A stretch of 64,000 nt of DNA, taken from Spirochaetae bacterium HGW-Spirochaetae-1 (lineage in GTDB: Bacteria; Spirochaetota; UBA4802; UBA5550). Positions 1-64,000 of this stretch are shown piece after piece. Below the pieces are notes generated by a model. It did not search any database and had not been told where the DNA came from. It was given only the letters and a program-made list of their open reading frames with translations. The stretch covers positions 186,001 to 250,000 of the forward strand of contig PGXY01000005.1 in the NCBI GenBank assembly GCA_002839375.1, read 5' to 3'. Within the stretch, counting starts at the first letter, position 1; the number at the start of each line of letters is the position of its first letter. The translations under genes were made by a program, and so were the position numbers.

Positions 1-1
1 C

Positions 2-1159
2 AGCATATACCTGTCCCTGCTGTATCCACGGGAATTCCACCGGCCGGTATTGTATGTCATTATAGCCGTGGGCTCCCTCTTCAGCCTCATGGCTCCTTTC
101 TGCAACAGTCTAATCCTGTCCTGGCTGGTTCCCGTCTATGATTTCTTTGTCATTGCCTGTTCTTTTTACATGACATCCGTCATAATACTCGCTCTTAAGC
201 GGAAAAGACAGGGATCTCTTATATTCTTTTCCGGATACCTGATCATCCTGCTCACTATCATCAACGACATTCTCTATGACAATGCGTTCATCAAAACGGG
301 CTTCCTGTCACCTTTCGGCCTTTTTATCTTCATTCTATTCCAGACCATACTGCTGTCGCAGCGTTTCAAATGGTCTTTCCTGTCCCTCGAGGCCATGACA
401 AAAGAATTAAAAAATAATAATGATCATCTTCTCAAGGTGCTCATCAATCTCAGGGGAACCCAGGAACTGCTTATCAGGCAGGAGAAGAAGGCCGTTGTGG
501 GCAACCTGGCTTCTGGCCTGGCCCATGAGATCAAAAATCAGCTCCATTCGCTGTCTGTCCTGGAATTCATGGATGATAAACTCAATCACGAGGACCGCGA
601 ATATATACGCTATATTCTTGAAAGCCGTGACCGTATCAGCAGCATGGTGGATGAGGTCAGGGCCCTGGGAAAAGAGGAGGAAACCTCGTATACTTTTACG
701 CCGGTGCCCCTGTCCCGCATTCTTAAAGAGACCCTGGTGCTCATTAAAATTGATCCCGATGTTAAAAACCGGCATATCATGATAGCAGAGCACTTTTCCG
801 GTGAGGTCATGGCCGATAAAAACAAGATCATCCAGGTCCTCTTGAATCTTGTGAGAAACGCCGCCCACGCCTTAGAAAACAGAGAAAAGGGAATGATCAC
901 CATCCGCACGGACAAGCTTGAGGCAATGGCCGTTATCCATATAACGGATAACGGAAGGGGAATTAGCCCGGAGATACTGGATACGATCTGGGAGCCCTTC
1001 TTTACCACAAAGGGCGAGGAAGGGACCGGCCTGGGACTGCATATATGCCGGAGGATCGTGGAAGGACATGGCGGCACAATCGGCTGTGAATCGGTCAGGG
1101 GAGAAGGCACCACCTTCACTTTCTCGCTCCCCCTCGCCGATGGGAAAGAAAAGAGATGA
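2..1159 (+). CDS. 7TMR-DISM sensor histidine kinase, C-terminal part (5' end outside window)
   Basis: The reading frame is already open at base 2, so this is the 3' part of a longer gene; the first in-window start (TTG at 50) lies inside the membrane domain. Visible are about four to five hydrophobic helices, a short coiled linker, then a kinase core. The HisKA-like motif AHEIKNQL has its phospho-acceptor histidine at bases 524-526. The N box is NLVRNAAHAL, followed by the DNGRG and GTGLGL ATP-binding boxes. The sequence around the left edge (SLYPREFHRP) matches the same place in the next gene, so the two are paralogues. A membrane signal-transducing kinase is the expected role; no receiver domain is fused and no response regulator is seen nearby. 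The stop overlaps the next start by 4 bp (ATGA), so the two genes are translationally coupled. Confidence 0.88.
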   Translation, partial: SIYLSLLYPREFHRPVLYVIIAVGSLFSLMAPFCNSLILSWLVPVYDFFVIACSFYMTSVIILALKRKRQGSLIFFSGYLIILLTIINDILYDNAFIKTGFLSPFGLFIFILFQTILLSQRFKWSFLSLEAMTKELKNNNDHLLKVLINLRGTQELLIRQEKKAVVGNLASGLAHEIKNQLHSLSVLEFMDDKLNHEDREYIRYILESRDRISSMVDEVRALGKEEETSYTFTPVPLSRILKETLVLIKIDPDVKNRHIMIAEHFSGEVMADKNKIIQVLLNLVRNAAHALENREKGMITIRTDKLEAMAVIHITDNGRGISPEILDTIWEPFFTTKGEEGTGLGLHICRRIVEGHGGTIGCESVRGEGTTFTFSLPLADGKEKR

Positions 1160-3219
1160 CGGACAGCATAAAAATATCATTCCTTCGCAGAAGTCTCCTT
1201 ATCCTGGCCGCATCCATCACGGCGGCACTGGTGGCGATGTCCTGCACCGATACGGGCGCCGGGCCCGGGGCCGTCCGGGGAGTCATGGACCTGAGATCAT
1301 GGGACCCGTCAGTCGATGAGCCCCAGTCCCTCGCGGGGGAATGGGAGTTCTACTGGGGGCATTTCCTTTCTGAAGCTGAAATGACGCAGAAAACAATACC
1401 TGTTGCCATGGAGTATGTGAAGGTACCCCACATCTGGACGGGAACATCCTTCCGGGGCACGAGCCTTCCCGGAACGGGTTACGGCAGCTACCGGCTCAAG
1501 GTGCTCCTGAAAGACACGGGCGGCAAAGACATATCATCCTCCTGTCCGGATCGGAAACAGCTTGCACTTAAAATTTTCGATTCGGCATCGGCCTACACTC
1601 TTTACCTGGACAGGAAAAAAATCGCATCAAACGGCGTCGCGGCGACCTCTGAAGAGAATGCCGTTCCCCAGGAAAAACCCGTTATTGCCCGCTTTCTTCC
1701 ATCATCGCCATTCTTTTATATTACCGTTCATGTCTCAAATTATCATCACCGCAACGGAGGCCTGTGGAAAGAAATACAGATAGGGTCAAATAACAATATA
1801 AGCTCACTGCGCAGGCATAAACTGGCCTTTCAGTTATTTCTCGCGGGAAGCCTGATCATTATCGCCTCTAATTATCTGATCATGTATCTCCTGGGGAAAA
1901 AGGAAAGAGGCTATCTCTATTTCAGCATTTTTACCCTGCTCATCGCCTTCCGGAACCTGGTCATAGACGAAAAATTTCTCATGACCCTGTTTCCTTCTCT
2001 CGATTATGAAATTTTCATCAAGGCGGCCCACCTGTCGGTCTATCTGCCCATGCCCTTTTTACTCCTGTTTTTCCGATCGCTCTACCCCGAAGAAGTTCGT
2101 CCCTGGCATGTTAACTCCCTCACGATCTTCACGGCCATTATTTCATCAGTCGTGCTCGTGCTGCCGGTGCGGTATTATTACTGGACGCTGAACCTTTTTT
2201 TTATCGGAGTAGCCGCAGCAATCACACTGACAATTTACATCATCATAACAGCCATCATCCACCGTCGTAAATGGGCCCGGATGATTGCAGCCGTTACGGT
2301 TCTTTTCTCCCTTTTCGTCGCCCACGACATCCTGATATACCGCTCGCTGGTTTCCGAAACCAGCCTGCTCCCCCTGGGATGGCTCATCTTCGTCCTGTTC
2401 CATGCCTACATCCTTTCTTTCAACTATGCAAAATCCTTCAAGGACCTGGAGCTTGTTTCCGGCGTACTGGAAAAAAATAACGAGGAACTGGAAAGGTCCC
2501 TTGATGTGCTGAAAAACACCCAGGGCCGGCTTATCCTCAATGAGAAGAAGGCCGTCGTGGGCAGCCTGGCAGCCGGCCTCGCCCACGAGATAAAAAATCA
2601 GCTCAGCACCATATCATATCTGGAATTCATCGAGGATAAATTCAGCGAGGATGAAATGGTATTCGTGCGGTTTATCTATGACAGCCGGGACCGCATCAGC
2701 AGCCTTGTCAATGAAGTACGGGCCCTGGCAAAAAACGAGGAGATCCATTACCCTCTCCAGCTTCTCACCATGAAGAATGTGATCGATGAAGCAGTGGTCC
2801 TGGCCCGGATGGACCCCGATGTTAGCACCAGGGAAATCGTCATGGAACACGGGTTCACCGGCGAGCTGGAAATCAATAAAAACCGGATTATCCAGGTGCT
2901 GCTAAACCTCATCAGGAATGCCGCCCATGCCATAGCAGACCGTGAAAACGGGAGGATACTGATACGCACTATACAGGACAACATACAATTAAAACTGGAG
3001 ATAATCGATAACGGTTCCGGCATGGATAATGTCACCCTGCAATCCATCTGGCAGCCCTTTTTCACCACCAAGGGAGACCGGGGCACCGGCCTCGGCCTCG
3101 ATATAAGCAGAAGAATCATCGAAGGCCATAGCGGGTCAATTTCCTGTATCTCTGAATCGGGAAAAGGGACAACTTTCACCATCCTGCTGCCTCTTCCCGA
3201 TTATTCATCAGTAAAATAA
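1156..3219 (+). CDS. 7TMR-DISM sensor histidine kinase with lipobox
   Basis: A 687-residue sensor kinase. The N-terminus is a signal sequence ending in AMSC, a possible lipobox with Cys30. An extracytoplasmic beta-rich 7TMR-DISM sensing domain follows (about residues 40-215), then seven hydrophobic segments (about 220-430), a linker, and the kinase core. The core has the phospho-acceptor in AHEIKNQL (His477), N box NLIRNAAHAI, DNGSG and GTGLGL. Its kinase half closely follows that of the preceding gene, so the pair arose by tandem duplication. They overlap by 4 bp and probably form one transcription unit. DISM ectodomains often bind carbohydrates or other small ligands, but no ligand can be read from this sequence. 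Confidence 0.9.
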   Translation: MTDSIKISFLRRSLLILAASITAALVAMSCTDTGAGPGAVRGVMDLRSWDPSVDEPQSLAGEWEFYWGHFLSEAEMTQKTIPVAMEYVKVPHIWTGTSFRGTSLPGTGYGSYRLKVLLKDTGGKDISSSCPDRKQLALKIFDSASAYTLYLDRKKIASNGVAATSEENAVPQEKPVIARFLPSSPFFYITVHVSNYHHRNGGLWKEIQIGSNNNISSLRRHKLAFQLFLAGSLIIIASNYLIMYLLGKKERGYLYFSIFTLLIAFRNLVIDEKFLMTLFPSLDYEIFIKAAHLSVYLPMPFLLLFFRSLYPEEVRPWHVNSLTIFTAIISSVVLVLPVRYYYWTLNLFFIGVAAAITLTIYIIITAIIHRRKWARMIAAVTVLFSLFVAHDILIYRSLVSETSLLPLGWLIFVLFHAYILSFNYAKSFKDLELVSGVLEKNNEELERSLDVLKNTQGRLILNEKKAVVGSLAAGLAHEIKNQLSTISYLEFIEDKFSEDEMVFVRFIYDSRDRISSLVNEVRALAKNEEIHYPLQLLTMKNVIDEAVVLARMDPDVSTREIVMEHGFTGELEINKNRIIQVLLNLIRNAAHAIADRENGRILIRTIQDNIQLKLEIIDNGSGMDNVTLQSIWQPFFTTKGDRGTGLGLDISRRIIEGHSGSISCISESGKGTTFTILLPLPDYSSVK

Positions 3220-3418
3220 TAACATCAACGAATATCCGCACTGAAAATTGTACTGCATCAATACAATGCGGCTCATCTTCAATCAGTATAGTATTTAAAA
3301 AAGAAAAATATTGCTTTCCCATCCCTGCCGGTTCATGATGTACCGTGAGAATAAACCGGGTCCCGGCCCGTTCAGTAAATCCCAGGACAACGATAAACAG
3401 AGAAAAAGGAGCAAACCA

Positions 3419-4051
3419 ATGATCAGCACAATGCAAAAATCAATCATTTTTATCCTGCTTTCATTCTTCACCGCAATGCAGCTGGGAGCACAGGATACCT
3501 GGAAACCCGTTATGGAAAAGGACGGCATCACCGTTTACACGCGCCCGGCCGAAGGATGCCCCCTTGACGAATTCAAGGGAGAAACCATAATCAAGGCAAA
3601 ACTCGAAACCTGCGTGGCAGTGCTCAGGGATGTTCCGGAACAGCCGAACTGGATGGGCGATTGTCTCGGCTCCCGGCTCCTCAAGACATTTGACAGAAAT
3701 CATATTGTAGCCTACAACATCCTCAACGCGCCGTGGCCCCTGAGCAACCGGGACCTCCAGATCGACACCCGGTTCGAGGAAGACTACAAGAACGGGAAGG
3801 TCGTCGTAAGCATGACGGTTTACCAGGAAGAGTTGGTCCCCGCAACAAAATATGTTCGGATCAAGGACTTCAGGGCCCAGTGCATCCTGGAAAAAATAGA
3901 CGATACCACGACAAAGGCAACCTATATTAACCGGGTGAATCCCATGGCTCCCGTACCCGGCGCCATCGCTAACATGTTTGTAAAGAACAATCCCTATATG
4001 ACACTTAAGGGATTCAAGAAAATGGTGACACTTAAAAAATATCAGCAATAA
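3419..4051 (+). CDS. Secreted START/SRPBCC-domain protein
   Basis: A 210-residue protein with a signal peptide (hydrophobic run IIFILLSFFTAMQLGAQ) and then a START-like lipid-binding fold. WKPVMEKDGITVYTR near the N-terminus, NILNAPWPLSNRD in the middle and YINRVNPMAPVPG toward the end are typical of bacterial START proteins. The ATG at 3419 is chosen because AAGGAG lies just upstream; an in-frame start further left would lengthen the protein in front of the signal peptide. Predicted role is periplasmic binding of a hydrophobic ligand; the substrate is unknown. It stands alone between the kinase pair and an MBL hydrolase. Confidence 0.78.
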   Translation: MISTMQKSIIFILLSFFTAMQLGAQDTWKPVMEKDGITVYTRPAEGCPLDEFKGETIIKAKLETCVAVLRDVPEQPNWMGDCLGSRLLKTFDRNHIVAYNILNAPWPLSNRDLQIDTRFEEDYKNGKVVVSMTVYQEELVPATKYVRIKDFRAQCILEKIDDTTTKATYINRVNPMAPVPGAIANMFVKNNPYMTLKGFKKMVTLKKYQQ

Positions 4052-4056
4052 ATGCC

Positions 4057-4080
4057 GCATCCCGTTAAATAAAGGGATGC
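4057..4080 (+). terminator. Hairpin after START gene
   Basis: GCATCCC and GGGATGC form a perfect 7-bp stem around a 10-nt AT-rich loop, starting 5 nt after the START-protein stop codon. No long T-run follows, so termination may be weak. Confidence 0.5.
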
Positions 4081-4091
4081 CCATAAAACAT

Positions 4092-4121
4092 TTGACAGCC
4101 CGTGGTCCCGGTGAATAGATA
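4092..4121 (+). promoter_or_regulatory. Possible sigma70 promoter of the MBL hydrolase
   Basis: A perfect TTGACA (4092-4097) is followed after 18 bp by TAGATA, a weak match to the -10 consensus, about 27 bp before the chosen start codon. The position right behind a terminator-like hairpin supports it, but the -10 match is poor. Confidence 0.35.
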
Positions 4122-4147
4122 TCATTTTGTTATGGTATCTTAAAACA

Positions 4148-5176
4148 ATGCGGAATATTTTCATGAAGCACACAAAAGAAACGGGCATCAATGAGGTATA
4201 TCCTTATATATATCGCGTCACTCTTCCCCTTCCCGGGAAAAAGCCGGGCCCCGTCAATGTTTATCTTTTTATCGGCGACACCATCACTCTCCTGGACACG
4301 GGCACCCTGCAGACTTATCCCATTCTCATGAAAGCCATAAGCAAGCTGGGCCTGGGACCGTCGGACATTAAACAGATCGTGTTCACGCACGGCCATATAG
4401 ACCATTACGGCGCCGCGAAAACTATTTTAAGCCATCAGGAAAAAGCGGCGCAGACCGTGGCCCATGCCGACGATGTACAGAGCATCGAAAAGGGCTACGA
4501 AGTGACAAAAAAGGTCACCAATGCTTTTCTGAAAAAAATGGGACTCCCGTATAAATACCGGGCAGCCATGATCTTCATGTCCCGGGTGTTCACGAAAATG
4601 TCCCGCCCCTGCCCGGTAACCCGCTACATCAGCGACGATGAACTTATCCAGTTGGGCAACTATACGGCCCGCGTGATACATACACCTGGACATTCCCGGG
4701 GATCGGTATGCCTGCATATTGAAAAGGACAACATTCTTTTCTCCGGCGACACGGTCCTCCCCCATATAACACCCAACGCCTTCGTGATGCTGGACCCTCA
4801 TCGGAAACTCCCCGTCCGCTCAAGCCAGGCGGAGTTCTATCATTCCATCGAGCGGATCGAGTCCCTGAAACCCGACACGGTGTTTCCGGCCCACGGCAAA
4901 ACGATCGAGGACCTGAAGAGCATCACGGACATGTACCGCAAAAATTACGCCGAACGCGACGCCGCCATTTTATCATTGCTGAAAAACGACGAGCACACGG
5001 TCTATGAACTGGCCTGGTCCCTCTTCCCCAATGAACTGGGACGGGGCGGAAGACGCCTTATCCTGGAGCTCTATCTTGCCATATCGGAAATATTCACCCA
5101 CCTGCAGGTCCTGGAAAAAAGGAACCTTGTCCACATGGATATTCGAAGGGGAACGGTTGTAGTTCGCAGGAAGTAA
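4148..5176 (+). CDS. Metallo-beta-lactamase fold hydrolase with C-terminal winged helix
   Basis: About 342 residues. The dinuclear metal site is clear: HGHIDH, then HTPGHSRGSV, SGDTVLP and PAHG, the usual order of MBL-fold metal ligands. The last 90 residues look like the winged-helix tail found in LACTB2-like and glyoxalase-II-like MBL hydrolases. Such proteins hydrolyse thioesters, lactones or RNA, and the exact substrate cannot be told. Start codons at 4148 and 4163 are both possible; neither has a strong ribosome site. The frame-shifted ferredoxin-like fragment at 5161 overlaps its last codons. Confidence 0.82.
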   Translation: MRNIFMKHTKETGINEVYPYIYRVTLPLPGKKPGPVNVYLFIGDTITLLDTGTLQTYPILMKAISKLGLGPSDIKQIVFTHGHIDHYGAAKTILSHQEKAAQTVAHADDVQSIEKGYEVTKKVTNAFLKKMGLPYKYRAAMIFMSRVFTKMSRPCPVTRYISDDELIQLGNYTARVIHTPGHSRGSVCLHIEKDNILFSGDTVLPHITPNAFVMLDPHRKLPVRSSQAEFYHSIERIESLKPDTVFPAHGKTIEDLKSITDMYRKNYAERDAAILSLLKNDEHTVYELAWSLFPNELGRGGRRLILELYLAISEIFTHLQVLEKRNLVHMDIRRGTVVVRRK

Positions 5177-5379
5177 AAGTTTTCGATCTAAAGGAACCGG
5201 TCGTATGGATAGCATCCGATATCACTGATTGTGCACTGTGCGGTAAATGTGTTGAAGTCTGCCCTGTAAATGCAAGAAGCAAGGGACTATTTTTACGGAA
5301 TAAAGCTGGAAGTCTGATGAAAGGTTATGCTCAGGGAAAAGGGAGTAAAGGCGACTGTACTCCAGGTCAGGATGCATAA
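5161..5379 (+). pseudogene. Orphan ferredoxin-like 4Fe-4S fragment
   Basis: In the frame beginning at 5161 the sequence encodes DCALCGKCVEVCPVNA, a textbook CxxCxxCxxxCP cluster motif, followed by about 35 residues and a TAA at 5377. The frame stays open leftward to about 5035 but has no ATG, GTG or TTG, and it overlaps the end of the MBL gene in another frame. With one cluster motif and no start codon, this looks like the remnant of an iron-sulfur protein. A short programmed-frameshift extension of the MBL protein cannot be excluded. Confidence 0.55.
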
Positions 5380-5407
5380 AAATCATTTGACATAGCAGGC
5401 ATAGGAA

Positions 5408-5447
5408 TGTCATTTATGTTAGTTAATAATAACTAACATAAATGACA
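5408..5447. promoter_or_regulatory. Perfect 18-bp inverted repeat, operator candidate
   Basis: The arms TGTCATTTATGTTAGTTA and TAACTAACATAAATGACA are exact reverse complements separated by ATAA. The element starts 16 bp after a TTGACA (5387-5392) and ends just before the AAGGAG ribosome site of the epoxide-hydrolase-like gene. This position suits a repressor operator. There is no T-run, so a terminator is less likely. The length and symmetry suit a TetR-type dimer pair; the TetR gene at 7557 is the nearest candidate. Confidence 0.65.
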
Positions 5448-5463
5448 ACAAGGAGAATCCCCC

Positions 5464-6288
5464 ATGGATTTAAGCAGTCAGTTTTTAACGATCAATGGTA
5501 TTCGGTTAAAAGTAGTGATTGAGGGCAACGGGCCCGATGTGATTCTGCTTCACGGTTTTCCCGATTCGTCCCAGGTATGGCGGAACCAGATCCCAGCTCT
5601 GGCTTCGGCGGGATTCAGGGTTATAGCACCCGACCTGAGGGGTTGTGGTGAATCTGACGCACCGACGGGGAAAAAATGCTATTCCGTCGATGCCATAATA
5701 AGCGATATTATTGAACTGATGAGGCAGTTGGGAATCCAAAAGACACGCCTGGTGGGTCACGATTGGGGCGCCAACATCGGATGGATATTTACCAGCTGCC
5801 ATCCCGGACTCGTGGACCGCTACGTAGCCCTTTCAGTGGGCCACACCCTGGCATATCGCAGATCCGGGTTGCGACAGGTTATGCGCGCATGGTACGCGGC
5901 CCTTTTTCTTGTGCCGGGTATTTCCGAGGCGGCTTTCCGGGCTTTCAACTGGCGCTTCCTGCGAAAGATATCGAATGATCATCCAGAAACCGAACAGTGG
6001 ATAGAGAACCTGTCACGACCCGGCAGATTGACTGCCGGGCTGCGATGGTACCGTGACAATACCATTACTATGCTCACCATGAAAGTGCCTAAAATAAAAG
6101 TACCCTGTATGGGAATCTGGAGCGACCGTGACGCCTTCCTGACGGAAAAACAGATGCTGGACAGTGAAAAATACATGGATGCACCCTGGCTGTATGAACG
6201 AATCGAGAACGTGGGCCACTGGATGCAGATGGATGCACCGGATTTGATAAACCAGCTGCTGAAGCGTTATCTTAAGCTGAACCTATAA
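5464..6288 (+). CDS. Epoxide hydrolase-type alpha/beta hydrolase
   Basis: A 274-residue cytosolic alpha/beta hydrolase without signal peptide. The oxyanion motif is HGFPDSS (residues 30-36). The nucleophile elbow is VGHDWGA, so the nucleophile is Asp100, the mark of the epoxide hydrolase/haloalkane dehalogenase branch rather than a serine esterase. The acid is probably Asp221 or Asp223 in SDRDAF, and the base is His252 in GHWMQMDAPD. Family members hydrolyse epoxides or haloalkanes by a covalent ester intermediate; the substrate here is unknown. The start is supported by AAGGAG 7 bp upstream. The gene sits behind a perfect palindrome, so it is probably repressor-controlled. Confidence 0.85.
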   Translation: MDLSSQFLTINGIRLKVVIEGNGPDVILLHGFPDSSQVWRNQIPALASAGFRVIAPDLRGCGESDAPTGKKCYSVDAIISDIIELMRQLGIQKTRLVGHDWGANIGWIFTSCHPGLVDRYVALSVGHTLAYRRSGLRQVMRAWYAALFLVPGISEAAFRAFNWRFLRKISNDHPETEQWIENLSRPGRLTAGLRWYRDNTITMLTMKVPKIKVPCMGIWSDRDAFLTEKQMLDSEKYMDAPWLYERIENVGHWMQMDAPDLINQLLKRYLKLNL

Positions 6289-6347
6289 AAAAGACGATAT
6301 GGTTATGCAAGGTTAAGGCTTTAAAAAGAACCATTGCAGCTTATAAT

Positions 6348-7352
6348 TTAATGTTTGCCAAGATTGGCCTGCAGGAAGTCCTCCATTTGCACAACGAGTT
6401 TTTCAAAGGGCTCACCCACGTACGGCTCAAAATGCCCCATGGGCAGGCCGATGTAGGTGGCATTTTTCATCAGCTTTGCCGCCTTGCGGGGACCGTCGGG
6501 TGGAAAGAGCGAATCATTTTCCGCCCCGATGACCAGGGCCGGGCACGTAATCTTCGCGGCATCGCTGATAGGCCGATAGAAGGTCAGGGTAAAGACGATA
6601 TTGGCCGGACAAAAGTTATCCTTCCCGAATGGCTCGGCATCGCTGCCTAATAAGTTCATCATGCCGGTCCAGGCATCGGCCGTGCTCATCATGCCGAACT
6701 CGCCGTCCGGCGTACTTGTGATAAGTACATTATGGCGGTGATCGGTGAATACGGCATCAAAAATATCCCAGAGGCCGTGGTATATCGCCCTGATCTGAAA
6801 GGACAGACTATAATTAAAGGCCGTGGTTATACCATCGGTAAAAGGTACCTGGGCAACAATTGCCGAAATGCCGGGATCGCGGGAAGCGATGACAGTCACA
6901 TGCCCGGCGCTGAAGGAGGTGCCCCACAGGGCAATGCATTTGGCATCCACAATATCCAGGGTACGCACAAACCTGATGGCCGCTTCCCAGTCATCAAGAT
7001 GCCGGGAGGGGTTGATGTAATTGCGGGGAAGACCTTCGCTGTCGTTGAAGCCGCGATAATCGAAGAGAAATACCGCCATGCCCCGCCGTGCGAACCGTTC
7101 AGCATAGGCTGGCAGCCTCATCCAGCGCTGGCCGCCGAAGCCATGGGCCATGATGACTACCGGGGGCTTGACTACGCCTTTTGGCAGATAAAGCCATGCC
7201 ATGCATTTATCGCCCTGGCTCACGAAGGTTTGATCAACCCGGTTGAAGCGAAATAAGCCGGTGCGGGATTGGCTTTTATTGACAGACGCCTCATTGGCAC
7301 TGGATATGAAAGTAAAGAATAAGAACACGAGAACCAGCCCTACTCTCATCAT
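6348..7352 (-). CDS. Secreted serine alpha/beta hydrolase (dienelactone hydrolase-like)
   Basis: About 334 residues with a signal peptide (VGLVLVFLFFTFISSANEA) and then an alpha/beta hydrolase fold. The motifs are MAHGFGGQRW (oxyanion loop), GTSFSAGH with nucleophile serine, an acid in AENDSLFPP and the catalytic histidine in MGHFEPY. It resembles the YcjY/dienelactone-hydrolase-like group. Three adjacent ATGs occur; the second or third (7352 or 7349) is favoured because GGAGG sits only 3 nt before the first. It is divergent from the TetR gene at 7557 and shares the intergenic palindrome, so the TetR protein may control both. Confidence 0.8.
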   Translation of the reverse strand: MMRVGLVLVFLFFTFISSANEASVNKSQSRTGLFRFNRVDQTFVSQGDKCMAWLYLPKGVVKPPVVIMAHGFGGQRWMRLPAYAERFARRGMAVFLFDYRGFNDSEGLPRNYINPSRHLDDWEAAIRFVRTLDIVDAKCIALWGTSFSAGHVTVIASRDPGISAIVAQVPFTDGITTAFNYSLSFQIRAIYHGLWDIFDAVFTDHRHNVLITSTPDGEFGMMSTADAWTGMMNLLGSDAEPFGKDNFCPANIVFTLTFYRPISDAAKITCPALVIGAENDSLFPPDGPRKAAKLMKNATYIGLPMGHFEPYVGEPFEKLVVQMEDFLQANLGKH

Positions 7353-7474
7353 CATAAACCTCCATTAGTCATAGCATGAATTTTCTATATGCTCATTTAA
7401 ATTGTTATGCCAGCACGGATAGAATTAACGTGCAAAAGCTTTTTTATCTAAACATGAAAGATATTTCATATTGT

Positions 7475-7510
7475 CAAGCAAAATATGAAAATAATTTCAT
7501 ATTTTGCTTG
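7475..7510. promoter_or_regulatory. Perfect 16-bp inverted repeat between hydrolase and TetR genes
   Basis: CAAGCAAAATATGAAA and TTTCATATTTTGCTTG are exact reverse complements around ATAA. A further copy of TTTCATATT lies at 7464-7472, giving three related half-sites. The element lies in the divergent intergenic region between the secreted hydrolase and the TetR gene, where an autoregulatory operator is expected. Confidence 0.65.
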
Positions 7511-7556
7511 CCTTATCCGGCATTCTATCTTCAGGTGAAAAAGCAGGAGAACATTC

Positions 7557-8195
7557 GTGTCAGAGCAAAAGAATAAAGCCAGGAACCCGGTACAAAAACG
7601 GGGAATAGAAACAAAAAAGAAGATCATTGAAGCCGCAGAGGCCCTCTTTGCTGAAAAGGGGTATCATAAAACAAATGCGCTGGAGATAGCAGCCCGGGCC
7701 GAGGTGGCAACCGGCAGCTTTTACGGCTATTTCAATAATAAAAAAGAAGTCCTTGTTGAAGTCATCAGGAATTTTTACGCCCATGCGTCAGAAAAGGTTC
7801 TCAATAGATACCAGGCCCAGGTTCAGGGCACCACTGCCGACAACTACCGGGAAGGGAAAAAATTAATCCATTTCATGATAGAAGCGCTCTATACAGCCCA
7901 TGAAGTCAATCCCGCTCTCCACCGGGAGCTCCTTGCCATGGTATTGCTGGACAAGGAAATCGAGCACATAAACCGCGAAGAGGAACAAAAGGTCATTACC
8001 GCCATGACATCATTATTGAACGCATACAGCGGGCATGTCCGCGTGAAGGATGTTGAGGCTGCTGCATTTCTTCTTTACCGGGTCAGTGAGGAAATCATTC
8101 ACCGCATCAGGATACTGGGAACTGATTTTGACAACAGGCGATTGATCACGGAGCTGGAGGATATGATCTGCCGGTATCTTCTCGAGGAGGGGTAA
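7557..8195 (+). CDS. TetR/AcrR family transcriptional regulator
   Basis: A 212-residue regulator. The N-terminal helix-turn-helix runs over about residues 18-60 (KKKIIEAAEALFAEKGY, then EIAARAEVATGSFYGYFNNKKEVL). The C-terminal all-helical ligand domain is divergent. Translation starts at GTG 7557 after AGGAG. It is expected to be a ligand-released repressor. The two long palindromes at 5408 and 7475 flank the neighbouring hydrolase genes and are the natural target candidates, but their arm sequences differ, so control of both by this one protein is not proven. Confidence 0.9.
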   Translation: MSEQKNKARNPVQKRGIETKKKIIEAAEALFAEKGYHKTNALEIAARAEVATGSFYGYFNNKKEVLVEVIRNFYAHASEKVLNRYQAQVQGTTADNYREGKKLIHFMIEALYTAHEVNPALHRELLAMVLLDKEIEHINREEEQKVITAMTSLLNAYSGHVRVKDVEAAAFLLYRVSEEIIHRIRILGTDFDNRRLITELEDMICRYLLEEG

Positions 8196-8355
8196 TGCGT
8201 ATATCCATTTCCCATAAGTGTCTTCCCGTGACACCGGGTCAGGCAATTTTTCCATTCGAAGTTGTGAAATCATTTTTTTTGAATTAATTTTTTACATAAA
8301 GGGATTACAGAGTGTATCAAAAAATGGGTTAAGGAGAGAGACTTCCGTTAAAAAA

Positions 8356-8393
8356 TCAATATATCTCAACTTTTCAATGTCAAGATATATTGA
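8356..8393. promoter_or_regulatory. 11-bp inverted repeat in the convergent gap
   Basis: TCAATATATCT and AGATATATTGA pair perfectly across 16 nt. It lies between the 3' ends of the TetR gene and the leftward lipoprotein gene, so it may be a bidirectional transcription stop, although no T-run follows. Nothing else was seen in this 225-bp gap. Confidence 0.4.
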
Positions 8394-8420
8394 TCAATTT
8401 CTGTGATTTTAGAACTTTTC

Positions 8421-8954
8421 CTAATAGCCTGTCTCGATGCCGGTGTAGCTGAAAGTAGCAGCTCCGCCTGTCGTAGTAACATCGCCTGAAATAGAATACA
8501 TTGTTCCATCAATATTTACTGAAATTGTACCGCCAGTAATGTCATATAGTATGTATGTAGGTGTGGGAAAAATAAAATCAGTATAGATTTCAGCATCTTC
8601 GTCACATTTAAATTTTCCACTTTCTGGAGCTCCAGCGCTGAATTCATAAACACCTGAAGGTAAATCTGGAGTAGAAGAAGAGAAGAGTGTTAACAAGATA
8701 TACTCACCGGAACCGGTTCCTGCACCTACATCTAAATTAGCAGATGTGATAGTTACGTAATATTTGTAAACCCCCACTACAGAAGATGCTCCATCATAGT
8801 TTATATCAAGCTTTGACAGGCTGTAGCCTTCACCCCCGATTTTCAGCCAGCTGTCGCCCAGTGATTCAGTAGTGTCATCACAGCCTGATAGTAAAAAAAA
8901 TGAAAGGACGGCAAAAATGAAAATAATTCGTTTTAAAGAAAATAATAATTTCAT
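8421..8954 (-). CDS. Hypothetical lipoprotein
   Basis: A 177-residue protein with a signal sequence ending in the lipobox LLSGC (Cys25). The mature part is Ser/Thr/Gly-rich and beta-rich (SGEYILLTLFSSSTPDLPSGVYEF, then TGGTISVNIDGTMYSISGDV), like a small surface or periplasmic beta-sandwich. No family is recognised. There is no co-directional neighbour close enough to suggest an operon. Confidence 0.72.
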   Translation of the reverse strand: MKLLFSLKRIIFIFAVLSFFLLSGCDDTTESLGDSWLKIGGEGYSLSKLDINYDGASSVVGVYKYYVTITSANLDVGAGTGSGEYILLTLFSSSTPDLPSGVYEFSAGAPESGKFKCDEDAEIYTDFIFPTPTYILYDITGGTISVNIDGTMYSISGDVTTTGGAATFSYTGIETGY

Positions 8955-9002
8955 ACACGTATCCTCCCGAAATTTAATTGTTTTTTAATACATGGGGATT
9001 TC

Positions 9003-9108
9003 AGTCACCTGTCACCGGTTCAATAAACGGAATGCGATTTATCTAAACCTGTTCCTGATGACCGATATGTAAGAATATTGACAAAACATTCCCGGAAGGC
9101 AAGGCTTT
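9003..9108. repeat. Degenerate intergenic repeat, copy 1
   Basis: It begins GTCACCTGTCACCGGTTCA, contains AACCTGTTCCTGA and ends GGCAAGGCTTTTTTT. It resembles, in order and spacing, the segments at 12398-12480 and 13640-13740. Similarity is patchy, so this is a tentative repeat family. Confidence 0.35.
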
Positions 9109-9125
9109 TTTTATTTTTATTTCTA

Positions 9126-9524
9126 TCACGGGACCATCAGGGCATGCGAGGAGAATATTCCGACGATGATCGCCACCACTGCCAGGGCGGCAAAGCCTTC
9201 TTTCCGCAGAGTTATTTTTTTCATCGATACGAGGTTCTGCATCAAGACGCGCCGATGCATGATTATGTGAAAAATGGAAAAAATGGTGAATAAAAAGGCG
9301 GACATGTTATGGACCGACATCCAGAGATGTCTCTGCTGTGTCATGTGTGCAAGCTGCAGATTATGATTCATTAATCCCGAAACAGGCAATAATAATCCCG
9401 AGAACAAGAGTGCAATAGAGATAAAGGCCCGCCTGTTGAAAACTTTTTTTGTTCTGCCAGTAGCGCCGTTAATATCCTCCGGATTTTCCAGGGAAGCAAT
9501 TGTATCGTATGTATTTTTTTTCAT
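9126..9524 (-). CDS. DUF4405-type membrane protein
   Basis: A 132-residue protein with three hydrophobic segments. The motif HLWMSVHNMSAFLFTIFSIFHIIMHR has histidines spaced along two helices, as in DUF4405 proteins related to cytochrome b-type membrane anchors. Heme binding is therefore possible but not shown. The 53-residue N-terminus is hydrophilic. A 16-bp palindrome lies about 55 bp upstream of the start, next to the Crp-like regulator gene, suggesting control by that regulator. Confidence 0.65.
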   Translation of the reverse strand: MKKNTYDTIASLENPEDINGATGRTKKVFNRRAFISIALLFSGLLLPVSGLMNHNLQLAHMTQQRHLWMSVHNMSAFLFTIFSIFHIIMHRRVLMQNLVSMKKITLRKEGFAALAVVAIIVGIFSSHALMVP

Positions 9525-9579
9525 ATGTCATTCCTCCTCGATAATGATATAAAAATAACACCCGATATGGATGAATGAC

Positions 9580-9595
9580 GTTAACAATTGTTAAC
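9580..9595. promoter_or_regulatory. Perfect 16-bp palindrome upstream of DUF4405 gene
   Basis: GTTAACAATTGTTAAC is fully symmetric. It lies between the stop of the Crp-like regulator gene and the start of the DUF4405 gene, both leftward. Its size suits a Crp/Fnr-type dimer site. Confidence 0.5.
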
Positions 9596-9603
9596 AAGAC
9601 ATG

Positions 9604-10149
9604 TTACAGCCGCTTTTTCAACCGGCTCAGGGAAACGGCAGTGATGCCGAGATAAGATGCGATGTAATGCTGGGGGACACGGTCCACAATGTGAGGGTAG
9701 TTTTTTAAGAGATCAATGTAGCGTTCCATGGGACTGTCTTTAATTCGGGAAAGGAAAAGCCGGGCATAGTGCCCAAGCCGCTGGATGAGAATTTTCTGGA
9801 AGTTTTCTTTCAACTCCGGTATTTCCTGGAGCAGCAGATTAAAATCATTTTTACTGACTGCGATAATTCGGGACGGTTCAATGCTTTCCAGGCTGAACAG
9901 GCTTGGTTTTCCATCAATAAAGCTTTCAATGGAAGATACTGACTGGCTTTCAAAGAAGAACTGAAAGGTGATGTCCTTCCCGTCTTTATTGAACCAGAGG
10001 CGCAGACATCCTTCCCGGATAAAATACATATATCGGGCCATCTCTCCTTCCAGAAGGAGCGTGGTTTTCGCCCCGATACTCTTCTCTTTTAAAAGATGCC
10101 CGTATTTGTCCCGGAAGCCGGGAATACTGTCTGTTAACCTGTCCAGCAT
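9604..10149 (-). CDS. Crp/Fnr-family transcriptional regulator
   Basis: A 181-residue protein. A cyclic-nucleotide-binding-type beta-barrel covers about residues 15-115 (LLLEGEMARYMYFIREGCLRLWF). A short helix-turn-helix is at the C-terminus (VPQHYIASYLGITAVSLSRLKKRL). The DNA-binding region is shorter than in classical Crp, as in the YeiL/Crp-like group of anaerobes. No cysteine set for an iron-sulfur cluster is visible, so it is not a classical Fnr. The downstream leftward DUF4405 gene is the probable target. Confidence 0.82.
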   Translation of the reverse strand: MLDRLTDSIPGFRDKYGHLLKEKSIGAKTTLLLEGEMARYMYFIREGCLRLWFNKDGKDITFQFFFESQSVSSIESFIDGKPSLFSLESIEPSRIIAVSKNDFNLLLQEIPELKENFQKILIQRLGHYARLFLSRIKDSPMERYIDLLKNYPHIVDRVPQHYIASYLGITAVSLSRLKKRL

Positions 10150-10220
10150 GGTGATGTCCTGAATTTCCCTGAAATCGGGGAGTTATGTATCTTCATGATG
10201 AATAATGCAAAATCCCATGT

Positions 10221-11960
10221 CTAACCGTGCATACCTTTCCAGAGGCCGTTAAAAAAACTCCTGGCATTGGCCCCTAAAACCCTGTTATTGTAACCGCCTT
10301 CCTGTACTACAAGAGTTGGAAGATCCAGGCGTCCAATGACCAGCCCGTTGTTGTAAAAGTCCTTTCTGAGGAGATTCCAGGTCCCGGTTGGATCCCCCTT
10401 GGCAGTATCAAGCCCGAAGGCAAGAACAAGAAAATCAGGTGAATATCGCTTTATTCTTGCAATAGCTTTTTTCAGCGTTTTTAAATATTCGCTGCCGGTG
10501 ATATTTTCCCGTAGCGGATAATTTATATTATATCCCTCCCCGGCGCCCTTCCCTTTTTCGTCCCTGAATCCGGAAAAATGGGGATATTCAAAATCAGGGT
10601 CCGCATGGATCGAAACCGTCAGGACATACTGCTTTGCATAAAAAATATCCTGCTGGCCGTTACCATGGTGATAATCCACATCGAGAATAGCCACCTTTCC
10701 GTAATAACTCAGATAATTCGCAGCGATAGCCGTAGAGTTAAAATAACAGAAACCACCGAAGGAATTTCTATCCGCGTGATGTCCCGGGGGACGAACGAGC
10801 GCATAGGCGATCCTGTTGCCTTCCAGTAATTCAAGGGCTCCAGTGAGAGCGCAATCAACGGCGCCCCGGGCCGCCAGGTAGGCGTTCCGGTTAATGGGAC
10901 TGTAAACATCGATACAGTAATACCCTGCCCGCGCTGCCAGTTTTCGCGGCGGCTTAACGGATTTCCGGATGGGGAATACGTCGGGATAGAGTGTCTTTCC
11001 CGGCTCCAAAGCCATGGTAACCTGTTTAAAATAGTTTATAAAATCTGAATCATGCACTTCTTGCAGATACCTTTCAGGAAACTTTTTAATTTTAACTCTC
11101 CGGAAAAGTTGCGTTTTCTCAAGTTCACGAAGGATACTCTTTATTCTGACAGGAGATTCAACATATCCCCGCTCGCGTATATGATGAATTTCGTGCCCAT
11201 CATTGTGAATAAGAGAAATTTTGTTATCCTCTGAAAGGAGACGAATTTTATAGTCGGGCTCCTGTTTCATATAACGGGGCTCCCGAATGGACACCGGATC
11301 ATCCTGTATTGACCGAATAACCGACTGAATATCGCGGCGGCCGCATGAGGGGTCGTATTTCCGCTCAAGAATGGAACGTATAATCAGCTTTGCCTCGGCC
11401 GCCGGAAGCCCGCTTTTTCGATCAAGATTATCATAGAGGAGAAAATATGGGTTGTGATAGTGATTTCTGCTGTTTGATTCGTATGATGTATTGATTATTG
11501 GACGGGCCCCGTGCCGCTCATAAAACCTGATTCTTGCCCTGTTTTGTCTCAGTATCTTTTTATCTCTGAAAACTCTGCCGTCATCGGTCATGCATTCGAT
11601 AAAAATACCCGCCGACTTCAGGTTCAGAGCCTCTTCCCTTACGCGTTCATAGAGCGCGCTGCCGGCTCCGCCCCCCTGCTTTTCCTGTGCCAGGGCCATG
11701 AGGTCAATAAAACAATAGTTCAGGTCCGGCGCATAAGACATTTGAATAAACCCCTTCATGTATCCCCGGGTATCTTCAGCCACAAAAAACATATACTTCA
11801 TTTTTTTATGATAAGGATCTCTGAAGAACCTGCGTATATCTTCGAAAGATTCTTCCGTCATATCGGCAATCTGGTTACGGGTGATCTCAACAATGCGGTC
11901 AATCGCCTTTTTGTTTATCGGAAGAAGGTCGTCATATATTCTGCGGATACTGAAGCTCAT
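10221..11960 (-). CDS. GNAT acetyltransferase-histone deacetylase-family fusion
   Basis: A 579-residue protein with two opposing domains. Residues about 1-165 are a GNAT N-acetyltransferase (FIDLMALAQEKQGGGAGSALYERVREEA is the acetyl-CoA loop, followed by RIRFYERHGARPI). Residues about 235-575 are a zinc-dependent deacetylase of the histone deacetylase/acetylpolyamine amidohydrolase family. Its motifs are RPPGHHADRNSFGGFCYFN, LDVDYHHGNG with zinc ligands Asp and His, and FGLDTAKGD. The substrate could be an acetylated protein, polyamine or small amine. It is read from one leftward gene with no sign of frameshift. Nothing nearby reveals the substrate. Confidence 0.88.
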   Translation of the reverse strand: MSFSIRRIYDDLLPINKKAIDRIVEITRNQIADMTEESFEDIRRFFRDPYHKKMKYMFFVAEDTRGYMKGFIQMSYAPDLNYCFIDLMALAQEKQGGGAGSALYERVREEALNLKSAGIFIECMTDDGRVFRDKKILRQNRARIRFYERHGARPIINTSYESNSRNHYHNPYFLLYDNLDRKSGLPAAEAKLIIRSILERKYDPSCGRRDIQSVIRSIQDDPVSIREPRYMKQEPDYKIRLLSEDNKISLIHNDGHEIHHIRERGYVESPVRIKSILRELEKTQLFRRVKIKKFPERYLQEVHDSDFINYFKQVTMALEPGKTLYPDVFPIRKSVKPPRKLAARAGYYCIDVYSPINRNAYLAARGAVDCALTGALELLEGNRIAYALVRPPGHHADRNSFGGFCYFNSTAIAANYLSYYGKVAILDVDYHHGNGQQDIFYAKQYVLTVSIHADPDFEYPHFSGFRDEKGKGAGEGYNINYPLRENITGSEYLKTLKKAIARIKRYSPDFLVLAFGLDTAKGDPTGTWNLLRKDFYNNGLVIGRLDLPTLVVQEGGYNNRVLGANARSFFNGLWKGMHG

Positions 11961-12511
11961 GTGTTATCCTTTGTTTAGCAATAAACAGTATACTACAAAA
12001 AAATACTTTATACGTTGCAGCAATGTACGTCAATATAATTTACAAGAGAACCGGTTTTCTTGTCGTCAATTAAACAAGGCGGATTCACCGGCGCGGATAA
12101 AGGGCTGGGAGACCTTACTTATTTTATCAAGGATTGTCTCCCTTTTGGTTAGTTGGCAGGGAAGTCTTCCCTCTGGCAGACCATTGCGGGGTTTTCACAA
12201 GCACATTATGTACCGGGGATGAGAAAATCATAAAGCAATACCTGCTGCGCATTCCATTTATTACCGCCGAATAAAAGTCAGTGAAATTTTGATTGGTAAA
12301 ATTGCCTCTTACTAAAAGTAATCGGAGTGCATACTATTACATTATTGCAATAAGCATTCGAAAATAAAATATTTCCATACATGTTAGATACAAAGAAATT
12401 CCGTCACCTAAAACCGGTTCATGAAACACAAGACATCTTATCCGAAACTCATCCCGACAACCGGCAGGTTAAGGCAAAGCTTTTTTAAATTTTTAATCTT
12501 TTAATAAACTT
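11961..12511. other. Gene-poor intergenic region with two hairpins
   Basis: No convincing gene is seen in this 550-bp stretch. It holds a terminator-like hairpin at 12107-12142 (GGGAGAC/GTCTCCC, followed by TTTT on the plus strand) and a 15-bp palindrome AGGGAAGTCTTCCCT at 12158-12172. No upstream plus-strand gene explains the terminator, so a small RNA or a decayed gene is possible. The tail of the region contains repeat copy 2. Confidence 0.45.
12398..12480. repeat. Degenerate intergenic repeat, copy 2
   Basis: It starts GTCACCTAAAACCGGTTCA, contains AACACAAGACA and ends GGCAAAGCTTTTTT. It matches copy 1 at its start and copy 3 in AACACAAGACA. It lies just beyond the 3' end of the LVIVD lipoprotein gene. 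Confidence 0.35.
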
Positions 12512-13567
12512 TCATTCCTGCCATGAGGAAATATCAAAAACTTCAAGCAGTCCATTCCCATTCGGTGATGACGAATCCGTGCTCACTGCATATACATAAT
12601 TTCCAGAGACGCACATATCCTGCACGGTAAAAGATGTTTTACATATGCCTTTTACAACAAAATTATCCACTCCCGATGAGGCATCAATTACAATTACTCC
12701 CGAATCCTGGTCTGCGAGGAATACCATACTGCCTGCTGCAGTTATCTTTTTGGCGTAACCAGGTTCATCATTGAATTCTATAAATGCAGGGTTGTATTCA
12801 TCCGAAATATCGATTATTGCCACACCGTAACTACCGCTGCTAAGCAATGCATAATTGTCATATATGTATAGATCCTGTGGCGCTGATCCGAACGGATTAT
12901 CATAAGAACCGATATGCTCCGGAGACTCCGGATCAGTTATGTCAACAATTTCAAGAGCTACAGACTGTCCAGAGAGGTATGCCCTGCTGCCGTTCACCCT
13001 GATATGATAACTCCCGTTATCCAGCGGATATGTTTCTTCCTCTGTAAATGTTGACAAGTCAATTATCCGCATCGAATCTGTTGACGAATCCGCAAACGAA
13101 ATAAATGCATACCCGTTTGATACAGCCACACCCGTACCGAAATTGTCAAAATCAATTGAATCTGTTGTTGGATCAAGAGATGCATCATATGCAATTAGTT
13201 TAGAATACCATTGCCTTCCTTCATCCCAGTCAAGGTGCAGGACATAAACCTTATCACTGTCAAAGGCCAATCCTTCAACATTATCTGGAGTTGTAATTTT
13301 TTTGTTTAAAGATGGAGTGGCAGGATCGCTGATATTGATTGCATAAATACCATATTCCAGTTCTAAAGAATATTTTCCATACGTAACATAAATGGTGCTG
13401 CCGGATAAAAACGACTTGTATGCCATACCATCTATCGGGAATGATCCTATCGCGGATTTCTCCGGATATTTACTGTCACTGCTGCCCCCGCTGCTGCAAC
13501 CGGCTGAAAAGACAAATATCAATGCTACAGCCAGTAATGATGAAATTCCAATAGAATATTTTTTCAT
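12512..13567 (-). CDS. LVIVD-repeat lipoprotein (beta-propeller)
   Basis: A 351-residue lipoprotein with signal sequence and lipobox FSAGC (Cys24), then a Ser/Gly-rich linker. The body has about six repeats of the LVIVD type, for example YGIYAINISDPATPSLNKKI, SVALEIVDITDPESPEHIGS and YGVAIIDISDEYNPAFIEF. Repeats of this kind fold as a beta-propeller on the cell surface or in the periplasm. Function is unknown; adhesion or protein binding is typical. Degenerate repeats lie on both sides of the gene in the same orientation, which could reflect insertion or duplication. Confidence 0.8.
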   Translation of the reverse strand: MKKYSIGISSLLAVALIFVFSAGCSSGGSSDSKYPEKSAIGSFPIDGMAYKSFLSGSTIYVTYGKYSLELEYGIYAINISDPATPSLNKKITTPDNVEGLAFDSDKVYVLHLDWDEGRQWYSKLIAYDASLDPTTDSIDFDNFGTGVAVSNGYAFISFADSSTDSMRIIDLSTFTEEETYPLDNGSYHIRVNGSRAYLSGQSVALEIVDITDPESPEHIGSYDNPFGSAPQDLYIYDNYALLSSGSYGVAIIDISDEYNPAFIEFNDEPGYAKKITAAGSMVFLADQDSGVIVIDASSGVDNFVVKGICKTSFTVQDMCVSGNYVYAVSTDSSSPNGNGLLEVFDISSWQE

Positions 13568-13639
13568 ATGATTCTCCTGTTATTTGGCAATAAAAGTATT
13601 GCTGTTTAGGCACTTGCCACTTGGAAGTTTCCTTTGCTA

Positions 13640-13740
13640 AAAAACGTCCCAGGCAACACAAGACAACCTTTACGAACCTGTTTCAGACAGCCCCAAAGAT
13701 TACAAATGACATAAATTGTTAGAAATGCAAGGCTTTTTTG
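13640..13740. repeat. Degenerate intergenic repeat, copy 3
   Basis: It contains AACACAAGACAA and CGAACCTGTTTCAGA and ends GCAAGGCTTTTTTGATTTTT. It lies upstream of the LVIVD lipoprotein gene and has the same orientation as the copy beyond its 3' end. Confidence 0.35.
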
Positions 13741-13803
13741 ATTTTTCGCGCGCCGAAGGAAGGGTCCGGCGGATGAGGTCCCAGGCACTGACGCACATAA
13801 AAA

Positions 13804-13830
13804 AGGCCGCCGGATATTCCCCGACGGCCT
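13804..13830 (-). terminator. Terminator of the acyl-CoA synthetase remnant
   Basis: AGGCCGCCGG and CCGACGGCCT form a 10-bp stem with one mismatch. Read leftward it is followed by TTTTTATG. It is a near copy of the terminator at 22230, including the distance to the upstream coding end. Confidence 0.7.
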
Positions 13831-13860
13831 CTGCCTTTTCAAAATGTTGCTGATACTGCC

Positions 13861-14067
13861 CTACTTCTTCCCGTACCCGATGCCCGACAAGGCATCGTCG
13901 ATCTCCGTTAGAATGGCGGGATCATCAATGGTGGAGGGGACTGAGTATTCCTGGCCGTCGGCTATCTTCCGCATGGTGCCGCGCAGGATCTTCCCGGAAC
14001 GCGTCTTGGTAAGGCGCTTCACGATAAGCGACTGCTTATAGTAGGCCAGTGCGCCGATCTTCTGCAT
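13861..14067 (-). pseudogene. C-terminal remnant of a propionyl-CoA-synthetase-type gene
   Basis: The 68 codons from an ATG at 14067 match the last residues of the intact synthetase at 22285-24180: VKRLTKTRSGKILRGTMRK, then KIADGQEYSVPSTIDDP and DALSGIGYGKK at the end. The catalytic lysine motif TRSGKILRG is present but the whole AMP-binding body is missing. The frame continues leftward only some 30 codons to a stop. At nucleotide level, 13964-14009 is identical to 22388-22433. The remnant differs elsewhere (ALAYYKQSLI against AVAAFKQAMI), so the copies have had time to diverge or come from sister genes. Confidence 0.82.
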
Positions 14068-14442
14068 GACTTTCTCATCTCGCCGAATCTGGTGGACAGG
14101 AATTTTTGTAGATTATCGGCTATGGCGCGAACTTCAGCGGTTTGTCCGCCCTTCTCGCCATGATTAACACATGCGCCCCTGGGATCACGACGGCAACTAT
14201 CGATAATGGTTTTAGTGCAGGATACGCTGCTGCTGTAATAAACAGCAATTCAAAAAGCAGAAACAGTAAGAACTATTAAAGATGAAAATCGTTTTATACT
14301 GTTTCTCCGTGATCAGCAGGAATAAGTTCCCAGGCTCACTCATTCACTACAGCATTGATTCCGAACAATTTACACCGAAGCTGAAAAACCTGACCCCGAG
14401 GATATAATTTTTTCTTGACTTTTTTATTAAATGTATTACTTT
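14068..14442. other. Intergenic region, possible decayed coding sequence
   Basis: No intact gene is seen. On the minus strand around 14095-14215 one frame reads RDPRGACVNHGEKGGQTAEV and on to a stretch IADNLQKFLSTRFGEM, and another reads GAHVLIMARRADK, which faintly recalls a short-chain dehydrogenase nucleotide-binding segment. Both are too short to assign. The region ends in the TetR operator and promoter. Confidence 0.3.
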
Positions 14443-14460
14443 GTAACCAATCGTTCACTT
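14443..14460. promoter_or_regulatory. TetR operator copy 1
   Basis: GTAACCAATCGTTCACTT, the reverse complement of AAGTGAACGATTGGTTAC, lies 14 bp before the start codon of the TetR gene at 14475. Seventeen of 18 bases match copy 2. The half-sites GTGAAC and GGTTAC form an imperfect dyad. Position implies autorepression. Confidence 0.78.
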
Positions 14461-14474
14461 GTGAGAAATTTACC

Positions 14475-15173
14475 ATGGCAGAAAAAACACGCATAAACGC
14501 TGAAGAACGCAGGCAAAGAATCATTGAGGCCGCAAAACCACTCTTCGCCGATTTCGGATTTAACGGCACGTCGATCCGTGATATTGCAAAAGCGGCTGAT
14601 GTATCAAATGCCCTGCTCTACAAGCATTTTCCCAGCAAGGAAGCCATGTATGAAGAGATATTAAGTTATACCGACTATATAATTCCTAAATTAAAAAGAA
14701 AGCTTGAGGAACTTGAGCCTTCAACGCAGACACTGGTTTTTTTGAGCTTTGCCTTTTTCAGGTTTATCCTGTTCGAAGCCCAAATGGTCAACCAGGATCA
14801 GAAAAGGCATGAACGGCTTCTTTTTTACAGTCTCCTTGAGAACCTGAACTATGCCCGTAAAACCTTACGCAGAATACATGATGACTTTGAAAAGATGATA
14901 AAGGATAACTTTATCGCAGCGGAAGAGAGCGGTGATATTATCAAATCAGAGAATAATGTAAAAAACCGTTTCTGGTTTATGCACCATCTTGCCATGGGCG
15001 TTAATCTCTGTCATGTTTCAGGCGAACCAGCCTTTAACTATGATACTTCCTACAGGGAACTTGTTGAAGACGCCGTTTGCTTCGTGCTGCGCGGTATTGG
15101 TCTGACTGACCGGGCAATAAAAAAGTACTACAAGCCGGAAAAACTTGAGCAGCAGATAAATTCTATTTTTTAA
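14475..15173 (+). CDS. TetR/AcrR family regulator of the BKACE cassette
   Basis: A 232-residue regulator. The helix-turn-helix covers about residues 10-55 (RRQRIIEAAKPLFADFGFNG, then IRDIAKAADVSNALLYKHFPSKEAMY). The C-terminal helical domain is the probable ligand site. The ATG at 14475 is chosen because the operator ends 14 bp upstream; upstream in-frame codons would run through that operator. The same 18-bp element recurs before the next gene and before the M24 operon, so this protein very probably represses itself and the whole cassette until a pathway metabolite releases it. Confidence 0.9.
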   Translation: MAEKTRINAEERRQRIIEAAKPLFADFGFNGTSIRDIAKAADVSNALLYKHFPSKEAMYEEILSYTDYIIPKLKRKLEELEPSTQTLVFLSFAFFRFILFEAQMVNQDQKRHERLLFYSLLENLNYARKTLRRIHDDFEKMIKDNFIAAEESGDIIKSENNVKNRFWFMHHLAMGVNLCHVSGEPAFNYDTSYRELVEDAVCFVLRGIGLTDRAIKKYYKPEKLEQQINSIF

Positions 15174-15192
15174 CCATATTTTTTTACGCATT

Positions 15193-15210
15193 AAGTGAAC
15201 GTTTGGTTAC
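15193..15210. promoter_or_regulatory. TetR operator copy 2
   Basis: AAGTGAACGTTTGGTTAC lies 20 bp after the TetR stop codon and 39 bp before the MBL start codon. It is inverted relative to copy 1. Confidence 0.78.
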
Positions 15211-15249
15211 CACTTAAGTCATACATTGCACATATGTCAGGAGAGAATC

Positions 15250-16329
15250 ATGTTTTCTAAAGTCAGTTTAAAAGGATTATTCGTTACCGGGTTAGTGATT
15301 GCATTTCTGGCGATTTTTACGGCTTTTATTCTGCAGGATCAAATTCTTGAAGGTCTGATAAAAAGCCGGCTGGATCGCTGTGATGAAAGCGTGCTGTCAG
15401 ACCCGGGGATTCATGTTATCATGGTGGGAACGGGAACTCCCAACTATGATCCTGTTCGAAATGCACCCTGTGTCGCCGTCATTGCCGGCGGCGAGTTTTT
15501 ACTCTTCGATACGGGCGACGGTTGCGCCAGGACACTGGATTCCATGAATCTGCCTTTCTTAAAAATTAATACGGTGTTCCTTACCCATTATCATTCCGAT
15601 CACATCAATGGATTGATTAATTTCATCAGCCACACATGGATCCATGGCAGAAAAAAGGAACTTCATGTTTACGGTCCTGTCGGAGTTAAAAGCATTACTG
15701 ACGGCGCCATGGCCTTTCTAAAAGAAGACATAGGCATCCGGGCAAATCCCCAAGCGCTGTTTCCTCTCGACAGGAAACTTGTCGTGGTACAGCCCCATGA
15801 ATTTTCTTATCCTGGCGATGGATCGCCCCTTGTTGTATGGAAAAAAAACGGTCTGATTGTCACGGCATTTAAAAATGACCATGCCGATGTGAAAATATCC
15901 TGTGGCTACCGGATAGAATACGCGAACCGGAGTGTTGTCATCAGCGGTGATACCGTGAAAAGCGACTATGTCATTCAAAACTCAAGAGATACGGACATCC
16001 TGATTCATGAGGCGGTTAACCTCGATATGATAAAACGGATTATTGCAGTTTTGAATACAACTGCAACGACCGATGCAGACTGGACCGCTGAACATTTATC
16101 TCAGGTTTCCAGACATCACTGCAGCACGCGGGATGTGGCGAAGGTTGCGGCGGAAGCAAATGTAAAAAGGCTGCTCCTCTATCATATCGGGCCGGGCATT
16201 CCGGACAACTGGTTCTTTGAAAAGATGTATCTCAAAGACATGAGAGGAATATACGATGGGCCTGTGAGCATTACTACAGACAGGGATCGTTTTTACCTTG
16301 AGCCGGGCAGAGTATCTCATGATATATAA
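15250..16329 (+). CDS. Membrane-anchored MBL-fold hydrolase (RNase Z-like)
   Basis: A 359-residue protein. A single N-terminal hydrophobic helix (about residues 8-30, GLFVTGLVIAFLAIFTAFIL) acts as a signal anchor. The MBL domain has FDTGDG, the metal motif THYHSDH, SGDT and a C-terminal LLYHIGPG histidine. It resembles RNase Z-like and lactonase-like MBL proteins that act on small molecules outside the cytoplasm. AGGAGA before ATG 15250 fixes the start. It has its own copy of the TetR operator, so it belongs to the cassette and may open a lactone or ester precursor of the pathway substrate (inference). Confidence 0.82.
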   Translation: MFSKVSLKGLFVTGLVIAFLAIFTAFILQDQILEGLIKSRLDRCDESVLSDPGIHVIMVGTGTPNYDPVRNAPCVAVIAGGEFLLFDTGDGCARTLDSMNLPFLKINTVFLTHYHSDHINGLINFISHTWIHGRKKELHVYGPVGVKSITDGAMAFLKEDIGIRANPQALFPLDRKLVVVQPHEFSYPGDGSPLVVWKKNGLIVTAFKNDHADVKISCGYRIEYANRSVVISGDTVKSDYVIQNSRDTDILIHEAVNLDMIKRIIAVLNTTATTDADWTAEHLSQVSRHHCSTRDVAKVAAEANVKRLLLYHIGPGIPDNWFFEKMYLKDMRGIYDGPVSITTDRDRFYLEPGRVSHDI

Positions 16330-16359
16330 AACCATTTATTTCCAGTTTTTTTATTCATT

Positions 16360-16377
16360 AAGTGACCATTTGGTTAC
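16360..16377. promoter_or_regulatory. TetR operator copy 3
   Basis: AAGTGACCATTTGGTTAC differs from copy 2 at two positions and has the same orientation. It lies 35 bp before the M24 gene start and 24 bp ahead of its AAGGAGG ribosome site. Confidence 0.76.
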
Positions 16378-16412
16378 CTGTTAAATACAACAAGTCTGAC
16401 AAGGAGGAAAAC

Positions 16413-17657
16413 ATGGCATTAGGAAAGTATGCAGTAGACTATGAACAGCGGGTCAATTATGACCGGCTGCGCAGGGAAAGGCTGGACAGGGCAAAGGAGC
16501 AGTTAAACAAGTCAGGGGCAGGAGCCATTATAACCTGGGATGAGGCTAATATCCGTTACCTTACATCCTACTATGTAACGACCCCCATGCGCCCCGCAGA
16601 GATGCAGTGTGTATTGCTTCCCCGCAATGGAGAACCGATCCTCTTCGGCGGCGGCACCCCCTCGGAAACAGAGCGTCGCATGCCCTGGCTGCAGGGACGT
16701 GTACAGCCGGGATTACCGCCTTTTAAAGTAGTAGCCCATAACGAGGATCACATCGCGGTTCAGGTCACTGTTGACATTATCGGCAAACTTCTTGCGGAGT
16801 ACGGTCTGGAAAAGGAGCCCCTTGCGATAGATGGCACGGTCTGCGGTGTTATCCTGGAAAGGGCATTCAAAAAACGCGGCATTGAGGTCATTCACGGAAA
16901 GCCCATCCTGGATGCGGCCCGGGTGATCAAGACACACGATGAGATTGAGCTCATGCGGATCACCTGCCAGAATTCCGAATCAGCCTTTGCTGCAATTGCT
17001 GAGGCTATCAGGCCGGGCATTCGCGAATGCGACCTGGTGGGTATCGGAGTAAAAGCGCTCTACCAGGAAGGGGCCGATCACACGGAAGACCTGGTCTGCT
17101 GCTCCGGGTATAATACCAATCCCTATGGCTGGTCGTTCACAGATAAACCGCTGCGTCCGGGAGACCTGGTTTATATTGATGTGGATGGCAACTCCTATCA
17201 GGGCTACAAGTCCTGTGTTTACCGGACTTTCTGTGTAGGAAAAGCAACCCAGGAGCAGAAGGAACTCTACCAGGAATGCTACGAGATGATCTATGGTGCC
17301 ATAAGCGTGATAAAAGAAGGCGCCACCAACCATGATGTCGCATTAAAATGGCCCGATTCACCGCAGTACTGGGGATTCAAGGACTGGGCTGAAGTAATGC
17401 CCTATGCAGTGGGTCATGGCCTGGGCCTCACACTTCACGACCCTCCGGGAATCAGCCGCTACATGATGGCAGTGGGCCTGCCTCCCACAGAGTTGAAGGT
17501 GGGGATGGTAATCGCGCTTGAAACCTATGCCGGTCATAAAGGAGGCAAACACGGCGTGCGTCTGGAAGAAGATGTTCTGGTTACGAAAGACGGTTATGAA
17601 GTTTTAACCCGCTGGCCCGTGAAGGAATTAATGGAGTGCTGGCTGCCCTATAATTAA
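16413..17657 (+). CDS. M24-family creatinase/prolidase-fold enzyme
   Basis: A 414-residue protein with a creatinase N-terminal domain (about 1-170) and a pita-bread catalytic domain (about 175-410). Metal-ligand positions of the family are mostly kept: Asp256 and Asp258 in YIDVDGNSYQGY, His335 in GHGLGL, Glu370 in ALETYAG and Glu385/386 in RLEEDV. The usual second aspartate (SDxTRT in aminopeptidases) is replaced: here it reads KSCVYRT with Cys268. This argues against an ordinary Xaa-Pro peptidase. It rather suggests a non-peptidase member, as in creatinase or the DMSP lyase DddP branch, possibly cleaving a C-N or C-S bond of a small onium compound (inference). It starts after AAGGAGG and heads the four-to-five-gene operon. 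Confidence 0.85.
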   Translation: MALGKYAVDYEQRVNYDRLRRERLDRAKEQLNKSGAGAIITWDEANIRYLTSYYVTTPMRPAEMQCVLLPRNGEPILFGGGTPSETERRMPWLQGRVQPGLPPFKVVAHNEDHIAVQVTVDIIGKLLAEYGLEKEPLAIDGTVCGVILERAFKKRGIEVIHGKPILDAARVIKTHDEIELMRITCQNSESAFAAIAEAIRPGIRECDLVGIGVKALYQEGADHTEDLVCCSGYNTNPYGWSFTDKPLRPGDLVYIDVDGNSYQGYKSCVYRTFCVGKATQEQKELYQECYEMIYGAISVIKEGATNHDVALKWPDSPQYWGFKDWAEVMPYAVGHGLGLTLHDPPGISRYMMAVGLPPTELKVGMVIALETYAGHKGGKHGVRLEEDVLVTKDGYEVLTRWPVKELMECWLPYN

Positions 17658-17690
17658 AGTTTAACATAAAACAAAACCGGAGATATATAC

Positions 17691-18632
17691 ATGAAAATTA
17701 TAAAAATAAATACCATTCTTGTTCTGGGGTCGGGAGTCATGGGACATGGCATCGCACAGATCTTTGCCCAACATGGTTACTCTGTGCGCCTTGTTGATAC
17801 TGACAAGGCCATGCTTGACAGGGCCCTTGATCTTATCAAAGGCAGTCTCGAAGTCTTAGCCGAAGAAGGTGTTATAGAGGAAAAAAGTATTACCGGGACA
17901 ATCGGCCGCATTGAAATGACAACTGATCTTGAAGGCGCGGCAAAGGGCATTGACATGGTAATAGAAGCTGTTCCTGAAGTTGAGGATATCAAAAAGAAAG
18001 TATATGCCCGCCTGAATGATATCTGCGACAGTGATGTAATATTCGCCACCAATACATCGGGACTTGATGTCTTCAGTTTTGCCGGTGTTTCCAATCCGTC
18101 ACGACTTCTGGCGACCCATTTTTTTGCGCCGGCCCAACTTATACCGCTCGTAGAGGTATGTCCCGGGCCGGAGACAGACCCGCACATTACGAATACCGTT
18201 GTCACAATGTTACAGAATATGGGGAAAGAACCCGTTGTATTGAAAGGCTTTGTCCCCTCCTTTATTGTAAACCGCATTCAGAACTACATTGCCATGTCGG
18301 TATTCGAGATACTCAATAATGGATGGGCAACGCCGGAACAAATAGACAGGGCCGTCAAAGCGAGTCTTGGCGTGCGTCTCCCCATTGTGGGCGTAGTCCA
18401 GACAATGGACTTCACCGGTCTTGACCTGGTCAATGATATCATGAAAAGCAAGGGGATGACCATGCCAATAATTGATGACAAGGTGAAGGATAACAGGCTG
18501 GGAGTCAAGACATCCCGGGGATTCTATGATTATAAGGGAAAGAGCGAAAAAGAAATATGTAAAACAAGAGATCAATATTATCTGAAAATGATAGGTCATC
18601 TCCGTACTATTGACGCCTTCAAACCAATATAA
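17691..18632 (+). CDS. 3-hydroxyacyl-CoA dehydrogenase family protein
   Basis: A 313-residue NAD-dependent dehydrogenase. The dinucleotide-binding motif is GSGVMGHGIAQ (residues 13-23). The catalytic histidine is His143 in ATHFFAPAQLIPLVEV, followed by FVPSFIVNRIQ and the C-terminal dimerisation domain with GFYDYKG. Relatives oxidise 3-hydroxybutyryl-CoA or free 3-hydroxy acids such as L-carnitine and L-gulonate. It lies 33 bp after the M24 gene and 18 bp before the BKACE gene. A dehydrogenase making a 3-keto acid directly ahead of a beta-keto acid cleavage enzyme is a coherent pathway step; a free acid as substrate is therefore as likely as a CoA ester. Confidence 0.88.
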   Translation: MKIIKINTILVLGSGVMGHGIAQIFAQHGYSVRLVDTDKAMLDRALDLIKGSLEVLAEEGVIEEKSITGTIGRIEMTTDLEGAAKGIDMVIEAVPEVEDIKKKVYARLNDICDSDVIFATNTSGLDVFSFAGVSNPSRLLATHFFAPAQLIPLVEVCPGPETDPHITNTVVTMLQNMGKEPVVLKGFVPSFIVNRIQNYIAMSVFEILNNGWATPEQIDRAVKASLGVRLPIVGVVQTMDFTGLDLVNDIMKSKGMTMPIIDDKVKDNRLGVKTSRGFYDYKGKSEKEICKTRDQYYLKMIGHLRTIDAFKPI

Positions 18633-18649
18633 CACAAGTGAGGAACCAT

Positions 18650-19513
18650 ATGAAAAACAAAGTAATAATAACAGCGGCAATGTCCGGCGCCGGAACATTC
18701 AAGCAGAACAATCCCGCTGTCCCCTATGCTCCCGAGGAATTTGCCGCTGAAGCCGAGAAGGCTTATAAAGCCGGGGCTGCCATGGTCCATGTTCACGCAA
18801 GGGGGGATAATGGCATTGCAACCCATGAGATAGACCGCATAAAGGCTACCCATGATGCTATTAAGGAAAGAATTCCTGAACTGATTGTCAATTTAAGTTC
18901 CGCAGTAGGGCCCGCCGCCACTCCGGAACAGCGTATTGAGCAGATAATTGCAATCAAGCCGGAAATGGCATCCCTAAACACGAATACAATGAATTTCGCC
19001 GTGGCTGACAGAAAGGGAGGTAATGTCCTGGTTGAATTCATCTTCACGAATACCTTTGCCATGTTCAGGGATTTCGGCAAGGCGATGGAAGAGAATGGTG
19101 TTAAACCGGAGATAGAAGTCTATGACATCGGGGGCCTTGATAATTTCTTACTGATTAGAAAACAGGGAATCTTCACAGAACCATATAATGTCAATTTCGT
19201 ATGGAGTGTTGCCGGGGGGCAGGCTTTCCGGCCCGATGCTTTTGTCACCATGGTGAATTCATTGCCCGGCAATGCCAATTTTACCGCGTGTGGCATAGGA
19301 CATGACCAGTTTTTTGCAGGCATGCAGTCATGTATTCTCGGCGGGCATATCCGTGTCGGCCTTGAGGACAATGTCAGAATGCCCAATGGAGAGCTGGCCA
19401 AAGGCAGCTATGAACAGGTTGAATGGGCTGCTGAAATTGTCAGGTCCCTGGGAAAAGAGCCTGCTACCCCTGATGAAGCCAGGGAGATCATGGGACTTGC
19501 AATACAGGGATAG
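18650..19513 (+). CDS. Beta-keto acid cleavage enzyme (BKACE, DUF849)
   Basis: A 287-residue TIM-barrel enzyme. The N-terminal ITAAMSGAGT, the zinc motif HVHAR (His47, His49) and the C-terminal HIRVGLEDN are diagnostic of the DUF849/BKACE family. These enzymes condense a beta-keto acid with acetyl-CoA and split it to acetoacetate and a new CoA ester. Known substrates include 3-keto-5-aminohexanoate and dehydrocarnitine. The start at ATG 18650 is preferred over GTG 18638 because GTGAGGA then serves as ribosome site. Together with the upstream dehydrogenase it defines the pathway; substrate specificity needs comparison with characterised active-site groups. Confidence 0.9.
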   Translation: MKNKVIITAAMSGAGTFKQNNPAVPYAPEEFAAEAEKAYKAGAAMVHVHARGDNGIATHEIDRIKATHDAIKERIPELIVNLSSAVGPAATPEQRIEQIIAIKPEMASLNTNTMNFAVADRKGGNVLVEFIFTNTFAMFRDFGKAMEENGVKPEIEVYDIGGLDNFLLIRKQGIFTEPYNVNFVWSVAGGQAFRPDAFVTMVNSLPGNANFTACGIGHDQFFAGMQSCILGGHIRVGLEDNVRMPNGELAKGSYEQVEWAAEIVRSLGKEPATPDEAREIMGLAIQG

Positions 19514-19547
19514 ACAGAAAGTCTCTGTCTGTAATTCCTTTACCCTT

Positions 19548-19587
19548 CAGGATCGGAATGAGTTTTCTTTTACTCATCTCGATCCTG
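19548..19587 (+). promoter_or_regulatory. Intra-operon stem-loop
   Basis: CAGGATCGGAATGAGT and ACTCATCTCGATCCTG pair at 14 of 16 positions around an 8-nt loop, in the 133-bp gap between the BKACE and DUF362 genes. There is no following T-run. It may mark partial termination or mRNA processing within the operon. Confidence 0.5.
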
Positions 19588-19646
19588 AATATCCCGGCAA
19601 TCATTACACTTTGCTGAGGAACTGATTTTTTGAAAGGATAAAAGAT

Positions 19647-20981
19647 ATGACAACTAAATCAAAAGTAGCTGTAGTTAAGGGTGACAACCCTCAGAAAATG
19701 ATAGAAAACGCATTGTCCCTTCTGGGAGATATTACAGAAATAATACCTCTGGGTAGAAAGATTATCCTGAAGCCCAATGCCGGGCATGCAAGCGGTCCGG
19801 AAACCGCGGTCAACACCTCCCCTGAATTTTTAAGAGGAGTAATACGTGTCGTAAAGAAAACCAATCCCACAGAAATCATTCTTGCTGAGTCGTCCGCTGT
19901 CGGTGAGAAGACCATGAAATGCTTTAAAATAAGCGGCTTAATGAAAGTAGCGGAGGAGGAAGGTGTTGACCGAATCGTTGATCTCAAGTCCTACAAACCC
20001 CTGATTCGAAAGCCCATTGATATTCCCAGCAGTGAGATCGATTATGTTGACCTGCCCGATATTCTGTTGAATGATGAATACTTTTTCATCAACCTGCCGA
20101 TTTTCAAATCTCATACCAGCATGGTGTATAGTTGTGCAATGAAGAACCTTAAGGGGATTGTACAGGACCGCCATCATATTATCATGCATGCCACCAACCT
20201 GGTGGGCTCACTGGCCGATCTGAACGAGTTGATCCAGCCGGACCTGACTATAGTTGATATGATCAATCCCCAGGAAGGATTTGGCCCCCATGCAGGCACA
20301 CCGGTTCATGTAGGCTGTGTACTGGCAGGAACAGATACCCTTGCAATCGACGTTGTGGCATGCAAGATTGCCAGTCTTCCTTTGGATCGAATAGAGTATT
20401 TCCCTGACATGGCCGGGCGCAATATAGGCAATTACAAGGATGAAGATATAGAATTGCTGGGTGAGCCGATTGAAAATGTAAAGAAAAAATTGTACCTGCC
20501 CTACCTTGAAGGATTCAAGATATTCCCCGAATACAAGGTGCATGTGGGTAAAGCCTGCAGTTCCTGCCAGGGCCTGGTTTCCTTTAATATCGTCAGGTTG
20601 AAATCACTGGGGAAGTATGAAGAGTTATCGGGAAGCCAGATAATTACCGGCACACTGCGTGACAAGAAAGTTCCCGCAGAATTCGATTTAAATAAACCTA
20701 TATTCCTTATGGGACAGTGCGGCATTAAAAACCAGAAATTCCTGGAGGAGGCAGGAGCTAAGAAAATATATCGGGTCTTCGGATGCCCTCCAGGAGAGCC
20801 TACCCTCTCATGGACAATGATGGATCGGAAAGAATGGGATACGAGAGCAATAAACAAAAAGAACCTTTCTCTATTGGATAAATTGAGGCTTGCACCCATG
20901 GTAGTGAAAGTAAGAGCCAGGATGGCTTTTGAAACCAAACTATTTATGAGGTGGCTGGAAAACCAGAAGAAAGCTGAATGA
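19647..20981 (+). CDS. DUF362 family protein
   Basis: A 444-residue protein with the DUF362 signature: early ILKPNAGHASGPETAVNTSPE, the middle KSHTSMVYSCAMKNLKGI and a late VHVGKACSSCQGL with a CxxC pair. DUF362 proteins often accompany iron-sulfur proteins and act as cluster- or redox-linked proteins, but their biochemical role is mostly undefined. It lies 33 bp before the polyferredoxin gene, so the two may act together to supply or dispose of electrons for the pathway. Conserved Cys and Gly positions (FGCPPGEP) occur near the C-terminus. Confidence 0.8.
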   Translation: MTTKSKVAVVKGDNPQKMIENALSLLGDITEIIPLGRKIILKPNAGHASGPETAVNTSPEFLRGVIRVVKKTNPTEIILAESSAVGEKTMKCFKISGLMKVAEEEGVDRIVDLKSYKPLIRKPIDIPSSEIDYVDLPDILLNDEYFFINLPIFKSHTSMVYSCAMKNLKGIVQDRHHIIMHATNLVGSLADLNELIQPDLTIVDMINPQEGFGPHAGTPVHVGCVLAGTDTLAIDVVACKIASLPLDRIEYFPDMAGRNIGNYKDEDIELLGEPIENVKKKLYLPYLEGFKIFPEYKVHVGKACSSCQGLVSFNIVRLKSLGKYEELSGSQIITGTLRDKKVPAEFDLNKPIFLMGQCGIKNQKFLEEAGAKKIYRVFGCPPGEPTLSWTMMDRKEWDTRAINKKNLSLLDKLRLAPMVVKVRARMAFETKLFMRWLENQKKAE

Positions 20982-21014
20982 TACTATAAAAAGAAATACA
21001 TAAGGAGTGACATT

Positions 21015-22109
21015 ATGGATAGAGAATACATATACATAGCAAAAAAGTTGCTAATTAATCCTTTAAGGGTTCCAAGGCACAATGGAGAATTTACAGCTTC
21101 TTTTATAGAGTATCTGAAATTGCTCTATACACCGGAAGAAGCAGGCATTGTAAAACATCTGTCGCCACTACCTGTTTTCACTTCCACTGAAGAGTTGGCA
21201 CATAAAACGGGCCTTGAAGAAAAAAAAGTCACGGAAATTCTTGCTTCTCTTCTCAAAAGGAATCGCCTGACAGGTATGGGCAACATGTTTGCCCTGTCGC
21301 CAATACCGATTTTGTTAAACATTCATCAATTCCATAATGAAACAGAAGCGGATGACCTGAAAGCGGCAGCGCTCTACCTGGATTTTTTTATAGAGAAGAC
21401 ATACAGCAGGTACTATGAGACATCAGAAAAAGGCACTCCCATTTTCAGAGCAATTCCTGTCGGCAAAACAATTGAAACAAAGGAGAGAGTTCTCTCATAT
21501 GAAGAGGCTGAACAATACATCAGATCAATGAAACATGACAACTTTTGCCTGGTTCCTTGCCCCTGCAGAAACCGTATGGAGAAGCTGGGAATTCGTGAAT
21601 GCAAGAATAAATTCGATATAGCATACTGCCTGATGCTCGGTATTTCAGCAATACATTTTCAGTCCATAGGCATGGGACAGAAGGTGACCAAGAACGAGGC
21701 GGTCAGCTATGTGAAGGAGATGATTGACAAAGGTCTTATCTGCAATACCGACAACGCCATGGCAAAGAATTCCATAATCTGCCTATGCTGTGGATGCTGC
21801 TGTTCACAGGTTCGTGGAAGAACCCGGTGGAATAACATGGACGCTGTTGCTCCCTCTAATTTTATTCCCCGGTCCGATGATAACTGCCTTGCCTGTGGAA
21901 AATGTGAAAAGCGCTGCATGCTGGGCGCCATTACCATTGATAAGACGGAAAAGAAAGTTATCATTGAAGAAGAGAAATGTATTGGTTGCGGTGTTTGCGC
22001 TGCCGGCTGTACCAGGAATGCCCTGAAACTGGTAAGACAAAGAGAAAATGAGCCCTTTGCCACATCGGGCAAAATGTTGAAAGTAATCGATTCGGAGAAT
22101 TTATTATAA
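21015..22109 (+). CDS. Polyferredoxin with N-terminal winged-helix-like domain
   Basis: A 364-residue iron-sulfur protein. Residues about 35-100 look like a winged helix (STEELAHKTGLEEKKVTEILASLLKRNRL). A central cysteine-rich segment has CPCRNRMEKLG and CLCCGCCCSQVRG. Two 4Fe-4S ferredoxin motifs end the protein: CLACGKCEKRC and CIGCGVCAAGC. The same layout occurs in uncharacterised anaerobic redox proteins. As the last gene of the TetR-controlled operon it probably carries electrons to or from the DUF362 protein. No ribosome site problem is seen; AAGGAGTG precedes the ATG. Confidence 0.8.
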   Translation: MDREYIYIAKKLLINPLRVPRHNGEFTASFIEYLKLLYTPEEAGIVKHLSPLPVFTSTEELAHKTGLEEKKVTEILASLLKRNRLTGMGNMFALSPIPILLNIHQFHNETEADDLKAAALYLDFFIEKTYSRYYETSEKGTPIFRAIPVGKTIETKERVLSYEEAEQYIRSMKHDNFCLVPCPCRNRMEKLGIRECKNKFDIAYCLMLGISAIHFQSIGMGQKVTKNEAVSYVKEMIDKGLICNTDNAMAKNSIICLCCGCCCSQVRGRTRWNNMDAVAPSNFIPRSDDNCLACGKCEKRCMLGAITIDKTEKKVIIEEEKCIGCGVCAAGCTRNALKLVRQRENEPFATSGKMLKVIDSENLL

Positions 22110-22229
22110 TTATCAGCAGAAAGTTCAGGGCAGGCGGGGCTTTTGGTAAATTTTCATGCGTCAAAAAATTCAATTTTCCCGACACCCAGCGTTCCTTGTC
22201 CCAGCCCTGATCCCGTGCCGTGCACAAAA

Positions 22230-22254
22230 AGGCCGCCGGTACTCCCGGCGGCCT
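22230..22254 (-). terminator. Rho-independent terminator of the acyl-CoA synthetase gene
   Basis: AGGCCGCCGG and CCGGCGGCCT form a perfect 10-bp stem with a 5-nt loop, followed leftward by TTTTTGTG. It also faces the end of the rightward polyferredoxin operon. Confidence 0.85.
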
Positions 22255-22284
22255 CTCGTATCTTTCTGCAATAATTATCCGCCT

Positions 22285-24180
22285 TTACTTCTTCCCGTAC
22301 CCGATGCCCGACAACGCATCGCCGATCTCGGTAAGAATAACCGGGTCGTCGATGGTTGAAGGAACCGTGTACTCCTGGCCATCGGCGATCTTCCGCATGG
22401 TGCCGCGCAGGATCTTCCCGGAACGCGTCTTGGGAAGGCGCTTCACTATCATGGCCTGCTTAAAGGCCGCCACGGCGCCTATCCGGTCGCGCACCATCTG
22501 CACCAGGTCCTTCAGAATATCATCATGACTCTTCGTCACCCCTTCCTTCAGGACAACGAACCCCATGGGAAGCTGGCCCTTGAAATCATCGGCAACACCG
22601 ATGACGGCGCACTCCGCCACATCGGGATGCGTGGAAATGACCTCCTCCATGGCGCCCGTGGAAAGGCGGTGACCCGCCACATTGATGACATCATCGACGC
22701 GTCCCATGACATAGACATAGTCGTCCTTGTCGATATATCCGCCGTCTCCCGTGAAATAATAGCCAGGGAAGGGGTCCATGTACGACTCCTTGTACTTCTG
22801 ATCGTTCTGCCACAGCGTGGGAAGCGTACCGGGAGGCAATGGCAGCTTTATGACAACCAGCCCCTCGGTGCCCGCCGGAAGTTTTTTACCGTCGGCATCG
22901 ATGATCTCAACGCTGTAACCGGGAACGGCCTTGGTGGGCGAGCCCGGTTTTATTTCGAACTGCTCCAGTCCCATGCAGTTGGCGGCGATTGGCCAGCCCG
23001 TCTCGGTCTGCCACCAGTGGTCCACAACGGGCCGCTGCAGCATATCGCTGGCCCAGTGATAGGTGTCGGGATCGAGGCGCTCACCGGCAAGAAAGAGGGT
23101 CCTGAAGCAGGAAAGATCATATTTCTTCAGGTATTCGCCGTTGGGGTCTTCTTTTTTTATGGCCCGGAAGGCCGTGGGGGCTGTAAATAAAACCTTTACG
23201 TTATGCTGGTTGATGATTCTCCAGAATGCCCCGGGGTCCGGGGTTCCCACGGGCTTTCCCTCGTAGAGTATGGTGGTGTTCCCGTTCAGGAGCGGCGCGT
23301 ACACGATATAGGAATGTCCCACGACCCAGCCAACGTCGGAAGCGGCCCAGAAGACCTCGCCGGGCTGTACATTGTATATGTTCTTCATACTCCACTTCAA
23401 TGCCACGGCATGGCCGCCGTTATCGCGGACAACGCCTTTGGGCAGACCCGTGGTGCCCGAGGTATAAAGGATATAGAGCGGGTCCGTGGCCTTGACCTGG
23501 ACACAGGGTGCCGGGGATGCCTTTTCCATTGCTTCTGTCCAGTCCAGGTCCCTGCCGGTCGCGAGGGATGCCGTGGCCTGCTCGCGCTGAAGGATGACGC
23601 ATTTCCCCACCTTGTGGGAAGCCAGGCTGATGGCCTTATCAAGGAGCGGCTTGTATTCTATGATCTTCTTGCCTTCGATGCCGCACGAGGCCGAAACAAT
23701 GAGTTTCGGTTTGGCGTCATCTATCCGTATAGCCAGCTCGTTTGGAGCGAATCCACCGAATACGACGGAATGTATGGCGCCGATTCGCGCGCAGGCCAGC
23801 ATGGCCACGGCAGCTTCGGGAACCATGGGCATGTACACAATGACGCGGTCGCCCTTTTCTATCCCCTGGGAACGGAGCACTCCGGCAAAACGCGAGACCA
23901 GGTCCAGCAGTTCCCTGTACGTATATTTTTTGACAGTCCCTGTAACAGGGCTGTCATAGATAATAGCGGTCTGATCGCCGCGGCCCTTTTCCACGTGAAG
24001 ATCAACGGCATTATAACAGGTATTCATCTCACCATCGACAAACCACCGATAAAAGGGAACATTGCTGTCGTCCAGAACCTTCGAATAATTTTTTGTCCAG
24101 ACAATATCTCCGGCAGCCTTTCCCCAGAAAGACCCGGGGTTGCTTATGGACTCTTCATACGCCTTCTGGTATTCTCCCAT
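22285..24180 (-). CDS. prpE: Propionyl-CoA/acetyl-CoA synthetase (PrpE/ACSS3 type)
   Basis: A 631-residue AMP-forming acyl-CoA synthetase, full length for the family. An ACS N-terminal domain is followed by the P-loop YTSGTTGLPKGVVRDNGGH, in which DNGGH is typical of the propionyl-CoA synthetase/ACSS3 branch. Then come WWQTETGWP, YYFTGDGGY and the C-terminal catalytic lysine in TRSGKILRG. It activates acetate, propionate or a similar short acid with ATP and CoA. It is read leftward 85 bp behind a GntR-type regulator and converges on the BKACE operon, for which it could supply or use acyl-CoA. The gene name is by family resemblance only. Confidence 0.87.
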   Translation of the reverse strand: MGEYQKAYEESISNPGSFWGKAAGDIVWTKNYSKVLDDSNVPFYRWFVDGEMNTCYNAVDLHVEKGRGDQTAIIYDSPVTGTVKKYTYRELLDLVSRFAGVLRSQGIEKGDRVIVYMPMVPEAAVAMLACARIGAIHSVVFGGFAPNELAIRIDDAKPKLIVSASCGIEGKKIIEYKPLLDKAISLASHKVGKCVILQREQATASLATGRDLDWTEAMEKASPAPCVQVKATDPLYILYTSGTTGLPKGVVRDNGGHAVALKWSMKNIYNVQPGEVFWAASDVGWVVGHSYIVYAPLLNGNTTILYEGKPVGTPDPGAFWRIINQHNVKVLFTAPTAFRAIKKEDPNGEYLKKYDLSCFRTLFLAGERLDPDTYHWASDMLQRPVVDHWWQTETGWPIAANCMGLEQFEIKPGSPTKAVPGYSVEIIDADGKKLPAGTEGLVVIKLPLPPGTLPTLWQNDQKYKESYMDPFPGYYFTGDGGYIDKDDYVYVMGRVDDVINVAGHRLSTGAMEEVISTHPDVAECAVIGVADDFKGQLPMGFVVLKEGVTKSHDDILKDLVQMVRDRIGAVAAFKQAMIVKRLPKTRSGKILRGTMRKIADGQEYTVPSTIDDPVILTEIGDALSGIGYGKK

Positions 24181-24265
24181 AAAGAACGCCTCCTGATGTT
24201 TTATTTTTTTATTTATGTAATATTTTCCCGGGTCCCTTCATCTGAACCTGAAACCTGAGGGGTTT

Positions 24266-25006
24266 CTATTCATCAAAAACAACCCTGAATTTATATTTGT
24301 TTTCCACGAAATAAGTCCAGACGATCTCCACGGGGCCGCCCTCTTTATCATACACCGACGTATTAACCGTGAGGACCGGATCGAGCACCGCTATCTGGAG
24401 GCAGTCCGCTATCTCGGAGCTGGCCCGCGTCACTTCAACTTCATGCCTGACAGTGCCGAGCCTGATATTGCAGACGCTTTCCAGGGTCTCCAGCATGGTC
24501 ATATCCCTGAGATGCTGCTTTTCTATCATGCCGCCGATGTGCCGCGGCAGATAATTCACCGTGTAGCTCATGGGCTCCTGCTTGCTGAACCGCAGACGCC
24601 GGAACACCGAGACTTTTTCATCGGCCGAGAGACCGAGAAATTCCGTTATGTCAGGGCCCGCATTCTGCACCGTGTTTGACAGCACGCGCACCGTGGTTAC
24701 ATCTTCTATATTGAAGATCTGGCGGTTAATACCCACCAGCTTCTCCTGCCGCACCCCCCGGGCCTCCTCGGTCCAGAAGGTCCCCTTTCCCTGCTTGCGG
24801 ATAATGAAGCCTTTACCGTGAAGATGATCCAGGGCCCTTCGTATGGTCGTGCGGCTCACACTGAATATCTCCCGCATTTCCTCCTCGGGCGGAAGATTTC
24901 CTAGGGGCTTCATCTCTCCCCTTTTCAGCATATCAAGAAGGTAATCTGCTATCTGGTAATGCAGCGGGATCTGTCTGTTATCGAACCTGACTTTATCCAT
25001 ATTCAT
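24266..25006 (-). CDS. GntR-family regulator with UTRA domain (HutC type)
   Basis: A 246-residue regulator. The winged helix is at about residues 10-80 (PLHYQIADYLLDMLKRGEM, then LPPEEEMREIFSVSRTTIRRALDHLHGKGFI). The UTRA ligand domain follows (about 95-240) with EPMSYTVNYLP and VNTSVYDKEGGPVEIVWTYF. It lies upstream of and in line with the acyl-CoA synthetase gene, so it most likely controls that unit. A perfect dyad immediately upstream of its own start argues for autoregulation. Start ATGs at 25006 and 25000 are both possible. Confidence 0.88.
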   Translation of the reverse strand: MNMDKVRFDNRQIPLHYQIADYLLDMLKRGEMKPLGNLPPEEEMREIFSVSRTTIRRALDHLHGKGFIIRKQGKGTFWTEEARGVRQEKLVGINRQIFNIEDVTTVRVLSNTVQNAGPDITEFLGLSADEKVSVFRRLRFSKQEPMSYTVNYLPRHIGGMIEKQHLRDMTMLETLESVCNIRLGTVRHEVEVTRASSEIADCLQIAVLDPVLTVNTSVYDKEGGPVEIVWTYFVENKYKFRVVFDE

Positions 25007-25016
25007 CGTATTGTTT

Positions 25017-25040
25017 ATTTGTATCTACATTGATACAAAT
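25017..25040. promoter_or_regulatory. GntR operator candidate
   Basis: ATTTGTATC and GATACAAAT are a perfect 9-bp dyad with a 6-bp centre, 10 bp upstream of the GntR start codon. AT-rich dyads of this kind are usual for GntR/UTRA regulators. Confidence 0.65.
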
Positions 25041-25326
25041 AATAATCCTCCTTTTTCATGTCAATAAATATTTCTGATTCTCAATATCTGCTTCACATTC
25101 TTCCTGTAAACTCTTCTTTTTATTCATTTCAACCCGTTGAATCGGGCGAAATCAGTCAACATATTCCCAGGTGCGGTAAATAATTACATTAATACTATTG
25201 ACACAGGGGCTATCTTTTCTACTCATAAGTTTAAAATTTACTGGTTTTGCCGTATAATTGATGCATAATTGACTAACGACTTCAGGCAGGACAACAGTTG
25301 CCGAACCAATACAGGAAGAGTATACC

Positions 25327-26013
25327 ATGATAAAAAAGGGAATCCGCGATAAAAATACTGCACCCGGCCCCAGGGGCGATAAAAATATTACCTACAGGAA
25401 AGACCTGGAGAAAGTCCTGTCCATGATGCGAAAGGGAAAGCTTGAGGGAGCCCTGCCCGCTGCCCGGGATGGCCATGCCCGTGGAATTGAACTGAAGGAC
25501 CCGGCGGGAACATCACAGCTCCTGTTCATTCTCAACGAGCTCCAGCACTATGATGAATCGGCGCTCCGGGCCCGCGAGTTCTGGGAGAAATCTCCCGTAT
25601 GGGATGAGACTGTCTTTGCCAATTCACTCTGCGCCTGGGTCTCGGCCGGCGATAGTTTCCTGAAGGACGCCCGGGCCCTGCTGAAAAAATACCGCTTCGA
25701 TTCCCTGGACGACTGGCGCCGCAAATTCGAATCCTTTGAGTACACTCCTTCGCAGATAACCTATATTTTCAACGCGGCCCTGGTGTTCCACCACACCAAG
25801 CAGGATACAAAAGCCCGATCCCTCCTTACGGAGATTCTGGGCCACATCGTTTATCACATTGATACAACCACGGGAGGCAGCCGGGATCTGACCGATGATC
25901 AGGTTGAATACTTCGCCCTGTTCCTGTCCCTCATCGGAGACAGCACTGAATTCAGCTCACTGACTGAAGATAACGGATTCATTGAACTGCATGATATTAT
26001 TTATGCGGAATAA
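25327..26013 (+). CDS. Hypothetical helical protein
   Basis: A 228-residue soluble protein with a basic N-terminus and then helical pairs (VLSMMRKGKLEGALPAARDG, then SALRAREFWEKSP, then YIFNAALVFHHTKQDTKARSLLTEIL) that look like TPR-type repeats. No family is recognised. GGAAGAG precedes the start. The 285 bp upstream are AT-rich and contain a TATAAT at 25253, but no convincing complete promoter. Confidence 0.62.
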   Translation: MIKKGIRDKNTAPGPRGDKNITYRKDLEKVLSMMRKGKLEGALPAARDGHARGIELKDPAGTSQLLFILNELQHYDESALRAREFWEKSPVWDETVFANSLCAWVSAGDSFLKDARALLKKYRFDSLDDWRRKFESFEYTPSQITYIFNAALVFHHTKQDTKARSLLTEILGHIVYHIDTTTGGSRDLTDDQVEYFALFLSLIGDSTEFSSLTEDNGFIELHDIIYAE

Positions 26014-26141
26014 AAAATAAACCTCCATTAACTCCGTGTCTCCAGCGAGCTGCTGCGAGTGGGTGGTGATATTAAAACACTACATCGGTAACACGCCGGC
26101 TCCATATATTCTCAGTATAAACTCTCAACGGGGATAATTTT

Positions 26142-27296
26142 ATGAACACAATCTTTCGCCGGGCCTTCAGTCCCGCCATCATACTTGTTACGGCCGCCAT
26201 GATTATCACGGCCTGGAACCCGCTTATGGGGAGGGAGAAAAAATTTTATTCCGATCCGCGTACCTATGCCAGGGCCGAAGTAATGAAGATTGAAAAAATT
26301 GACGGTGCACCGGGATCGCATGATGTGGAGACCAGGGTCCATCTGAAAATAGTAGACGGCGACCGCAAAGGCGAGACCTTCGTTTCTGTTTACCGCGGCG
26401 CGGACGAAATGCCCGAGGGAATGTTCTACCGTGAGGGAAACACGGTCTTCATCGGCATTTCCAAAATCGAAGGTTCCGATATAAATGAATTCATTTCCCT
26501 GTACGATGTTGATAACACCGGGGGCATTATCGCCCTGGGAATTCTTCTTTTCATCACGATCATCATCGTGGGCAGACTCAGGGGCATCATGTCCATGATA
26601 TCCCTGATCGCCACAATCATCCTGATCTTTTTCATCCTCATCCCCATGACACTCAAAGGTCACTCACCGCTGCCTATCGCCGTAGCCATCTCCCTCTTTG
26701 CCATGGTCGTCACCATACCTATCATTGTGGGATTCAGGATTAAAGCAGTGGCCGCCATCCTGGGCGGCTCACTGGGCATCATCCTCGCAACAATACTTTC
26801 CCTGTTATGCGGCCTTTTTATGCACCTTTCCGGCATAGTAACCAATGAAATGATGACCGTCTTTTACGCCTCGAATGTCGACGTTGACCTGCGGGGACTT
26901 GCCCTGGCCGGAATCGTCATAGCGGCCCTTGGGGCAATCATGGACGTCTGCATTTCCATCGCCTCGGCCGCCGAGGAAATATTCCGTGTGCATCCGGAAA
27001 TATCGACCCGCGAAGCCTTCAGGTCAGTCATCACCGTAAGTTCCGACATGCTGGGTGCAACGGTAAACACTCTTCTTTTTGCCTACGTGGGAAGCGCCCT
27101 GCCCATGGTTCTTCTCATCGCCATGCGCATCCAGCCTGATATGCCTATCTGGCTCATATTCAACTACAATCCGGTTTTAAGTGAGCTGGTTAAATCCGCC
27201 GTGGGGTGCATAGGAATGTTTCTCAGCATGCCGGTAACGGCGTTTATTTCCATACACCTGCACAGGAGACGGCAGGCCCGTACTTCACAGGCATAA
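26142..27296 (+). CDS. YibE/F-family membrane protein
   Basis: A 384-residue protein. One N-terminal membrane helix is followed by a soluble beta-rich domain (about 35-125), then about seven membrane helices. The features IGRLRG-like VGRLRGIMSMISL, ALGAIMDVCISIASAAEEI and SSDMLGATVNTLLFAYVG are the YibE/F signature. The family has no firm function; transport is presumed. It stands alone, with short sequences related to the element at 27327 on both sides. Confidence 0.85.
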   Translation: MNTIFRRAFSPAIILVTAAMIITAWNPLMGREKKFYSDPRTYARAEVMKIEKIDGAPGSHDVETRVHLKIVDGDRKGETFVSVYRGADEMPEGMFYREGNTVFIGISKIEGSDINEFISLYDVDNTGGIIALGILLFITIIIVGRLRGIMSMISLIATIILIFFILIPMTLKGHSPLPIAVAISLFAMVVTIPIIVGFRIKAVAAILGGSLGIILATILSLLCGLFMHLSGIVTNEMMTVFYASNVDVDLRGLALAGIVIAALGAIMDVCISIASAAEEIFRVHPEISTREAFRSVITVSSDMLGATVNTLLFAYVGSALPMVLLIAMRIQPDMPIWLIFNYNPVLSELVKSAVGCIGMFLSMPVTAFISIHLHRRRQARTSQA

Positions 27297-27326
27297 GAAT
27301 TCACGAACAGAAAAAAGAGAAGTCAG

Positions 27327-27352
27327 CCACGGAGACACAGGGACACAGAGAG
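27327..27352. repeat. Short tandem-like element with CACGGAGACACAGGGACAC
   Basis: The stretch CCACGGAGACACAGGG with GACACAGAGAG is internally repetitive. A related inverted piece, CTCCGTGTCTCCAG, lies at 26032-26045 on the other side of the YibE/F gene. Its function is unknown. The rest of the 200-bp gap holds nothing recognisable. Confidence 0.4.
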
Positions 27353-27498
27353 TCTGGATGTATAACAGCGTATATGCTGCAACTAAAAATGAAAAAGCAG
27401 ACCGGAAAAGGCAAGATATACGAAGACAATAGCAAACGATGTATGCTGGATACGCACTGATATAAACATTAATTTTTATATAGGAAAAGAATTCCTCA

Positions 27499-27729
27499 CT
27501 AATAAAGCGGCCTGATAACGTCGAATTCCACAATGCCCTGAATTATTTCCTCAACCTCGGACTGTTTCTGCGAAGGAAAGCGGATGCAGACGCCGCAGTT
27601 GGAACTGATATGGCGCGGCACCGGGATGAGTTTATAGGGAGTCCCCTTCTGCTTCAGCAGCCGGTCGGCATACATGGCGCAGTTCACGGAGTGAAAAAGG
27701 ACCACGTGATATGATTCGGTGCTTATCAT
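27499..27729 (-). CDS. DUF3343 small protein (putative Se/S carrier)
   Basis: A 76-residue protein of the DUF3343 type: YHVVLFHSVNCAMYADRLLKQ, then KLIPVPRHISSNCGVCIRF, with the SxxCG-type cysteine pair. Such proteins are found next to YedF and selenium genes and are annotated as putative selenium or sulfur carriers. Its start overlaps the yedF stop by 4 bp, which shows co-translation. Confidence 0.85.
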   Translation of the reverse strand: MISTESYHVVLFHSVNCAMYADRLLKQKGTPYKLIPVPRHISSNCGVCIRFPSQKQSEVEEIIQGIVEFDVIRPLY

Positions 27730-28316
27730 ACCGATATGACCTTCCCGGACCCTGTCATTGCCTCGGCAATATCATACATGTTCGATACGATTCCGGCACC
27801 AAGCTGGTCGGTGATGCCGAAGAAGTTCAGGCAGGTGCCGCAGACCAGCACTCTCACACCGCTCTCCTCCAGGGCCTTGATGTCAGCTACGACGGGTGAA
27901 TCTTTCACGGTCAGCTTCACACCTGTGTTAAAAAATATAAGAATGCCGGGTCGGTTGTCTATTTCCGTCACGGTGTGCATAAAGCTTCGCATGAGGATCG
28001 CTCCCAGTTCCCGGTCGCCGCGTCCCATGACGTCTTCGGAAATCACCACTACCGGGGGTCCCGATACCGCTTCACCGGGCGCAGGCGATTTCTCAGCGAC
28101 AGCTGTCTCGCCTTTTTCGGCTGAAATATAGATGCCATCAGGTTTTTCGGCAATATTGAAGGAACATCCCAGGGAGGACAGGAGCCGCTTCACATTTTCC
28201 CGTGCTGTTTCATTGTCCACTATAACCGTCAGGGAATCGTGCTTTTCCAGTGCCTTTTTCGTATTAATAACGGGCTGCGGACAGGCAAGACCGCGGGCAT
28301 CGACCTGAAATGACAT
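27726..28316 (-). CDS. yedF: YedF-type selenium metabolism protein (TusA/SirA fold plus DsrE-like)
   Basis: A 196-residue two-domain protein. Residues 1-75 are a TusA/SirA domain with the persulfide cysteine in ARGLACPQPVINTKKAL. Residues about 90-196 are a DsrE-like domain with VLVCGTCLNFFG. This fusion is the YedF protein that co-occurs with selenium-utilising organisms. Here it is coupled to a DUF3343 gene, and the window also encodes a selenocysteine formate dehydrogenase at 49390, which makes selenium delivery a likely role. Confidence 0.9.
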   Translation of the reverse strand: MSFQVDARGLACPQPVINTKKALEKHDSLTVIVDNETARENVKRLLSSLGCSFNIAEKPDGIYISAEKGETAVAEKSPAPGEAVSGPPVVVISEDVMGRGDRELGAILMRSFMHTVTEIDNRPGILIFFNTGVKLTVKDSPVVADIKALEESGVRVLVCGTCLNFFGITDQLGAGIVSNMYDIAEAMTGSGKVISV

Positions 28317-28412
28317 GATTGACCTTCCTTACTTTCAATATTCAGTATTTCACGCTACATGAATAAGGTGCTGACACAGGGGAAAACTGTCAAGATAATA
28401 ATCGATTTTTAG

Positions 28413-28425
28413 AATACTTAGTATT
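28413..28425. promoter_or_regulatory. Short palindrome AATACTTAGTATT
   Basis: A 13-bp symmetric element in the gap between yedF (leftward) and the small rightward lipoprotein gene. With its flank it reads TTAGTATTATAT, the same as the half-site of the 24-bp palindrome at 31355. Confidence 0.42.
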
Positions 28426-28527
28426 ATATTTTATTGACTTCCTTGAAAAAACAAAATGGAACAACTACAAATAGTGTTGACTATGATCAGTCTTTTCTGA
28501 TATCTTTGAACCCGGAAACGGAGGACT

Positions 28528-28923
28528 ATGAATACTTCACCAGGACCACATCAAATGAGAACAATTCTATTTATACTTATACTCTGCTGCCTCACGGCAA
28601 CCATGCCCCGGTGCAGCACCCCGCAGGGCAGGATAGCGGGCTCCTGGCACTGCCTGTCCCGCTCCAATCCCGATCCCTTTTTCGCGAAATCCCTGGAGGG
28701 AACGGGGTGCCCCATCATTGTCGAGTTCACGGAAAAGGGGGCCTTTACCTGGCGCGAAGGCACGGACCCGGTGATCACAGGAATCTGGCACAGCGAAGGA
28801 AACGTCCTGGTCATGGAAATACCCGGCGAGGAAAACATACCGCTGAAGATCCGCTTCGAGGGAAAACAACTCATCCTGGATACCAATGACGGGTTTACTT
28901 TTGTGATGACAAGGAAAAAGTGA
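28528..28923 (+). CDS. Small secreted or lipoprotein-like protein
   Basis: A 131-residue protein with an N-terminal hydrophobic segment (RTILFILILCCLTATMPRC) that may end in a non-standard lipobox. The rest is beta-rich: GSWHCLSRSNPDPFF, EFTEKGAFTWREG, GIWHSEGNVLVMEIPG, similar to lipocalin-like META or DUF5004-type sheets. The start at 28528 has GGAGG 3 nt upstream; the ATG at 28555 directly before the hydrophobic segment has none. No function is assigned. Confidence 0.6.
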   Translation: MNTSPGPHQMRTILFILILCCLTATMPRCSTPQGRIAGSWHCLSRSNPDPFFAKSLEGTGCPIIVEFTEKGAFTWREGTDPVITGIWHSEGNVLVMEIPGEENIPLKIRFEGKQLILDTNDGFTFVMTRKK

Positions 28924-28947
28924 AGGGAAAGATATCTGCCGGTACTA

Positions 28948-29550
28948 TCACGCCCGCAGGCGCTCCCTGATAAAACTGCGGACCAGTATCCCCAGCAGCA
29001 AGGACATGATTATTTTATAGGCCATCATGAAAGGATTCCCGGGACTGTCCAGGCGGAAGCTGTATGCGTTGTAACTCACGAGATAGATGATAATCCACAG
29101 GGCCAGGAAGGAAAATATCGTTGTATAGATAGTCCTGTGTTTCGTCTTATTCACGGCGAAGATCAGGGCGGTGGAGAGCACTATCACCACCTCACCGGCA
29201 TTGATGACATTGAACATATCCTTCCCCTGCAATGCGGATGGCCAGAAATATCCCGTCAAAAAGATGAAGCCGGAAATAAAAACGGGGATACCGGCAAACC
29301 GGGCAAAGACACCGTTGAAGACATGAACCAGGTGTACATATAAAACCAGATGTCCCAGGGCATACAGGGCGCAACCGAGAGTCATAGGCTCGCCGTGAAC
29401 AAAATATTCACCCCCTATCCAGCTCGCCAGTACCAGGACAAAGGGGACAACATATCCCCTGTTTTTTTTCACACTGAGGATGATAAAAACCAGAACAAGG
29501 GCCAGGGCACAAACATAGATTATTTCAACGGCCTGCATCAATATACTCAT
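28948..29550 (-). CDS. Hypothetical membrane protein, seven helices
   Basis: A 200-residue integral membrane protein with about six to seven hydrophobic segments and conserved-looking HGEP and YALGHLVLYVHLVHVFNG motifs. The ATG at 29550 is chosen because longer frames run into the preceding gene. It lies 13 bp after the HTH gene, on the same strand, so the two form a likely operon in which the HTH protein controls the membrane protein. No family is recognised. Confidence 0.62.
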   Translation of the reverse strand: MSILMQAVEIIYVCALALVLVFIILSVKKNRGYVVPFVLVLASWIGGEYFVHGEPMTLGCALYALGHLVLYVHLVHVFNGVFARFAGIPVFISGFIFLTGYFWPSALQGKDMFNVINAGEVVIVLSTALIFAVNKTKHRTIYTTIFSFLALWIIIYLVSYNAYSFRLDSPGNPFMMAYKIIMSLLLGILVRSFIRERLRA

Positions 29551-29563
29551 GGCATTCCCCGCC

Positions 29564-29905
29564 TCATAACATTTTCCGCACCGAAATGATCCCGATGAAA
29601 TTCTCCAGCAGCTGTTTCTGCAAATCTTCAGGCAGGCTTCCCAGCTCGCGCAGAAAATGAATATGATCATCGCTGACCCATGAGGGCAGTGATGATTTCA
29701 GCTCCGTGGTCCCATCTATGAAAAACCGCCAGAGCGGAATATCAAGCCTGCCGCAGACCTTTATAATCCCCTCCAGGGGAGGCAGGGCCATGCTCTCCCA
29801 CTGCGACAGGTTGGGCGGCGTAATGCCCAGCTCCACAGCCAGATCTTTCTGGCTCAGTCCCGCCCTCTTGCGCAGATCTTTCAGTTTCTGTCCCAAGTTT
29901 TCCAT
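29564..29905 (-). CDS. XRE-family helix-turn-helix protein
   Basis: A 113-residue protein. The N-terminal Cro/CI-type HTH is clear: LGQKLKDLRKRAGLSQKDLAVELGITPPNLSQWES. The C-terminal 50 residues are acidic and helical. Together with the membrane protein gene 13 bp downstream it forms a small leftward unit, divergent from a GNAT gene across a very AT-rich intergenic region with repeats. Confidence 0.85.
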   Translation of the reverse strand: MENLGQKLKDLRKRAGLSQKDLAVELGITPPNLSQWESMALPPLEGIIKVCGRLDIPLWRFFIDGTTELKSSLPSWVSDDHIHFLRELGSLPEDLQKQLLENFIGIISVRKML

Positions 29906-29947
29906 ATCAGGACCAGATAATCAGCAGAATGAAATAATTTAAAGCAA

Positions 29948-30030
29948 AATATTAAGATTTATTAAATTTTATAATTTTAGTTGACAAATTAATATTTATT
30001 TAATTATATAATATTTATTAAGATTTTATT
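29948..30030. promoter_or_regulatory. AT-rich divergent promoter region with repeats
   Basis: The gap between the XRE gene and the GNAT gene is nearly pure A+T. It contains TTGACA (29981-29986) followed after 18 bp by TATATA, and the near-direct repeats ATATTAAGATTTATT (29949) and TATTAAGATTTTATT (30015). The repeats may be XRE-protein sites. Confidence 0.5.
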
Positions 30031-30051
30031 ATTTTTAACAGGGTGAAGGAA

Positions 30052-30951
30052 ATGAACAAAGTGAAAAATACAATGAGCGAAATATCTATCATTGGGGCCA
30101 TCGAAGAAAACCTCTTTGAGTATATCAGGCTTTTCGCAAAAAATGGTGTTAATGATTTCCATGAGGACAAGGAGGTGCTGCGTTTCATTTCGGATATCAA
30201 TATCCCGTCCATGCAGTCCAATTCCATCTACAAACTGCATTTCAACGAAAATCAGAACATTGACAGTGCTCTGTCCCTGGCGCTGAAACCCTTCCGGGAC
30301 GGGAAAAAACCTCTCTTCCTCACCGCAGGTCCCTCATCAAATTTCGCTGAAATAGCTCCTTATCTAAAAAAACAGGGGCTTATGCACGCACAGACCCAGA
30401 GGGGTATGGCCATGGATCTGGACAGTTTCAACAAAGAACTGTCACTGCCCCGGGAACTCACTGTAAAGGAAGTGGCAACCACGGAGGAACTACGGCAATG
30501 GCTCCGTATCTATACTGACGGATTTGACTACTCATCAAAACTGGCTGATTTTATCTTTAACAATTACGGGGAGATTTTCCTCGGCACTAAAAAGCCCGCA
30601 CGGCATTATATCGCCTATTATAAGGGAAAACCCGTGGCCACGTCATCTCTTTTTGTCACCGGTAATGTAGCGGGCCTGTACAATATTGTTGCGGTACCGG
30701 AAGCCCGCCACAGGGGATTCGGTGAGGCTCTGACCCTCATACCCCTCATTGAGGCAAAAAAACAGGGATGCGTACTGGCCATTCTCCAGGCCACGGATAT
30801 GGGGGCGGGGGTATACAGAAAACTGGGATTTGAGGAACTCTGTTCGCTGGAACTGTATATGAAACTCTATGGATCATCACAGATTACCTTTATCCTCTCC
30901 TATATGAAGAAAAAAATCATCAACTACCTCAGGTCCCTTTTCCCATTATGA
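30052..30951 (+). CDS. GNAT-family N-acetyltransferase
   Basis: About 299 residues. The N-terminal half is a divergent GNAT-like domain. The C-terminal half has the acetyl-CoA fold: HYIAYYKGKPVATSSLF, then NIVAVPEARHRGFGEALTLIPL as the pyrophosphate-binding loop and MGAGVYRKLGFEEL. The ATG at 30052 follows GAAGGA; a GTG at 30043 is also in frame. Its substrate is unknown. It is transcribed away from the XRE gene and may be under its control. Confidence 0.8.
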   Translation: MNKVKNTMSEISIIGAIEENLFEYIRLFAKNGVNDFHEDKEVLRFISDINIPSMQSNSIYKLHFNENQNIDSALSLALKPFRDGKKPLFLTAGPSSNFAEIAPYLKKQGLMHAQTQRGMAMDLDSFNKELSLPRELTVKEVATTEELRQWLRIYTDGFDYSSKLADFIFNNYGEIFLGTKKPARHYIAYYKGKPVATSSLFVTGNVAGLYNIVAVPEARHRGFGEALTLIPLIEAKKQGCVLAILQATDMGAGVYRKLGFEELCSLELYMKLYGSSQITFILSYMKKKIINYLRSLFPL

Positions 30952-31039
30952 ATAACAATTACATTCAATACAAAAACATTTAAACAGTAAATAATTTTCC
31001 CCGCGACAGCATTGCTGTCATTTCACTCCACGCAGACAC

Positions 31040-31075
31040 ACAAAGGGGGCGTCCCTTTCAGAACACCCCCTTTGT
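31040..31075. terminator. Hairpin between GNAT and small protein genes
   Basis: ACAAAGGGGG and CCCCCTTTGT form a perfect 10-bp stem with a 16-nt loop that can pair further. It lies between two convergent genes and may stop transcription both ways, although T-runs are short. Confidence 0.55.
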
Positions 31076-31135
31076 AAATATATCGAAGGATAGTAGTGTT
31101 TGCGTCACATTCCTCCTTTTTGCCATAAAGGATTA

Positions 31136-31324
31136 TTAAAGCCGCTGCACCTCAATTCGGACATTGCCGTTTTTGTTATTGTGGTTTACACAGTTCAGAA
31201 ATGCCCGGGCCTCTGCTTCGTTATCATTAATCGCCTCGAGTGTCAAATGCTCAATGTGCTCCCCACTGGCATTGTCTATGCATATTGTTGTATATTTATC
31301 GGGTACGTCCCACATTAGTTTCAT
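31136..31324 (-). CDS. Hypothetical 62-residue protein
   Basis: A small acidic protein (MKLMWDVPDKYTTICIDNA, later EARAFLNCVNHNNKNGNVRI). AAGGAG lies 8 nt before the ATG, and a perfect 24-bp AT-rich palindrome lies 30 bp upstream, both of which support a real, regulated gene. No family is recognised. Confidence 0.62.
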   Translation of the reverse strand: MKLMWDVPDKYTTICIDNASGEHIEHLTLEAINDNEAEARAFLNCVNHNNKNGNVRIEVQRL

Positions 31325-31354
31325 TGCTGATCTCCTTGTGAAAAAATATGGTGT

Positions 31355-31378
31355 TTTAGTATTATATATAATACTAAA
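31355..31378. promoter_or_regulatory. Perfect 24-bp palindrome upstream of the 62-residue gene
   Basis: The half-site TTTAGTATTATA is followed directly by its exact reverse complement. It also embeds a TATAAT on each strand, so a bound dimer would cover the -10 region. The half-site recurs next to yedF at 28418. Confidence 0.6.
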
Positions 31379-31447
31379 TTTTCATGCATTTGTCAAGCAT
31401 ATCAGGATATTTTTAATGCATTTCTGTAAAATAAGGAGCAGCCTTTC

Positions 31448-32458
31448 CTACCGTGGTCGAAGTTGTTCCGGTATGCCCGATTCACAGGGAACGCCCGTGG
31501 CGCAGAGGCCGCATCCATAGATAAAAATATGATATTTGCTGTTGCAGTAACCGAGAGTGCCCGCCACTTTTTTATAGCAGCCCTCCTTGTCGTGTCCCCC
31601 ATCATCAATGGCGCCGACGGGACATCGCCGGGCACATTTCAGACACGGAATCCCCTGCCGGTGAAGACACCAGGCATGGATATCCCGGGGCCGCACCCTG
31701 TTTGGAGCCAGCTTCAGGTTTACCACAAAGCTGGCAAGGCGGTGGGCCACACCCTTTTCCGTAATAAGGAAATCCTGCATGCCGAAAGTCCCCAGGCCTG
31801 CGGCATAGGCTATGTGGCGGTGTGACCATGGTGACGCCCATCCCACGCCGGGGTATCTTTTTTTATTGAACATGGGTGTTACATCGGGGGAAACGGCCAG
31901 GACTCCATGATCCATGAAAAAGGTTACCAATTCCCTGACAAGGGTCTGGCTGAATATTTCTCCGAGAAGACGCGTCTGGGCCCACCGTTCCGCGGGCCAT
32001 TGGGTCATATTCCTGTTGTCCTTCCGGGTCGCGGCCGATGCGGGAAGCACCAGGGCCACAACGGCAATGTCATCGGCGGCGGGAGCATCCACACCGTTCC
32101 TCTTAGCCTGCCATGCCATGATCTCATGGGGAGTAAAATGGTGGGGCCCGATGCTTGTTTTATATTCCTCAAAGATGGGATCACTGCCCGGAACAAATCC
32201 CACCAGGGGTTCATCAAAAATCCGCTCTCCATGAAAGGGATATTCAAAACAGTTCTCATCGTGAGAGAGGACCTTTTCCGCGATAGTCATTTCAAGCCAC
32301 TCTTCGGTAAACAGGGATCCGTGCAGGCCCTGCGCCTTTTTGTTCAGCAGGGGCTGGGGCGGAAAACCGAATCCCCGCATTTCTCCTATGGCGTTCCGTA
32401 TTCCCCTCAGATCGGAAAGAAAGGAAAAGCGGCGATATGCTGTTCTTTTTATCGGCAT
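31448..32458 (-). CDS. QueG/reductive-dehalogenase-like iron-sulfur protein
   Basis: A 336-residue protein. The centre has AYAAGLGTFGMQDFLITEKG, the cobalamin-fold motif shared by epoxyqueuosine reductases and reductive dehalogenases. Two cluster motifs follow: CLKCARRCPVGAI, and later YGCGLCATGVPCESGIP. It lacks the Tat signal of dehalogenases and the HEAT-repeat tail of QueG, so it is a stand-alone uncharacterised member. It is probably cytosolic and may or may not bind cobalamin. It is read alone, leftward. Confidence 0.78.
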   Translation of the reverse strand: MPIKRTAYRRFSFLSDLRGIRNAIGEMRGFGFPPQPLLNKKAQGLHGSLFTEEWLEMTIAEKVLSHDENCFEYPFHGERIFDEPLVGFVPGSDPIFEEYKTSIGPHHFTPHEIMAWQAKRNGVDAPAADDIAVVALVLPASAATRKDNRNMTQWPAERWAQTRLLGEIFSQTLVRELVTFFMDHGVLAVSPDVTPMFNKKRYPGVGWASPWSHRHIAYAAGLGTFGMQDFLITEKGVAHRLASFVVNLKLAPNRVRPRDIHAWCLHRQGIPCLKCARRCPVGAIDDGGHDKEGCYKKVAGTLGYCNSKYHIFIYGCGLCATGVPCESGIPEQLRPR

Positions 32459-32689
32459 TACTCCTGCGTTCTTATCTTCCTGATTTTAGTACTTATTTAC
32501 AATGCTGCAATTCTTCAAGAAAGATAGCATATTCATTGGATCGATAAAAGGCAATCGATTTTTCATGACTGCCATCCTCATATTATCATTTACAACACCG
32601 GATACCATATGATATTCTCCCTCCGGTGCCTTCATCGTCATTGAAAGCATGTGTTGATGTCGATAGATTTATTTACAGGGGTGTCCACG

Positions 32690-33901
32690 ATGAAAGAGCG
32701 GCTGAAAACCCATGTCTTTGATTTGCCCGTCCAGGAACTGCGCCGGGGATATCTCAGCGACATTTACTTCTGGCGTGAAAAAGTAACCCTGGAACAGCAC
32801 GGGCTCCACCCCGAAGTGACCATGCAGGTTTTCCAGAAAAGGGACGCAATCCTCTGCGGAATAGACGAAGCCATCGCCGTACTCAGGGTGGCCAGCGGCC
32901 GATACCGGGACTATCCCCGGGCCTTCAAACTTTTCGACAGGCTCATGGAACTTAAAAAAGAGGGGCGCCACTGCTACCTCCATGACCGTGATAAATATCT
33001 ACGCGTCGTTTCGGAAAAAATGAACATTTCCAGTGAACTGGAATCCCTGTGGGACGACGGATTCCATGATCTCCGGATCGAGGCCCTCCATGACGGAGAC
33101 GCCATCACTCCCTGGGAGACTGTGATGCACATTACCGGCGACGCTTCCCTCTTTGCGCATCTGGAAACCATTTACCTGGGCATCCTGGCGCGACGCACGA
33201 AAATTGCATCCAATGTCAGGAAAGTTGTGGAAACGGCGAAGGGGAAAATAGTCCTCTACTTCCCGGCTCGCTTTGACCACTGGGCAGTTCAGGGGGGTGA
33301 CGGCTATGCCGCCCACATCGGCGGTGCAACGGGCGTATCCACCGACGCCCAGGCTGAATGGTGGGGGGCCCGGGCTTCGGGGACGGTTCCCCATGCCCTA
33401 ATCGCCGCGGCAAAGGGCAGCACGGTCGAAGCAGTCCGCATGTTCGGCGAGACCTACCCCGAGACCAATCTCGTGGCCCTGGTAGATTTCGACAACGACT
33501 GTATCGGCACATCCCTGGAATGCGCCCGGGCCCTGGGCTCTAGGCTCTGGGGCGTCCGTTTCGATACATCCGAAATGCTCGTGGATAAATCGATCATACC
33601 CCGCATGGGGACCTTCAGGCCCACGGGTGTTGGACCGGAACTGGTATTCATGGCACGTGAAGCCCTGGACCGCGAGGGATTTCAGCATGTAAAAATAATT
33701 GTTTCAGGGGGATTCGATGCAGAAAGGATATCGCAGTTCGAAGCTCAGAAGGTACCCGTTGATGCCTACGGCGTTGGAAGCAGTCTCATGCAGGGCTCCA
33801 ATGACTTCACAGCCGACATCGTCCGTGTCAACAAAAAGGACCTGGCCAAGGTAGGCCGGCGATTCATCACGAATCCGCGGATGAAGAAAATACTGACATA
33901 G
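32690..33901 (+). CDS. pncB: Nicotinate phosphoribosyltransferase
   Basis: About 403 residues. It converts nicotinate and PRPP to nicotinate mononucleotide in NAD salvage. Visible family features are the RGYLSDIYFWREK start, FPARFDHWAVQGGDGYAAHIGGATGVS, ALVDFDNDCI and the C-terminal YGVGSSLM. It belongs to the type II-like branch common in anaerobes. The ATG at 32690 is preferred; an in-frame start at 32651 would add 13 residues. The nicotinamidase gene follows after 10 bp, so the two steps nicotinamide to nicotinate to NaMN form one operon. Confidence 0.86.
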   Translation: MKERLKTHVFDLPVQELRRGYLSDIYFWREKVTLEQHGLHPEVTMQVFQKRDAILCGIDEAIAVLRVASGRYRDYPRAFKLFDRLMELKKEGRHCYLHDRDKYLRVVSEKMNISSELESLWDDGFHDLRIEALHDGDAITPWETVMHITGDASLFAHLETIYLGILARRTKIASNVRKVVETAKGKIVLYFPARFDHWAVQGGDGYAAHIGGATGVSTDAQAEWWGARASGTVPHALIAAAKGSTVEAVRMFGETYPETNLVALVDFDNDCIGTSLECARALGSRLWGVRFDTSEMLVDKSIIPRMGTFRPTGVGPELVFMAREALDREGFQHVKIIVSGGFDAERISQFEAQKVPVDAYGVGSSLMQGSNDFTADIVRVNKKDLAKVGRRFITNPRMKKILT

Positions 33902-33911
33902 GGAGAACATC

Positions 33912-34481
33912 ATGAAACAGGCGCTCATTATTGTTGATATACAAAAAGATTTCTGTCCCGGCGGATCCCTGGCGGTGAAGGAAGGAGACAGTGTGGTGGA
34001 ACCGTCAAACCGCCTCGTCACATATTTTGAAAAAAAGGGCCTGCCCATTTTCTTCACCCGGGACTGGCATACCGCAGACCATTCTTCTTTCATGGAGCAG
34101 GGGGGCATCTGGCCCCCTCACTGTGTGGCCGGCACGGATGGCGCCCGCTTTCACGAAACACTGCACGTTCCGGGACAGGCCGTGATCATTTCCAAGGCAG
34201 CCGAAAGGAGCGCCGATGCCTACTCCGGCTTTGAAGGAACTGACCTGGCCGATCGCCTCCGAAGCCTGCGGGTCCGGGACCTGGTGGTGGCAGGCCTGGC
34301 CACGGACTATTGTGTGAAAAACACGGTTCTGGATGCCCTCAAAGAAGGATTTTCCGTAACCGTCGCCCTGGACGCCATACGCGCTGTTAACGTGAATCCC
34401 GGTGACGGAGAAAGGGCGATTGAGGAGATGAAGAAGGGTGGGGCAGATTGTACATCTACAGAGAAAATTCTGAACCGCTAA
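33912..34481 (+). CDS. pncA: Nicotinamidase
   Basis: A 189-residue isochorismatase-fold amidase. The catalytic triad is Asp9 (IIVDIQKDF), Lys95 (IISKAAERSADAYSGF) and Cys134 (GLATDYCVKNT). The metal ligands are Asp51, His53 and His57 in DWHTADHSSF. All key residues of PncA are present. It deamidates nicotinamide to nicotinate, feeding the adjacent phosphoribosyltransferase. Confidence 0.93.
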   Translation: MKQALIIVDIQKDFCPGGSLAVKEGDSVVEPSNRLVTYFEKKGLPIFFTRDWHTADHSSFMEQGGIWPPHCVAGTDGARFHETLHVPGQAVIISKAAERSADAYSGFEGTDLADRLRSLRVRDLVVAGLATDYCVKNTVLDALKEGFSVTVALDAIRAVNVNPGDGERAIEEMKKGGADCTSTEKILNR

Positions 34482-34612
34482 AGCACACAGGGCCTCATAT
34501 TTTTTTGCTGGTGTCAATACAACATATCCTCGTCCGACAGAGTGTGGTCATTCACACTCATACCGGGAGGACATATCGTCGGAAAATTTGTGGTAAATCA
34601 GTAACGGAGGTT

Positions 34613-34936
34613 TCATAAAGCCGGCGGTTCCATACCGATGATTCTTTTTATCGCGATAAGATAATTGATATTTTCGTACTCTTCAAGTCTGAGCATTTCC
34701 CTGGCCTTTGCAAGATCATCCAGTTCCGTGCTTTCGATACAGACCGTCTGTATTTCAGCCCCGTTTACCAGTAACATCGCCACCTCCGCGATGGTGTTAT
34801 TTACGGTGAAACCGAAGCGTCTTTTAAAGACATTGACGGCAACAAGGTCCTTATGGGACCTGATGAGTTCCTCAAGAAACTGCTCCAGTGAATATTCTTC
34901 CCTTTGGAGATCGGAAACCATCTTTTTTAAAATCAT
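34613..34936 (-). CDS. Hypothetical 107-residue protein
   Basis: A small helical, acidic protein (MVSDLQREEYSLEQFLEELI, later ESTELDDLAKAREMLRLEEY). No signal, membrane segment or known motif is visible. The start is uncertain (34936 or the ATG five codons later). Expression evidence from sequence is limited to a reasonable codon pattern. Confidence 0.5.
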   Translation of the reverse strand: MILKKMVSDLQREEYSLEQFLEELIRSHKDLVAVNVFKRRFGFTVNNTIAEVAMLLVNGAEIQTVCIESTELDDLAKAREMLRLEEYENINYLIAIKRIIGMEPPAL

Positions 34937-34990
34937 ATCCAGAAATAAATGATTGCATTTGTCATAAGACCGTTTTACTGTTTAAACAGG

Positions 34991-35066
34991 CTGTTAATCT
35001 CCTCACACTGTTGAATATTGTTTGTTTGGCGACTTTGACAATACAAAACAACAGTGAGATTAATAG
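34991..35066. promoter_or_regulatory. Long interrupted inverted repeat upstream of the 491-residue gene
   Basis: CTGTTAATCT plus CACTGTTG on the left pair with CAACAGTG plus AGATTAATAG on the right, with one wobble and a 5-nt bulge. A TTGACA at 35035 lies in the loop. It could be an operator or a transcribed structure in the leader of the gene at 35142. Confidence 0.5.
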
Positions 35067-35141
35067 CATTTTTTATTTACCATCCCATTTTGTTGGGACA
35101 GCCGTGATTATTAATAATTAAACAAGGGTAAGGGTTTTTCT

Positions 35142-36617
35142 GTGACAGATAAAACTGAAGGGACTCATTTGTCTGATATGATAGAAGAGAAAATTTCTCT
35201 CCATGGCCATTTTCAATTTGAAATAAAACAGTATTACAAATTTATTATGAGCAGGGGAGATAATTCATTTTTCATCAGAACCTATTTCTTTATACCGAAC
35301 AATCTGAATATTAATGAAGATACCTACAGCCGGAATGATTTTTACTCCGACCTTCGGACTTATATCCGTCTGAGAACCCCCACCGTTTATCTTAATAGCC
35401 TTGCAAGTCACTCTGACATATTTCTGCGATTAACAGACAGCATGCGAAACACCGTCGATGCCTTTGCCGGATACGAATATCATATAAAGCTATTTTGTCT
35501 GATATTAAAAAGATCACTGCGGCTCCAGATACGGGCAATCAAACATACCGATTCCTCTGATGCTATTATTCCGCTCCTGGAGGATTATATATCCAGCACA
35601 GAAATCATCTTGAAGAAATTCCGGGCACTGGAACAGGTACTTGAGGAATTCGACGGCACAGAGGAGGCAATGACAATTTATCATTTCGCCGATGAATATA
35701 TAAGTCTTAAAATAGAATCGCACGCATTCAGGCTTATAAAAATACTTGAGGGGAAAAATGCGACCCTGCTTCAAATCAACAGACTCGTCACTCTCGCGTA
35801 TAATGAAACAGAGTACAGAAAGCAACGCGGATACCCTTCAATACCGTCGGCGGAAAGCAACAACACCGGTTTCATATACCGGGAGGGTGTATTGAAAAAA
35901 TATATAAGCAATGTTTTGTTTCTCGAAACACGAATTGAAAGAGAAGGAAAACTGCTCGAACAGATGGTTTATAGCATTGCCGCGGGACTTGCCATGGTCT
36001 TCGCAACGGCAGTGGCATTCATCGGCCAGAACACCTACGGGAACCTGTCACTGCCTTTTTTTGCCGCCCTTGTTATAAGCTATATGTTCAAAGACAGGAT
36101 AAAAGAACTTACCCGAAAGTATTTCGAACGCGGATTGAAAAAATGGCTCTACGACAGAAAAAGATTTATCTACCACAGTTTTAAAAACAGAATAGGATTC
36201 TGCAAAGAAAGCTTTTCCTATATCCCCGAGTCAAGAATTCCTGAAGAAGTAATGCGGATAAGAAAGCGTGACAGGTTTACCGACATTGACAACTCTCTTG
36301 CCGGAGAAAAAGTGATTCAATACAGAAAATATATAACAATAAGCTCTAAACGATTCAGTTCAATTAAACAGAAATATACAACTGAAGGCATTATAGACAT
36401 CCTTCGTTTCAATATAGAAAAATTTTTACGCTATACCGACGACCCTGAAAAAAAAATAATCATAACGGAAAACAACACATACAAAACAATCCACGGGGAA
36501 AGGGTATATCATATGAACATGATAACACACCACATAATCGATAAGAAAGACCATTATAATAAATTCAGAATCATCTTCAATCGTAGTGGAATCAAGAATA
36601 TAATCAAGGTGTATTAA
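35142..36617 (+). CDS. Hypothetical protein with two central membrane helices
   Basis: A 491-residue protein, lysine- and tyrosine-rich, without recognised family. Two hydrophobic segments lie near residues 280-320 (IAAGLAMVFATAVAFIG and LSLPFFAALVISYMF), flanked by large helical cytosolic parts with possible coiled coils (ERGLKKWLYDRKRFIYHSF). The start is a GTG after AAGGGTAAGG. Its base composition is visibly more AT-rich than that of the neighbouring genes, which may mean acquisition by transfer. The upstream region has a long inverted repeat. Confidence 0.68.
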   Translation: MTDKTEGTHLSDMIEEKISLHGHFQFEIKQYYKFIMSRGDNSFFIRTYFFIPNNLNINEDTYSRNDFYSDLRTYIRLRTPTVYLNSLASHSDIFLRLTDSMRNTVDAFAGYEYHIKLFCLILKRSLRLQIRAIKHTDSSDAIIPLLEDYISSTEIILKKFRALEQVLEEFDGTEEAMTIYHFADEYISLKIESHAFRLIKILEGKNATLLQINRLVTLAYNETEYRKQRGYPSIPSAESNNTGFIYREGVLKKYISNVLFLETRIEREGKLLEQMVYSIAAGLAMVFATAVAFIGQNTYGNLSLPFFAALVISYMFKDRIKELTRKYFERGLKKWLYDRKRFIYHSFKNRIGFCKESFSYIPESRIPEEVMRIRKRDRFTDIDNSLAGEKVIQYRKYITISSKRFSSIKQKYTTEGIIDILRFNIEKFLRYTDDPEKKIIITENNTYKTIHGERVYHMNMITHHIIDKKDHYNKFRIIFNRSGIKNIIKVY

Positions 36618-36846
36618 TTGCTTTCTTATTCACTTCCCCTATGAGACTGCCATACATACCGACAATTTAACGGGAGAATTGAAAAATGGATGGGACGGCC
36701 AGCATGTTCTTTTCTTCTTGTCTGTATTGCCTGAATTGTTTATTTTTGCATCGTGGATATAAACATCTTTCAGAATGCGTTATGGGAACATCCCAATAAT
36801 GATTTATAGAGGTTCCCTTATATAATACAAGAGATAAAGAATTGGC

Positions 36847-37788
36847 ATGAAACCCGATCTCCTCATCAAAGACTATTACGGCATGCTTGGCATCGCCAGG
36901 GACGCTTCACCCGACGAGATCAGGGCCGCCTTCCGAAAGGCGGCCAGGCTCACCCATCCCGATGCCACGGGCGACACGCGCAGTTATAATAAGTTCATCC
37001 TGATACGCGAGGCCTACGATATTCTCAGCGACAAAACGCGTAAAAGGGAATACGACAGCCTCCTCTTTGCTGCACAGCCAAGGGAGGACGACAGTGCAGA
37101 TCAGTTTCAGCGGGCCTTCAGTGATTTTACTGTTTCCGGTGAACCCTACCGCCATGAATGGGAGTACTTTGTCCGCCACCCCGATGACTACCTCGATCTT
37201 TTCGACAGCATCATGAAGGCTCTTCTGTCATCAGCCCTGTCGGCCCTGGCCGGTCTTGTCATAACCCTCCTGGTTTTTCTCGCTATTTTTATACTACTGC
37301 CCCTGGGTGCTTCAGCCGCGATATTGCTCCTGGGCCTATCCACGGCGGGATCACCGGAACCCCTGGTGCTATTGATCATGGCCGTACATCTCTTCAGCAT
37401 GAGAAGAAAATTATTGGATACTCAATTGCAAACCCTGGTAAAAGCTCTGGCGGGAATCACCGTACGGCCTCTCAGGGGAATTCCCCGAAAGACGGGCAGG
37501 TGGTTCATCTACTTCAATTATTGTGCCGCCCTTTCCCTGTTTATTTTGTCCGGCTGCAGTATTGCACTGTGGATAACCGGAAGGAGTGTGCCATATGGGC
37601 ATTACGGCACAGCTACAGCGCTTCTTTTATCCACCGCGCTGGTCATTCTCTTCGCCGTTTCCATTCCCCTGAGTTTTAACGTAATCAGGGAAGCGCTCTT
37701 CAACTATCCCGTTATACGATGGTCCAGGTTCACTGTCGCGAGCGGCGGCTCTATAGAATATACACAAAACAAATACATCCCCCGATAA
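36847..37788 (+). CDS. J-domain membrane protein
   Basis: A 313-residue protein. An N-terminal DnaJ domain (residues 8-72: DYYGMLGIARDASPDEIRAA, then LTHPDATGD with the HPD tripeptide, then KTRKREYDSLL) is followed by five or six hydrophobic segments (about 120-300). The J-domain should stimulate a DnaK-type ATPase at the membrane. No Zn-finger or substrate-binding domain of classical DnaJ is present. It is not next to dnaK or grpE. Confidence 0.85.
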   Translation: MKPDLLIKDYYGMLGIARDASPDEIRAAFRKAARLTHPDATGDTRSYNKFILIREAYDILSDKTRKREYDSLLFAAQPREDDSADQFQRAFSDFTVSGEPYRHEWEYFVRHPDDYLDLFDSIMKALLSSALSALAGLVITLLVFLAIFILLPLGASAAILLLGLSTAGSPEPLVLLIMAVHLFSMRRKLLDTQLQTLVKALAGITVRPLRGIPRKTGRWFIYFNYCAALSLFILSGCSIALWITGRSVPYGHYGTATALLLSTALVILFAVSIPLSFNVIREALFNYPVIRWSRFTVASGGSIEYTQNKYIPR

Positions 37789-37831
37789 AATATTTATTCT
37801 AAAATTTACAAAAATTTTTTCCGGAAAAATC

Positions 37832-37990
37832 TTGACATATTATACCGGTGTAGTCATATATCCAACTAGATGACGCAAGCAGCCGGGTAGCAGTAGCTGC
37901 AAACATAATCGGGAAGCTTGTACGTAAGTACAGTCTATATATATCCATGATATAAAAAATGCCTTGTCCATGTGACGAGGCATTTTTTTT
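37832..37990 (+). ncRNA. Putative small RNA or riboswitch-like structured RNA
   Basis: In a 440-bp gap without a gene, TTGACA (37832-37837) is followed after 19 bp by TATATC, then a structured tract and a strong terminator at 37959-37990. The tract contains GTCAT/ATGAC (37853 and 37869), GCAGC/GCTGC, a perfect TGTAC-GTAA-GTACA hairpin with GNRA-like loop and two copies of TATATATCCA. The transcript would be about 120 nt. The string GACGCAA recalls part of c-di-GMP (GEMM) riboswitches, but the rest of that consensus and its order are absent. It is therefore left unassigned. The terminator precedes the next gene by about 240 bp, which fits a free small RNA. Confidence 0.55.
37959..37990 (+). 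terminator. Rho-independent terminator of the small RNA
   Basis: ATGCCTTGTC and GACGAGGCAT pair fully (one U-G) around a 5-nt loop, flanked by AAAAAA on the left and eight T on the right, so it could work both ways. Confidence 0.88.
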
Positions 37991-38229
37991 ACTCCACTCT
38001 GTTAGTTCCCTCCCGCGTTCCGACAATCGCACAACACCATGCAGTCCTTACCAGTACTTTCATCAACGGACCTACCGGTCAGTCAGGCAGAATATATAGA
38101 ATGATCTTAAAACTCCATTCTGTCTTGACAAAATGATTATAATGTTCAACAATCATTTCCATAGCTGTATATTATTCATTGATAGTGCTCGAACCGTCAG
38201 GCGGTCATGACAAGGAAAACCCGGTCTTC

Positions 38230-40290
38230 ATGTTATTAAAAAAATATGGCATCATGAAAATTCATATGGCCGCACTGCTTATCATGGGATGTATACCCCT
38301 TTCGGCCCGCACAATATCACCTGCCGTGCTCCTGGAAGCGGGAAAAAACGAATATCCCCTGGGCACACACGTGGATTACCTGGAAGACAGGGACGAGCGG
38401 TTTCTCATCGGTGATATCACGGCCGGCGGCAACGAACTGCCGATCATGCACAGCACAAAAGAAAACATCAACCTGGGATTCTCCTCATCGGCCTGGTGGT
38501 TCCGCTTCACTGTTAAAAACCTGGATCATGACAACGGGAGATGGCTCCTGGAACTGGGATATCCCCATCATGATTATGTGGAATTCTATGTGCCTAACGG
38601 CAAAGGAGGCTATTCATTAAAAATAGCCGGAGACCAGCGCCCCTTTGTCATGCGCGAAGTGCAAAACCGCAATTTTCTTTTCAACCTGGATATACCGCGG
38701 AACCGGTCCATGACGCTGTACATGCGCATAAAGACCGAGAGTTCCGTCCAGGTGCCGCTCAGGCTCTGGGAGCCCGTACGGTTCGCCGAAATGGTCAATA
38801 GCGAACAGTACGGACTGGGTCTCTACTACGGTATCATGCTTGTCATGATTCTCTATAATCTTTTTCTCTTTTTCGGCATCAGGGAGAAGACCTATATACT
38901 CTATGTGGCATACATCACCGTACTCACCCTGGCGCAGATGTCTCTCAACGGTCTGGCATTCGAGTATCTCTGGCCCAACTGGCCCTGGTGGACCAATAAA
39001 AGCGTTCTCCTCTCACTCTTCGGCAGCATCTTTTTCCTGACACTTTTCGGTCGTGCCTACCTGGACTCACGGACCCATGTACCGCGCCTGGACAAACTGA
39101 TGATCGCCCTGGCCGCGGCATCGTTCCTGGGCATGGTAATGTCCTTTACCGCGCCTTATTCCGTGGGAGTAAAATTCGTTGCCATCCTGGCTTCGCTCCT
39201 CATCATCGCCTCTCCCATTGCGGCATTTTTCTGCTGGCGGAAAAAGGTTCCCTCGGCACAATATTATCTCATTGCTTTCATGTTTTTATTATTCGGCGTC
39301 ATGTGTATCGGTATGCGAAACCTGGGACTTCCGCCCACGGGCTTTATCACAACCTATTCCATCCAGATTGGGTCAGCACTCCAGGCGGTTCTTCTCTCCC
39401 TGGGTCTCGCCGACCGGTTCAACATCTTAAATAAGGAAAAGTTACTTGCCCGGAAGGAGATGCTGGTATCCCATCTCACGGAGAAGGACAGGATCAAGGA
39501 CGAAATGAACAAAGACCTGGAAAACGCCCACCAGAACACGAAAATTGACATGATGATGGCCGGCAATATCCAGAAGACCCTCTTCCCCATGGACCCGCCC
39601 CGGACCGACGAATGGGACACGGCCTTCCTGTTTCATCCCATGGCCGGCGTGTCCGGCGACTTCTATGATTTCTATCAGCAGGAGGGACAGCTCCACGGTG
39701 TCGTACTCCTGGACGTATCAGGCCACGGCGTCGCCTCGGGCCTCATCACCATGATCGCCCGGACTGTCTTCCACCGTCTCTTCTATAAAATGCGGAAGCA
39801 AAATTTAAACGATGTAATCGTGAGTGCCGATCAGACCCTCATTGCTGAAATCGGGAGGATAGACAATTACATCACGGGTATTATGCTGCGCTTCGAGGGC
39901 GATATGGTGGAATACGTAAACGCCGCCCATCCCCACATGTACCTGCGGAGGGGCCGTTCCCTCAATGTTCACACCATAAACAAAAAAGCCGGCGATTTCC
40001 GGGGACATTTACTGGGCCTGGAGGTCATGGACAAAACCTATGAAAGGCTCCGGTTCCGCATGGAAAGGAACGACACGCTGCTACTCTACACCGACTGCCT
40101 CTCCGAGGCCTATTCAGCGGCACATGATGAACAATACGGTGAAACGCGCATTATTGACGCCCTGGGCAATGCGCCGGCAGGGACGGCATCGGAGATTCTT
40201 GATCACATCATGGAAGATTTTTTTACCTTCACGGGCGACCGGTCCCTGAACGATGACCTGACGGTGATACTGATACAAAGAAAAATCTAA
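38230..40290 (+). CDS. 7TMR-DISM SpoIIE-type protein phosphatase
   Basis: About 686 residues. A signal peptide (MAALLIMGCIPLSARTIS region) is followed by a DISM extracytoplasmic domain (about 35-185), seven membrane helices (about 195-400), a coiled linker and a PP2C/SpoIIE phosphatase domain (about 440-686). Phosphatase motifs are GDFYDFYQQEG, VLLDVSGHGVASGL and LLLYTDCLSEAY. It should dephosphorylate an anti-sigma-antagonist-type partner in response to an outside signal. ATG 38230 is preferred over a TTG at 38179; ATG 38254 is also possible. Its DISM half resembles the two kinases at the left edge of the window. Confidence 0.88.
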   Translation: MLLKKYGIMKIHMAALLIMGCIPLSARTISPAVLLEAGKNEYPLGTHVDYLEDRDERFLIGDITAGGNELPIMHSTKENINLGFSSSAWWFRFTVKNLDHDNGRWLLELGYPHHDYVEFYVPNGKGGYSLKIAGDQRPFVMREVQNRNFLFNLDIPRNRSMTLYMRIKTESSVQVPLRLWEPVRFAEMVNSEQYGLGLYYGIMLVMILYNLFLFFGIREKTYILYVAYITVLTLAQMSLNGLAFEYLWPNWPWWTNKSVLLSLFGSIFFLTLFGRAYLDSRTHVPRLDKLMIALAAASFLGMVMSFTAPYSVGVKFVAILASLLIIASPIAAFFCWRKKVPSAQYYLIAFMFLLFGVMCIGMRNLGLPPTGFITTYSIQIGSALQAVLLSLGLADRFNILNKEKLLARKEMLVSHLTEKDRIKDEMNKDLENAHQNTKIDMMMAGNIQKTLFPMDPPRTDEWDTAFLFHPMAGVSGDFYDFYQQEGQLHGVVLLDVSGHGVASGLITMIARTVFHRLFYKMRKQNLNDVIVSADQTLIAEIGRIDNYITGIMLRFEGDMVEYVNAAHPHMYLRRGRSLNVHTINKKAGDFRGHLLGLEVMDKTYERLRFRMERNDTLLLYTDCLSEAYSAAHDEQYGETRIIDALGNAPAGTASEILDHIMEDFFTFTGDRSLNDDLTVILIQRKI

Positions 40291-40306
40291 TCTTCATTTC
40301 CCGGGT

Positions 40307-41470
40307 TTATTCAGACCCGGACTTTTCACCAGTTTTTCGCGCCAGGAGCAGATTTGATCTTCCAGGCCCCAGTTTGGCGCCGTAACCAAAGTTGAAATCA
40401 AGGGGAATATTCTTCTGCCGGTAGGCGGCGGCAAGGTCGGCCTGGCGTGGAGGAACTAGTATATCTTTCAACGAAACGGGTGTATCGTATTTTCCAAAAA
40501 GAGTTATCTGAAACCCGCCCGACTCGAGGAAATACCTGTAAGGAACCCCCGAATCGTCCTGGACCACCATGCAGCTCCGGTCAAGGAGAGTATGACAGAA
40601 ATCACGGTAATTCCGGTAGTGCAGGAGATAGATAGCTGATTTCAGCATGGTATTTAAATCTCCCGCATTTTTTAGATACCGCGCCAGGGAAGCCTGTTCC
40701 GCCAGCGAGTCGCCCCTGAGACGCATCTGGAAATAGACGATGCTTCGTTCAGTCCGGTCCCCGCGAAAAAAGCGTATCCTCAGACCCTCTGCGGTGTCCT
40801 TTTGGGATCGCACCTGTCCCGGCAATTGAGGGATAACCGTTCCATCGGGAAGAAGAAGTATCCGCTCCACATCGCGTATGACAAAGCCGAGCCTGGCGGC
40901 AAAAATCAGGAGCACCGGCGCCACTCCCAGGTCCCGGGAACCCTCGATTTCACTTTCCATTGTGTTGCTGATAAGATAATTTCGCGATGCAATGGACATT
41001 ATGAACCTGCGGATGGAATGCAATTCCCGTTCAAGCCTGGGACCGGAGAAAGAAGCGGGATCATCTATGGAGCCGATGCGCTCCAGGGCAACCATGACAT
41101 AAGCAGGGGCATGGGGATAGATAGAATAGAAGTTGACCAGGTCAGCACCGCTCAGAGGGTAGAATGCCGTATTATCCCGGCAGAATTTGCCCATATGGGA
41201 ATCGCGCCATGAGGCGATTCGGCTTATATTGCCCTCGCTGACACTCTTCCAGAAACCATCCATGAAAGCGGCGTGCTGCTGATACGCCTTGCTCTGTGTG
41301 AGCCCGTAAAGTCTGCTTGTTTCCTCCACGGGCATTCCGGCAAAAAACCGGGAAAGTTCCACCCATCGCGGGTCTCCCGTAACAGCCGCGGAATACCGGG
41401 ATTGAGAACAGGCCGATAAAACAAGCAGCGCGGCTGCAAGTATCCCCGTGAAACATTTTCTATAAGACAT
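40307..41470 (-). CDS. Hypothetical lipoprotein
   Basis: A 387-residue protein with signal sequence and lipobox LVLSACS (Cys21). The mature part is mixed alpha/beta with FAGMPVEETSRLYGLT, YPHAPAYVMVALERIGS and PYRYFLESGGFQITLFG. No family is recognised. It is convergent with the SpoIIE phosphatase gene (16-bp gap) and divergent from the YhhN gene. Confidence 0.7.
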   Translation of the reverse strand: MSYRKCFTGILAAALLVLSACSQSRYSAAVTGDPRWVELSRFFAGMPVEETSRLYGLTQSKAYQQHAAFMDGFWKSVSEGNISRIASWRDSHMGKFCRDNTAFYPLSGADLVNFYSIYPHAPAYVMVALERIGSIDDPASFSGPRLERELHSIRRFIMSIASRNYLISNTMESEIEGSRDLGVAPVLLIFAARLGFVIRDVERILLLPDGTVIPQLPGQVRSQKDTAEGLRIRFFRGDRTERSIVYFQMRLRGDSLAEQASLARYLKNAGDLNTMLKSAIYLLHYRNYRDFCHTLLDRSCMVVQDDSGVPYRYFLESGGFQITLFGKYDTPVSLKDILVPPRQADLAAAYRQKNIPLDFNFGYGAKLGPGRSNLLLARKTGEKSGSE

Positions 41471-41652
41471 CTATGCACCCCTGTTAAAATTTCGCGTAAT
41501 GATACCGGCTCAGGTACTCCGGTCAATCCTTTTATATACCGAGTAAAGGGATCACGGCGATATGCCGGTACATACACTTTTTTTCTTCAGCTTTCACAAC
41601 AGAACAATCGATACTCTCAAAAAGAGCCTGTTCAATTTCGGAGGTATTCCCC

Positions 41653-42312
41653 ATGGAACTGTCGCATCCCCTTCCCTGCATCATTGGCAGCCTGACCGTG
41701 TTTTTCATTGTACGGCAAATATCGGTCATTTTTAAATTTAAATTTGTCCGGCTCATCACGACGCCTCTCATTACCTACTGCATCGTGGCCCTGGCCGTTG
41801 TGGGCATTTTCCGAAGCGGCGGCAGCGGCTGGATGATACTGGCGGCCCTGGGACTGTCCCTCATCGCCGATGCCGTTCTCATGATCCCCGGTGCAGACCT
41901 TTTCGCCCACGGACTCATCTTCTTTCTCGGAACCCATATTTTTTATACCGTTGATTTTTCCCGCGGATATGCTTTCCTGTGGTGGGATATACTCACCATC
42001 GTGATTCTCCTGGCCCTCATGATCTTCCTGGTCATGCGTTTTCACCGGGGAGGCAAACTGGGGAAAATGATGGTCCCCGTTATTGTTTATATCACGGCCC
42101 TTTCATGTATTGTATTCTTTTCTTTCAACGGATTTCTGCGCGGGGGGGATACGGTACATTTGCTGACCGCGGGAGGCGCCATTCTGTTTTATGTTTCCGA
42201 TGTGATTCTTGGCTGGGCGCAGTTCGTGAAGTATCACCGTCTCAGCACTCTCTGGGTGTGGTTCTTTTACGCACCGGGACAGTTTTTCATTGCCCTGTCA
42301 CTGGTCATATAA
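41653..42312 (+). CDS. YhhN-family membrane protein (lysoplasmalogenase-like)
   Basis: A 219-residue protein with about eight membrane helices. The motifs LGLSLIADAVLMIP, FLGTHIFYT, FYVSDVILGW and YAPGQFFIALSLV match YhhN/TMEM86 proteins. Eukaryotic members cleave the vinyl-ether bond of lysoplasmalogens; anaerobes are the bacteria that make plasmalogens, so such a role is plausible but unproven here. Confidence 0.85.
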   Translation: MELSHPLPCIIGSLTVFFIVRQISVIFKFKFVRLITTPLITYCIVALAVVGIFRSGGSGWMILAALGLSLIADAVLMIPGADLFAHGLIFFLGTHIFYTVDFSRGYAFLWWDILTIVILLALMIFLVMRFHRGGKLGKMMVPVIVYITALSCIVFFSFNGFLRGGDTVHLLTAGGAILFYVSDVILGWAQFVKYHRLSTLWVWFFYAPGQFFIALSLVI

Positions 42313-42478
42313 ATAATTCATCCGGGACATCTTTTTATCGATCTTTTGCTCTTTCACATCGGCATAAGCCCGGATGAAGGTTTTATACCATTAATTATAC
42401 CGCCCTTGTTGACAAAATAGCGTCTGCGTAGTATGCTTGATTCCATATCACCTGATTCACGAACCATGAAACAGTGTA

Positions 42479-45262
42479 ATGGATCACCAAGCTATGCCGG
42501 AAAATAAATCAGACAGAAGAAAGCTTTCCCATAAAAAGAACGATATGTATCGCTCCATGATGGAAACCACCGGCGATGTCTATATGCGCTTTGATTCTGA
42601 GTTCCGCCACATCTATGTAAGTCCCACGGCAGCGGCCTATTCCGGTATGGAGCCCGATGCGATGACCGGTAAAACCCACCGCGAACTGGGATTTCCCGAG
42701 AATCTCTGCCGATTCTGGGAAGAACGGCTGAGCGACATCTTCCGCTCCGGCAATCCCGTTGAAACGGAATTCGAGTTCAACTCGGCAAAAGGCCCGGTAA
42801 TCTTCAACTGGCGCCTTTACCCGGAACACGACGATGCAGGAACAATAACAACTGTTTTGTCCGTAGCCCGCGACATGACCCGCATAAGGCTGGAGCAGCA
42901 GGAGAAGGAAAACCTGATGCGCTTCCAGAATATCATCATCGAAAGTGCCGATATATGGCTCGACGTTCTTGACCGCGAGGGCAATGTCATAATCTGGAAC
43001 AGGGCGGCTGAACGAATTAGCGGATACAGCGCCGGGGAGGCAACGGGTCACGGGAAAATATGGGAATGGCTCTATCCCGATGAAGAATACAGGAAAAATA
43101 TCACGGCGACGGCCATGGAGATAATAGAAGGGCTTCGCGTGGCAGAAGGATTTGAGACGACCATCCGCTGCAAAAACGGCGAAGAAAGGATCATATCATG
43201 GAACTCCCGGAACCTCGTCGATGACAGGGGAATCATCATGGGAAGCGTTGCCCTGGGATTCGATGTTACGGAAAAAAATTTGATCGAGACGGCCCTAAAG
43301 GAAAGCGAGGAACACTACCGCAATATATTTGAAAACGCCGAAGCCGGCCTCTTTCGTACACGCATATTAGACGGGAAGGTCCTTGACGTCAATGAAAAAT
43401 ACGCGCAACTCGCCGGGTATGATTCACGGGAGGAGTGCCTCAGTGAATTCGTTTCATCGAAAAGTTATGCCGATCCACGCCAGCGAGAGTACATCATACA
43501 GGAACTGAAGGAGAAGGGGTTTATCCAGAACAAGGAAATTGAAATCATCCAAAAAAACGGCAGCAGGATATGGGTGAGTTTTTCCGCCAGGGTATTCCCT
43601 GAAGACGGTTTAATAGAAGGGGTCCTTATTGATGTCACAGAACGCATTAACGCCGTACGTGCCCTGAAAGAAAGTGAATCTCTGTATCGCAGCCTCTTTG
43701 AGGGAAGCCGTGACGGTATCATCTTCATAGACGGTACCGGACAATTTCTAGATTTCAACCAGAGTTACCTCGACATGCTGGGTTATTCCCGGAATGAACT
43801 GCTGGCCATGAACTTCCGCATGATAACACCTGAAAAATGGCTGGGCTGGGAATTCGAAACAGTATTTGAAAAACAGCTGAGAGTCAAGGGTTACTCTGAT
43901 ATATACGAGAAGGAGTACATCCACAAAGACGGTTCAGTATTCCCCGTTGAACTGAGGGCCTATCGTCTCAACAAACCCGGATCCGGTTCCGAAGTTTTCT
44001 GGGCCATTGTGCGCGATATTACCGAAGAGAAAAAGGCGCGGGAAGAACACCGGCTGCTGCAGGAGCAGTTCTTTCAGGCGCAGAAAATGGAGGCCATCGG
44101 AACCCTGACCGGGGGACTGGCCCATGACTTCAACAATATACTGGGGGGAATCATAGGGAGCCTGAGCATCCTGGAAATGATATTAGCCGAGGAATCGCTG
44201 AAAAAGGAGGAAAAAATATGGAAGTATCTCCGCACGGCCATATCGTCATCCAACAGGGCCGCGGAAACAATAAAACAACTTCTTATGCTGACCCGCCGGG
44301 AAAGCCTGCGTCTTGTTCCCGTTGATATAACCCAATCACTCCGCAATGTCATACGCATATGCCAGAACAGTTTTCCAAAATCGATCAACATTGATTCAGC
44401 CTTCCCTGACAAACCCGTACGGATAATGGCGGACCCGACACAGCTTGAACAATTGATCCTCAACCTCTGCGTCAACGCTTCACATGCCATGACAAGCATG
44501 CGGGGCGATCATGAATCGGAAGGAGGAATACTCTTCACCGGCCTGGAAAGTCTATTGCCTGATGTACGGATCATGGCAACGCACGGAGAAACAAAACAGG
44601 GATATCCCTATGCGGTCCTGACTATCCGTGACAATGGCATAGGCATGGATCAGGAAACACAGAACAGGATATTCGAGCCTTTCTTCACTACCAAACCCAT
44701 GGGAAGCGGAACCGGTCTCGGACTTGCCATGGTATACAGCATCGTCACGCAGCACGGTGGACTCATCGACGTCCGGTCGGAACCGGGAAGTGGAACGGAA
44801 ATAAAAGTTTACTTCCCTCTTCTCGAAGATGAAGCACATCCACAGATTTTTGAACCGGGGACACCTCCCGCCGACATACCCAGGGGCAACGGTCTGATCA
44901 TGGTCGTCGATGATGAAGAAGCCCTCCGGTCCATTGCCGTGGAAATACTGGAGGGGATCGGGTATCGGGTCATTACGGCCGAAAACGGCCTAAAGGCCAT
45001 GGAAATATTCCAGGTTCGACACACCGAAATCGACGCCCTCGTGCTGGACATGTCCATGCCGGGCATGTCGGGCCTTGAACTCTATAAAAACATCCGTCTC
45101 ATCAATCCCTCCATCAGGGTGATTCTCACTTCGGGATACATGCACGATGAACGGGTGCGCAAAGCCATGGATCTGGGTGCCCTGGGATTTATCGCCAAGC
45201 CGTACTCTATACGACACTTCGCTGAAAAAGTACGCGAGCTTCTCTTCCTGTCAGGAAAATAA
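42479..45262 (+). CDS. Hybrid histidine kinase with four PAS domains and receiver
   Basis: A 927-residue cytosolic protein without membrane helices. Four PAS/PAC units cover about residues 20-135, 145-270, 277-395 and 400-520. HisKA follows with His549 in GLAHDFNNILGG, then HATPase (LILNLCVNASHAM, DNGIGM, GSGTGLGL) and a C-terminal receiver domain with phospho-acceptor Asp857 in LVLDMSMPG. The signal is probably small-molecule, redox or light sensing through the PAS domains. The start at 42479 has no clear ribosome site; an in-frame ATG at 42494 would shorten it by five residues. Confidence 0.9.
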   Translation: MDHQAMPENKSDRRKLSHKKNDMYRSMMETTGDVYMRFDSEFRHIYVSPTAAAYSGMEPDAMTGKTHRELGFPENLCRFWEERLSDIFRSGNPVETEFEFNSAKGPVIFNWRLYPEHDDAGTITTVLSVARDMTRIRLEQQEKENLMRFQNIIIESADIWLDVLDREGNVIIWNRAAERISGYSAGEATGHGKIWEWLYPDEEYRKNITATAMEIIEGLRVAEGFETTIRCKNGEERIISWNSRNLVDDRGIIMGSVALGFDVTEKNLIETALKESEEHYRNIFENAEAGLFRTRILDGKVLDVNEKYAQLAGYDSREECLSEFVSSKSYADPRQREYIIQELKEKGFIQNKEIEIIQKNGSRIWVSFSARVFPEDGLIEGVLIDVTERINAVRALKESESLYRSLFEGSRDGIIFIDGTGQFLDFNQSYLDMLGYSRNELLAMNFRMITPEKWLGWEFETVFEKQLRVKGYSDIYEKEYIHKDGSVFPVELRAYRLNKPGSGSEVFWAIVRDITEEKKAREEHRLLQEQFFQAQKMEAIGTLTGGLAHDFNNILGGIIGSLSILEMILAEESLKKEEKIWKYLRTAISSSNRAAETIKQLLMLTRRESLRLVPVDITQSLRNVIRICQNSFPKSINIDSAFPDKPVRIMADPTQLEQLILNLCVNASHAMTSMRGDHESEGGILFTGLESLLPDVRIMATHGETKQGYPYAVLTIRDNGIGMDQETQNRIFEPFFTTKPMGSGTGLGLAMVYSIVTQHGGLIDVRSEPGSGTEIKVYFPLLEDEAHPQIFEPGTPPADIPRGNGLIMVVDDEEALRSIAVEILEGIGYRVITAENGLKAMEIFQVRHTEIDALVLDMSMPGMSGLELYKNIRLINPSIRVILTSGYMHDERVRKAMDLGALGFIAKPYSIRHFAEKVRELLFLSGK

Positions 45263-45366
45263 TTATTCATTATGTAATTGACAAACATAGTGCCGGCGGC
45301 ATATCCAGTCCCTGTCTCATTATGAGTAAGACTGTTATCACAATAAAACCCATCCTGGAGAACGCG

Positions 45367-45684
45367 ATGTCAAAATTTGAGTCTGTAACTATAATAAAAA
45401 AGGCAAATATCTATTTTGACGGCAACGTAACGAGCCGCTCTGTTGAATTTAGCGACGGTTCAAAAATAACCCTGGGCATCATGCTGAAGGGAGAATACAC
45501 TTTCAATACCGGAGTACCGGAGTTAATGGAAATCCAGTCGGGAAGCGCCCGGTATAAGCTGAAAGACGACAAGGCATGGACTTCCGTCACGGAGGGCGGT
45601 TCCTTTTCCGTGCCGGAGAATTCATCCTTTACCATTATTGCCGACACCGTTGTAGATTACTGCTGCTATTTTCTGGAAAAATAA
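45367..45684 (+). CDS. ppnP: Pyrimidine/purine nucleoside phosphorylase PpnP
   Basis: A 105-residue cupin-like protein (formerly DUF1255/YaiE), full length. FESVTIIKKANIYFDGNVTSRSV, LGIMLKGEYTFNTGVPELME and FSVPENSSFTIIADTVVDYCCYF are diagnostic. It splits nucleosides by phosphorolysis. GGAGA lies 5 nt before ATG 45367; an upstream in-frame start at 45322 lacks a site. The next gene follows after 49 bp on the same strand. Confidence 0.92.
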   Translation: MSKFESVTIIKKANIYFDGNVTSRSVEFSDGSKITLGIMLKGEYTFNTGVPELMEIQSGSARYKLKDDKAWTSVTEGGSFSVPENSSFTIIADTVVDYCCYFLEK

Positions 45685-45733
45685 TTACACGACCCGGTAA
45701 AGAGTCCCAATTACAATAATTAATGAAACGCCG

Positions 45734-46651
45734 ATGAAAATCGTAACTAAAATTATTGAGAAACTCGAGAAAAAGGCCATGCCCGGCATAGGAGCCGCCT
45801 TCCCGTCAGTCATTCAAACGAGAAAATCATCCGATTCCACGGTAAAACTGCTCCTTGAACTGGCCGACGGCTGCCGGATCGAGGCGGTTATCATAACCTT
45901 TCATCGCCGGCACACGGTCTGCCTTTCAACCCAGGTTGGCTGCGCCATGGGCTGCCGGTTCTGCCGGACGGGGAGACTGGGCCTCACGAGAAGCCTCACC
46001 GCCGCGGAGATTGTCGCCCAGTACCTGACCTGCTACCAGTGGATCATCAACGACAAACAAATCCGGCATATCCCCAAGCCCAACATTGTCCTCATGGGTG
46101 AAGGTGAGCCCCTGCATAATTTTGACAATATCAGGAAATCCCTGGAAATTTTTCTCTCCCGTGACGGTATATGCCTGGGGCCCCGCCAGATCACCCTGTC
46201 CACCGTGGGGTACCTGCCCGGTCTCACAAGAATAGCTGAGCTGCCATCGATAAATATCGCCCTCTCTCTTCATTCGGCCATACCGTCGAAACGGGAAGAA
46301 CTAATACCCCTGGAGAAGACCAGCGGGCTCGGAGACATCATCCCGATCCTGCAGGCAATCCCCCTGAAAAATAATCAGTATATTAATTTTGAATACCTCC
46401 TCATCGCCGGCTTCAACAACTTCACCGAAGATGCCGAGGCCCTCCATGAACTTACCGGCCGGTTCAAAGCCATAGTGAATATCATCCCCTATAATACCAT
46501 CGACGGACTCGACTGGCGTTCTCCCCTTGATGAGGAGATAAACGCCTTCAGGGACATGCTGGTGGACCGGGACATCCGGACCATGGTGAGAGTTTCAAAA
46601 GGACGCGACATTGAGGCTGCCTGCGGTCAGCTTAAAGGATCGATTATATAA
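45734..46651 (+). CDS. RlmN/Cfr-family radical SAM methyltransferase, short form
   Basis: A 305-residue radical SAM protein. TVCLSTQVGCAMGCRFCRTG carries both the upstream cysteine and the CxxxCxxC cluster; MGEGEPLHNFDN, ALSLHS and the C-terminal cysteine in DIEAACGQL are all conserved. These are the two methylating cysteines and cluster of RlmN/Cfr, which methylate A2503 of 23S rRNA at C2 or C8. It is 40-70 residues shorter than typical RlmN, lacking most of the N-terminal helical RNA-binding domain, so it may be a paralogue with a different RNA target. Confidence 0.85.
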   Translation: MKIVTKIIEKLEKKAMPGIGAAFPSVIQTRKSSDSTVKLLLELADGCRIEAVIITFHRRHTVCLSTQVGCAMGCRFCRTGRLGLTRSLTAAEIVAQYLTCYQWIINDKQIRHIPKPNIVLMGEGEPLHNFDNIRKSLEIFLSRDGICLGPRQITLSTVGYLPGLTRIAELPSINIALSLHSAIPSKREELIPLEKTSGLGDIIPILQAIPLKNNQYINFEYLLIAGFNNFTEDAEALHELTGRFKAIVNIIPYNTIDGLDWRSPLDEEINAFRDMLVDRDIRTMVRVSKGRDIEAACGQLKGSII

Positions 46652-46736
46652 GGGCACCTCCATGAATTATGTTTTATAGGCGCCCGTAAGGCCATTTAAA
46701 ACGAAAGAAACAATTGTATCTCTCCCGGAACAGCTG

Positions 46737-48188
46737 TTATTCTATATCGGCACAGATCAGGCAGACGTCATCATCAAAGTTTTCCCCGCCGGTATGGATC
46801 ACCAGCTTTTCATATAGGCCCTGGATGAAGGCATCGCACTTCAGGTGCCTGAGATCCAGTATAATGTCATGCGAAACATTACTGAACATACGAGAGCGGT
46901 CCCTGTCCGGCGAAGCTTCCATAAGCCCATCGGTGTACAAAAGCAGCTTGGATCCCGGCGGCAGAAACTCGCGGGCATTACGGTAGGAATTCTTCATTTC
47001 CTGAATCTCTGTATCGGTGAAAATGGCCAGGGGGACGCTGCCGGCCCCGGAAAGATTTTTAATCTCTCCATCACAGATAAGAAGCGGATAGACATGCCCG
47101 GCATTTGAATAGCTGATTGTCCTTTCGCTCATGTTATAAACACAGTAAAAGGCCGTCACATAATTGCCGCCGGTCTGGTTTATGAGCGAATTATTCAGGC
47201 TGAGCAATAGCTGTGCCGGATCGTCCTTATGTTTGCCCGACTTGAGGATGATGCTCTTTATCATGGATGTAATGAGAGCAGCGGAAGCGCCATGCCCGGA
47301 AACATCACTGATAAAAATGCCCACCTTTTCATGTTCCCTGAACTGGATAAAATCAAAGAAATCCCCACCCACGGGCTCCATGGGCTTAAAAAGAGAAGCG
47401 ATAAAATCGAAGGGAGCAGACCCCGGTATGAGCTCCTGCTGTATATTCCTGGCCATCTGCAGGTCATTTTCCATAATCTCATTACGCATAACAAGCTGTT
47501 GTCGTTCTCTCTGCAGTTCCTTCTGCTCCTCCATTATGAGAAGGCGCTGAAGAAAATCCCTCCTGGCATAGGTCTCAATATGATAACAGACGAACATGCC
47601 GATGATATTGGCCGAAATAAAGAAAAAGTTGTTATTGATAAAACCCTTGAGCAGATCATCCGAGGAAAGCATGTCCTGAAAAACAATGGCCGAAATCTCA
47701 TACCCGGCGACAATAAACCAGCAGGAAAGTGTGGCAAAAACGAAACGGAGCCGCACAAAAGTATAGCTCCACATGATAACCAGCATGAGACCTGCATAAT
47801 AATAAAGCCCGCTTTCAATATTCCGCGCGATTGCTATCATGGTTATGATACCGACTCCCATGACGATGGAAGAGGCGCTCAACGCGTACTGGATTGTCTT
47901 CTGGAATAAGGGAACATAGGTCATACTCAAAACAACGAGCAGAACGGGGATTACCACGACAAACCTGATGAACCAGATGGTGTTTTTAGTCTGCGGAGCT
48001 ATAACCACATCGAGAATACCAAAGACGGCATAGAGTGCCAGGGCCAGGAGCAGGGCTATTCTCATGGTCTTGAGCGAGCCGAGATAATAATCCTGAAGAA
48101 AGGCTTCTTCAATGCCATGCGAGAAGCGAAGCCTGCTTCTTTCCAGGTTGAGTAAAATGATCTCCCTTGTTGATTTTGACATGGTCAT
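46737..48188 (-). CDS. Membrane SpoIIE-type protein phosphatase
   Basis: A 483-residue protein. Six hydrophobic helices occupy about residues 40-215, a coiled segment follows (EEQKELQRERQQLVMRNEIM), then a PP2C/SpoIIE phosphatase (about 240-483) with GGDFFDFIQF, IFISDVSGHGASAAL and LLLYTDGLMEA. The membrane part is a MASE-like sensor rather than the DISM type of the gene at 38230. It should act on a partner-switching regulator; no partner gene is nearby. Confidence 0.87.
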   Translation of the reverse strand: MTMSKSTREIILLNLERSRLRFSHGIEEAFLQDYYLGSLKTMRIALLLALALYAVFGILDVVIAPQTKNTIWFIRFVVVIPVLLVVLSMTYVPLFQKTIQYALSASSIVMGVGIITMIAIARNIESGLYYYAGLMLVIMWSYTFVRLRFVFATLSCWFIVAGYEISAIVFQDMLSSDDLLKGFINNNFFFISANIIGMFVCYHIETYARRDFLQRLLIMEEQKELQRERQQLVMRNEIMENDLQMARNIQQELIPGSAPFDFIASLFKPMEPVGGDFFDFIQFREHEKVGIFISDVSGHGASAALITSMIKSIILKSGKHKDDPAQLLLSLNNSLINQTGGNYVTAFYCVYNMSERTISYSNAGHVYPLLICDGEIKNLSGAGSVPLAIFTDTEIQEMKNSYRNAREFLPPGSKLLLYTDGLMEASPDRDRSRMFSNVSHDIILDLRHLKCDAFIQGLYEKLVIHTGGENFDDDVCLICADIE

Positions 48189-48454
48189 CTTCCCGAGACG
48201 ATAATAATTTTTACTATTGCCTGCAGTATACCATAAAGACCGGCCATATCAAGATTTTTTTTACAGACAGAAGCACTGCTTAAATTTGAAAAAACTGCCG
48301 TGAAAGCACTTGACACATTGCCTGTTAAGATGTCTTTACTGGTATATATTTCATTTTTTCAGCTTTCCGCAGCCTGAAAATCATCCATAGATGACCGGGG
48401 CTTTCTTAAGATCGGATCGGATGAGCATTTTATCAAAGCAACAAGGAGAGTGTC

Positions 48455-48943
48455 ATGGCAAGAAGCACAAAACACGCAGCTCTTATCTGCTCCATAGCAA
48501 CAGTATTAACACTTGCGGGCATAGCGGCCGGGATCTATTTTAAAATGCCTGTTATCGTCATAGCGGGTCTGCTCCCGGCAGTTGTCTATGAGGCATACCG
48601 CACCGAAGGCGTTTCAACCATATGGGCATCATGGGGAATGCTCATCGTTCTTGTCATCGAAGCGGTGTTTATAATTAAAAAGATAAACATAAATATAGCT
48701 GATCTTGCATCAAAATACATACCGGGTCTTCCCGCCCTGGACATTAAACTGGGTGCACCAGTAGTCATGGCCTGGTTTTGCTATATACTCATACGACGGA
48801 CCGCAGGGATCTACACAAAATGGCTTGCCGTGGTAATCCTGATCGGCGCCCTGGGACTCTTCTATGCACTCGACCCGTCGCTCTTCAATAAATTCGCCGG
48901 GGAAGGATTGCGGGAAGGCCTAAACAGAATTCCCGTTAAATAA
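48455..48943 (+). CDS. Hypothetical membrane protein
   Basis: A 162-residue protein with four or five hydrophobic segments (ICSIATVLTLAGIAAGIYF, VIVIAGLLPAVVYEA, MLIVLVIEAVFIIKK, and two near the C-terminus). AAGGAGAG precedes the ATG. No family is recognised. Confidence 0.65.
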   Translation: MARSTKHAALICSIATVLTLAGIAAGIYFKMPVIVIAGLLPAVVYEAYRTEGVSTIWASWGMLIVLVIEAVFIIKKININIADLASKYIPGLPALDIKLGAPVVMAWFCYILIRRTAGIYTKWLAVVILIGALGLFYALDPSLFNKFAGEGLREGLNRIPVK

Positions 48944-49389
48944 GGGCCAATAGTGCACTGCAGAGATCAGAGCACTCCACAAATGCCAAAACAGTGATTA
49001 TCAATGCGGACCGGCGTTGCTCGCATGCGGCAACTTCGTCTTTCGCTCAAACAACTCCTTTCTGAAGGGGACTTTTCGTTTATTCAGCTTCAATTGGAAA
49101 TTTTTCCAGGATAAACAGCAATTCAATTTGATCCAAATATTAGTTGAAAAAATATCCGTCTTTTTATTTAATGTATGCAAAGTGCATATCTGTTGCAAAA
49201 ACTCTCATTCTTACTTTACCATACTGTTACCATTTTCCTGGAAGACAAAACGCCCTCCAGAAATAAAATCATGGGACATTCTAAAAGTTCGGCCCTTGAT
49301 TTTTAATTAATTACATGCAGAAAAACATACTCTCTGCATCTGGTAATGAGAAAAGAGCCTAAATAAACAAAAAGAGAGGAACTTCACCT
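48944..49389. other. Leader region upstream of fdhA
   Basis: No gene is accepted here. A hairpin GTTGC-T-CGCATGCG-GCAAC lies at 49016-49034, perhaps the stop of the upstream gene. The palindrome ATGCAAAGTGCAT lies at 49173-49185. The AT-rich stretch 49100-49330 should carry the fdhA promoter, but no clear -35/-10 pair was found; a sigma54 or regulator-dependent promoter is possible. Confidence 0.4.
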
Positions 49390-52092
49390 ATGGAGAAAAT
49401 CGTTCTAATTATTGACGGCAGGGAGGTAACCGGCACAAAGGGACAGACAATAATCGAAGTCGCCCGTGAAAACGGCATCACCATCCCTTCGCTATGTTAT
49501 CATCCGAGAATAAGTAAAACCGGCGCCTGCCGGATATGCATGGTCAAGATCAATGACCAGATGCTGAAAACCGCCTGTACTGAACCGGCGGGAAACGGCA
49601 TGAAAGTAGAGACCATGGACCCGGAAGTCATGGAAATCAGGAAGGGCATCCTGGAACTGCTCATGGCCGAGGGAGACCACAACTGCCTCTACTGCGAAGC
49701 AAACGGTGAATGCGAACTGCAGTCCCTCTGCTTCCAGTACGACGTTGAACAACCGGCGTATGCATTCCCTAAAAACGAGCGTGGAAAAGACTTTATTTCC
49801 AGCAAGGGGCTGAAACGAAATGAAGACCGCTGCGTCCTCTGTGGCCGCTGCGTAAAAGCCTGCTCCGAGATCCAGCTGAACAGAGTATGGGATTTCGCAG
49901 GCCGCGGCTCCGGCGCTCATCTCACCTCGGATCTCTTCGCCAAGCTGGGCGATTCGTCCTGCGTGCAGTGTGGCACCTGTGTACAGCTCTGCCCCACGGG
50001 AGCACTTTCCTTTCAGACCGTTCTGGGAAAAGGCCAGTCCTGGGAACTCAAAAAAGAATCGAGCATCTGCATCTACTGCGGCGTAGGCTGCAAGATAGAT
50101 TTTTATACCAACAAAGAAGGCCAACTGGTCAAAGCAATGGGCAACATGGAAGGTCCCAACGAAGGACATCTGTGTGTGAAGGGCCGCTTCGGCTTCGACT
50201 TCGTCCAGAGCGATAAACGCCTTACAAAACCGCTCATCAGGAAAAACGGCAACCTGGAAGAGGCATCATGGGACGAGGCCCTGGATCTCGTTGCATCGAA
50301 GCTGGGACAAATCAAACAGTCTAACGGTCCCGATTCGATCATGTCCTTCTCTTCAGCCAAGTGTTCCAACGAAGAAAATTATCTCATGCAGAAATTCATG
50401 CGCGCGGTGATCGGCACCAACAATGTCGACCACTGCGCCCGACTCTGACACAGTTCAACTGTCGCCGGTCTGGCGGCAACACTGGGTTCAGGCGCAATGA
50501 CCAACTCGATCAGGGAGATCCCTCTTTCCGGGGCATTTCTGGTCATAGGGTCAAACACGACGGAAAATCATCCCGTCATCGGATCAATGATAAAGCGTGA
50601 AGTTATAAATAAAGGGAAGAAACTCGTAGTGGCTGATCCCCGCAGGATTGAATTGGCGAAATATGCCGATGTATTCCTGCAGATAAAACCGGGGACTAAC
50701 ATCGCCGTTCTGAATGGACTTATGCATGTCATCCTCAGGGACGGTCTCGCAGACATGGAATATGTCAAGACACGCTGTGAGGGTTTCGATGAACTGGAAA
50801 AAACGCTTCAGAAATACACGCCGGAACACGTGGCGAAGATCTGCGGCATAGACGACCCTTTAAAAATAGTTCAAGCGGCACACATCCTGAGTGAAACCAA
50901 ACCCATGGCCCTCTACTACTGCATGGGAGTAACGCAGTTTAAATCCGGCGTTAACGGGGTCAAGAGCTGCGCGAATCTGCAGATGCTTCTGGGCAACCTG
51001 GGAGTTGCCGGCGGCGGTGTGAATCCCCTGCGGGGACAGAACAACGTACAGGGAGCCTGCGATATGGGGGCCCTCAACGCCGTATATCCGGCCTATCAGC
51101 CAGTTGCAAGCGAAGACAACAAGGAAAAATTCAAGAAAGCATGGCAGACGGCCCTTGACCTTTCGGTCAAACCGGGCCTTACCATAGTGGAGTCCCTCAA
51201 TGCGGCCATCGCAGGCACAGTGAAGGCTCTTTATGTCCTGGGAGAAAACCCCGTCATGTCCGACCCGAATCAGCACCATGTCATCGAGGCCCTGGAAAAA
51301 CTGGATTTCCTGGTAGTGCAGGATATCGTCCTGACCGAAACGGCGAAGTATGCCCACGTGGTACTTCCCGGCCTGGCTTTCCTGGAAAAGGAAGGTACCG
51401 TTAGCAACACGGAGCGCCGCGTGCAGATAATGCACCGCGTGGTTAAGCCTGCCGGCGACAGCAGGGATGACTGGTGGATTCTCACCGAACTGGCGAACCG
51501 CATGGGTGCCTCATGGAAATACGACAAGGCCGAGGATATTTTCGGGGAAATAAAAAAAGTAACTCCCTCATATGCGGGATTGACCTACGCCCGGCTCGAA
51601 AAAGAACTTCTCCAGTGGCCCTGCCCCACGGAAGGTCATCCCGGGACCCAGTTTCTCCACAAGGACAAATTCTCCCGTGGACTCGGCCTCCTCTCGGCCA
51701 TTGAGTACACAGCTCCGGCAGAGGAAGTTGATCCCGAGTATCCCGTCATCCTCACGACAGGACGTTTGCTCGAACATTTCCACACCGGAACCATGAGCCG
51801 CAACAGCCGCATCCTTCATGAACTGGTGAGTGAAAACTTTGTTGAGATGAACAAAAATGATGCCAGCAATTTCAACGTCAAAGACGGGGAAATCGTATCC
51901 GTATCGACGCGCCGGGGCAGCATCCGCATCAAGGCGAAGATAACGGAAAGGCCCATGCCCAACGTGGTGTTTATACCCTTCCACTTCTACGAAGCGGCGG
52001 CGAACAAGCTTACCATTGATGCTCTGGATCCCACATGCAAGATCCCCGAGTACAAGGTCTGTGCATGCAAGATTGAAAAGGTCAACGCGTAG
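49390..52092 (+). CDS. fdhA: NAD-linked formate dehydrogenase catalytic subunit, selenocysteine-containing
   Basis: One 900-residue protein interrupted by an in-frame TGA at 50446-50448, read as selenocysteine 353. The reading frame is the same on both sides: VDHCARL, then Sec, then HSSTVAGLAATLGSGAMTNSI, the exact active-site context of FdhA/FdhF enzymes. A SECIS-like hairpin follows 12 nt later. The N-terminal 220 residues are NuoG-like: 2Fe-2S (CYHPRISKTGACRICMV), His-Cys cluster (HNCLYCEANGECELQ), and two 4Fe-4S motifs (CVLCGRCVKAC, CVQCGTCVQLC). The catalytic part starts at CIYCGVGCKI, binds a 4Fe-4S cluster and Mo/W-bis-MGD, and ends in a molybdopterin-dinucleotide domain. It oxidises formate (or reduces CO2). 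GAGAGGAA precedes the start; the NuoEF-like subunit gene follows after 14 bp. Confidence 0.94.
50449..50484 (+). promoter_or_regulatory. SECIS-like element of fdhA
   Basis: Just after the UGA, GTCGCC (50461-50466) and GGCGGC (50472-50477) pair around the loop GGTCT, with an outer CAGT/ACTG pair. The GGUCU apical loop matches that of the E. coli fdhF SECIS bound by SelB. Spacing of 12 nt from the UGA is right for a bacterial element. Confidence 0.85.
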
Positions 52093-52106
52093 GGGGAGAT
52101 AAAAAA

Positions 52107-53936
52107 ATGAAAATAGATACCATCAATAAAACAATAGAAAAGTACGGCAATGACCGTGAACACACCATGCTCATACTTCGCGAATTGGAAACAAAATCAG
52201 GGGCCAATGTCCTTGACACCCAGACGCTCCGCCACGTGGCCGAGGCCATGAACCTTCCGGAGAGCGCCATGGCAGGTTTCGTTGAATTCTATACCATGTT
52301 CAAGACAAAGCCCCGGGCCAAATTCGTCATCCGCGTATGCAAATCTGGTCCGTGCCATGTCATGGGAAGTAAGACAATTTTCGACGCCGTTACCAAAAAG
52401 CTGGGCATCGGTATCGGGGAAGCGACAAAGGACGGTCTCTTCTACCTGGAAAAATGCGAGTGTCTGGGCGTCTGTTCCGTGGCCCCTGCCATGATGATCA
52501 ACTACGACATTCACGGCAATCTGACACCCAAGCGCATCGGTCAGATTCTCGATTCATACAAAAAGAAAAAGCCCTCCCTCAGTGAAGACTGCGGCCCCGA
52601 AGTTGAAGGCAAGGCCTGCGTCATCAACGAGAAAAAGCAGACGAAACGCCTGCTGGAAGGAGTGGGAGTCGTCGATCCCCTGAAGATCGACAGTTACATC
52701 AAGGAAGGCGGCTACAGTCCCCTGAAAAAAGCCCTGGGTATGTCCCGCGACGAAATAATCGCCGTGATGAAGGACTCGGGACTGCGGGGACGCGGCGGGG
52801 CCGGATTTCCCGCCGGTATGAAATGGTCCTTTGTCACTAAGGGTGCCATGCAGAAATATGTCATCTGTAACGCCGATGAAGGCGAACCGGGAACCTTCAA
52901 GGACCGCATTCTCATGGAGGAAAATCCCCAGCTTCTCATCGAGGGTATGGCAATCTGCGGATACGCCATCGACGCCTCAATAGGCTACATCTACATACGC
53001 GGTGAATACCGCCGCTCCATCGAACGACTGCAAAAGGCCATCGACCAGGCCCGCAACAAAGGCCTGCTGGGCAAAAACATTAACGGCTCCGGTTTTAACT
53101 ATGATGTATTCATCAAGGAAGGCGGCGGGGCTTATGTATGCGGCGAGGAGACATCGCTCATCAACTCCATGGAGGGCTTGAGGGGATATCCCCGATTCAA
53201 ACCTCCCTTCCCGGGCGGTGCCGGTTTCAACATGCTCCCCTCCAATGTCAACAACGTGGAAACACTCATGAGCGTGCCCATGATCATCGACAAGGGCGCG
53301 GCGTGGTACAAGTCCGTTGGCACCGTGAACTGCAGCGGCACCAAGCTTTACTGTCTCTCGGGTAAACTGAACCGTACGGGCCTCGTGGAACTTCCCATGG
53401 GCACAACCCTGAAGGAAATCATCGACGTGTACGGCAAGGGACTCAAGGGCGGCAAGAAGTTCAAGTTCGCCCAGTTGGGAGGCTCGGCCGCCGGCGTTCT
53501 GGGCAAAGACCTTTTGAACCTGCCCCTGGACATCGATCAGCCCATCAAGCAGGGCGTCACCCTGGGTTCCGGCGTGGTGCTGGTTTGCGACGAGGACACC
53601 TGCTCCGTAGATTTTCTTTTGCAGATACTAAGCTTCTTCGAGCATGAGTCCTGCGGCCAGTGCGTTCCCTGCCGCGTGGGCACGGCGCACCTGCATCACC
53701 TGGTGAAGAAGTTCGCATCACGCACAGCGGAACCGGCCGACATCGATCTGATGATCGAAAAAGCCACTCTTATGAAAAAGGCGTCGCTGTGCGCCCTGGG
53801 TCAGTCGCCCATTATGCCCATTGTAACGACGCTCAAGTACTTCAGGAAGGAATTCGAGAAGCACTGCGACCCGTCATACAAATGCAAGGCATGTGACGCA
53901 TCGCTGAAGACCTACTATACCGGGTCTGCACATTAA
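52107..53936 (+). CDS. fdhB: NuoE-NuoF fusion, NAD-reducing subunit of formate dehydrogenase
   Basis: A 609-residue fusion. Residues about 1-160 are the thioredoxin-like NuoE/24-kDa domain with 2Fe-2S ligands CKSGPC and CECLGVC. Residues about 185-600 are the NuoF/51-kDa domain with the FMN/NADH site GLRGRGGAGFPAGMKWS, NADEGEPGTFKDR, GAYVCGEETSL and the 4Fe-4S motif SCGQCVPCRVG. The C-terminal double ferredoxin of HydB-type relatives is absent; only a short CKACDAS remains. It transfers electrons from FdhA clusters to NAD(P). It begins 14 bp after fdhA with GGGGGAG. The gene name is by context. Confidence 0.9.
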   Translation: MKIDTINKTIEKYGNDREHTMLILRELETKSGANVLDTQTLRHVAEAMNLPESAMAGFVEFYTMFKTKPRAKFVIRVCKSGPCHVMGSKTIFDAVTKKLGIGIGEATKDGLFYLEKCECLGVCSVAPAMMINYDIHGNLTPKRIGQILDSYKKKKPSLSEDCGPEVEGKACVINEKKQTKRLLEGVGVVDPLKIDSYIKEGGYSPLKKALGMSRDEIIAVMKDSGLRGRGGAGFPAGMKWSFVTKGAMQKYVICNADEGEPGTFKDRILMEENPQLLIEGMAICGYAIDASIGYIYIRGEYRRSIERLQKAIDQARNKGLLGKNINGSGFNYDVFIKEGGGAYVCGEETSLINSMEGLRGYPRFKPPFPGGAGFNMLPSNVNNVETLMSVPMIIDKGAAWYKSVGTVNCSGTKLYCLSGKLNRTGLVELPMGTTLKEIIDVYGKGLKGGKKFKFAQLGGSAAGVLGKDLLNLPLDIDQPIKQGVTLGSGVVLVCDEDTCSVDFLLQILSFFEHESCGQCVPCRVGTAHLHHLVKKFASRTAEPADIDLMIEKATLMKKASLCALGQSPIMPIVTTLKYFRKEFEKHCDPSYKCKACDASLKTYYTGSAH

Positions 53937-54030
53937 GCGGCATAATCGTGGATACATATCCGGCTCTATGCCGGTTTATGATAGTTATTAAAAATGATTT
54001 CCATAAAACAAAAACTTTTCTGGAGGAAGT

Positions 54031-55308
54031 ATGACTAATCAGAATTTAGAGTCAAAAAGATGGTTTATCGCCATCGCTGCTGTTGTAATACAGCTGTGTC
54101 TCGGGACCGTGTATGCATGGTCAGTTTTTAAAATTCCCCTGATGAACATGCATGGCTGGGACGGGAAAACTGTTCAGTTGACATTCATGATTCTCATGGG
54201 AATCATCGGTTGTGCAGCTGCTTTCGGCGGTACACTCGTTGATAAAAAGGGACCCCGTTTTGTAGCCTCCATCGGTGGTATACTCTTTGGTCTAGGCACC
54301 CTGGTAGCAGGATATGCCGACCAGACGGGAAGTATTGTTCTCTTGTATCTCGGTTTCGGCGTTATAGCCGCTCTCGGCAATGGTTTCGGTTATGTAACTC
54401 CTATTGCGACACTGATCCGCTGGTTCCCCGACAAAAGAGGCCTCGTTACCGGTCTTGCCGTTATGGGTTTCGGCGCCGGCGCTTTCTTTATGGGTAAAAT
54501 AGCTCCTGCCATGATCGCCACTTATAAGCAGGTTGACGCTTCCGGCAAAGTTATCTCTTCCGGTGTTGCCATGACCTGGTACATTTGGGGTGTAATTTTC
54601 CTCATACTCGTTACCGGTGCTGCCCAGTTCTTCAAAAATCCTCCCCAGGGATGGCTGCCTGCCGGGTTTACACCGGCTGCAACTACCGTTTCCGCCGCTG
54701 ATTCATTTATGTTCGGCGAAGCAGTGAAGAAGCCCCAGTGGTGGATGCTCTGGGCAATGCTCTGCCTCAATGTTTCCGCCGGTCTCGGCCTTATCTCCCA
54801 GCACTCACCGCTGGCCCAAAACATTTACAAAATTTCATTCCCGGACATTACTGATACTGCGGTAATTGCAGCTGCCGGTGGCGCCGTTGTTGCCTATGCC
54901 GCTATTTTCAACGGTCTTGGACGCCTTTTCTGGGCAAAAATTTCTGATAACATCGGACGTAAAATGGTCTTCTTGATCATGTTCGCCACCCAGGCTATAA
55001 TGTATCTTCTCGTAGCCAAGGGTTTCGTGGCAAGTTACTGGCTCTTCATCGTGGTATCGTGCTATCTGCTGGCATGTTACGGCGGGGGCTTCGCAACGAT
55101 GCCTGCTTTCGCGGCTGACTCCTTCGGTCCGGCTTATATCGGCAAGGTATATGGTTTCATGCTCACCGCATGGAGCGCAGCCGGTCTTATCGGCCCCTAT
55201 GTTTTTGAGGTTTTCAAACCCCAGGCGCTGTTTATCGCAGCCGGCCTTCTTACGCTGGGCTTTTTTATCGCCCTGGCTTACAAACCGCCGAAGGGTAAAA
55301 ACGCATAA
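54031..55308 (+). CDS. OFA-family MFS transporter (formate/oxalate type)
   Basis: A 425-residue protein with twelve membrane helices. CLGTVYAWSVFKIPL at the start, RWFPDKRGLVTGLAVMGFGAGA and GGGFATMPAFAADSFGP are typical of the oxalate/formate antiporter family. GGAGGAAGT precedes the ATG. It follows fdhB after 94 bp and ends in a strong terminator. The setting suggests uptake or exchange of formate for the dehydrogenase, although OFA members also carry oxalate and other monocarboxylates. Confidence 0.85.
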   Translation: MTNQNLESKRWFIAIAAVVIQLCLGTVYAWSVFKIPLMNMHGWDGKTVQLTFMILMGIIGCAAAFGGTLVDKKGPRFVASIGGILFGLGTLVAGYADQTGSIVLLYLGFGVIAALGNGFGYVTPIATLIRWFPDKRGLVTGLAVMGFGAGAFFMGKIAPAMIATYKQVDASGKVISSGVAMTWYIWGVIFLILVTGAAQFFKNPPQGWLPAGFTPAATTVSAADSFMFGEAVKKPQWWMLWAMLCLNVSAGLGLISQHSPLAQNIYKISFPDITDTAVIAAAGGAVVAYAAIFNGLGRLFWAKISDNIGRKMVFLIMFATQAIMYLLVAKGFVASYWLFIVVSCYLLACYGGGFATMPAFAADSFGPAYIGKVYGFMLTAWSAAGLIGPYVFEVFKPQALFIAAGLLTLGFFIALAYKPPKGKNA

Positions 55309-55338
55309 TTCATCCTTAAGCAGAAATACACAAACAAA

Positions 55339-55366
55339 AGAGGAAGGATCCGTCCTTCCTCTTTTT
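55339..55366 (+). terminator. Rho-independent terminator of the formate operon
   Basis: AGAGGAAGGA and TCCTTCCTCT form a perfect 10-bp stem with a TCCG loop, followed by TTTTA. It closes the fdhA-fdhB-transporter unit. Confidence 0.92.
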
Positions 55367-55424
55367 ACCTGATGAAACTCCGAGTATCAGTTTTTAAAAT
55401 ATCATCAAGGTGGGGTAGAACCGC

Positions 55425-55892
55425 ATGGAAAATAATAATCTGAAAAACATCATTGAAAATGCAATAAAAAGGGAAGAGGAAGCCTTCGCTTTTTACACAA
55501 AGCTCCAGGGCATCGTCACCGACACCACGGCAAAGGACGCGCTCAATTTTCTCGCCGAAGAGGAAAAAAAGCATAAGGAATTCCTTGTGGCCTACCGTGA
55601 TGGAAAGACCTCGGGCAGCAGTCTGCGCATGAACGACGTGATCGATTACAAGATCGCCCAACACGTGGAAGCACCCGAGACAGGCGGCAAAATGGACACC
55701 AAGGATGTATATCTTGCAGCGGCACACCGGGAAATGAGCTCCTACACCTTTTACAAAGAACTGTCAGGTATGCAGCCCGCCGGCGAGGTAAAGGATATGC
55801 TGCTCCGTATGGCCAACGAGGAGATGAAACACAAGGAAAAAGTGGAATATCTCTACGCCAATACGGCTTTCCCACAGACTCAGGGAGGTTGA
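55425..55892 (+). CDS. Ferritin-like/rubrerythrin-type diiron protein
   Basis: A 155-residue four-helix protein. Two EExxxH-type half-sites are visible: NAIKREEEAFAFY with LAEEEKKHKEF, and AAHREMSSYTFY with MANEEMKHKEK. There is no rubredoxin domain, so it is an erythrin-type ferritin. It probably detoxifies peroxide or oxygen or handles iron, fitting an anaerobe with oxygen-sensitive clusters. Confidence 0.86.
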   Translation: MENNNLKNIIENAIKREEEAFAFYTKLQGIVTDTTAKDALNFLAEEEKKHKEFLVAYRDGKTSGSSLRMNDVIDYKIAQHVEAPETGGKMDTKDVYLAAAHREMSSYTFYKELSGMQPAGEVKDMLLRMANEEMKHKEKVEYLYANTAFPQTQGG

Positions 55893-55940
55893 AAATTCAT
55901 CGGGGTTGGCCCGGCTGCAATAACAGAGTATGCGGATTTC

Positions 55941-57434
55941 TTAAAATCTCTTAACGACCTGCATCCCCATTGCCAGCGTTTCGTCTTCACGCATGACAGC
56001 CAGGGGTTCCAGAGTGACGCCCTCTTCAACGACACTGCCGTTCCAGATCCGGTCGCGGAGAAGCACGGCATGTACAATCTCAACGGTTTTCACTACAGCA
56101 AGGGCACTGATAAATGCGGCAGCCCTCCCCTTGTTGATACTTCCCTTCACGTATCGCCCTGATCCGGTATCGTAACGTTCGGCAGGAGAGAATTCATACA
56201 GAACGCCGTACATGAGAAGGCTGTCGAGGTGAAAATAGAGATACCCCCAGGCCCGGTATCCCCGGTAGAAATGGCCACCGCCGCCCGTAACAAGGGCCAG
56301 GTATCCCGCCACAACGGGGCTCCCCATGAGAGAAACTGTCTCGCGGTACTCCGAAGCCAGCGAAAGATATCGCTGAGCGAAAGCATCAACGAAGAGCCCG
56401 CCGCCGCCGGCGACAAGCATGTACCAGGCAAAATGGTTCATGGTCATGACCGATCTGCTCACATCACGGTTATCCCGGTAATATTTTTCCGGCCGATTTA
56501 TGAATCCCATGATTTCAAGAGATATATAGGGCGCCGCATTGAGGGCCCAGAGAGAAAGACCCGGCCAGTCGCCGTCCCAGTAATAACCCAGAATGGGCGC
56601 AGCCGCAGGCATAGAGGCGCTGCACAGTGGTGTTAAAAGCATAATAAACAGTTGTTCCTCCAGGGAGGGCGTGCGCAGAACAATCTCCTTTTTGCGTCCG
56701 TAATAATAGGTTTCGAGGAATTCTCCCTTGTGAGCCATCCTAGCCAAAATGAAATCGCCGGCCCGGGGTTCTGCATAATCCTTGGCCGTTATACTGCCCC
56801 GATCAAGAGTGACCGAGCCCGTCCTGATATAATGGCGAAGAAATGAATCTCCATCTATATATCGATAAACCTCGTATTTCCCATCATACCGCATTCCATC
56901 GGCCATGGCAGCAGTATTGCCGCTTATGCTCAACGATACGGGATATCGGTACCTTGAGAGTAAACCGGCAAGAAACCGTCCCACGTGCTCTTCGGTAATA
57001 TAGCTGTACTCCCGCGTCCCCTGGGAGCTGTTCATGGGAATATCCGCCGTGTATGAATGGACCGCTCTTCCCTGGAAAGGAACGTCCATACCGTAGGCCG
57101 TGAGCGTCACAACAATCGATTCCCCCCTGTCATCGAGAGATCCCCGCACAATGCACTGTATTCCCGAATCAGCAGCGAAGCGGAGGATACAGGACTCTTC
57201 AAGACAGTTGAATTTTTTCAGCTCACTTTCCAGGAGAGGCGAATTCACCAGGGAAAATTCCTCAACGGAATTGAGGATATTGACCAGGTGGTTTTTCACC
57301 ATAAGGCCCATTCCCAGGGACCGGGGGCTGTTGCTTTCGATCCCTGTAATTCCCGCCAGGGGCTTCTCTGCCCTGGCCTGCCAGGCAAAAAGAACGACAA
57401 TACAACATGCTATAAATAATTTTTTCTTGCCCAT
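55941..57434 (-). CDS. Hypothetical secreted protein with C-terminal membrane part
   Basis: A 497-residue protein with a signal peptide (KLFIACCIVVLFAWQARA). Residues about 25-165 resemble the periplasmic domain in which a bacterium senses or assembles at the outer membrane (GLMVKNHLVNILNSVEEFSLV, then SGIQCIVRGSLDD). The C-terminal 250 residues hold several hydrophobic segments and a Gly-rich LVAGGGGLFVDAFA. No family is recognised. It is transcribed alone, against its neighbours. Confidence 0.65.
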   Translation of the reverse strand: MGKKKLFIACCIVVLFAWQARAEKPLAGITGIESNSPRSLGMGLMVKNHLVNILNSVEEFSLVNSPLLESELKKFNCLEESCILRFAADSGIQCIVRGSLDDRGESIVVTLTAYGMDVPFQGRAVHSYTADIPMNSSQGTREYSYITEEHVGRFLAGLLSRYRYPVSLSISGNTAAMADGMRYDGKYEVYRYIDGDSFLRHYIRTGSVTLDRGSITAKDYAEPRAGDFILARMAHKGEFLETYYYGRKKEIVLRTPSLEEQLFIMLLTPLCSASMPAAAPILGYYWDGDWPGLSLWALNAAPYISLEIMGFINRPEKYYRDNRDVSRSVMTMNHFAWYMLVAGGGGLFVDAFAQRYLSLASEYRETVSLMGSPVVAGYLALVTGGGGHFYRGYRAWGYLYFHLDSLLMYGVLYEFSPAERYDTGSGRYVKGSINKGRAAAFISALAVVKTVEIVHAVLLRDRIWNGSVVEEGVTLEPLAVMREDETLAMGMQVVKRF

Positions 57435-57705
57435 ATGCTTTTTTGCCGGAATTTTCCTTTTTAATCCATATGCCCGATGCCGTCACTGAAAACAGCAGGT
57501 TCAGGGCCAGCCCATAAGAAATATTTTCTATTCATTCATACGTCAAGTGTAATATGATGGATTATCCTTAATATTCCCCAAGTATAGACCTTAGAATAGT
57601 CTTATCTATTTTTACAATTTTTTTAAAATATTTTGATTTTGAATATAAATGACTGTAAATTACATATACATTTACAAAAAATCAGGTGAGGGGAGGGGTG
57701 GAACC

Positions 57706-58065
57706 ATGAAGCATGCACCGAGGGAACATCAGAGGATATATCTCACCTTTTATCTTCGCGTCTTTGAAGACGATGAATTTATTGGATTTCTCATCGACAT
57801 CTCCAAAGACGGTTTGATGATTATGTCTGAGGGCCCCCTGCAGACAAACAAATTTTATAAACTTAAAATGAAACTGCCCTCAACCCTGGACTGGAAAGAT
57901 GGAAAGGACCGGGATCGGGTTATTGAATTCATAGCTCAGTGCCGCTGGACCAGACATGATGAAGTTGACAAGGAATTTTATCTTTCCGGATTTGAATTTA
58001 CGGAACTTCATGAGGACGACAACAGGATCATTCATATACTCATAGAAGAATTTCGATTAAAGTAA
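57706..58065 (+). CDS. PilZ-domain protein
   Basis: A 119-residue single-domain protein. RxxxR-like REHQRIYLTFYLRV and the following IDISKDGLMIMS are the two PilZ c-di-GMP motifs, the second in a somewhat degenerate form (D-S-K-D-G). It should bind c-di-GMP and act on motility, polysaccharide or enzyme targets. The ATG at 57706 follows GAGGGGAGG. The universal stress protein gene follows after 27 bp on the same strand. Confidence 0.78.
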   Translation: MKHAPREHQRIYLTFYLRVFEDDEFIGFLIDISKDGLMIMSEGPLQTNKFYKLKMKLPSTLDWKDGKDRDRVIEFIAQCRWTRHDEVDKEFYLSGFEFTELHEDDNRIIHILIEEFRLK

Positions 58066-58092
58066 CTCGTTCCGGAGGAAAGGAGGCATATC

Positions 58093-58542
58093 ATGAACAA
58101 AACCATGAAAATTCTTGTCGCTCTTCAATTCACCGAGAGCCCCGATGAAATCCTGGATCGGGCCCTTTCCGTGGCAAAAAAGTACGAGGCTGAAATCTAT
58201 ACCATCCATGTCATTGAGGAAATGCCCCGAATTTCTTTCTACTCCGATGCTTACAAGCTCTGGGAGGAATTCCGCGACCATGCCGTCAAGGAAACCCTGA
58301 AAGAGATGACATCCTACATCGGCAAATTATCAGACCAATTTAAAAAAATAGAGCCTATTATAGTAGTGGGAAGCGCTTGCGATAAAATACTGGAAACGGC
58401 TGAAAAAATCGGGGCCGATCTCATCATCATCGGTCATCATGTGAGAAAGGGTGTATTTACCCACATGATCCATAATAACATAGCGGAGAAAATAATCAGG
58501 AACGCCGAAATCCCCGTTCTAACCTTTAATATCAGAGAGTGA
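58093..58542 (+). CDS. Universal stress protein UspA family
   Basis: A 149-residue protein. KILVALQFTESPDEILDRAL opens the fold, and GADLIIIGHHVRKGVFTHMIHNNIAEKIIRNAEIPVL carries the G-2x-G-9x-G-type nucleotide motif in degenerate form. It may bind ATP. AGGAGG lies before the ATG. It faces the end of the V-ATPase operon. Confidence 0.88.
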   Translation: MNKTMKILVALQFTESPDEILDRALSVAKKYEAEIYTIHVIEEMPRISFYSDAYKLWEEFRDHAVKETLKEMTSYIGKLSDQFKKIEPIIVVGSACDKILETAEKIGADLIIIGHHVRKGVFTHMIHNNIAEKIIRNAEIPVLTFNIRE

Positions 58543-58545
58543 GAA

Positions 58546-58686
58546 TCAGCGGCTTTTTCCCATAAGGAGAATAATCACTTTCCATGCAAGAAGGAATATT
58601 ATAATATTCATAACAGCCAGGAACATCAGACCGATAAAATACATCCTTTGACGCCGTGTAAGCCTGCGGACAACCATACTCCTCAT
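58546..58686 (-). CDS. 46-residue membrane protein at the end of the V-ATPase operon
   Basis: A short gene easily missed by length cut-offs. Its ATGA overlaps the stop of the V-ATPase D gene by 4 bp, so it is translationally coupled. The product begins MRSMVVRRLTRRQRMYFIG and then has one strong membrane helix (LMFLAVMNIIIFLLAWKVIILL). The basic N-terminus should stay inside. A role in ATPase assembly or regulation is inferred from position only. Confidence 0.7.
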   Translation of the reverse strand: MRSMVVRRLTRRQRMYFIGLMFLAVMNIIIFLLAWKVIILLMGKSR

Positions 58687-59300
58687 AAACGACGCTTTTC
58701 AATTAATTTTTTAACGAAAATTTCTTCCCTCTCCATTTCTTCGAGACGATCGCTGATGAATTTCTTTGTCTGTTCATACCGTGGGATAAAAACCTTTTCC
58801 AGGGCATTAACACGGCGCTGCACCTTCTTCAGTTCATTGGAAAGGATGTATATCGTTTTTGTCAGCATGGCATACTTAACCATGACCTTAACCACTCTTT
58901 CACCGGCAATTTTTATCATGTCATATGATGCAGCGGTCGCCAGAAGAGACTGAGGGAGGCCGGCCTCACCGGATTCAATGTTTAATCGCGGCAACCGCAT
59001 TCCCATGAACCGCACTGTATCCATGGTGAGACTATACCTCTTTTTTTCCCACGGGGCTTCCAGGGCCAAAACGGGCGACCCCATGTCAACGGCAGCTGTC
59101 CTGTAAAGTTTATAAAATTCATCGAGAATCCTTTTAAATTCCTTTTCCGTCTCCTTTATCATCCTCACATATTTGATGATTTCAATGACGAGTATCTCTC
59201 TTTTCTGGTCCAGCAGTTCGAATCCCTCATATGCGAAGGACAGGTCAGCCTTAACCTTTCTGAGGTTTGTCTTGGTAGGGGGGATGTCCGCTCCGGCCAT
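58683..59300 (-). CDS. atpD: V-type ATPase subunit D
   Basis: A 205-residue coiled-coil protein, the rotor shaft of the V-type ATPase. Long helices at both ends (TKTNLRKVKADLSFAYEGFELLDQKREIL and LTKTIYILSNELKKVQRRVNALEKVFIPRYEQTKKFI) are diagnostic. It starts 4 bp after the B gene. Confidence 0.92.
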   Translation of the reverse strand: MAGADIPPTKTNLRKVKADLSFAYEGFELLDQKREILVIEIIKYVRMIKETEKEFKRILDEFYKLYRTAAVDMGSPVLALEAPWEKKRYSLTMDTVRFMGMRLPRLNIESGEAGLPQSLLATAASYDMIKIAGERVVKVMVKYAMLTKTIYILSNELKKVQRRVNALEKVFIPRYEQTKKFISDRLEEMEREEIFVKKLIEKRRL

Positions 59301-59303
59301 ATA

Positions 59304-60701
59304 TCAAACTTCCGTACTTTTTTTTCCTTCGGGGATATAATACTGCTGGATATCTTCGCGTGAAATTCTATAGAGTTCCTCCTCGGGAAGTTCCGACAGC
59401 ATTTCCCATCCCAGGTTCAGTGTTTCTTCGATTGACCGGTTTTCATATGCACTCTGACTCAGAAAACGATCCTCAAATTCTTTACCGAACCTGAGATATA
59501 TCTTGTCAAGTGACGATAGTTCCTCCTCACCCACTATGGATGCCAGGGACCTGATCCTCTTTACTTTCGCATAACAGGCAAACAACTGAGCAGCAACTCC
59601 CTTGTGGTCTTTCCTGGTCCTGCCCTCACCAATTCCGTCCTTCATAAGCCGCGAGAGGGACGGTAGTCCTGCAATAGGAGGATACACGCCACGATTGAAC
59701 AGCTCCCGCTCAAGGACAATCTGTCCCTCGGTGATATATCCCGTCAGGTCGGGAACCGGATGGGATATATCATCGCTGGGCATGGTAAGGATAGGTATCT
59801 GCGTGATGGATCCCCGGCTTCCCTTTATCCTGCCCGCCCTTTCATAAATCGACGCCAGGTCGCTGTACAGGTATCCCGGGTATCCCTTCCGGGACGGAAC
59901 CTCGCCGCGGGAACTGGAAAGCTCCCGAAGCGACTCGCAGTAATTGGTCATGTCCGTGAGAATCACCAGCACATGCATGTTATGCTCAAAGGCCAGGTAT
60001 TCGGCAAGGGTAAGAGCCGCCCGTGGCGTAATCAGGCGTTCGATGGACGGCGAATTGGCCAGGCTGAGAAATATGGCCGAAGTGCCCAATACACCGCTCT
60101 CTTCAAGAGAGTCTATAAAGAAGCTCGCCACATCAAACTTCACTCCCATGGCTGCAAAAATGACGGTAAATTCCTGTTCCGCCGTCAGGATTTTCGACTG
60201 CCGGGCAATCTGTGCGGCGATATGGTTATGCGGCATGCCGCTTCCTGAGAAAATGGGAAGCTTCTGTCCCCTGATAAGAGTATTCATTCCATCTATTGCC
60301 GATATACCGGTCTGGATGAAGTCGCGCGGATATTCCCGACTGCACGGATTGATGGGGAGGCCGTTAATATCCATTGATGCGTCGGACACCACCTGCGGGG
60401 CACCGTCCATGGGCCGTCCCAGACCGTCGAAAACCCTTCCCAGCATGTCGCGATGGACCGGCATCTCCATGGGCTTTCCGAGAAAGGTCGTACGCGTTCC
60501 CTCCCTGCTGAGTCCCGTAGTCCCCTCGAAAACCTGGACAACAGCGCTTCTTTCACCGACTTCAACGGTCTGCCCTATCCTCATTTCACCGCCATGAGAC
60601 CGTATCTCCACCAGATCGCCGAACCCGACACCGGTTACGCCTTCTACAACGACCAATGGTCCGCTGATTTCATTCAGGTTCATATATTCGCATTCGTTCA
60701 T
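59304..60701 (-). CDS. atpB: V-type ATPase subunit B
   Basis: A 465-residue regulatory subunit. [20 protein letters not shown] opens the beta barrel. The P-loop position reads FSGSGMPHN, the degenerate non-catalytic form, followed by VFAAMGVK-type [11 protein letters not shown] and the [15 protein letters not shown] segment. The start at 60701 follows GGAGAGGGG. It forms the A3B3 ring with the A subunit. Confidence 0.95.
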
Positions 60702-60725
60702 ATCGAGCCCCTCTCCATGACTGCC

Positions 60726-62492
60726 CTACCTGACGCCTCGCAGTGAAACAAGCTGCGATTCAAGAAGTTTCTCAAATACTTCCAGCCTTTCCAGTTCATC
60801 ATTGCCGATCTCCGACTTCAGCCTGCTGATCTCAGGCACTGAATCAAGGAACAGCAGGCTATGAAGATCGGTACCGCCGGCAAGCGCTTCCTTTCCTTCC
60901 CGGTAAAAGCGGACAATAATACCGAGAAGCCTGATCTGTTTTTCCGGACTGCAGTACATATCCTTGGGATCGAAGGAGTTCTGCTGCAGGAAACCGTTTT
61001 TGATGATCTCGGCGCAAAATAGAATGAAGCGATCTTCCAGGGGAAGGGCGTCGGGGCCTACGAGCTTGACTATTTGCTGAAGACGGTCTTCCTCCAGGAG
61101 AATATTCAACGCCTCCTTTCGCACATCAAGCCATTCTCCATGCTTCTCCCGCCACCATTTCTCTATTTCATCGATGTATTCGGTATAGCTGTCTGTCCAG
61201 CTTATTGACGGGTAGTGTCTTGCGTCGGCCAGGACCTTGTCCAGGGCCCAGAAGCACCGCACAAACCTCGTCGTGTGCTGCGTAACCGGTTCTGAAAAAT
61301 CACCGCCCGGCGGAGAAACGGCACCTATGATACTGATACTGCCCTCACGGTTATTCAGTGTTTCCACATACCCGGCCCTCTCATAGAATTCGGCCAGCCT
61401 GGTGGCCAGGTAAGGCGGGAATCCTTCCTCGGCGGGCATATCACCCAGACGGCTGGCCAGCTCACGCAGAGCCTCGGCCCACCGCGATGTGGAATCGGCC
61501 ATAACAGCCACACTGTAACCCATATCACGATAATATTCCGCTATAGTCACACCGGTATATATGCTCACCTCCCGGGCAGCTACAGGCATGTTGGACGTAT
61601 TGGCAATCATGACCGTTCTTTCCATAAGGGGACGTCCGCTCCGTGGATCAACCAACCCCGGAAACTCGTTGAGCACATCGGTCATTTCATTGCCCCGCTC
61701 TCCGCATCCTATATAAACGATTACATCGGCATCACACCACTTTGCCAGGGCATGCTGTGTCATGGTTTTTCCTGTTCCGAAACCTCCCGGTATGGCCGCC
61801 GTGCCGCCCTTAGCTATGGGGAAAAAAGTATCGATGATACGCTGCCCCGTTATAAGGGGCATACCCGATCTTTTCTTTTCAAGAAACGGCCTCTGCTGCC
61901 GCACCGGCCAATAATGGGCCAGTTTACCCGCAACGGCTCCCTCTGACGTGGCGACACGGTATATCTCATCCTCGATGGTATATTCACCCGATGGAACAAT
62001 TGTTTCAATTACTCCCGAGATTCCCGGCGGAACCATGACGCGATGCAGTATACACGGCGATTCCTGTATCTCACCCACTACGGTTCCCGGCTTTACCGCG
62101 TCTCCTTTCTTCGCCAGGACTTTGAGCGGCCATTTCTTTTCCGTGTCAAGAGGTGAAACTTTAATCCCCTTCCTGATATATGCGCCGCACCTTTCCTCTA
62201 TACCTACCAGCGGCCTCTGTATGCCGTCATATATATTGGAAATAAGACCCGGTCCCAGAAGAACTGAAAGAGGACGTCCCGAGGATAGGACGGTATCTCC
62301 GGGCCGCAGACCCGTATTATCTTCATAGACCTGTACAATGGTAACTTCATCGTGAAGACGGATAACCTCTCCCACCAGTCTGGACGGACCCACCTCGGCT
62401 ATATCCAGCATGCTGACACCGCGCATACCCACGGCCTTTACAATGGGGCCATTCACATTGGTAATTGTGCCTGATAATACCGGATCATTCAT
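60726..62492 (-). CDS. atpA: V-type ATPase catalytic subunit A
   Basis: A 588-residue catalytic subunit, full length. The P-loop is GGFGTGKT, and the A-type bulge domain lies around residues 110-190. MADSTSRWAEALRELASRLG and the SPPGGDFSEPV segment are typical. It hydrolyses or makes ATP coupled to H+ or Na+ movement through K and I. Confidence 0.96.
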   Translation of the reverse strand: MNDPVLSGTITNVNGPIVKAVGMRGVSMLDIAEVGPSRLVGEVIRLHDEVTIVQVYEDNTGLRPGDTVLSSGRPLSVLLGPGLISNIYDGIQRPLVGIEERCGAYIRKGIKVSPLDTEKKWPLKVLAKKGDAVKPGTVVGEIQESPCILHRVMVPPGISGVIETIVPSGEYTIEDEIYRVATSEGAVAGKLAHYWPVRQQRPFLEKKRSGMPLITGQRIIDTFFPIAKGGTAAIPGGFGTGKTMTQHALAKWCDADVIVYIGCGERGNEMTDVLNEFPGLVDPRSGRPLMERTVMIANTSNMPVAAREVSIYTGVTIAEYYRDMGYSVAVMADSTSRWAEALRELASRLGDMPAEEGFPPYLATRLAEFYERAGYVETLNNREGSISIIGAVSPPGGDFSEPVTQHTTRFVRCFWALDKVLADARHYPSISWTDSYTEYIDEIEKWWREKHGEWLDVRKEALNILLEEDRLQQIVKLVGPDALPLEDRFILFCAEIIKNGFLQQNSFDPKDMYCSPEKQIRLLGIIVRFYREGKEALAGGTDLHSLLFLDSVPEISRLKSEIGNDELERLEVFEKLLESQLVSLRGVR

Positions 62493-62533
62493 CGTTGCTT
62501 CCTCTCAGTTTTTCTCATCATGGCAGCTTTTTT

Positions 62534-63184
62534 TTAATTGTTTCCGAAGGGCGATAAGACCCCATATTCTTCAAGAACCGTATAGACGGCCCGTCTCAAC
62601 CGATCCCTGTGCCGGTAAACAATACGGTCAATGCTCCCATTGTAAAGCATGCCTGATTCCTCGTGAAATATTTCGACACCCCCCATGGTTATACTCTCAT
62701 CAACAGCGACTTCGCACTTTCCGGCCTTCGATCCCGCATATTTTTTAACCTTCTCTATCATGTCCCTGTCCGCGGGACCTATCTTTACGAGCAACATAGC
62801 GCTACCTGTCATCTCGATAGCCTCATCAATATGACGAAATATAAAATCCGGATATTCGGGATTAAGACGCAATTTCTTCGCGGCATCACGGATCATAGTT
62901 TCTATAAAGGATTCGATAATGGACAACCTGAGCTTTTTCTTTTCAATAACGGTCCTGTTTATAATTTTTGATTTTTCAAATTCTATTTCCCCGTCAGTCT
63001 GGTCATTCTCTTTCTTCCTGAATTCTTCCATTTCCCTTTCGTTATCGTTTTTGATTTTATCCATTTCCTCCGTGGTGAACCGATGTATCTCTTCAATTTT
63101 CCTGTTCACCTCCTGCTTCAATGAAGTCAGTATCCCCGCGGGGTCGCTTTGTGATGTTTCGTGTGCCTTTCTCTCATCATTCAT
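62534..63184 (-). CDS. atpE: V-type ATPase subunit E (stator)
   Basis: A 216-residue protein with a highly charged N-terminal coiled coil (about 25-95) and a globular C-terminal domain with IDESITMGGVEIF-like VDESITMGGVEIF. It is the peripheral stalk. The start ATG 63184 lies 33 bp after the F gene. Confidence 0.85.
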   Translation of the reverse strand: MNDERKAHETSQSDPAGILTSLKQEVNRKIEEIHRFTTEEMDKIKNDNEREMEEFRKKENDQTDGEIEFEKSKIINRTVIEKKKLRLSIIESFIETMIRDAAKKLRLNPEYPDFIFRHIDEAIEMTGSAMLLVKIGPADRDMIEKVKKYAGSKAGKCEVAVDESITMGGVEIFHEESGMLYNGSIDRIVYRHRDRLRRAVYTVLEEYGVLSPFGNN

Positions 63185-63217
63185 GTCAGGTTATATCCTT
63201 GCTCCGAAAGCTCTCTG

Positions 63218-63523
63218 TTAAATAGCCACACCCAGGGCCTCGGTTATATATCCCAGCAGGGATTTCTCAAATCCCCGGGCATCGTCAATGCCGGGGATCT
63301 GTATAACAACGGGGCGGCTGCGGAGAAGATTCAACTCGCCGATAAAAGCCTCTATATCCTCAACGCAGTCCCGCGTTACCACGACCACTGCCGGATCCTC
63401 TGACTGCATCAAGGTCTCCAGTACATCCCGGGCCGTTTCCCGTGCTGCCACACGGCCGTCTATTCCGGCAATACGAAAGGCATTTACGGTGTGGACATCC
63501 CCCATAATATAAATACTTTCCAT
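63218..63523 (-). CDS. atpF: V-type ATPase subunit F
   Basis: A 101-residue central-stalk protein. IMGDVHTVNAFRIAGIDGR at the N-terminus and VVIQIPGIDDARG near the end are diagnostic of V-type F subunits. It lies 7 bp after the K gene. Confidence 0.88.
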   Translation of the reverse strand: MESIYIMGDVHTVNAFRIAGIDGRVAARETARDVLETLMQSEDPAVVVVTRDCVEDIEAFIGELNLLRSRPVVIQIPGIDDARGFEKSLLGYITEALGVAI

Positions 63524-63530
63524 AGAATCC

Positions 63531-63875
63531 CTATATCTTGTTCAGGATCATGATGGCGATGATGAGCCCGTATATGGCTATCCCTTCGGCCATGCCCAGA
63601 AACACCAGGGCCCGGCCTCCCACTTCCGGCTTTTCACTCATGGCCCCCATGGCAGCCGAACCTATCTTTGCCAGCGCATAGGCGCTGGTCATGCACGACA
63701 GGCCGACGGCCCCCATGGCCGCAAAGGTCATGGCAGCCCGGTCATAACTTTGCGCCGTCTTCAAACCTTCGTTAACCGCATCGGCGGCATAAATGTTTCC
63801 CTGGATACAGATAATCATCACTAAAAAGGCCGCCATGAGAAACAAAAACCGGATCACTTTCCTTTTCATGCCCAT
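63531..63875 (-). CDS. atpK: V-type ATPase subunit K (proteolipid)
   Basis: About 114 residues. After an N-terminal hydrophobic segment that looks like a signal peptide (VIRFLFLMAAFLVMIICIQGNIYAA), one proteolipid hairpin follows with helices AAMGAVGLSCMTSAYALAKIG and LGMAEGIAIYGLIIAIMIL. The ion-binding glutamate is in GMAEGIAIYG. Unlike the duplicated K of eukaryotes it is a single hairpin. Several ATGs are clustered after GGGAGGG; 63875 has the best spacing. Confidence 0.85.
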   Translation of the reverse strand: MGMKRKVIRFLFLMAAFLVMIICIQGNIYAADAVNEGLKTAQSYDRAAMTFAAMGAVGLSCMTSAYALAKIGSAAMGAMSEKPEVGGRALVFLGMAEGIAIYGLIIAIMILNKI

Positions 63876-63903
63876 CATCATCCCTCCCGTAACATACATA
63901 ATG

Positions 63904-64000
63904 TTATTTCCTCAGGGAAAACGGCTCAAAGGGCGTTCCATCTCCCTGGAAAAACCTGCTGAAGAATTCATAGTATTCCAGCCTCATGGACTGTATGCCG
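63904..64000 (-). CDS. atpI: V-type ATPase subunit I, C-terminal end (continues beyond window)
   Basis: Only the last 32 codons are in the window: [16 protein letters not shown], then [11 protein letters not shown] and stop. This is the typical C-terminus of the membrane subunit I (a-subunit) of bacterial V-ATPases. The K gene follows within 30 bp. Confidence 0.85.

Follow-up and report, generated by a model that had tools for sequence, protein, structure and literature searches.

The window, i.e., the whole stretch of DNA that was analysed, comprises 64,000 nt of Spirochaetae bacterium HGW-Spirochaetae-1 (GCA_002839375.1, contig PGXY01000005.1, positions 186,001-250,000 of the forward strand). 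It harbors a gene cassette, all on the plus strand, which starts with the gene of a TetR-family regulator (14475..15173; PF00440, TetR_N, 63 bits), followed by that of a membrane-anchored MBL-fold hydrolase with the HxHxDH motif (15250..16329; PF00753, 51 bits) and by a five-gene operon. The operon encodes, in this order, an M24-fold enzyme (16413..17657; PF00557, 140 bits), a 3-hydroxyacyl-CoA-dehydrogenase-like protein (HCDH, 17691..18632; 3HCDH domain), a stand-alone BKACE, or DUF849, protein (18650..19513; PF05853, 297 bits), a DUF362 protein (19647..20981) and a ferredoxin-like protein (21015..22109), most of the genes being separated by ~20-33 nt. The N-terminus of the MBL protein, read by eye, is hydrophobic, while its nearest NCBIfam model is GntH (138 bits vs. 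the cut-off of 333). The gene families named in the sequence-only reading (TetR, MBL, M24, 3HCDH, BKACE and DUF362) were all recovered, except that the "polyferredoxin" proved, according to domain searches, to possess a single recognizable 2x[4Fe-4S] domain at the C-terminus, along with Cys-rich stretches of a kind that was not recognised. Within the literature searched, the view that this unusual gene set corresponds to no described pathway holds.

Both flanks of the cassette contain acyl-CoA synthetase sequences on the minus strand. The intact gene (22285..24180; PF00501) marks the downstream boundary, whereas the upstream copy (13864..14076) is a truncated C-terminal remnant of 71 amino acids, which matches the intact enzyme (residues 561-631) with 80% identity. 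DNA alignment demonstrated that the two form a direct repeat on opposite sides of the cassette.

Probable operator elements and the TetR regulator

An 18-bp element, AAGTGAMCRWTTGGTTAC, occurs in three copies in the window, each located 14-40 bp 5' of an ATG, as the sequence-only reading had noticed. Element search placed the first copy, O1 (14443..14460, minus strand; imperfect dyad, 10/16), before the tetR gene (ATG at 14475), the second, O2 (15193..15210, plus strand), before the MBL gene (ATG at 15250), and the third, O3 (16360..16377, plus strand; dyad 12/16, GTnACCAnnTGGTnAC), before the M24 gene (ATG at 16413). The chance expectation for the element is 0.26 matches in the window at up to 3 mismatches, and none of 100 shuffles gave three; moreover, the 39-nt stretches around O2 and O3 are 85% identical. 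Had the element been common genome-wide with no link to TetR, this would have spoken against TetR control of the cassette; at up to 2 mismatches, only the three cassette sites were found in the whole 5.2-Mb genome.

The closest homologue of the regulator (46% identity) is encoded at locus L036 of another genome. A search of this locus with the 18-bp consensus at 3 mismatches gave no match, the diverged site being reached by a weight matrix only: the best-scoring site in 21 kb, AAGTGTTCGTTTACTTAC (positions 7602-7619), lies 34 bp 5' of the homologous tetR. The same scan of L034, L035, L038, L039, L041, L042, L044 and L045 returned background scores only; in L044 another tetR gene directly precedes the M24 gene. 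Since the best L036 match is situated directly upstream of the homologous tetR, the 18-bp element is very probably the TetR operator, as judged from sequence comparison. The location of O1 at the regulator's own promoter, together with that of the best L036 site, is what would be expected of an autoregulator. These data support a locus-specific TetR regulon, and it is likely that tetR, the MBL gene and the operon constitute a co-regulated catabolic unit.

M24 enzyme and the conserved M24-DUF362 core

The metal-ligand positions of the M24 enzyme were taken from a prolidase alignment. The protein shares the M24 fold with the dimethylsulfoniopropionate lyase DddP, ectoine hydrolase DoeA, creatinase and prolidases, and retains the first Asp, His, Glu and Glu of their metal site; unlike them, it has Cys in place of the second Asp ligand (codon 17214-17216), which results in an Asp/Cys/His/Glu/Glu site, and it scores far under the family cut-offs (600 for DddP, 613 for DoeA). 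The full ligand set of M24 metallopeptidases, with Asp at the second position, was found in none of the relatives examined, all of which carry the Cys: it is invariant in 12 aligned sequences and 4 plasmid relatives. Relatives at 66-86% identity are confined to a small group of genomes. DddP was considered as the closest functional relative and dropped (102 bits vs. 600, and the missing Asp).

In 11 of 12 other loci of the M24 gene, found in Deltaproteobacteria, Thermoleophilia, Stahlbacteria and Lokiarchaeia, the M24 gene is followed by DUF362. HCDH is present in three of these loci (L036, L043 and L044, where homologues with 50-55% identity follow M24-DUF362), and BKACE, MBL and the ferredoxin in none. 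Gene order conservation allows the M24-DUF362 pair to be regarded, with high confidence, as a widely shared operon core, to which BKACE, MBL and the ferredoxin protein appear, as sequence comparison supports, to have been added locally. Other neighbors of the pair (URO-D, DHO dehydrogenase, DUF1329, enoyl-CoA hydratase, CoA-transferase and lysine genes) had no pathway in common, and none of the tests run pointed to a substrate. Our literature search for M24 with DUF362, or for M24 in such clusters, returned nothing relevant. Another neighborhood, M24-efp-TPR-DUF362, is commoner in the relatives; it was rejected as the same cassette, since it represents a prolidase cluster in which the metal ligands are canonical.

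Of 393 genomes of the phylum, only that of the host contains this M24 type, and the same is true of this HCDH type. In both the M24 and the DUF362 trees the Stahlbacteria copy is nested within Lokiarchaeota, and in the latter tree one actinobacterial copy pairs with a deltaproteobacterial one. The cassette M24 shares 86% identity with its closest relatives, and the cassette DUF362 forms a long branch with the best identity of 51%, so the two genes may not have travelled together. One might suppose that the genes were merely joined by insertion beside the acyl-CoA synthetase and do not serve one pathway, as BKACE, unlike M24 and HCDH, originates from the order to which the host belongs, and the gene order differs from M24-DUF362-HCDH of the relatives. 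We consider this highly unlikely, given that three near-identical operators, absent elsewhere in the genome, join TetR, MBL and the operon, and that most of the operon genes are so closely spaced.

HCDH and BKACE

The sequence-only reading had regarded the cassette as built on BKACE, with HCDH and BKACE degrading a 3-hydroxy onium or amino acid in a carnitine-like manner and DUF362 and the ferredoxin merely carrying electrons. Several features agree with it: the two genes adjoin in one operon; alignment to 2y7d revealed that BKACE keeps the Zn-binding His pair, Glu and the catalytic Tyr, and hence the fold and catalytic residues of the BKACE/Kce family (e.g., 3-keto-5-aminohexanoate cleavage enzyme); and HCDH, in which alignment reveals HFFAP instead of HFFNP, possesses an IPLVEV motif, which seems to recall non-CoA hydroxy-acid dehydrogenases. 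However, HCDH is far under the cut-offs of the NCBIfam carnitine dehydrogenase models (106 vs. 592 and 97 vs. 414 bits), and BKACE under that of the Kce model (257 vs. 382 bits) and all other specificity cut-offs, with Gly at the position of Kce Glu14. Neither protein, then, falls into these known specificity groups; had they done so, this would have spoken for an ordinary pathway. By its sequence, the cassette BKACE belongs to a clade from the order of the host and is sister to ChsH2-domain fusions: its closest relatives (68-73%) are mostly such fusions, encoded in acyl-CoA operons of that order along with thiolases, CoA-transferase and ligase. Considering this, the absence of BKACE from all other loci of the M24 gene, and the enzyme fold and conserved putative active site of DUF362 (see below), we find a BKACE-centred pathway unlikely, and the carnitine-like reading gained no support.

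DUF362 shares the fold of lactate racemase

Lactate racemase (LarA) represents a rare family of nickel-cofactor enzymes, while DUF362 is a widespread family for which we know of no function. The AF2 model of the cassette DUF362 protein (pLDDT 80) matched 11 LarA-family entries among the matches listed with VIA Z of 13.5-15.2, the next unrelated one having 5.7, and superposed on them with rmsd of 3.0-3.4 over 207-222 residues, which demonstrates the LarA fold. Foldseek gave E of 4.6e-4 for this similarity; profile-profile comparison by hhalign was weak alone (E 0.1), and no PDB entry matched when the sequences were searched with the DUF362 profile. His156, Lys166 and His181 of DUF362 align with the second catalytic His (His174 in LarA Lp), the anchor Lys and the Ni-ligand His of LarA, the latter two corresponding to Lys180/His196 in the host's own LarA and Lys183/His199 in LarA Ip. 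The spacing of the triad, 10 and 15-16 residues, is as in LarA, and the triad is invariant in 12 of 12 cassette and 26 of 26 other DUF362 sequences (one of the latter being the window gene itself, found again as L112). Taken together, domain search, the model and alignments indicate that DUF362 is almost certainly homologous to LarA, superseding its interpretation as a plain electron mover.

The LarA family (PF09861), nickel-pincer nucleotide 2-hydroxy-acid racemases/epimerases, and DUF362 belong to one Pfam clan, CL0471 (PMC11770544). Despite the common fold, they share only ~10% identity when structurally aligned, and of the two catalytic histidines DUF362 has the second only, no His aligning with the first (LarA His108). 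Accepted LarA homologues with one catalytic His exist (PDB 9q3j and 9q3k; PMC12611868); they have the same fold, but retain the first His, the second being replaced by Asn, whereas in DUF362 it is the second that is retained. DUF362 further differs from LarA in an added Cys set (Cys304-x2-Cys307, Cys358 and Cys380), nickel-pincer being a candidate cofactor, and some DUF362 proteins bear ferredoxin domains.

DUF362 and genes of nickel-pincer synthesis

The host genome encodes LarC and LarE side by side. LarC was detected in 11 of 12 genomes with this cassette type, which is not decisive because it is common in the relatives as well (44 of 59 over the cut-off). DUF362 and LarC occur together in 43 of 59 genomes (odds ratio 21.5, p 0.003, kinship uncorrected), and by our own count DUF362 is found in 12 of 13 relatives having LarC but no clear LarA. 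In six nearly complete genomes (G021, G024, G048, G050, G056 and G058), however, no LarC/LarE over the cut-off was found, while triad-bearing DUF362 is present; therefore, the triad is no proof of nickel-pincer use. On these sequence grounds, the cassette DUF362 may use nickel-pincer nucleotide, to which we assign somewhat less than even confidence.

DUF362 could instead be a LarA-fold enzyme devoid of nickel-pincer, in which the same Lys and His bind a different metal or cofactor; owing to its Cys cluster, it would then function as an electron carrier or iron-sulfur enzyme. The retention of the triad in genomes lacking LarC/LarE, the lack of a clear counterpart of His108 and the ferredoxin domains of some family members favor this possibility, for which we have a limited degree of belief, as LarA-like spacing and invariance at all three positions, and the co-occurrence with LarC, also where LarA is not evident, weigh against it. 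As regards nickel-pincer, about 15% of genomes analysed in a previous study possess larB, larE and larC but no larA, and therefore some other protein must accept the cofactor (PMC11796402). We tentatively suggest that DUF362 proteins might be a second nickel-pincer branch alongside LarA, endowed with a single catalytic His and in many cases an iron-sulfur site, and might represent the missing acceptors in such genomes; in the mobile cassette described here, one of them might act in catabolism together with the Cys-site M24 enzyme. The LarA fold and three key residues make DUF362 a concrete and quickly testable acceptor candidate.

Proposed function of the cassette

On balance, we favor slightly a horizontally acquired, TetR-autoregulated catabolic cassette, probably serving the use of a small acid, with the following roles of its products. 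TetR would bind the three predicted operators, thus controlling itself, the anchored MBL hydrolase and the five-gene operon. The MBL enzyme may open an ester or lactone precursor, and the M24 enzyme, with its altered site, may act by cleavage or elimination, yielding a hydroxy acid; the sequence-only reading had proposed that a C-N or C-S bond would be broken by this enzyme. On the latter, DUF362 with its single catalytic His would perform proton-coupled hydride chemistry using a cofactor bound through Lys166 and His181, most likely nickel-pincer nucleotide or a similar compound; electrons would presumably be passed or balanced by the Cys cluster of DUF362 and by the ferredoxin. HCDH would then oxidize the 3-hydroxyl, and BKACE could convert the resulting 3-oxo acid and acetyl-CoA to acetoacetate and acyl-CoA. 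The exact order of the MBL, M24, DUF362, HCDH and BKACE steps as given here is doubtful. Nevertheless, the cassette provides DUF362 with a setting, i.e., a defined partner in the form of the Cys-site M24 enzyme and a distribution reaching from bacteria to Asgard archaea, and with a dedicated regulator, TetR, whose inducer would reveal the substrate.

Conservation and mobility of the M24-DUF362 pair

No close relatives of the M24 gene were found among 59 related genomes, and within the phylum its type occurred in 1 of 393 genomes, that of the host, to which the HCDH type was likewise confined in the phylum sample. A scan of 84,980 species revealed 12 other M24 loci (66–85% identity) in Deltaproteobacteria, Lokiarchaeia, a Stahlbacteria bin, a Thermoleophilia genome and further bacteria. 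A DUF362 gene (41–49% identity) directly follows M24 in 11 of them, an HCDH gene being then present in three (L036, L043 and L044), while BKACE, MBL and ferredoxin genes were found in none of the 12. The conserved heart of the cassette is M24-DUF362, not BKACE, on which the sequence-only reading had centered it. The Stahlbacteria copy is nested within Lokiarchaeota in both the M24 and DUF362 trees (its contig is just 4.6 kb, so that a binning error is possible for this copy), and in the DUF362 tree the Thermoleophilia copy is grouped with a deltaproteobacterial one. Since these placements cross phyla, the pair moves between them.

The cassette borders were also analyzed. A truncated acyl-CoA synthetase C-terminus (13864–14076), 80% identical over 71 aa to the end of the intact gene located on the other side of the cassette (22285–24180), repeats that end, and the cassette is thereby bracketed by direct repeats; the remnant is likely an insertion scar, the pattern being expected of insertion by recombination. 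Taken as a whole, we consider the cassette to be TetR-switched, horizontally gained and catabolic. Nearby, a single ORF (10221–11960, minus strand) combines a GNAT acetyltransferase domain and a histone-deacetylase-type domain.

The 18-bp element as a predicted TetR operator

Copies of the element (consensus AAGTGAMCRWTTGGTTAC) are situated shortly upstream of the ATG of TetR (14443–14460, minus strand), MBL (15193–15210, plus strand) and M24 (16360–16377, plus strand), as had been noticed initially. They are real and specific: shuffling the window yielded a mean of 0.26 matches and in no case three, and a search of the 5.2-Mb genome at ≤2 mismatches detected no further copy. The element is thus not common genome-wide, which the sequence-only reading had named as a refuting outcome. 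The dyad symmetry of the copies is imperfect (8 to 12 of 16 positions) and best in GTnACCAnnTGGTnAC. Among the 12 other loci, L036 encodes a TetR with 46% identity and an almost identical recognition helix. When the full 21 kb of L036 were scanned with a weight matrix built from the three window sites, the highest score fell at 7602–7619 (AAGTGTTCGTTTACTTAC), 34 bp upstream of the homologous tetR; by position alone, the chance of the top site landing in that intergenic stretch is ~1% (about 227 of 21,236 bases). We take the element to be, very probably, the TetR operator.

M24 enzyme

The metal-site residues, aligned to prolidases, are Asp, Cys, His, Glu and Glu; prolidases possess Asp at the second position, whereas Cys replaces it in every relative examined, including 35–37% identical enzymes on plasmids from Phaeobacter, Rhodococcus, Streptomyces and Paenarthrobacter, a number of which are encoded in operons with 2-oxoacid-dehydrogenase-type genes. 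Participation in small-molecule catabolism with an altered site therefore seems more likely than ordinary peptidase activity. DddP-type lyase activity was unsupported by score (102 vs 600 bits). Regions L048–L051 represent this wider Cys-site family on plasmids, where several copies belong to catabolic operons that also contain SDR, semialdehyde dehydrogenase and 2-oxoacid-dehydrogenase-type genes.

BKACE and HCDH

BKACE relatives at 68–73% occur throughout the host's order, two of them in the host genome; most of them carry a fused ChsH2-like zinc-ribbon/OB domain, and the operons inspected contain thiolases, SCP2 proteins, enoyl-CoA hydratase, acyl-CoA ligase and CoA-transferase. Given this distribution, the cassette BKACE was probably recruited locally. 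The two host paralogues lie in long ORFs (L162:5324–6748 and L163:5011–6438, in two regions of that genome), the former shown fused to the ChsH2-like domain in an acyl-CoA operon. The cassette BKACE retains the Zn ligands and catalytic Tyr but carries Gly at the Kce Glu14 position. HCDH retains the His/Glu pair; the Asn of HFFNP, however, is replaced by Ala or Leu in all four relatives. Neither protein reached any cut-off of the carnitine or Kce models, and the carnitine-type interpretation proposed earlier is not upheld. Inverted repeats (19510–19589) inside the 133-nt BKACE-DUF362 gap might attenuate or stabilize the operon transcript.

DUF362 and the nickel-pincer cofactor

Of all aspects of the cassette, the resemblance of DUF362 to LarA most deserves testing. 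Its AlphaFold model (pLDDT 80) significantly matched only the LarA (lactate racemase) family (Foldseek E 4.6e-4), with VIA Z of 13.5–15.2 for all eleven LarA-family entries among the matches listed and 5.7 for the next unrelated one. DUF362 and DUF2088/LarA belong to a common Pfam clan (PMC11770544). Besides the similar fold, in a profile alignment with 23 LarA sequences His156, Lys166 and His181 match the second catalytic His, the cofactor-anchoring Lys and the nickel-ligand His of LarA (functions in PMC12611868, PMC11851776). This triad is invariant in 12 cassette-type sequences and the other aligned DUF362 proteins, and a third, ferredoxin-containing subclass, read by eye, displays a similar H-x9-K ... 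H pattern with LarA-like spacing. Cys304, Cys307, Cys358 and Cys380, invariant in cassette-type DUF362, look like an iron-sulfur site.

LarC and LarE genes, for cofactor synthesis, adjoin each other in the host genome, and of 12 genomes that encode the cassette type, 11 have LarC. By a count from tables, 12 of 13 relatives with LarC and without clear LarA possess DUF362; over 59 genomes the DUF362-LarC association has p 0.003, uncorrected for kinship. About 15% of genomes make the nickel-pincer cofactor without LarA (PMC11796402). Universal use of the cofactor by DUF362 is disfavored: DUF362 proteins with the full triad are also encoded in genomes lacking LarC or LarE. In the control set, moreover, LarC was present in two genomes devoid of both LarA and DUF362, and DUF362 was present in one that lacked LarC. 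That the cassette DUF362 uses nickel-pincer nucleotide is a tentative proposal, to which we give somewhat less than even chances. Around pepQ-efp, regions L137 and L139 contain a canonical M24 prolidase, efp, a TPR-like protein and a DUF362-ferredoxin gene, an arrangement distinct from the cassette that recurs in several relatives.
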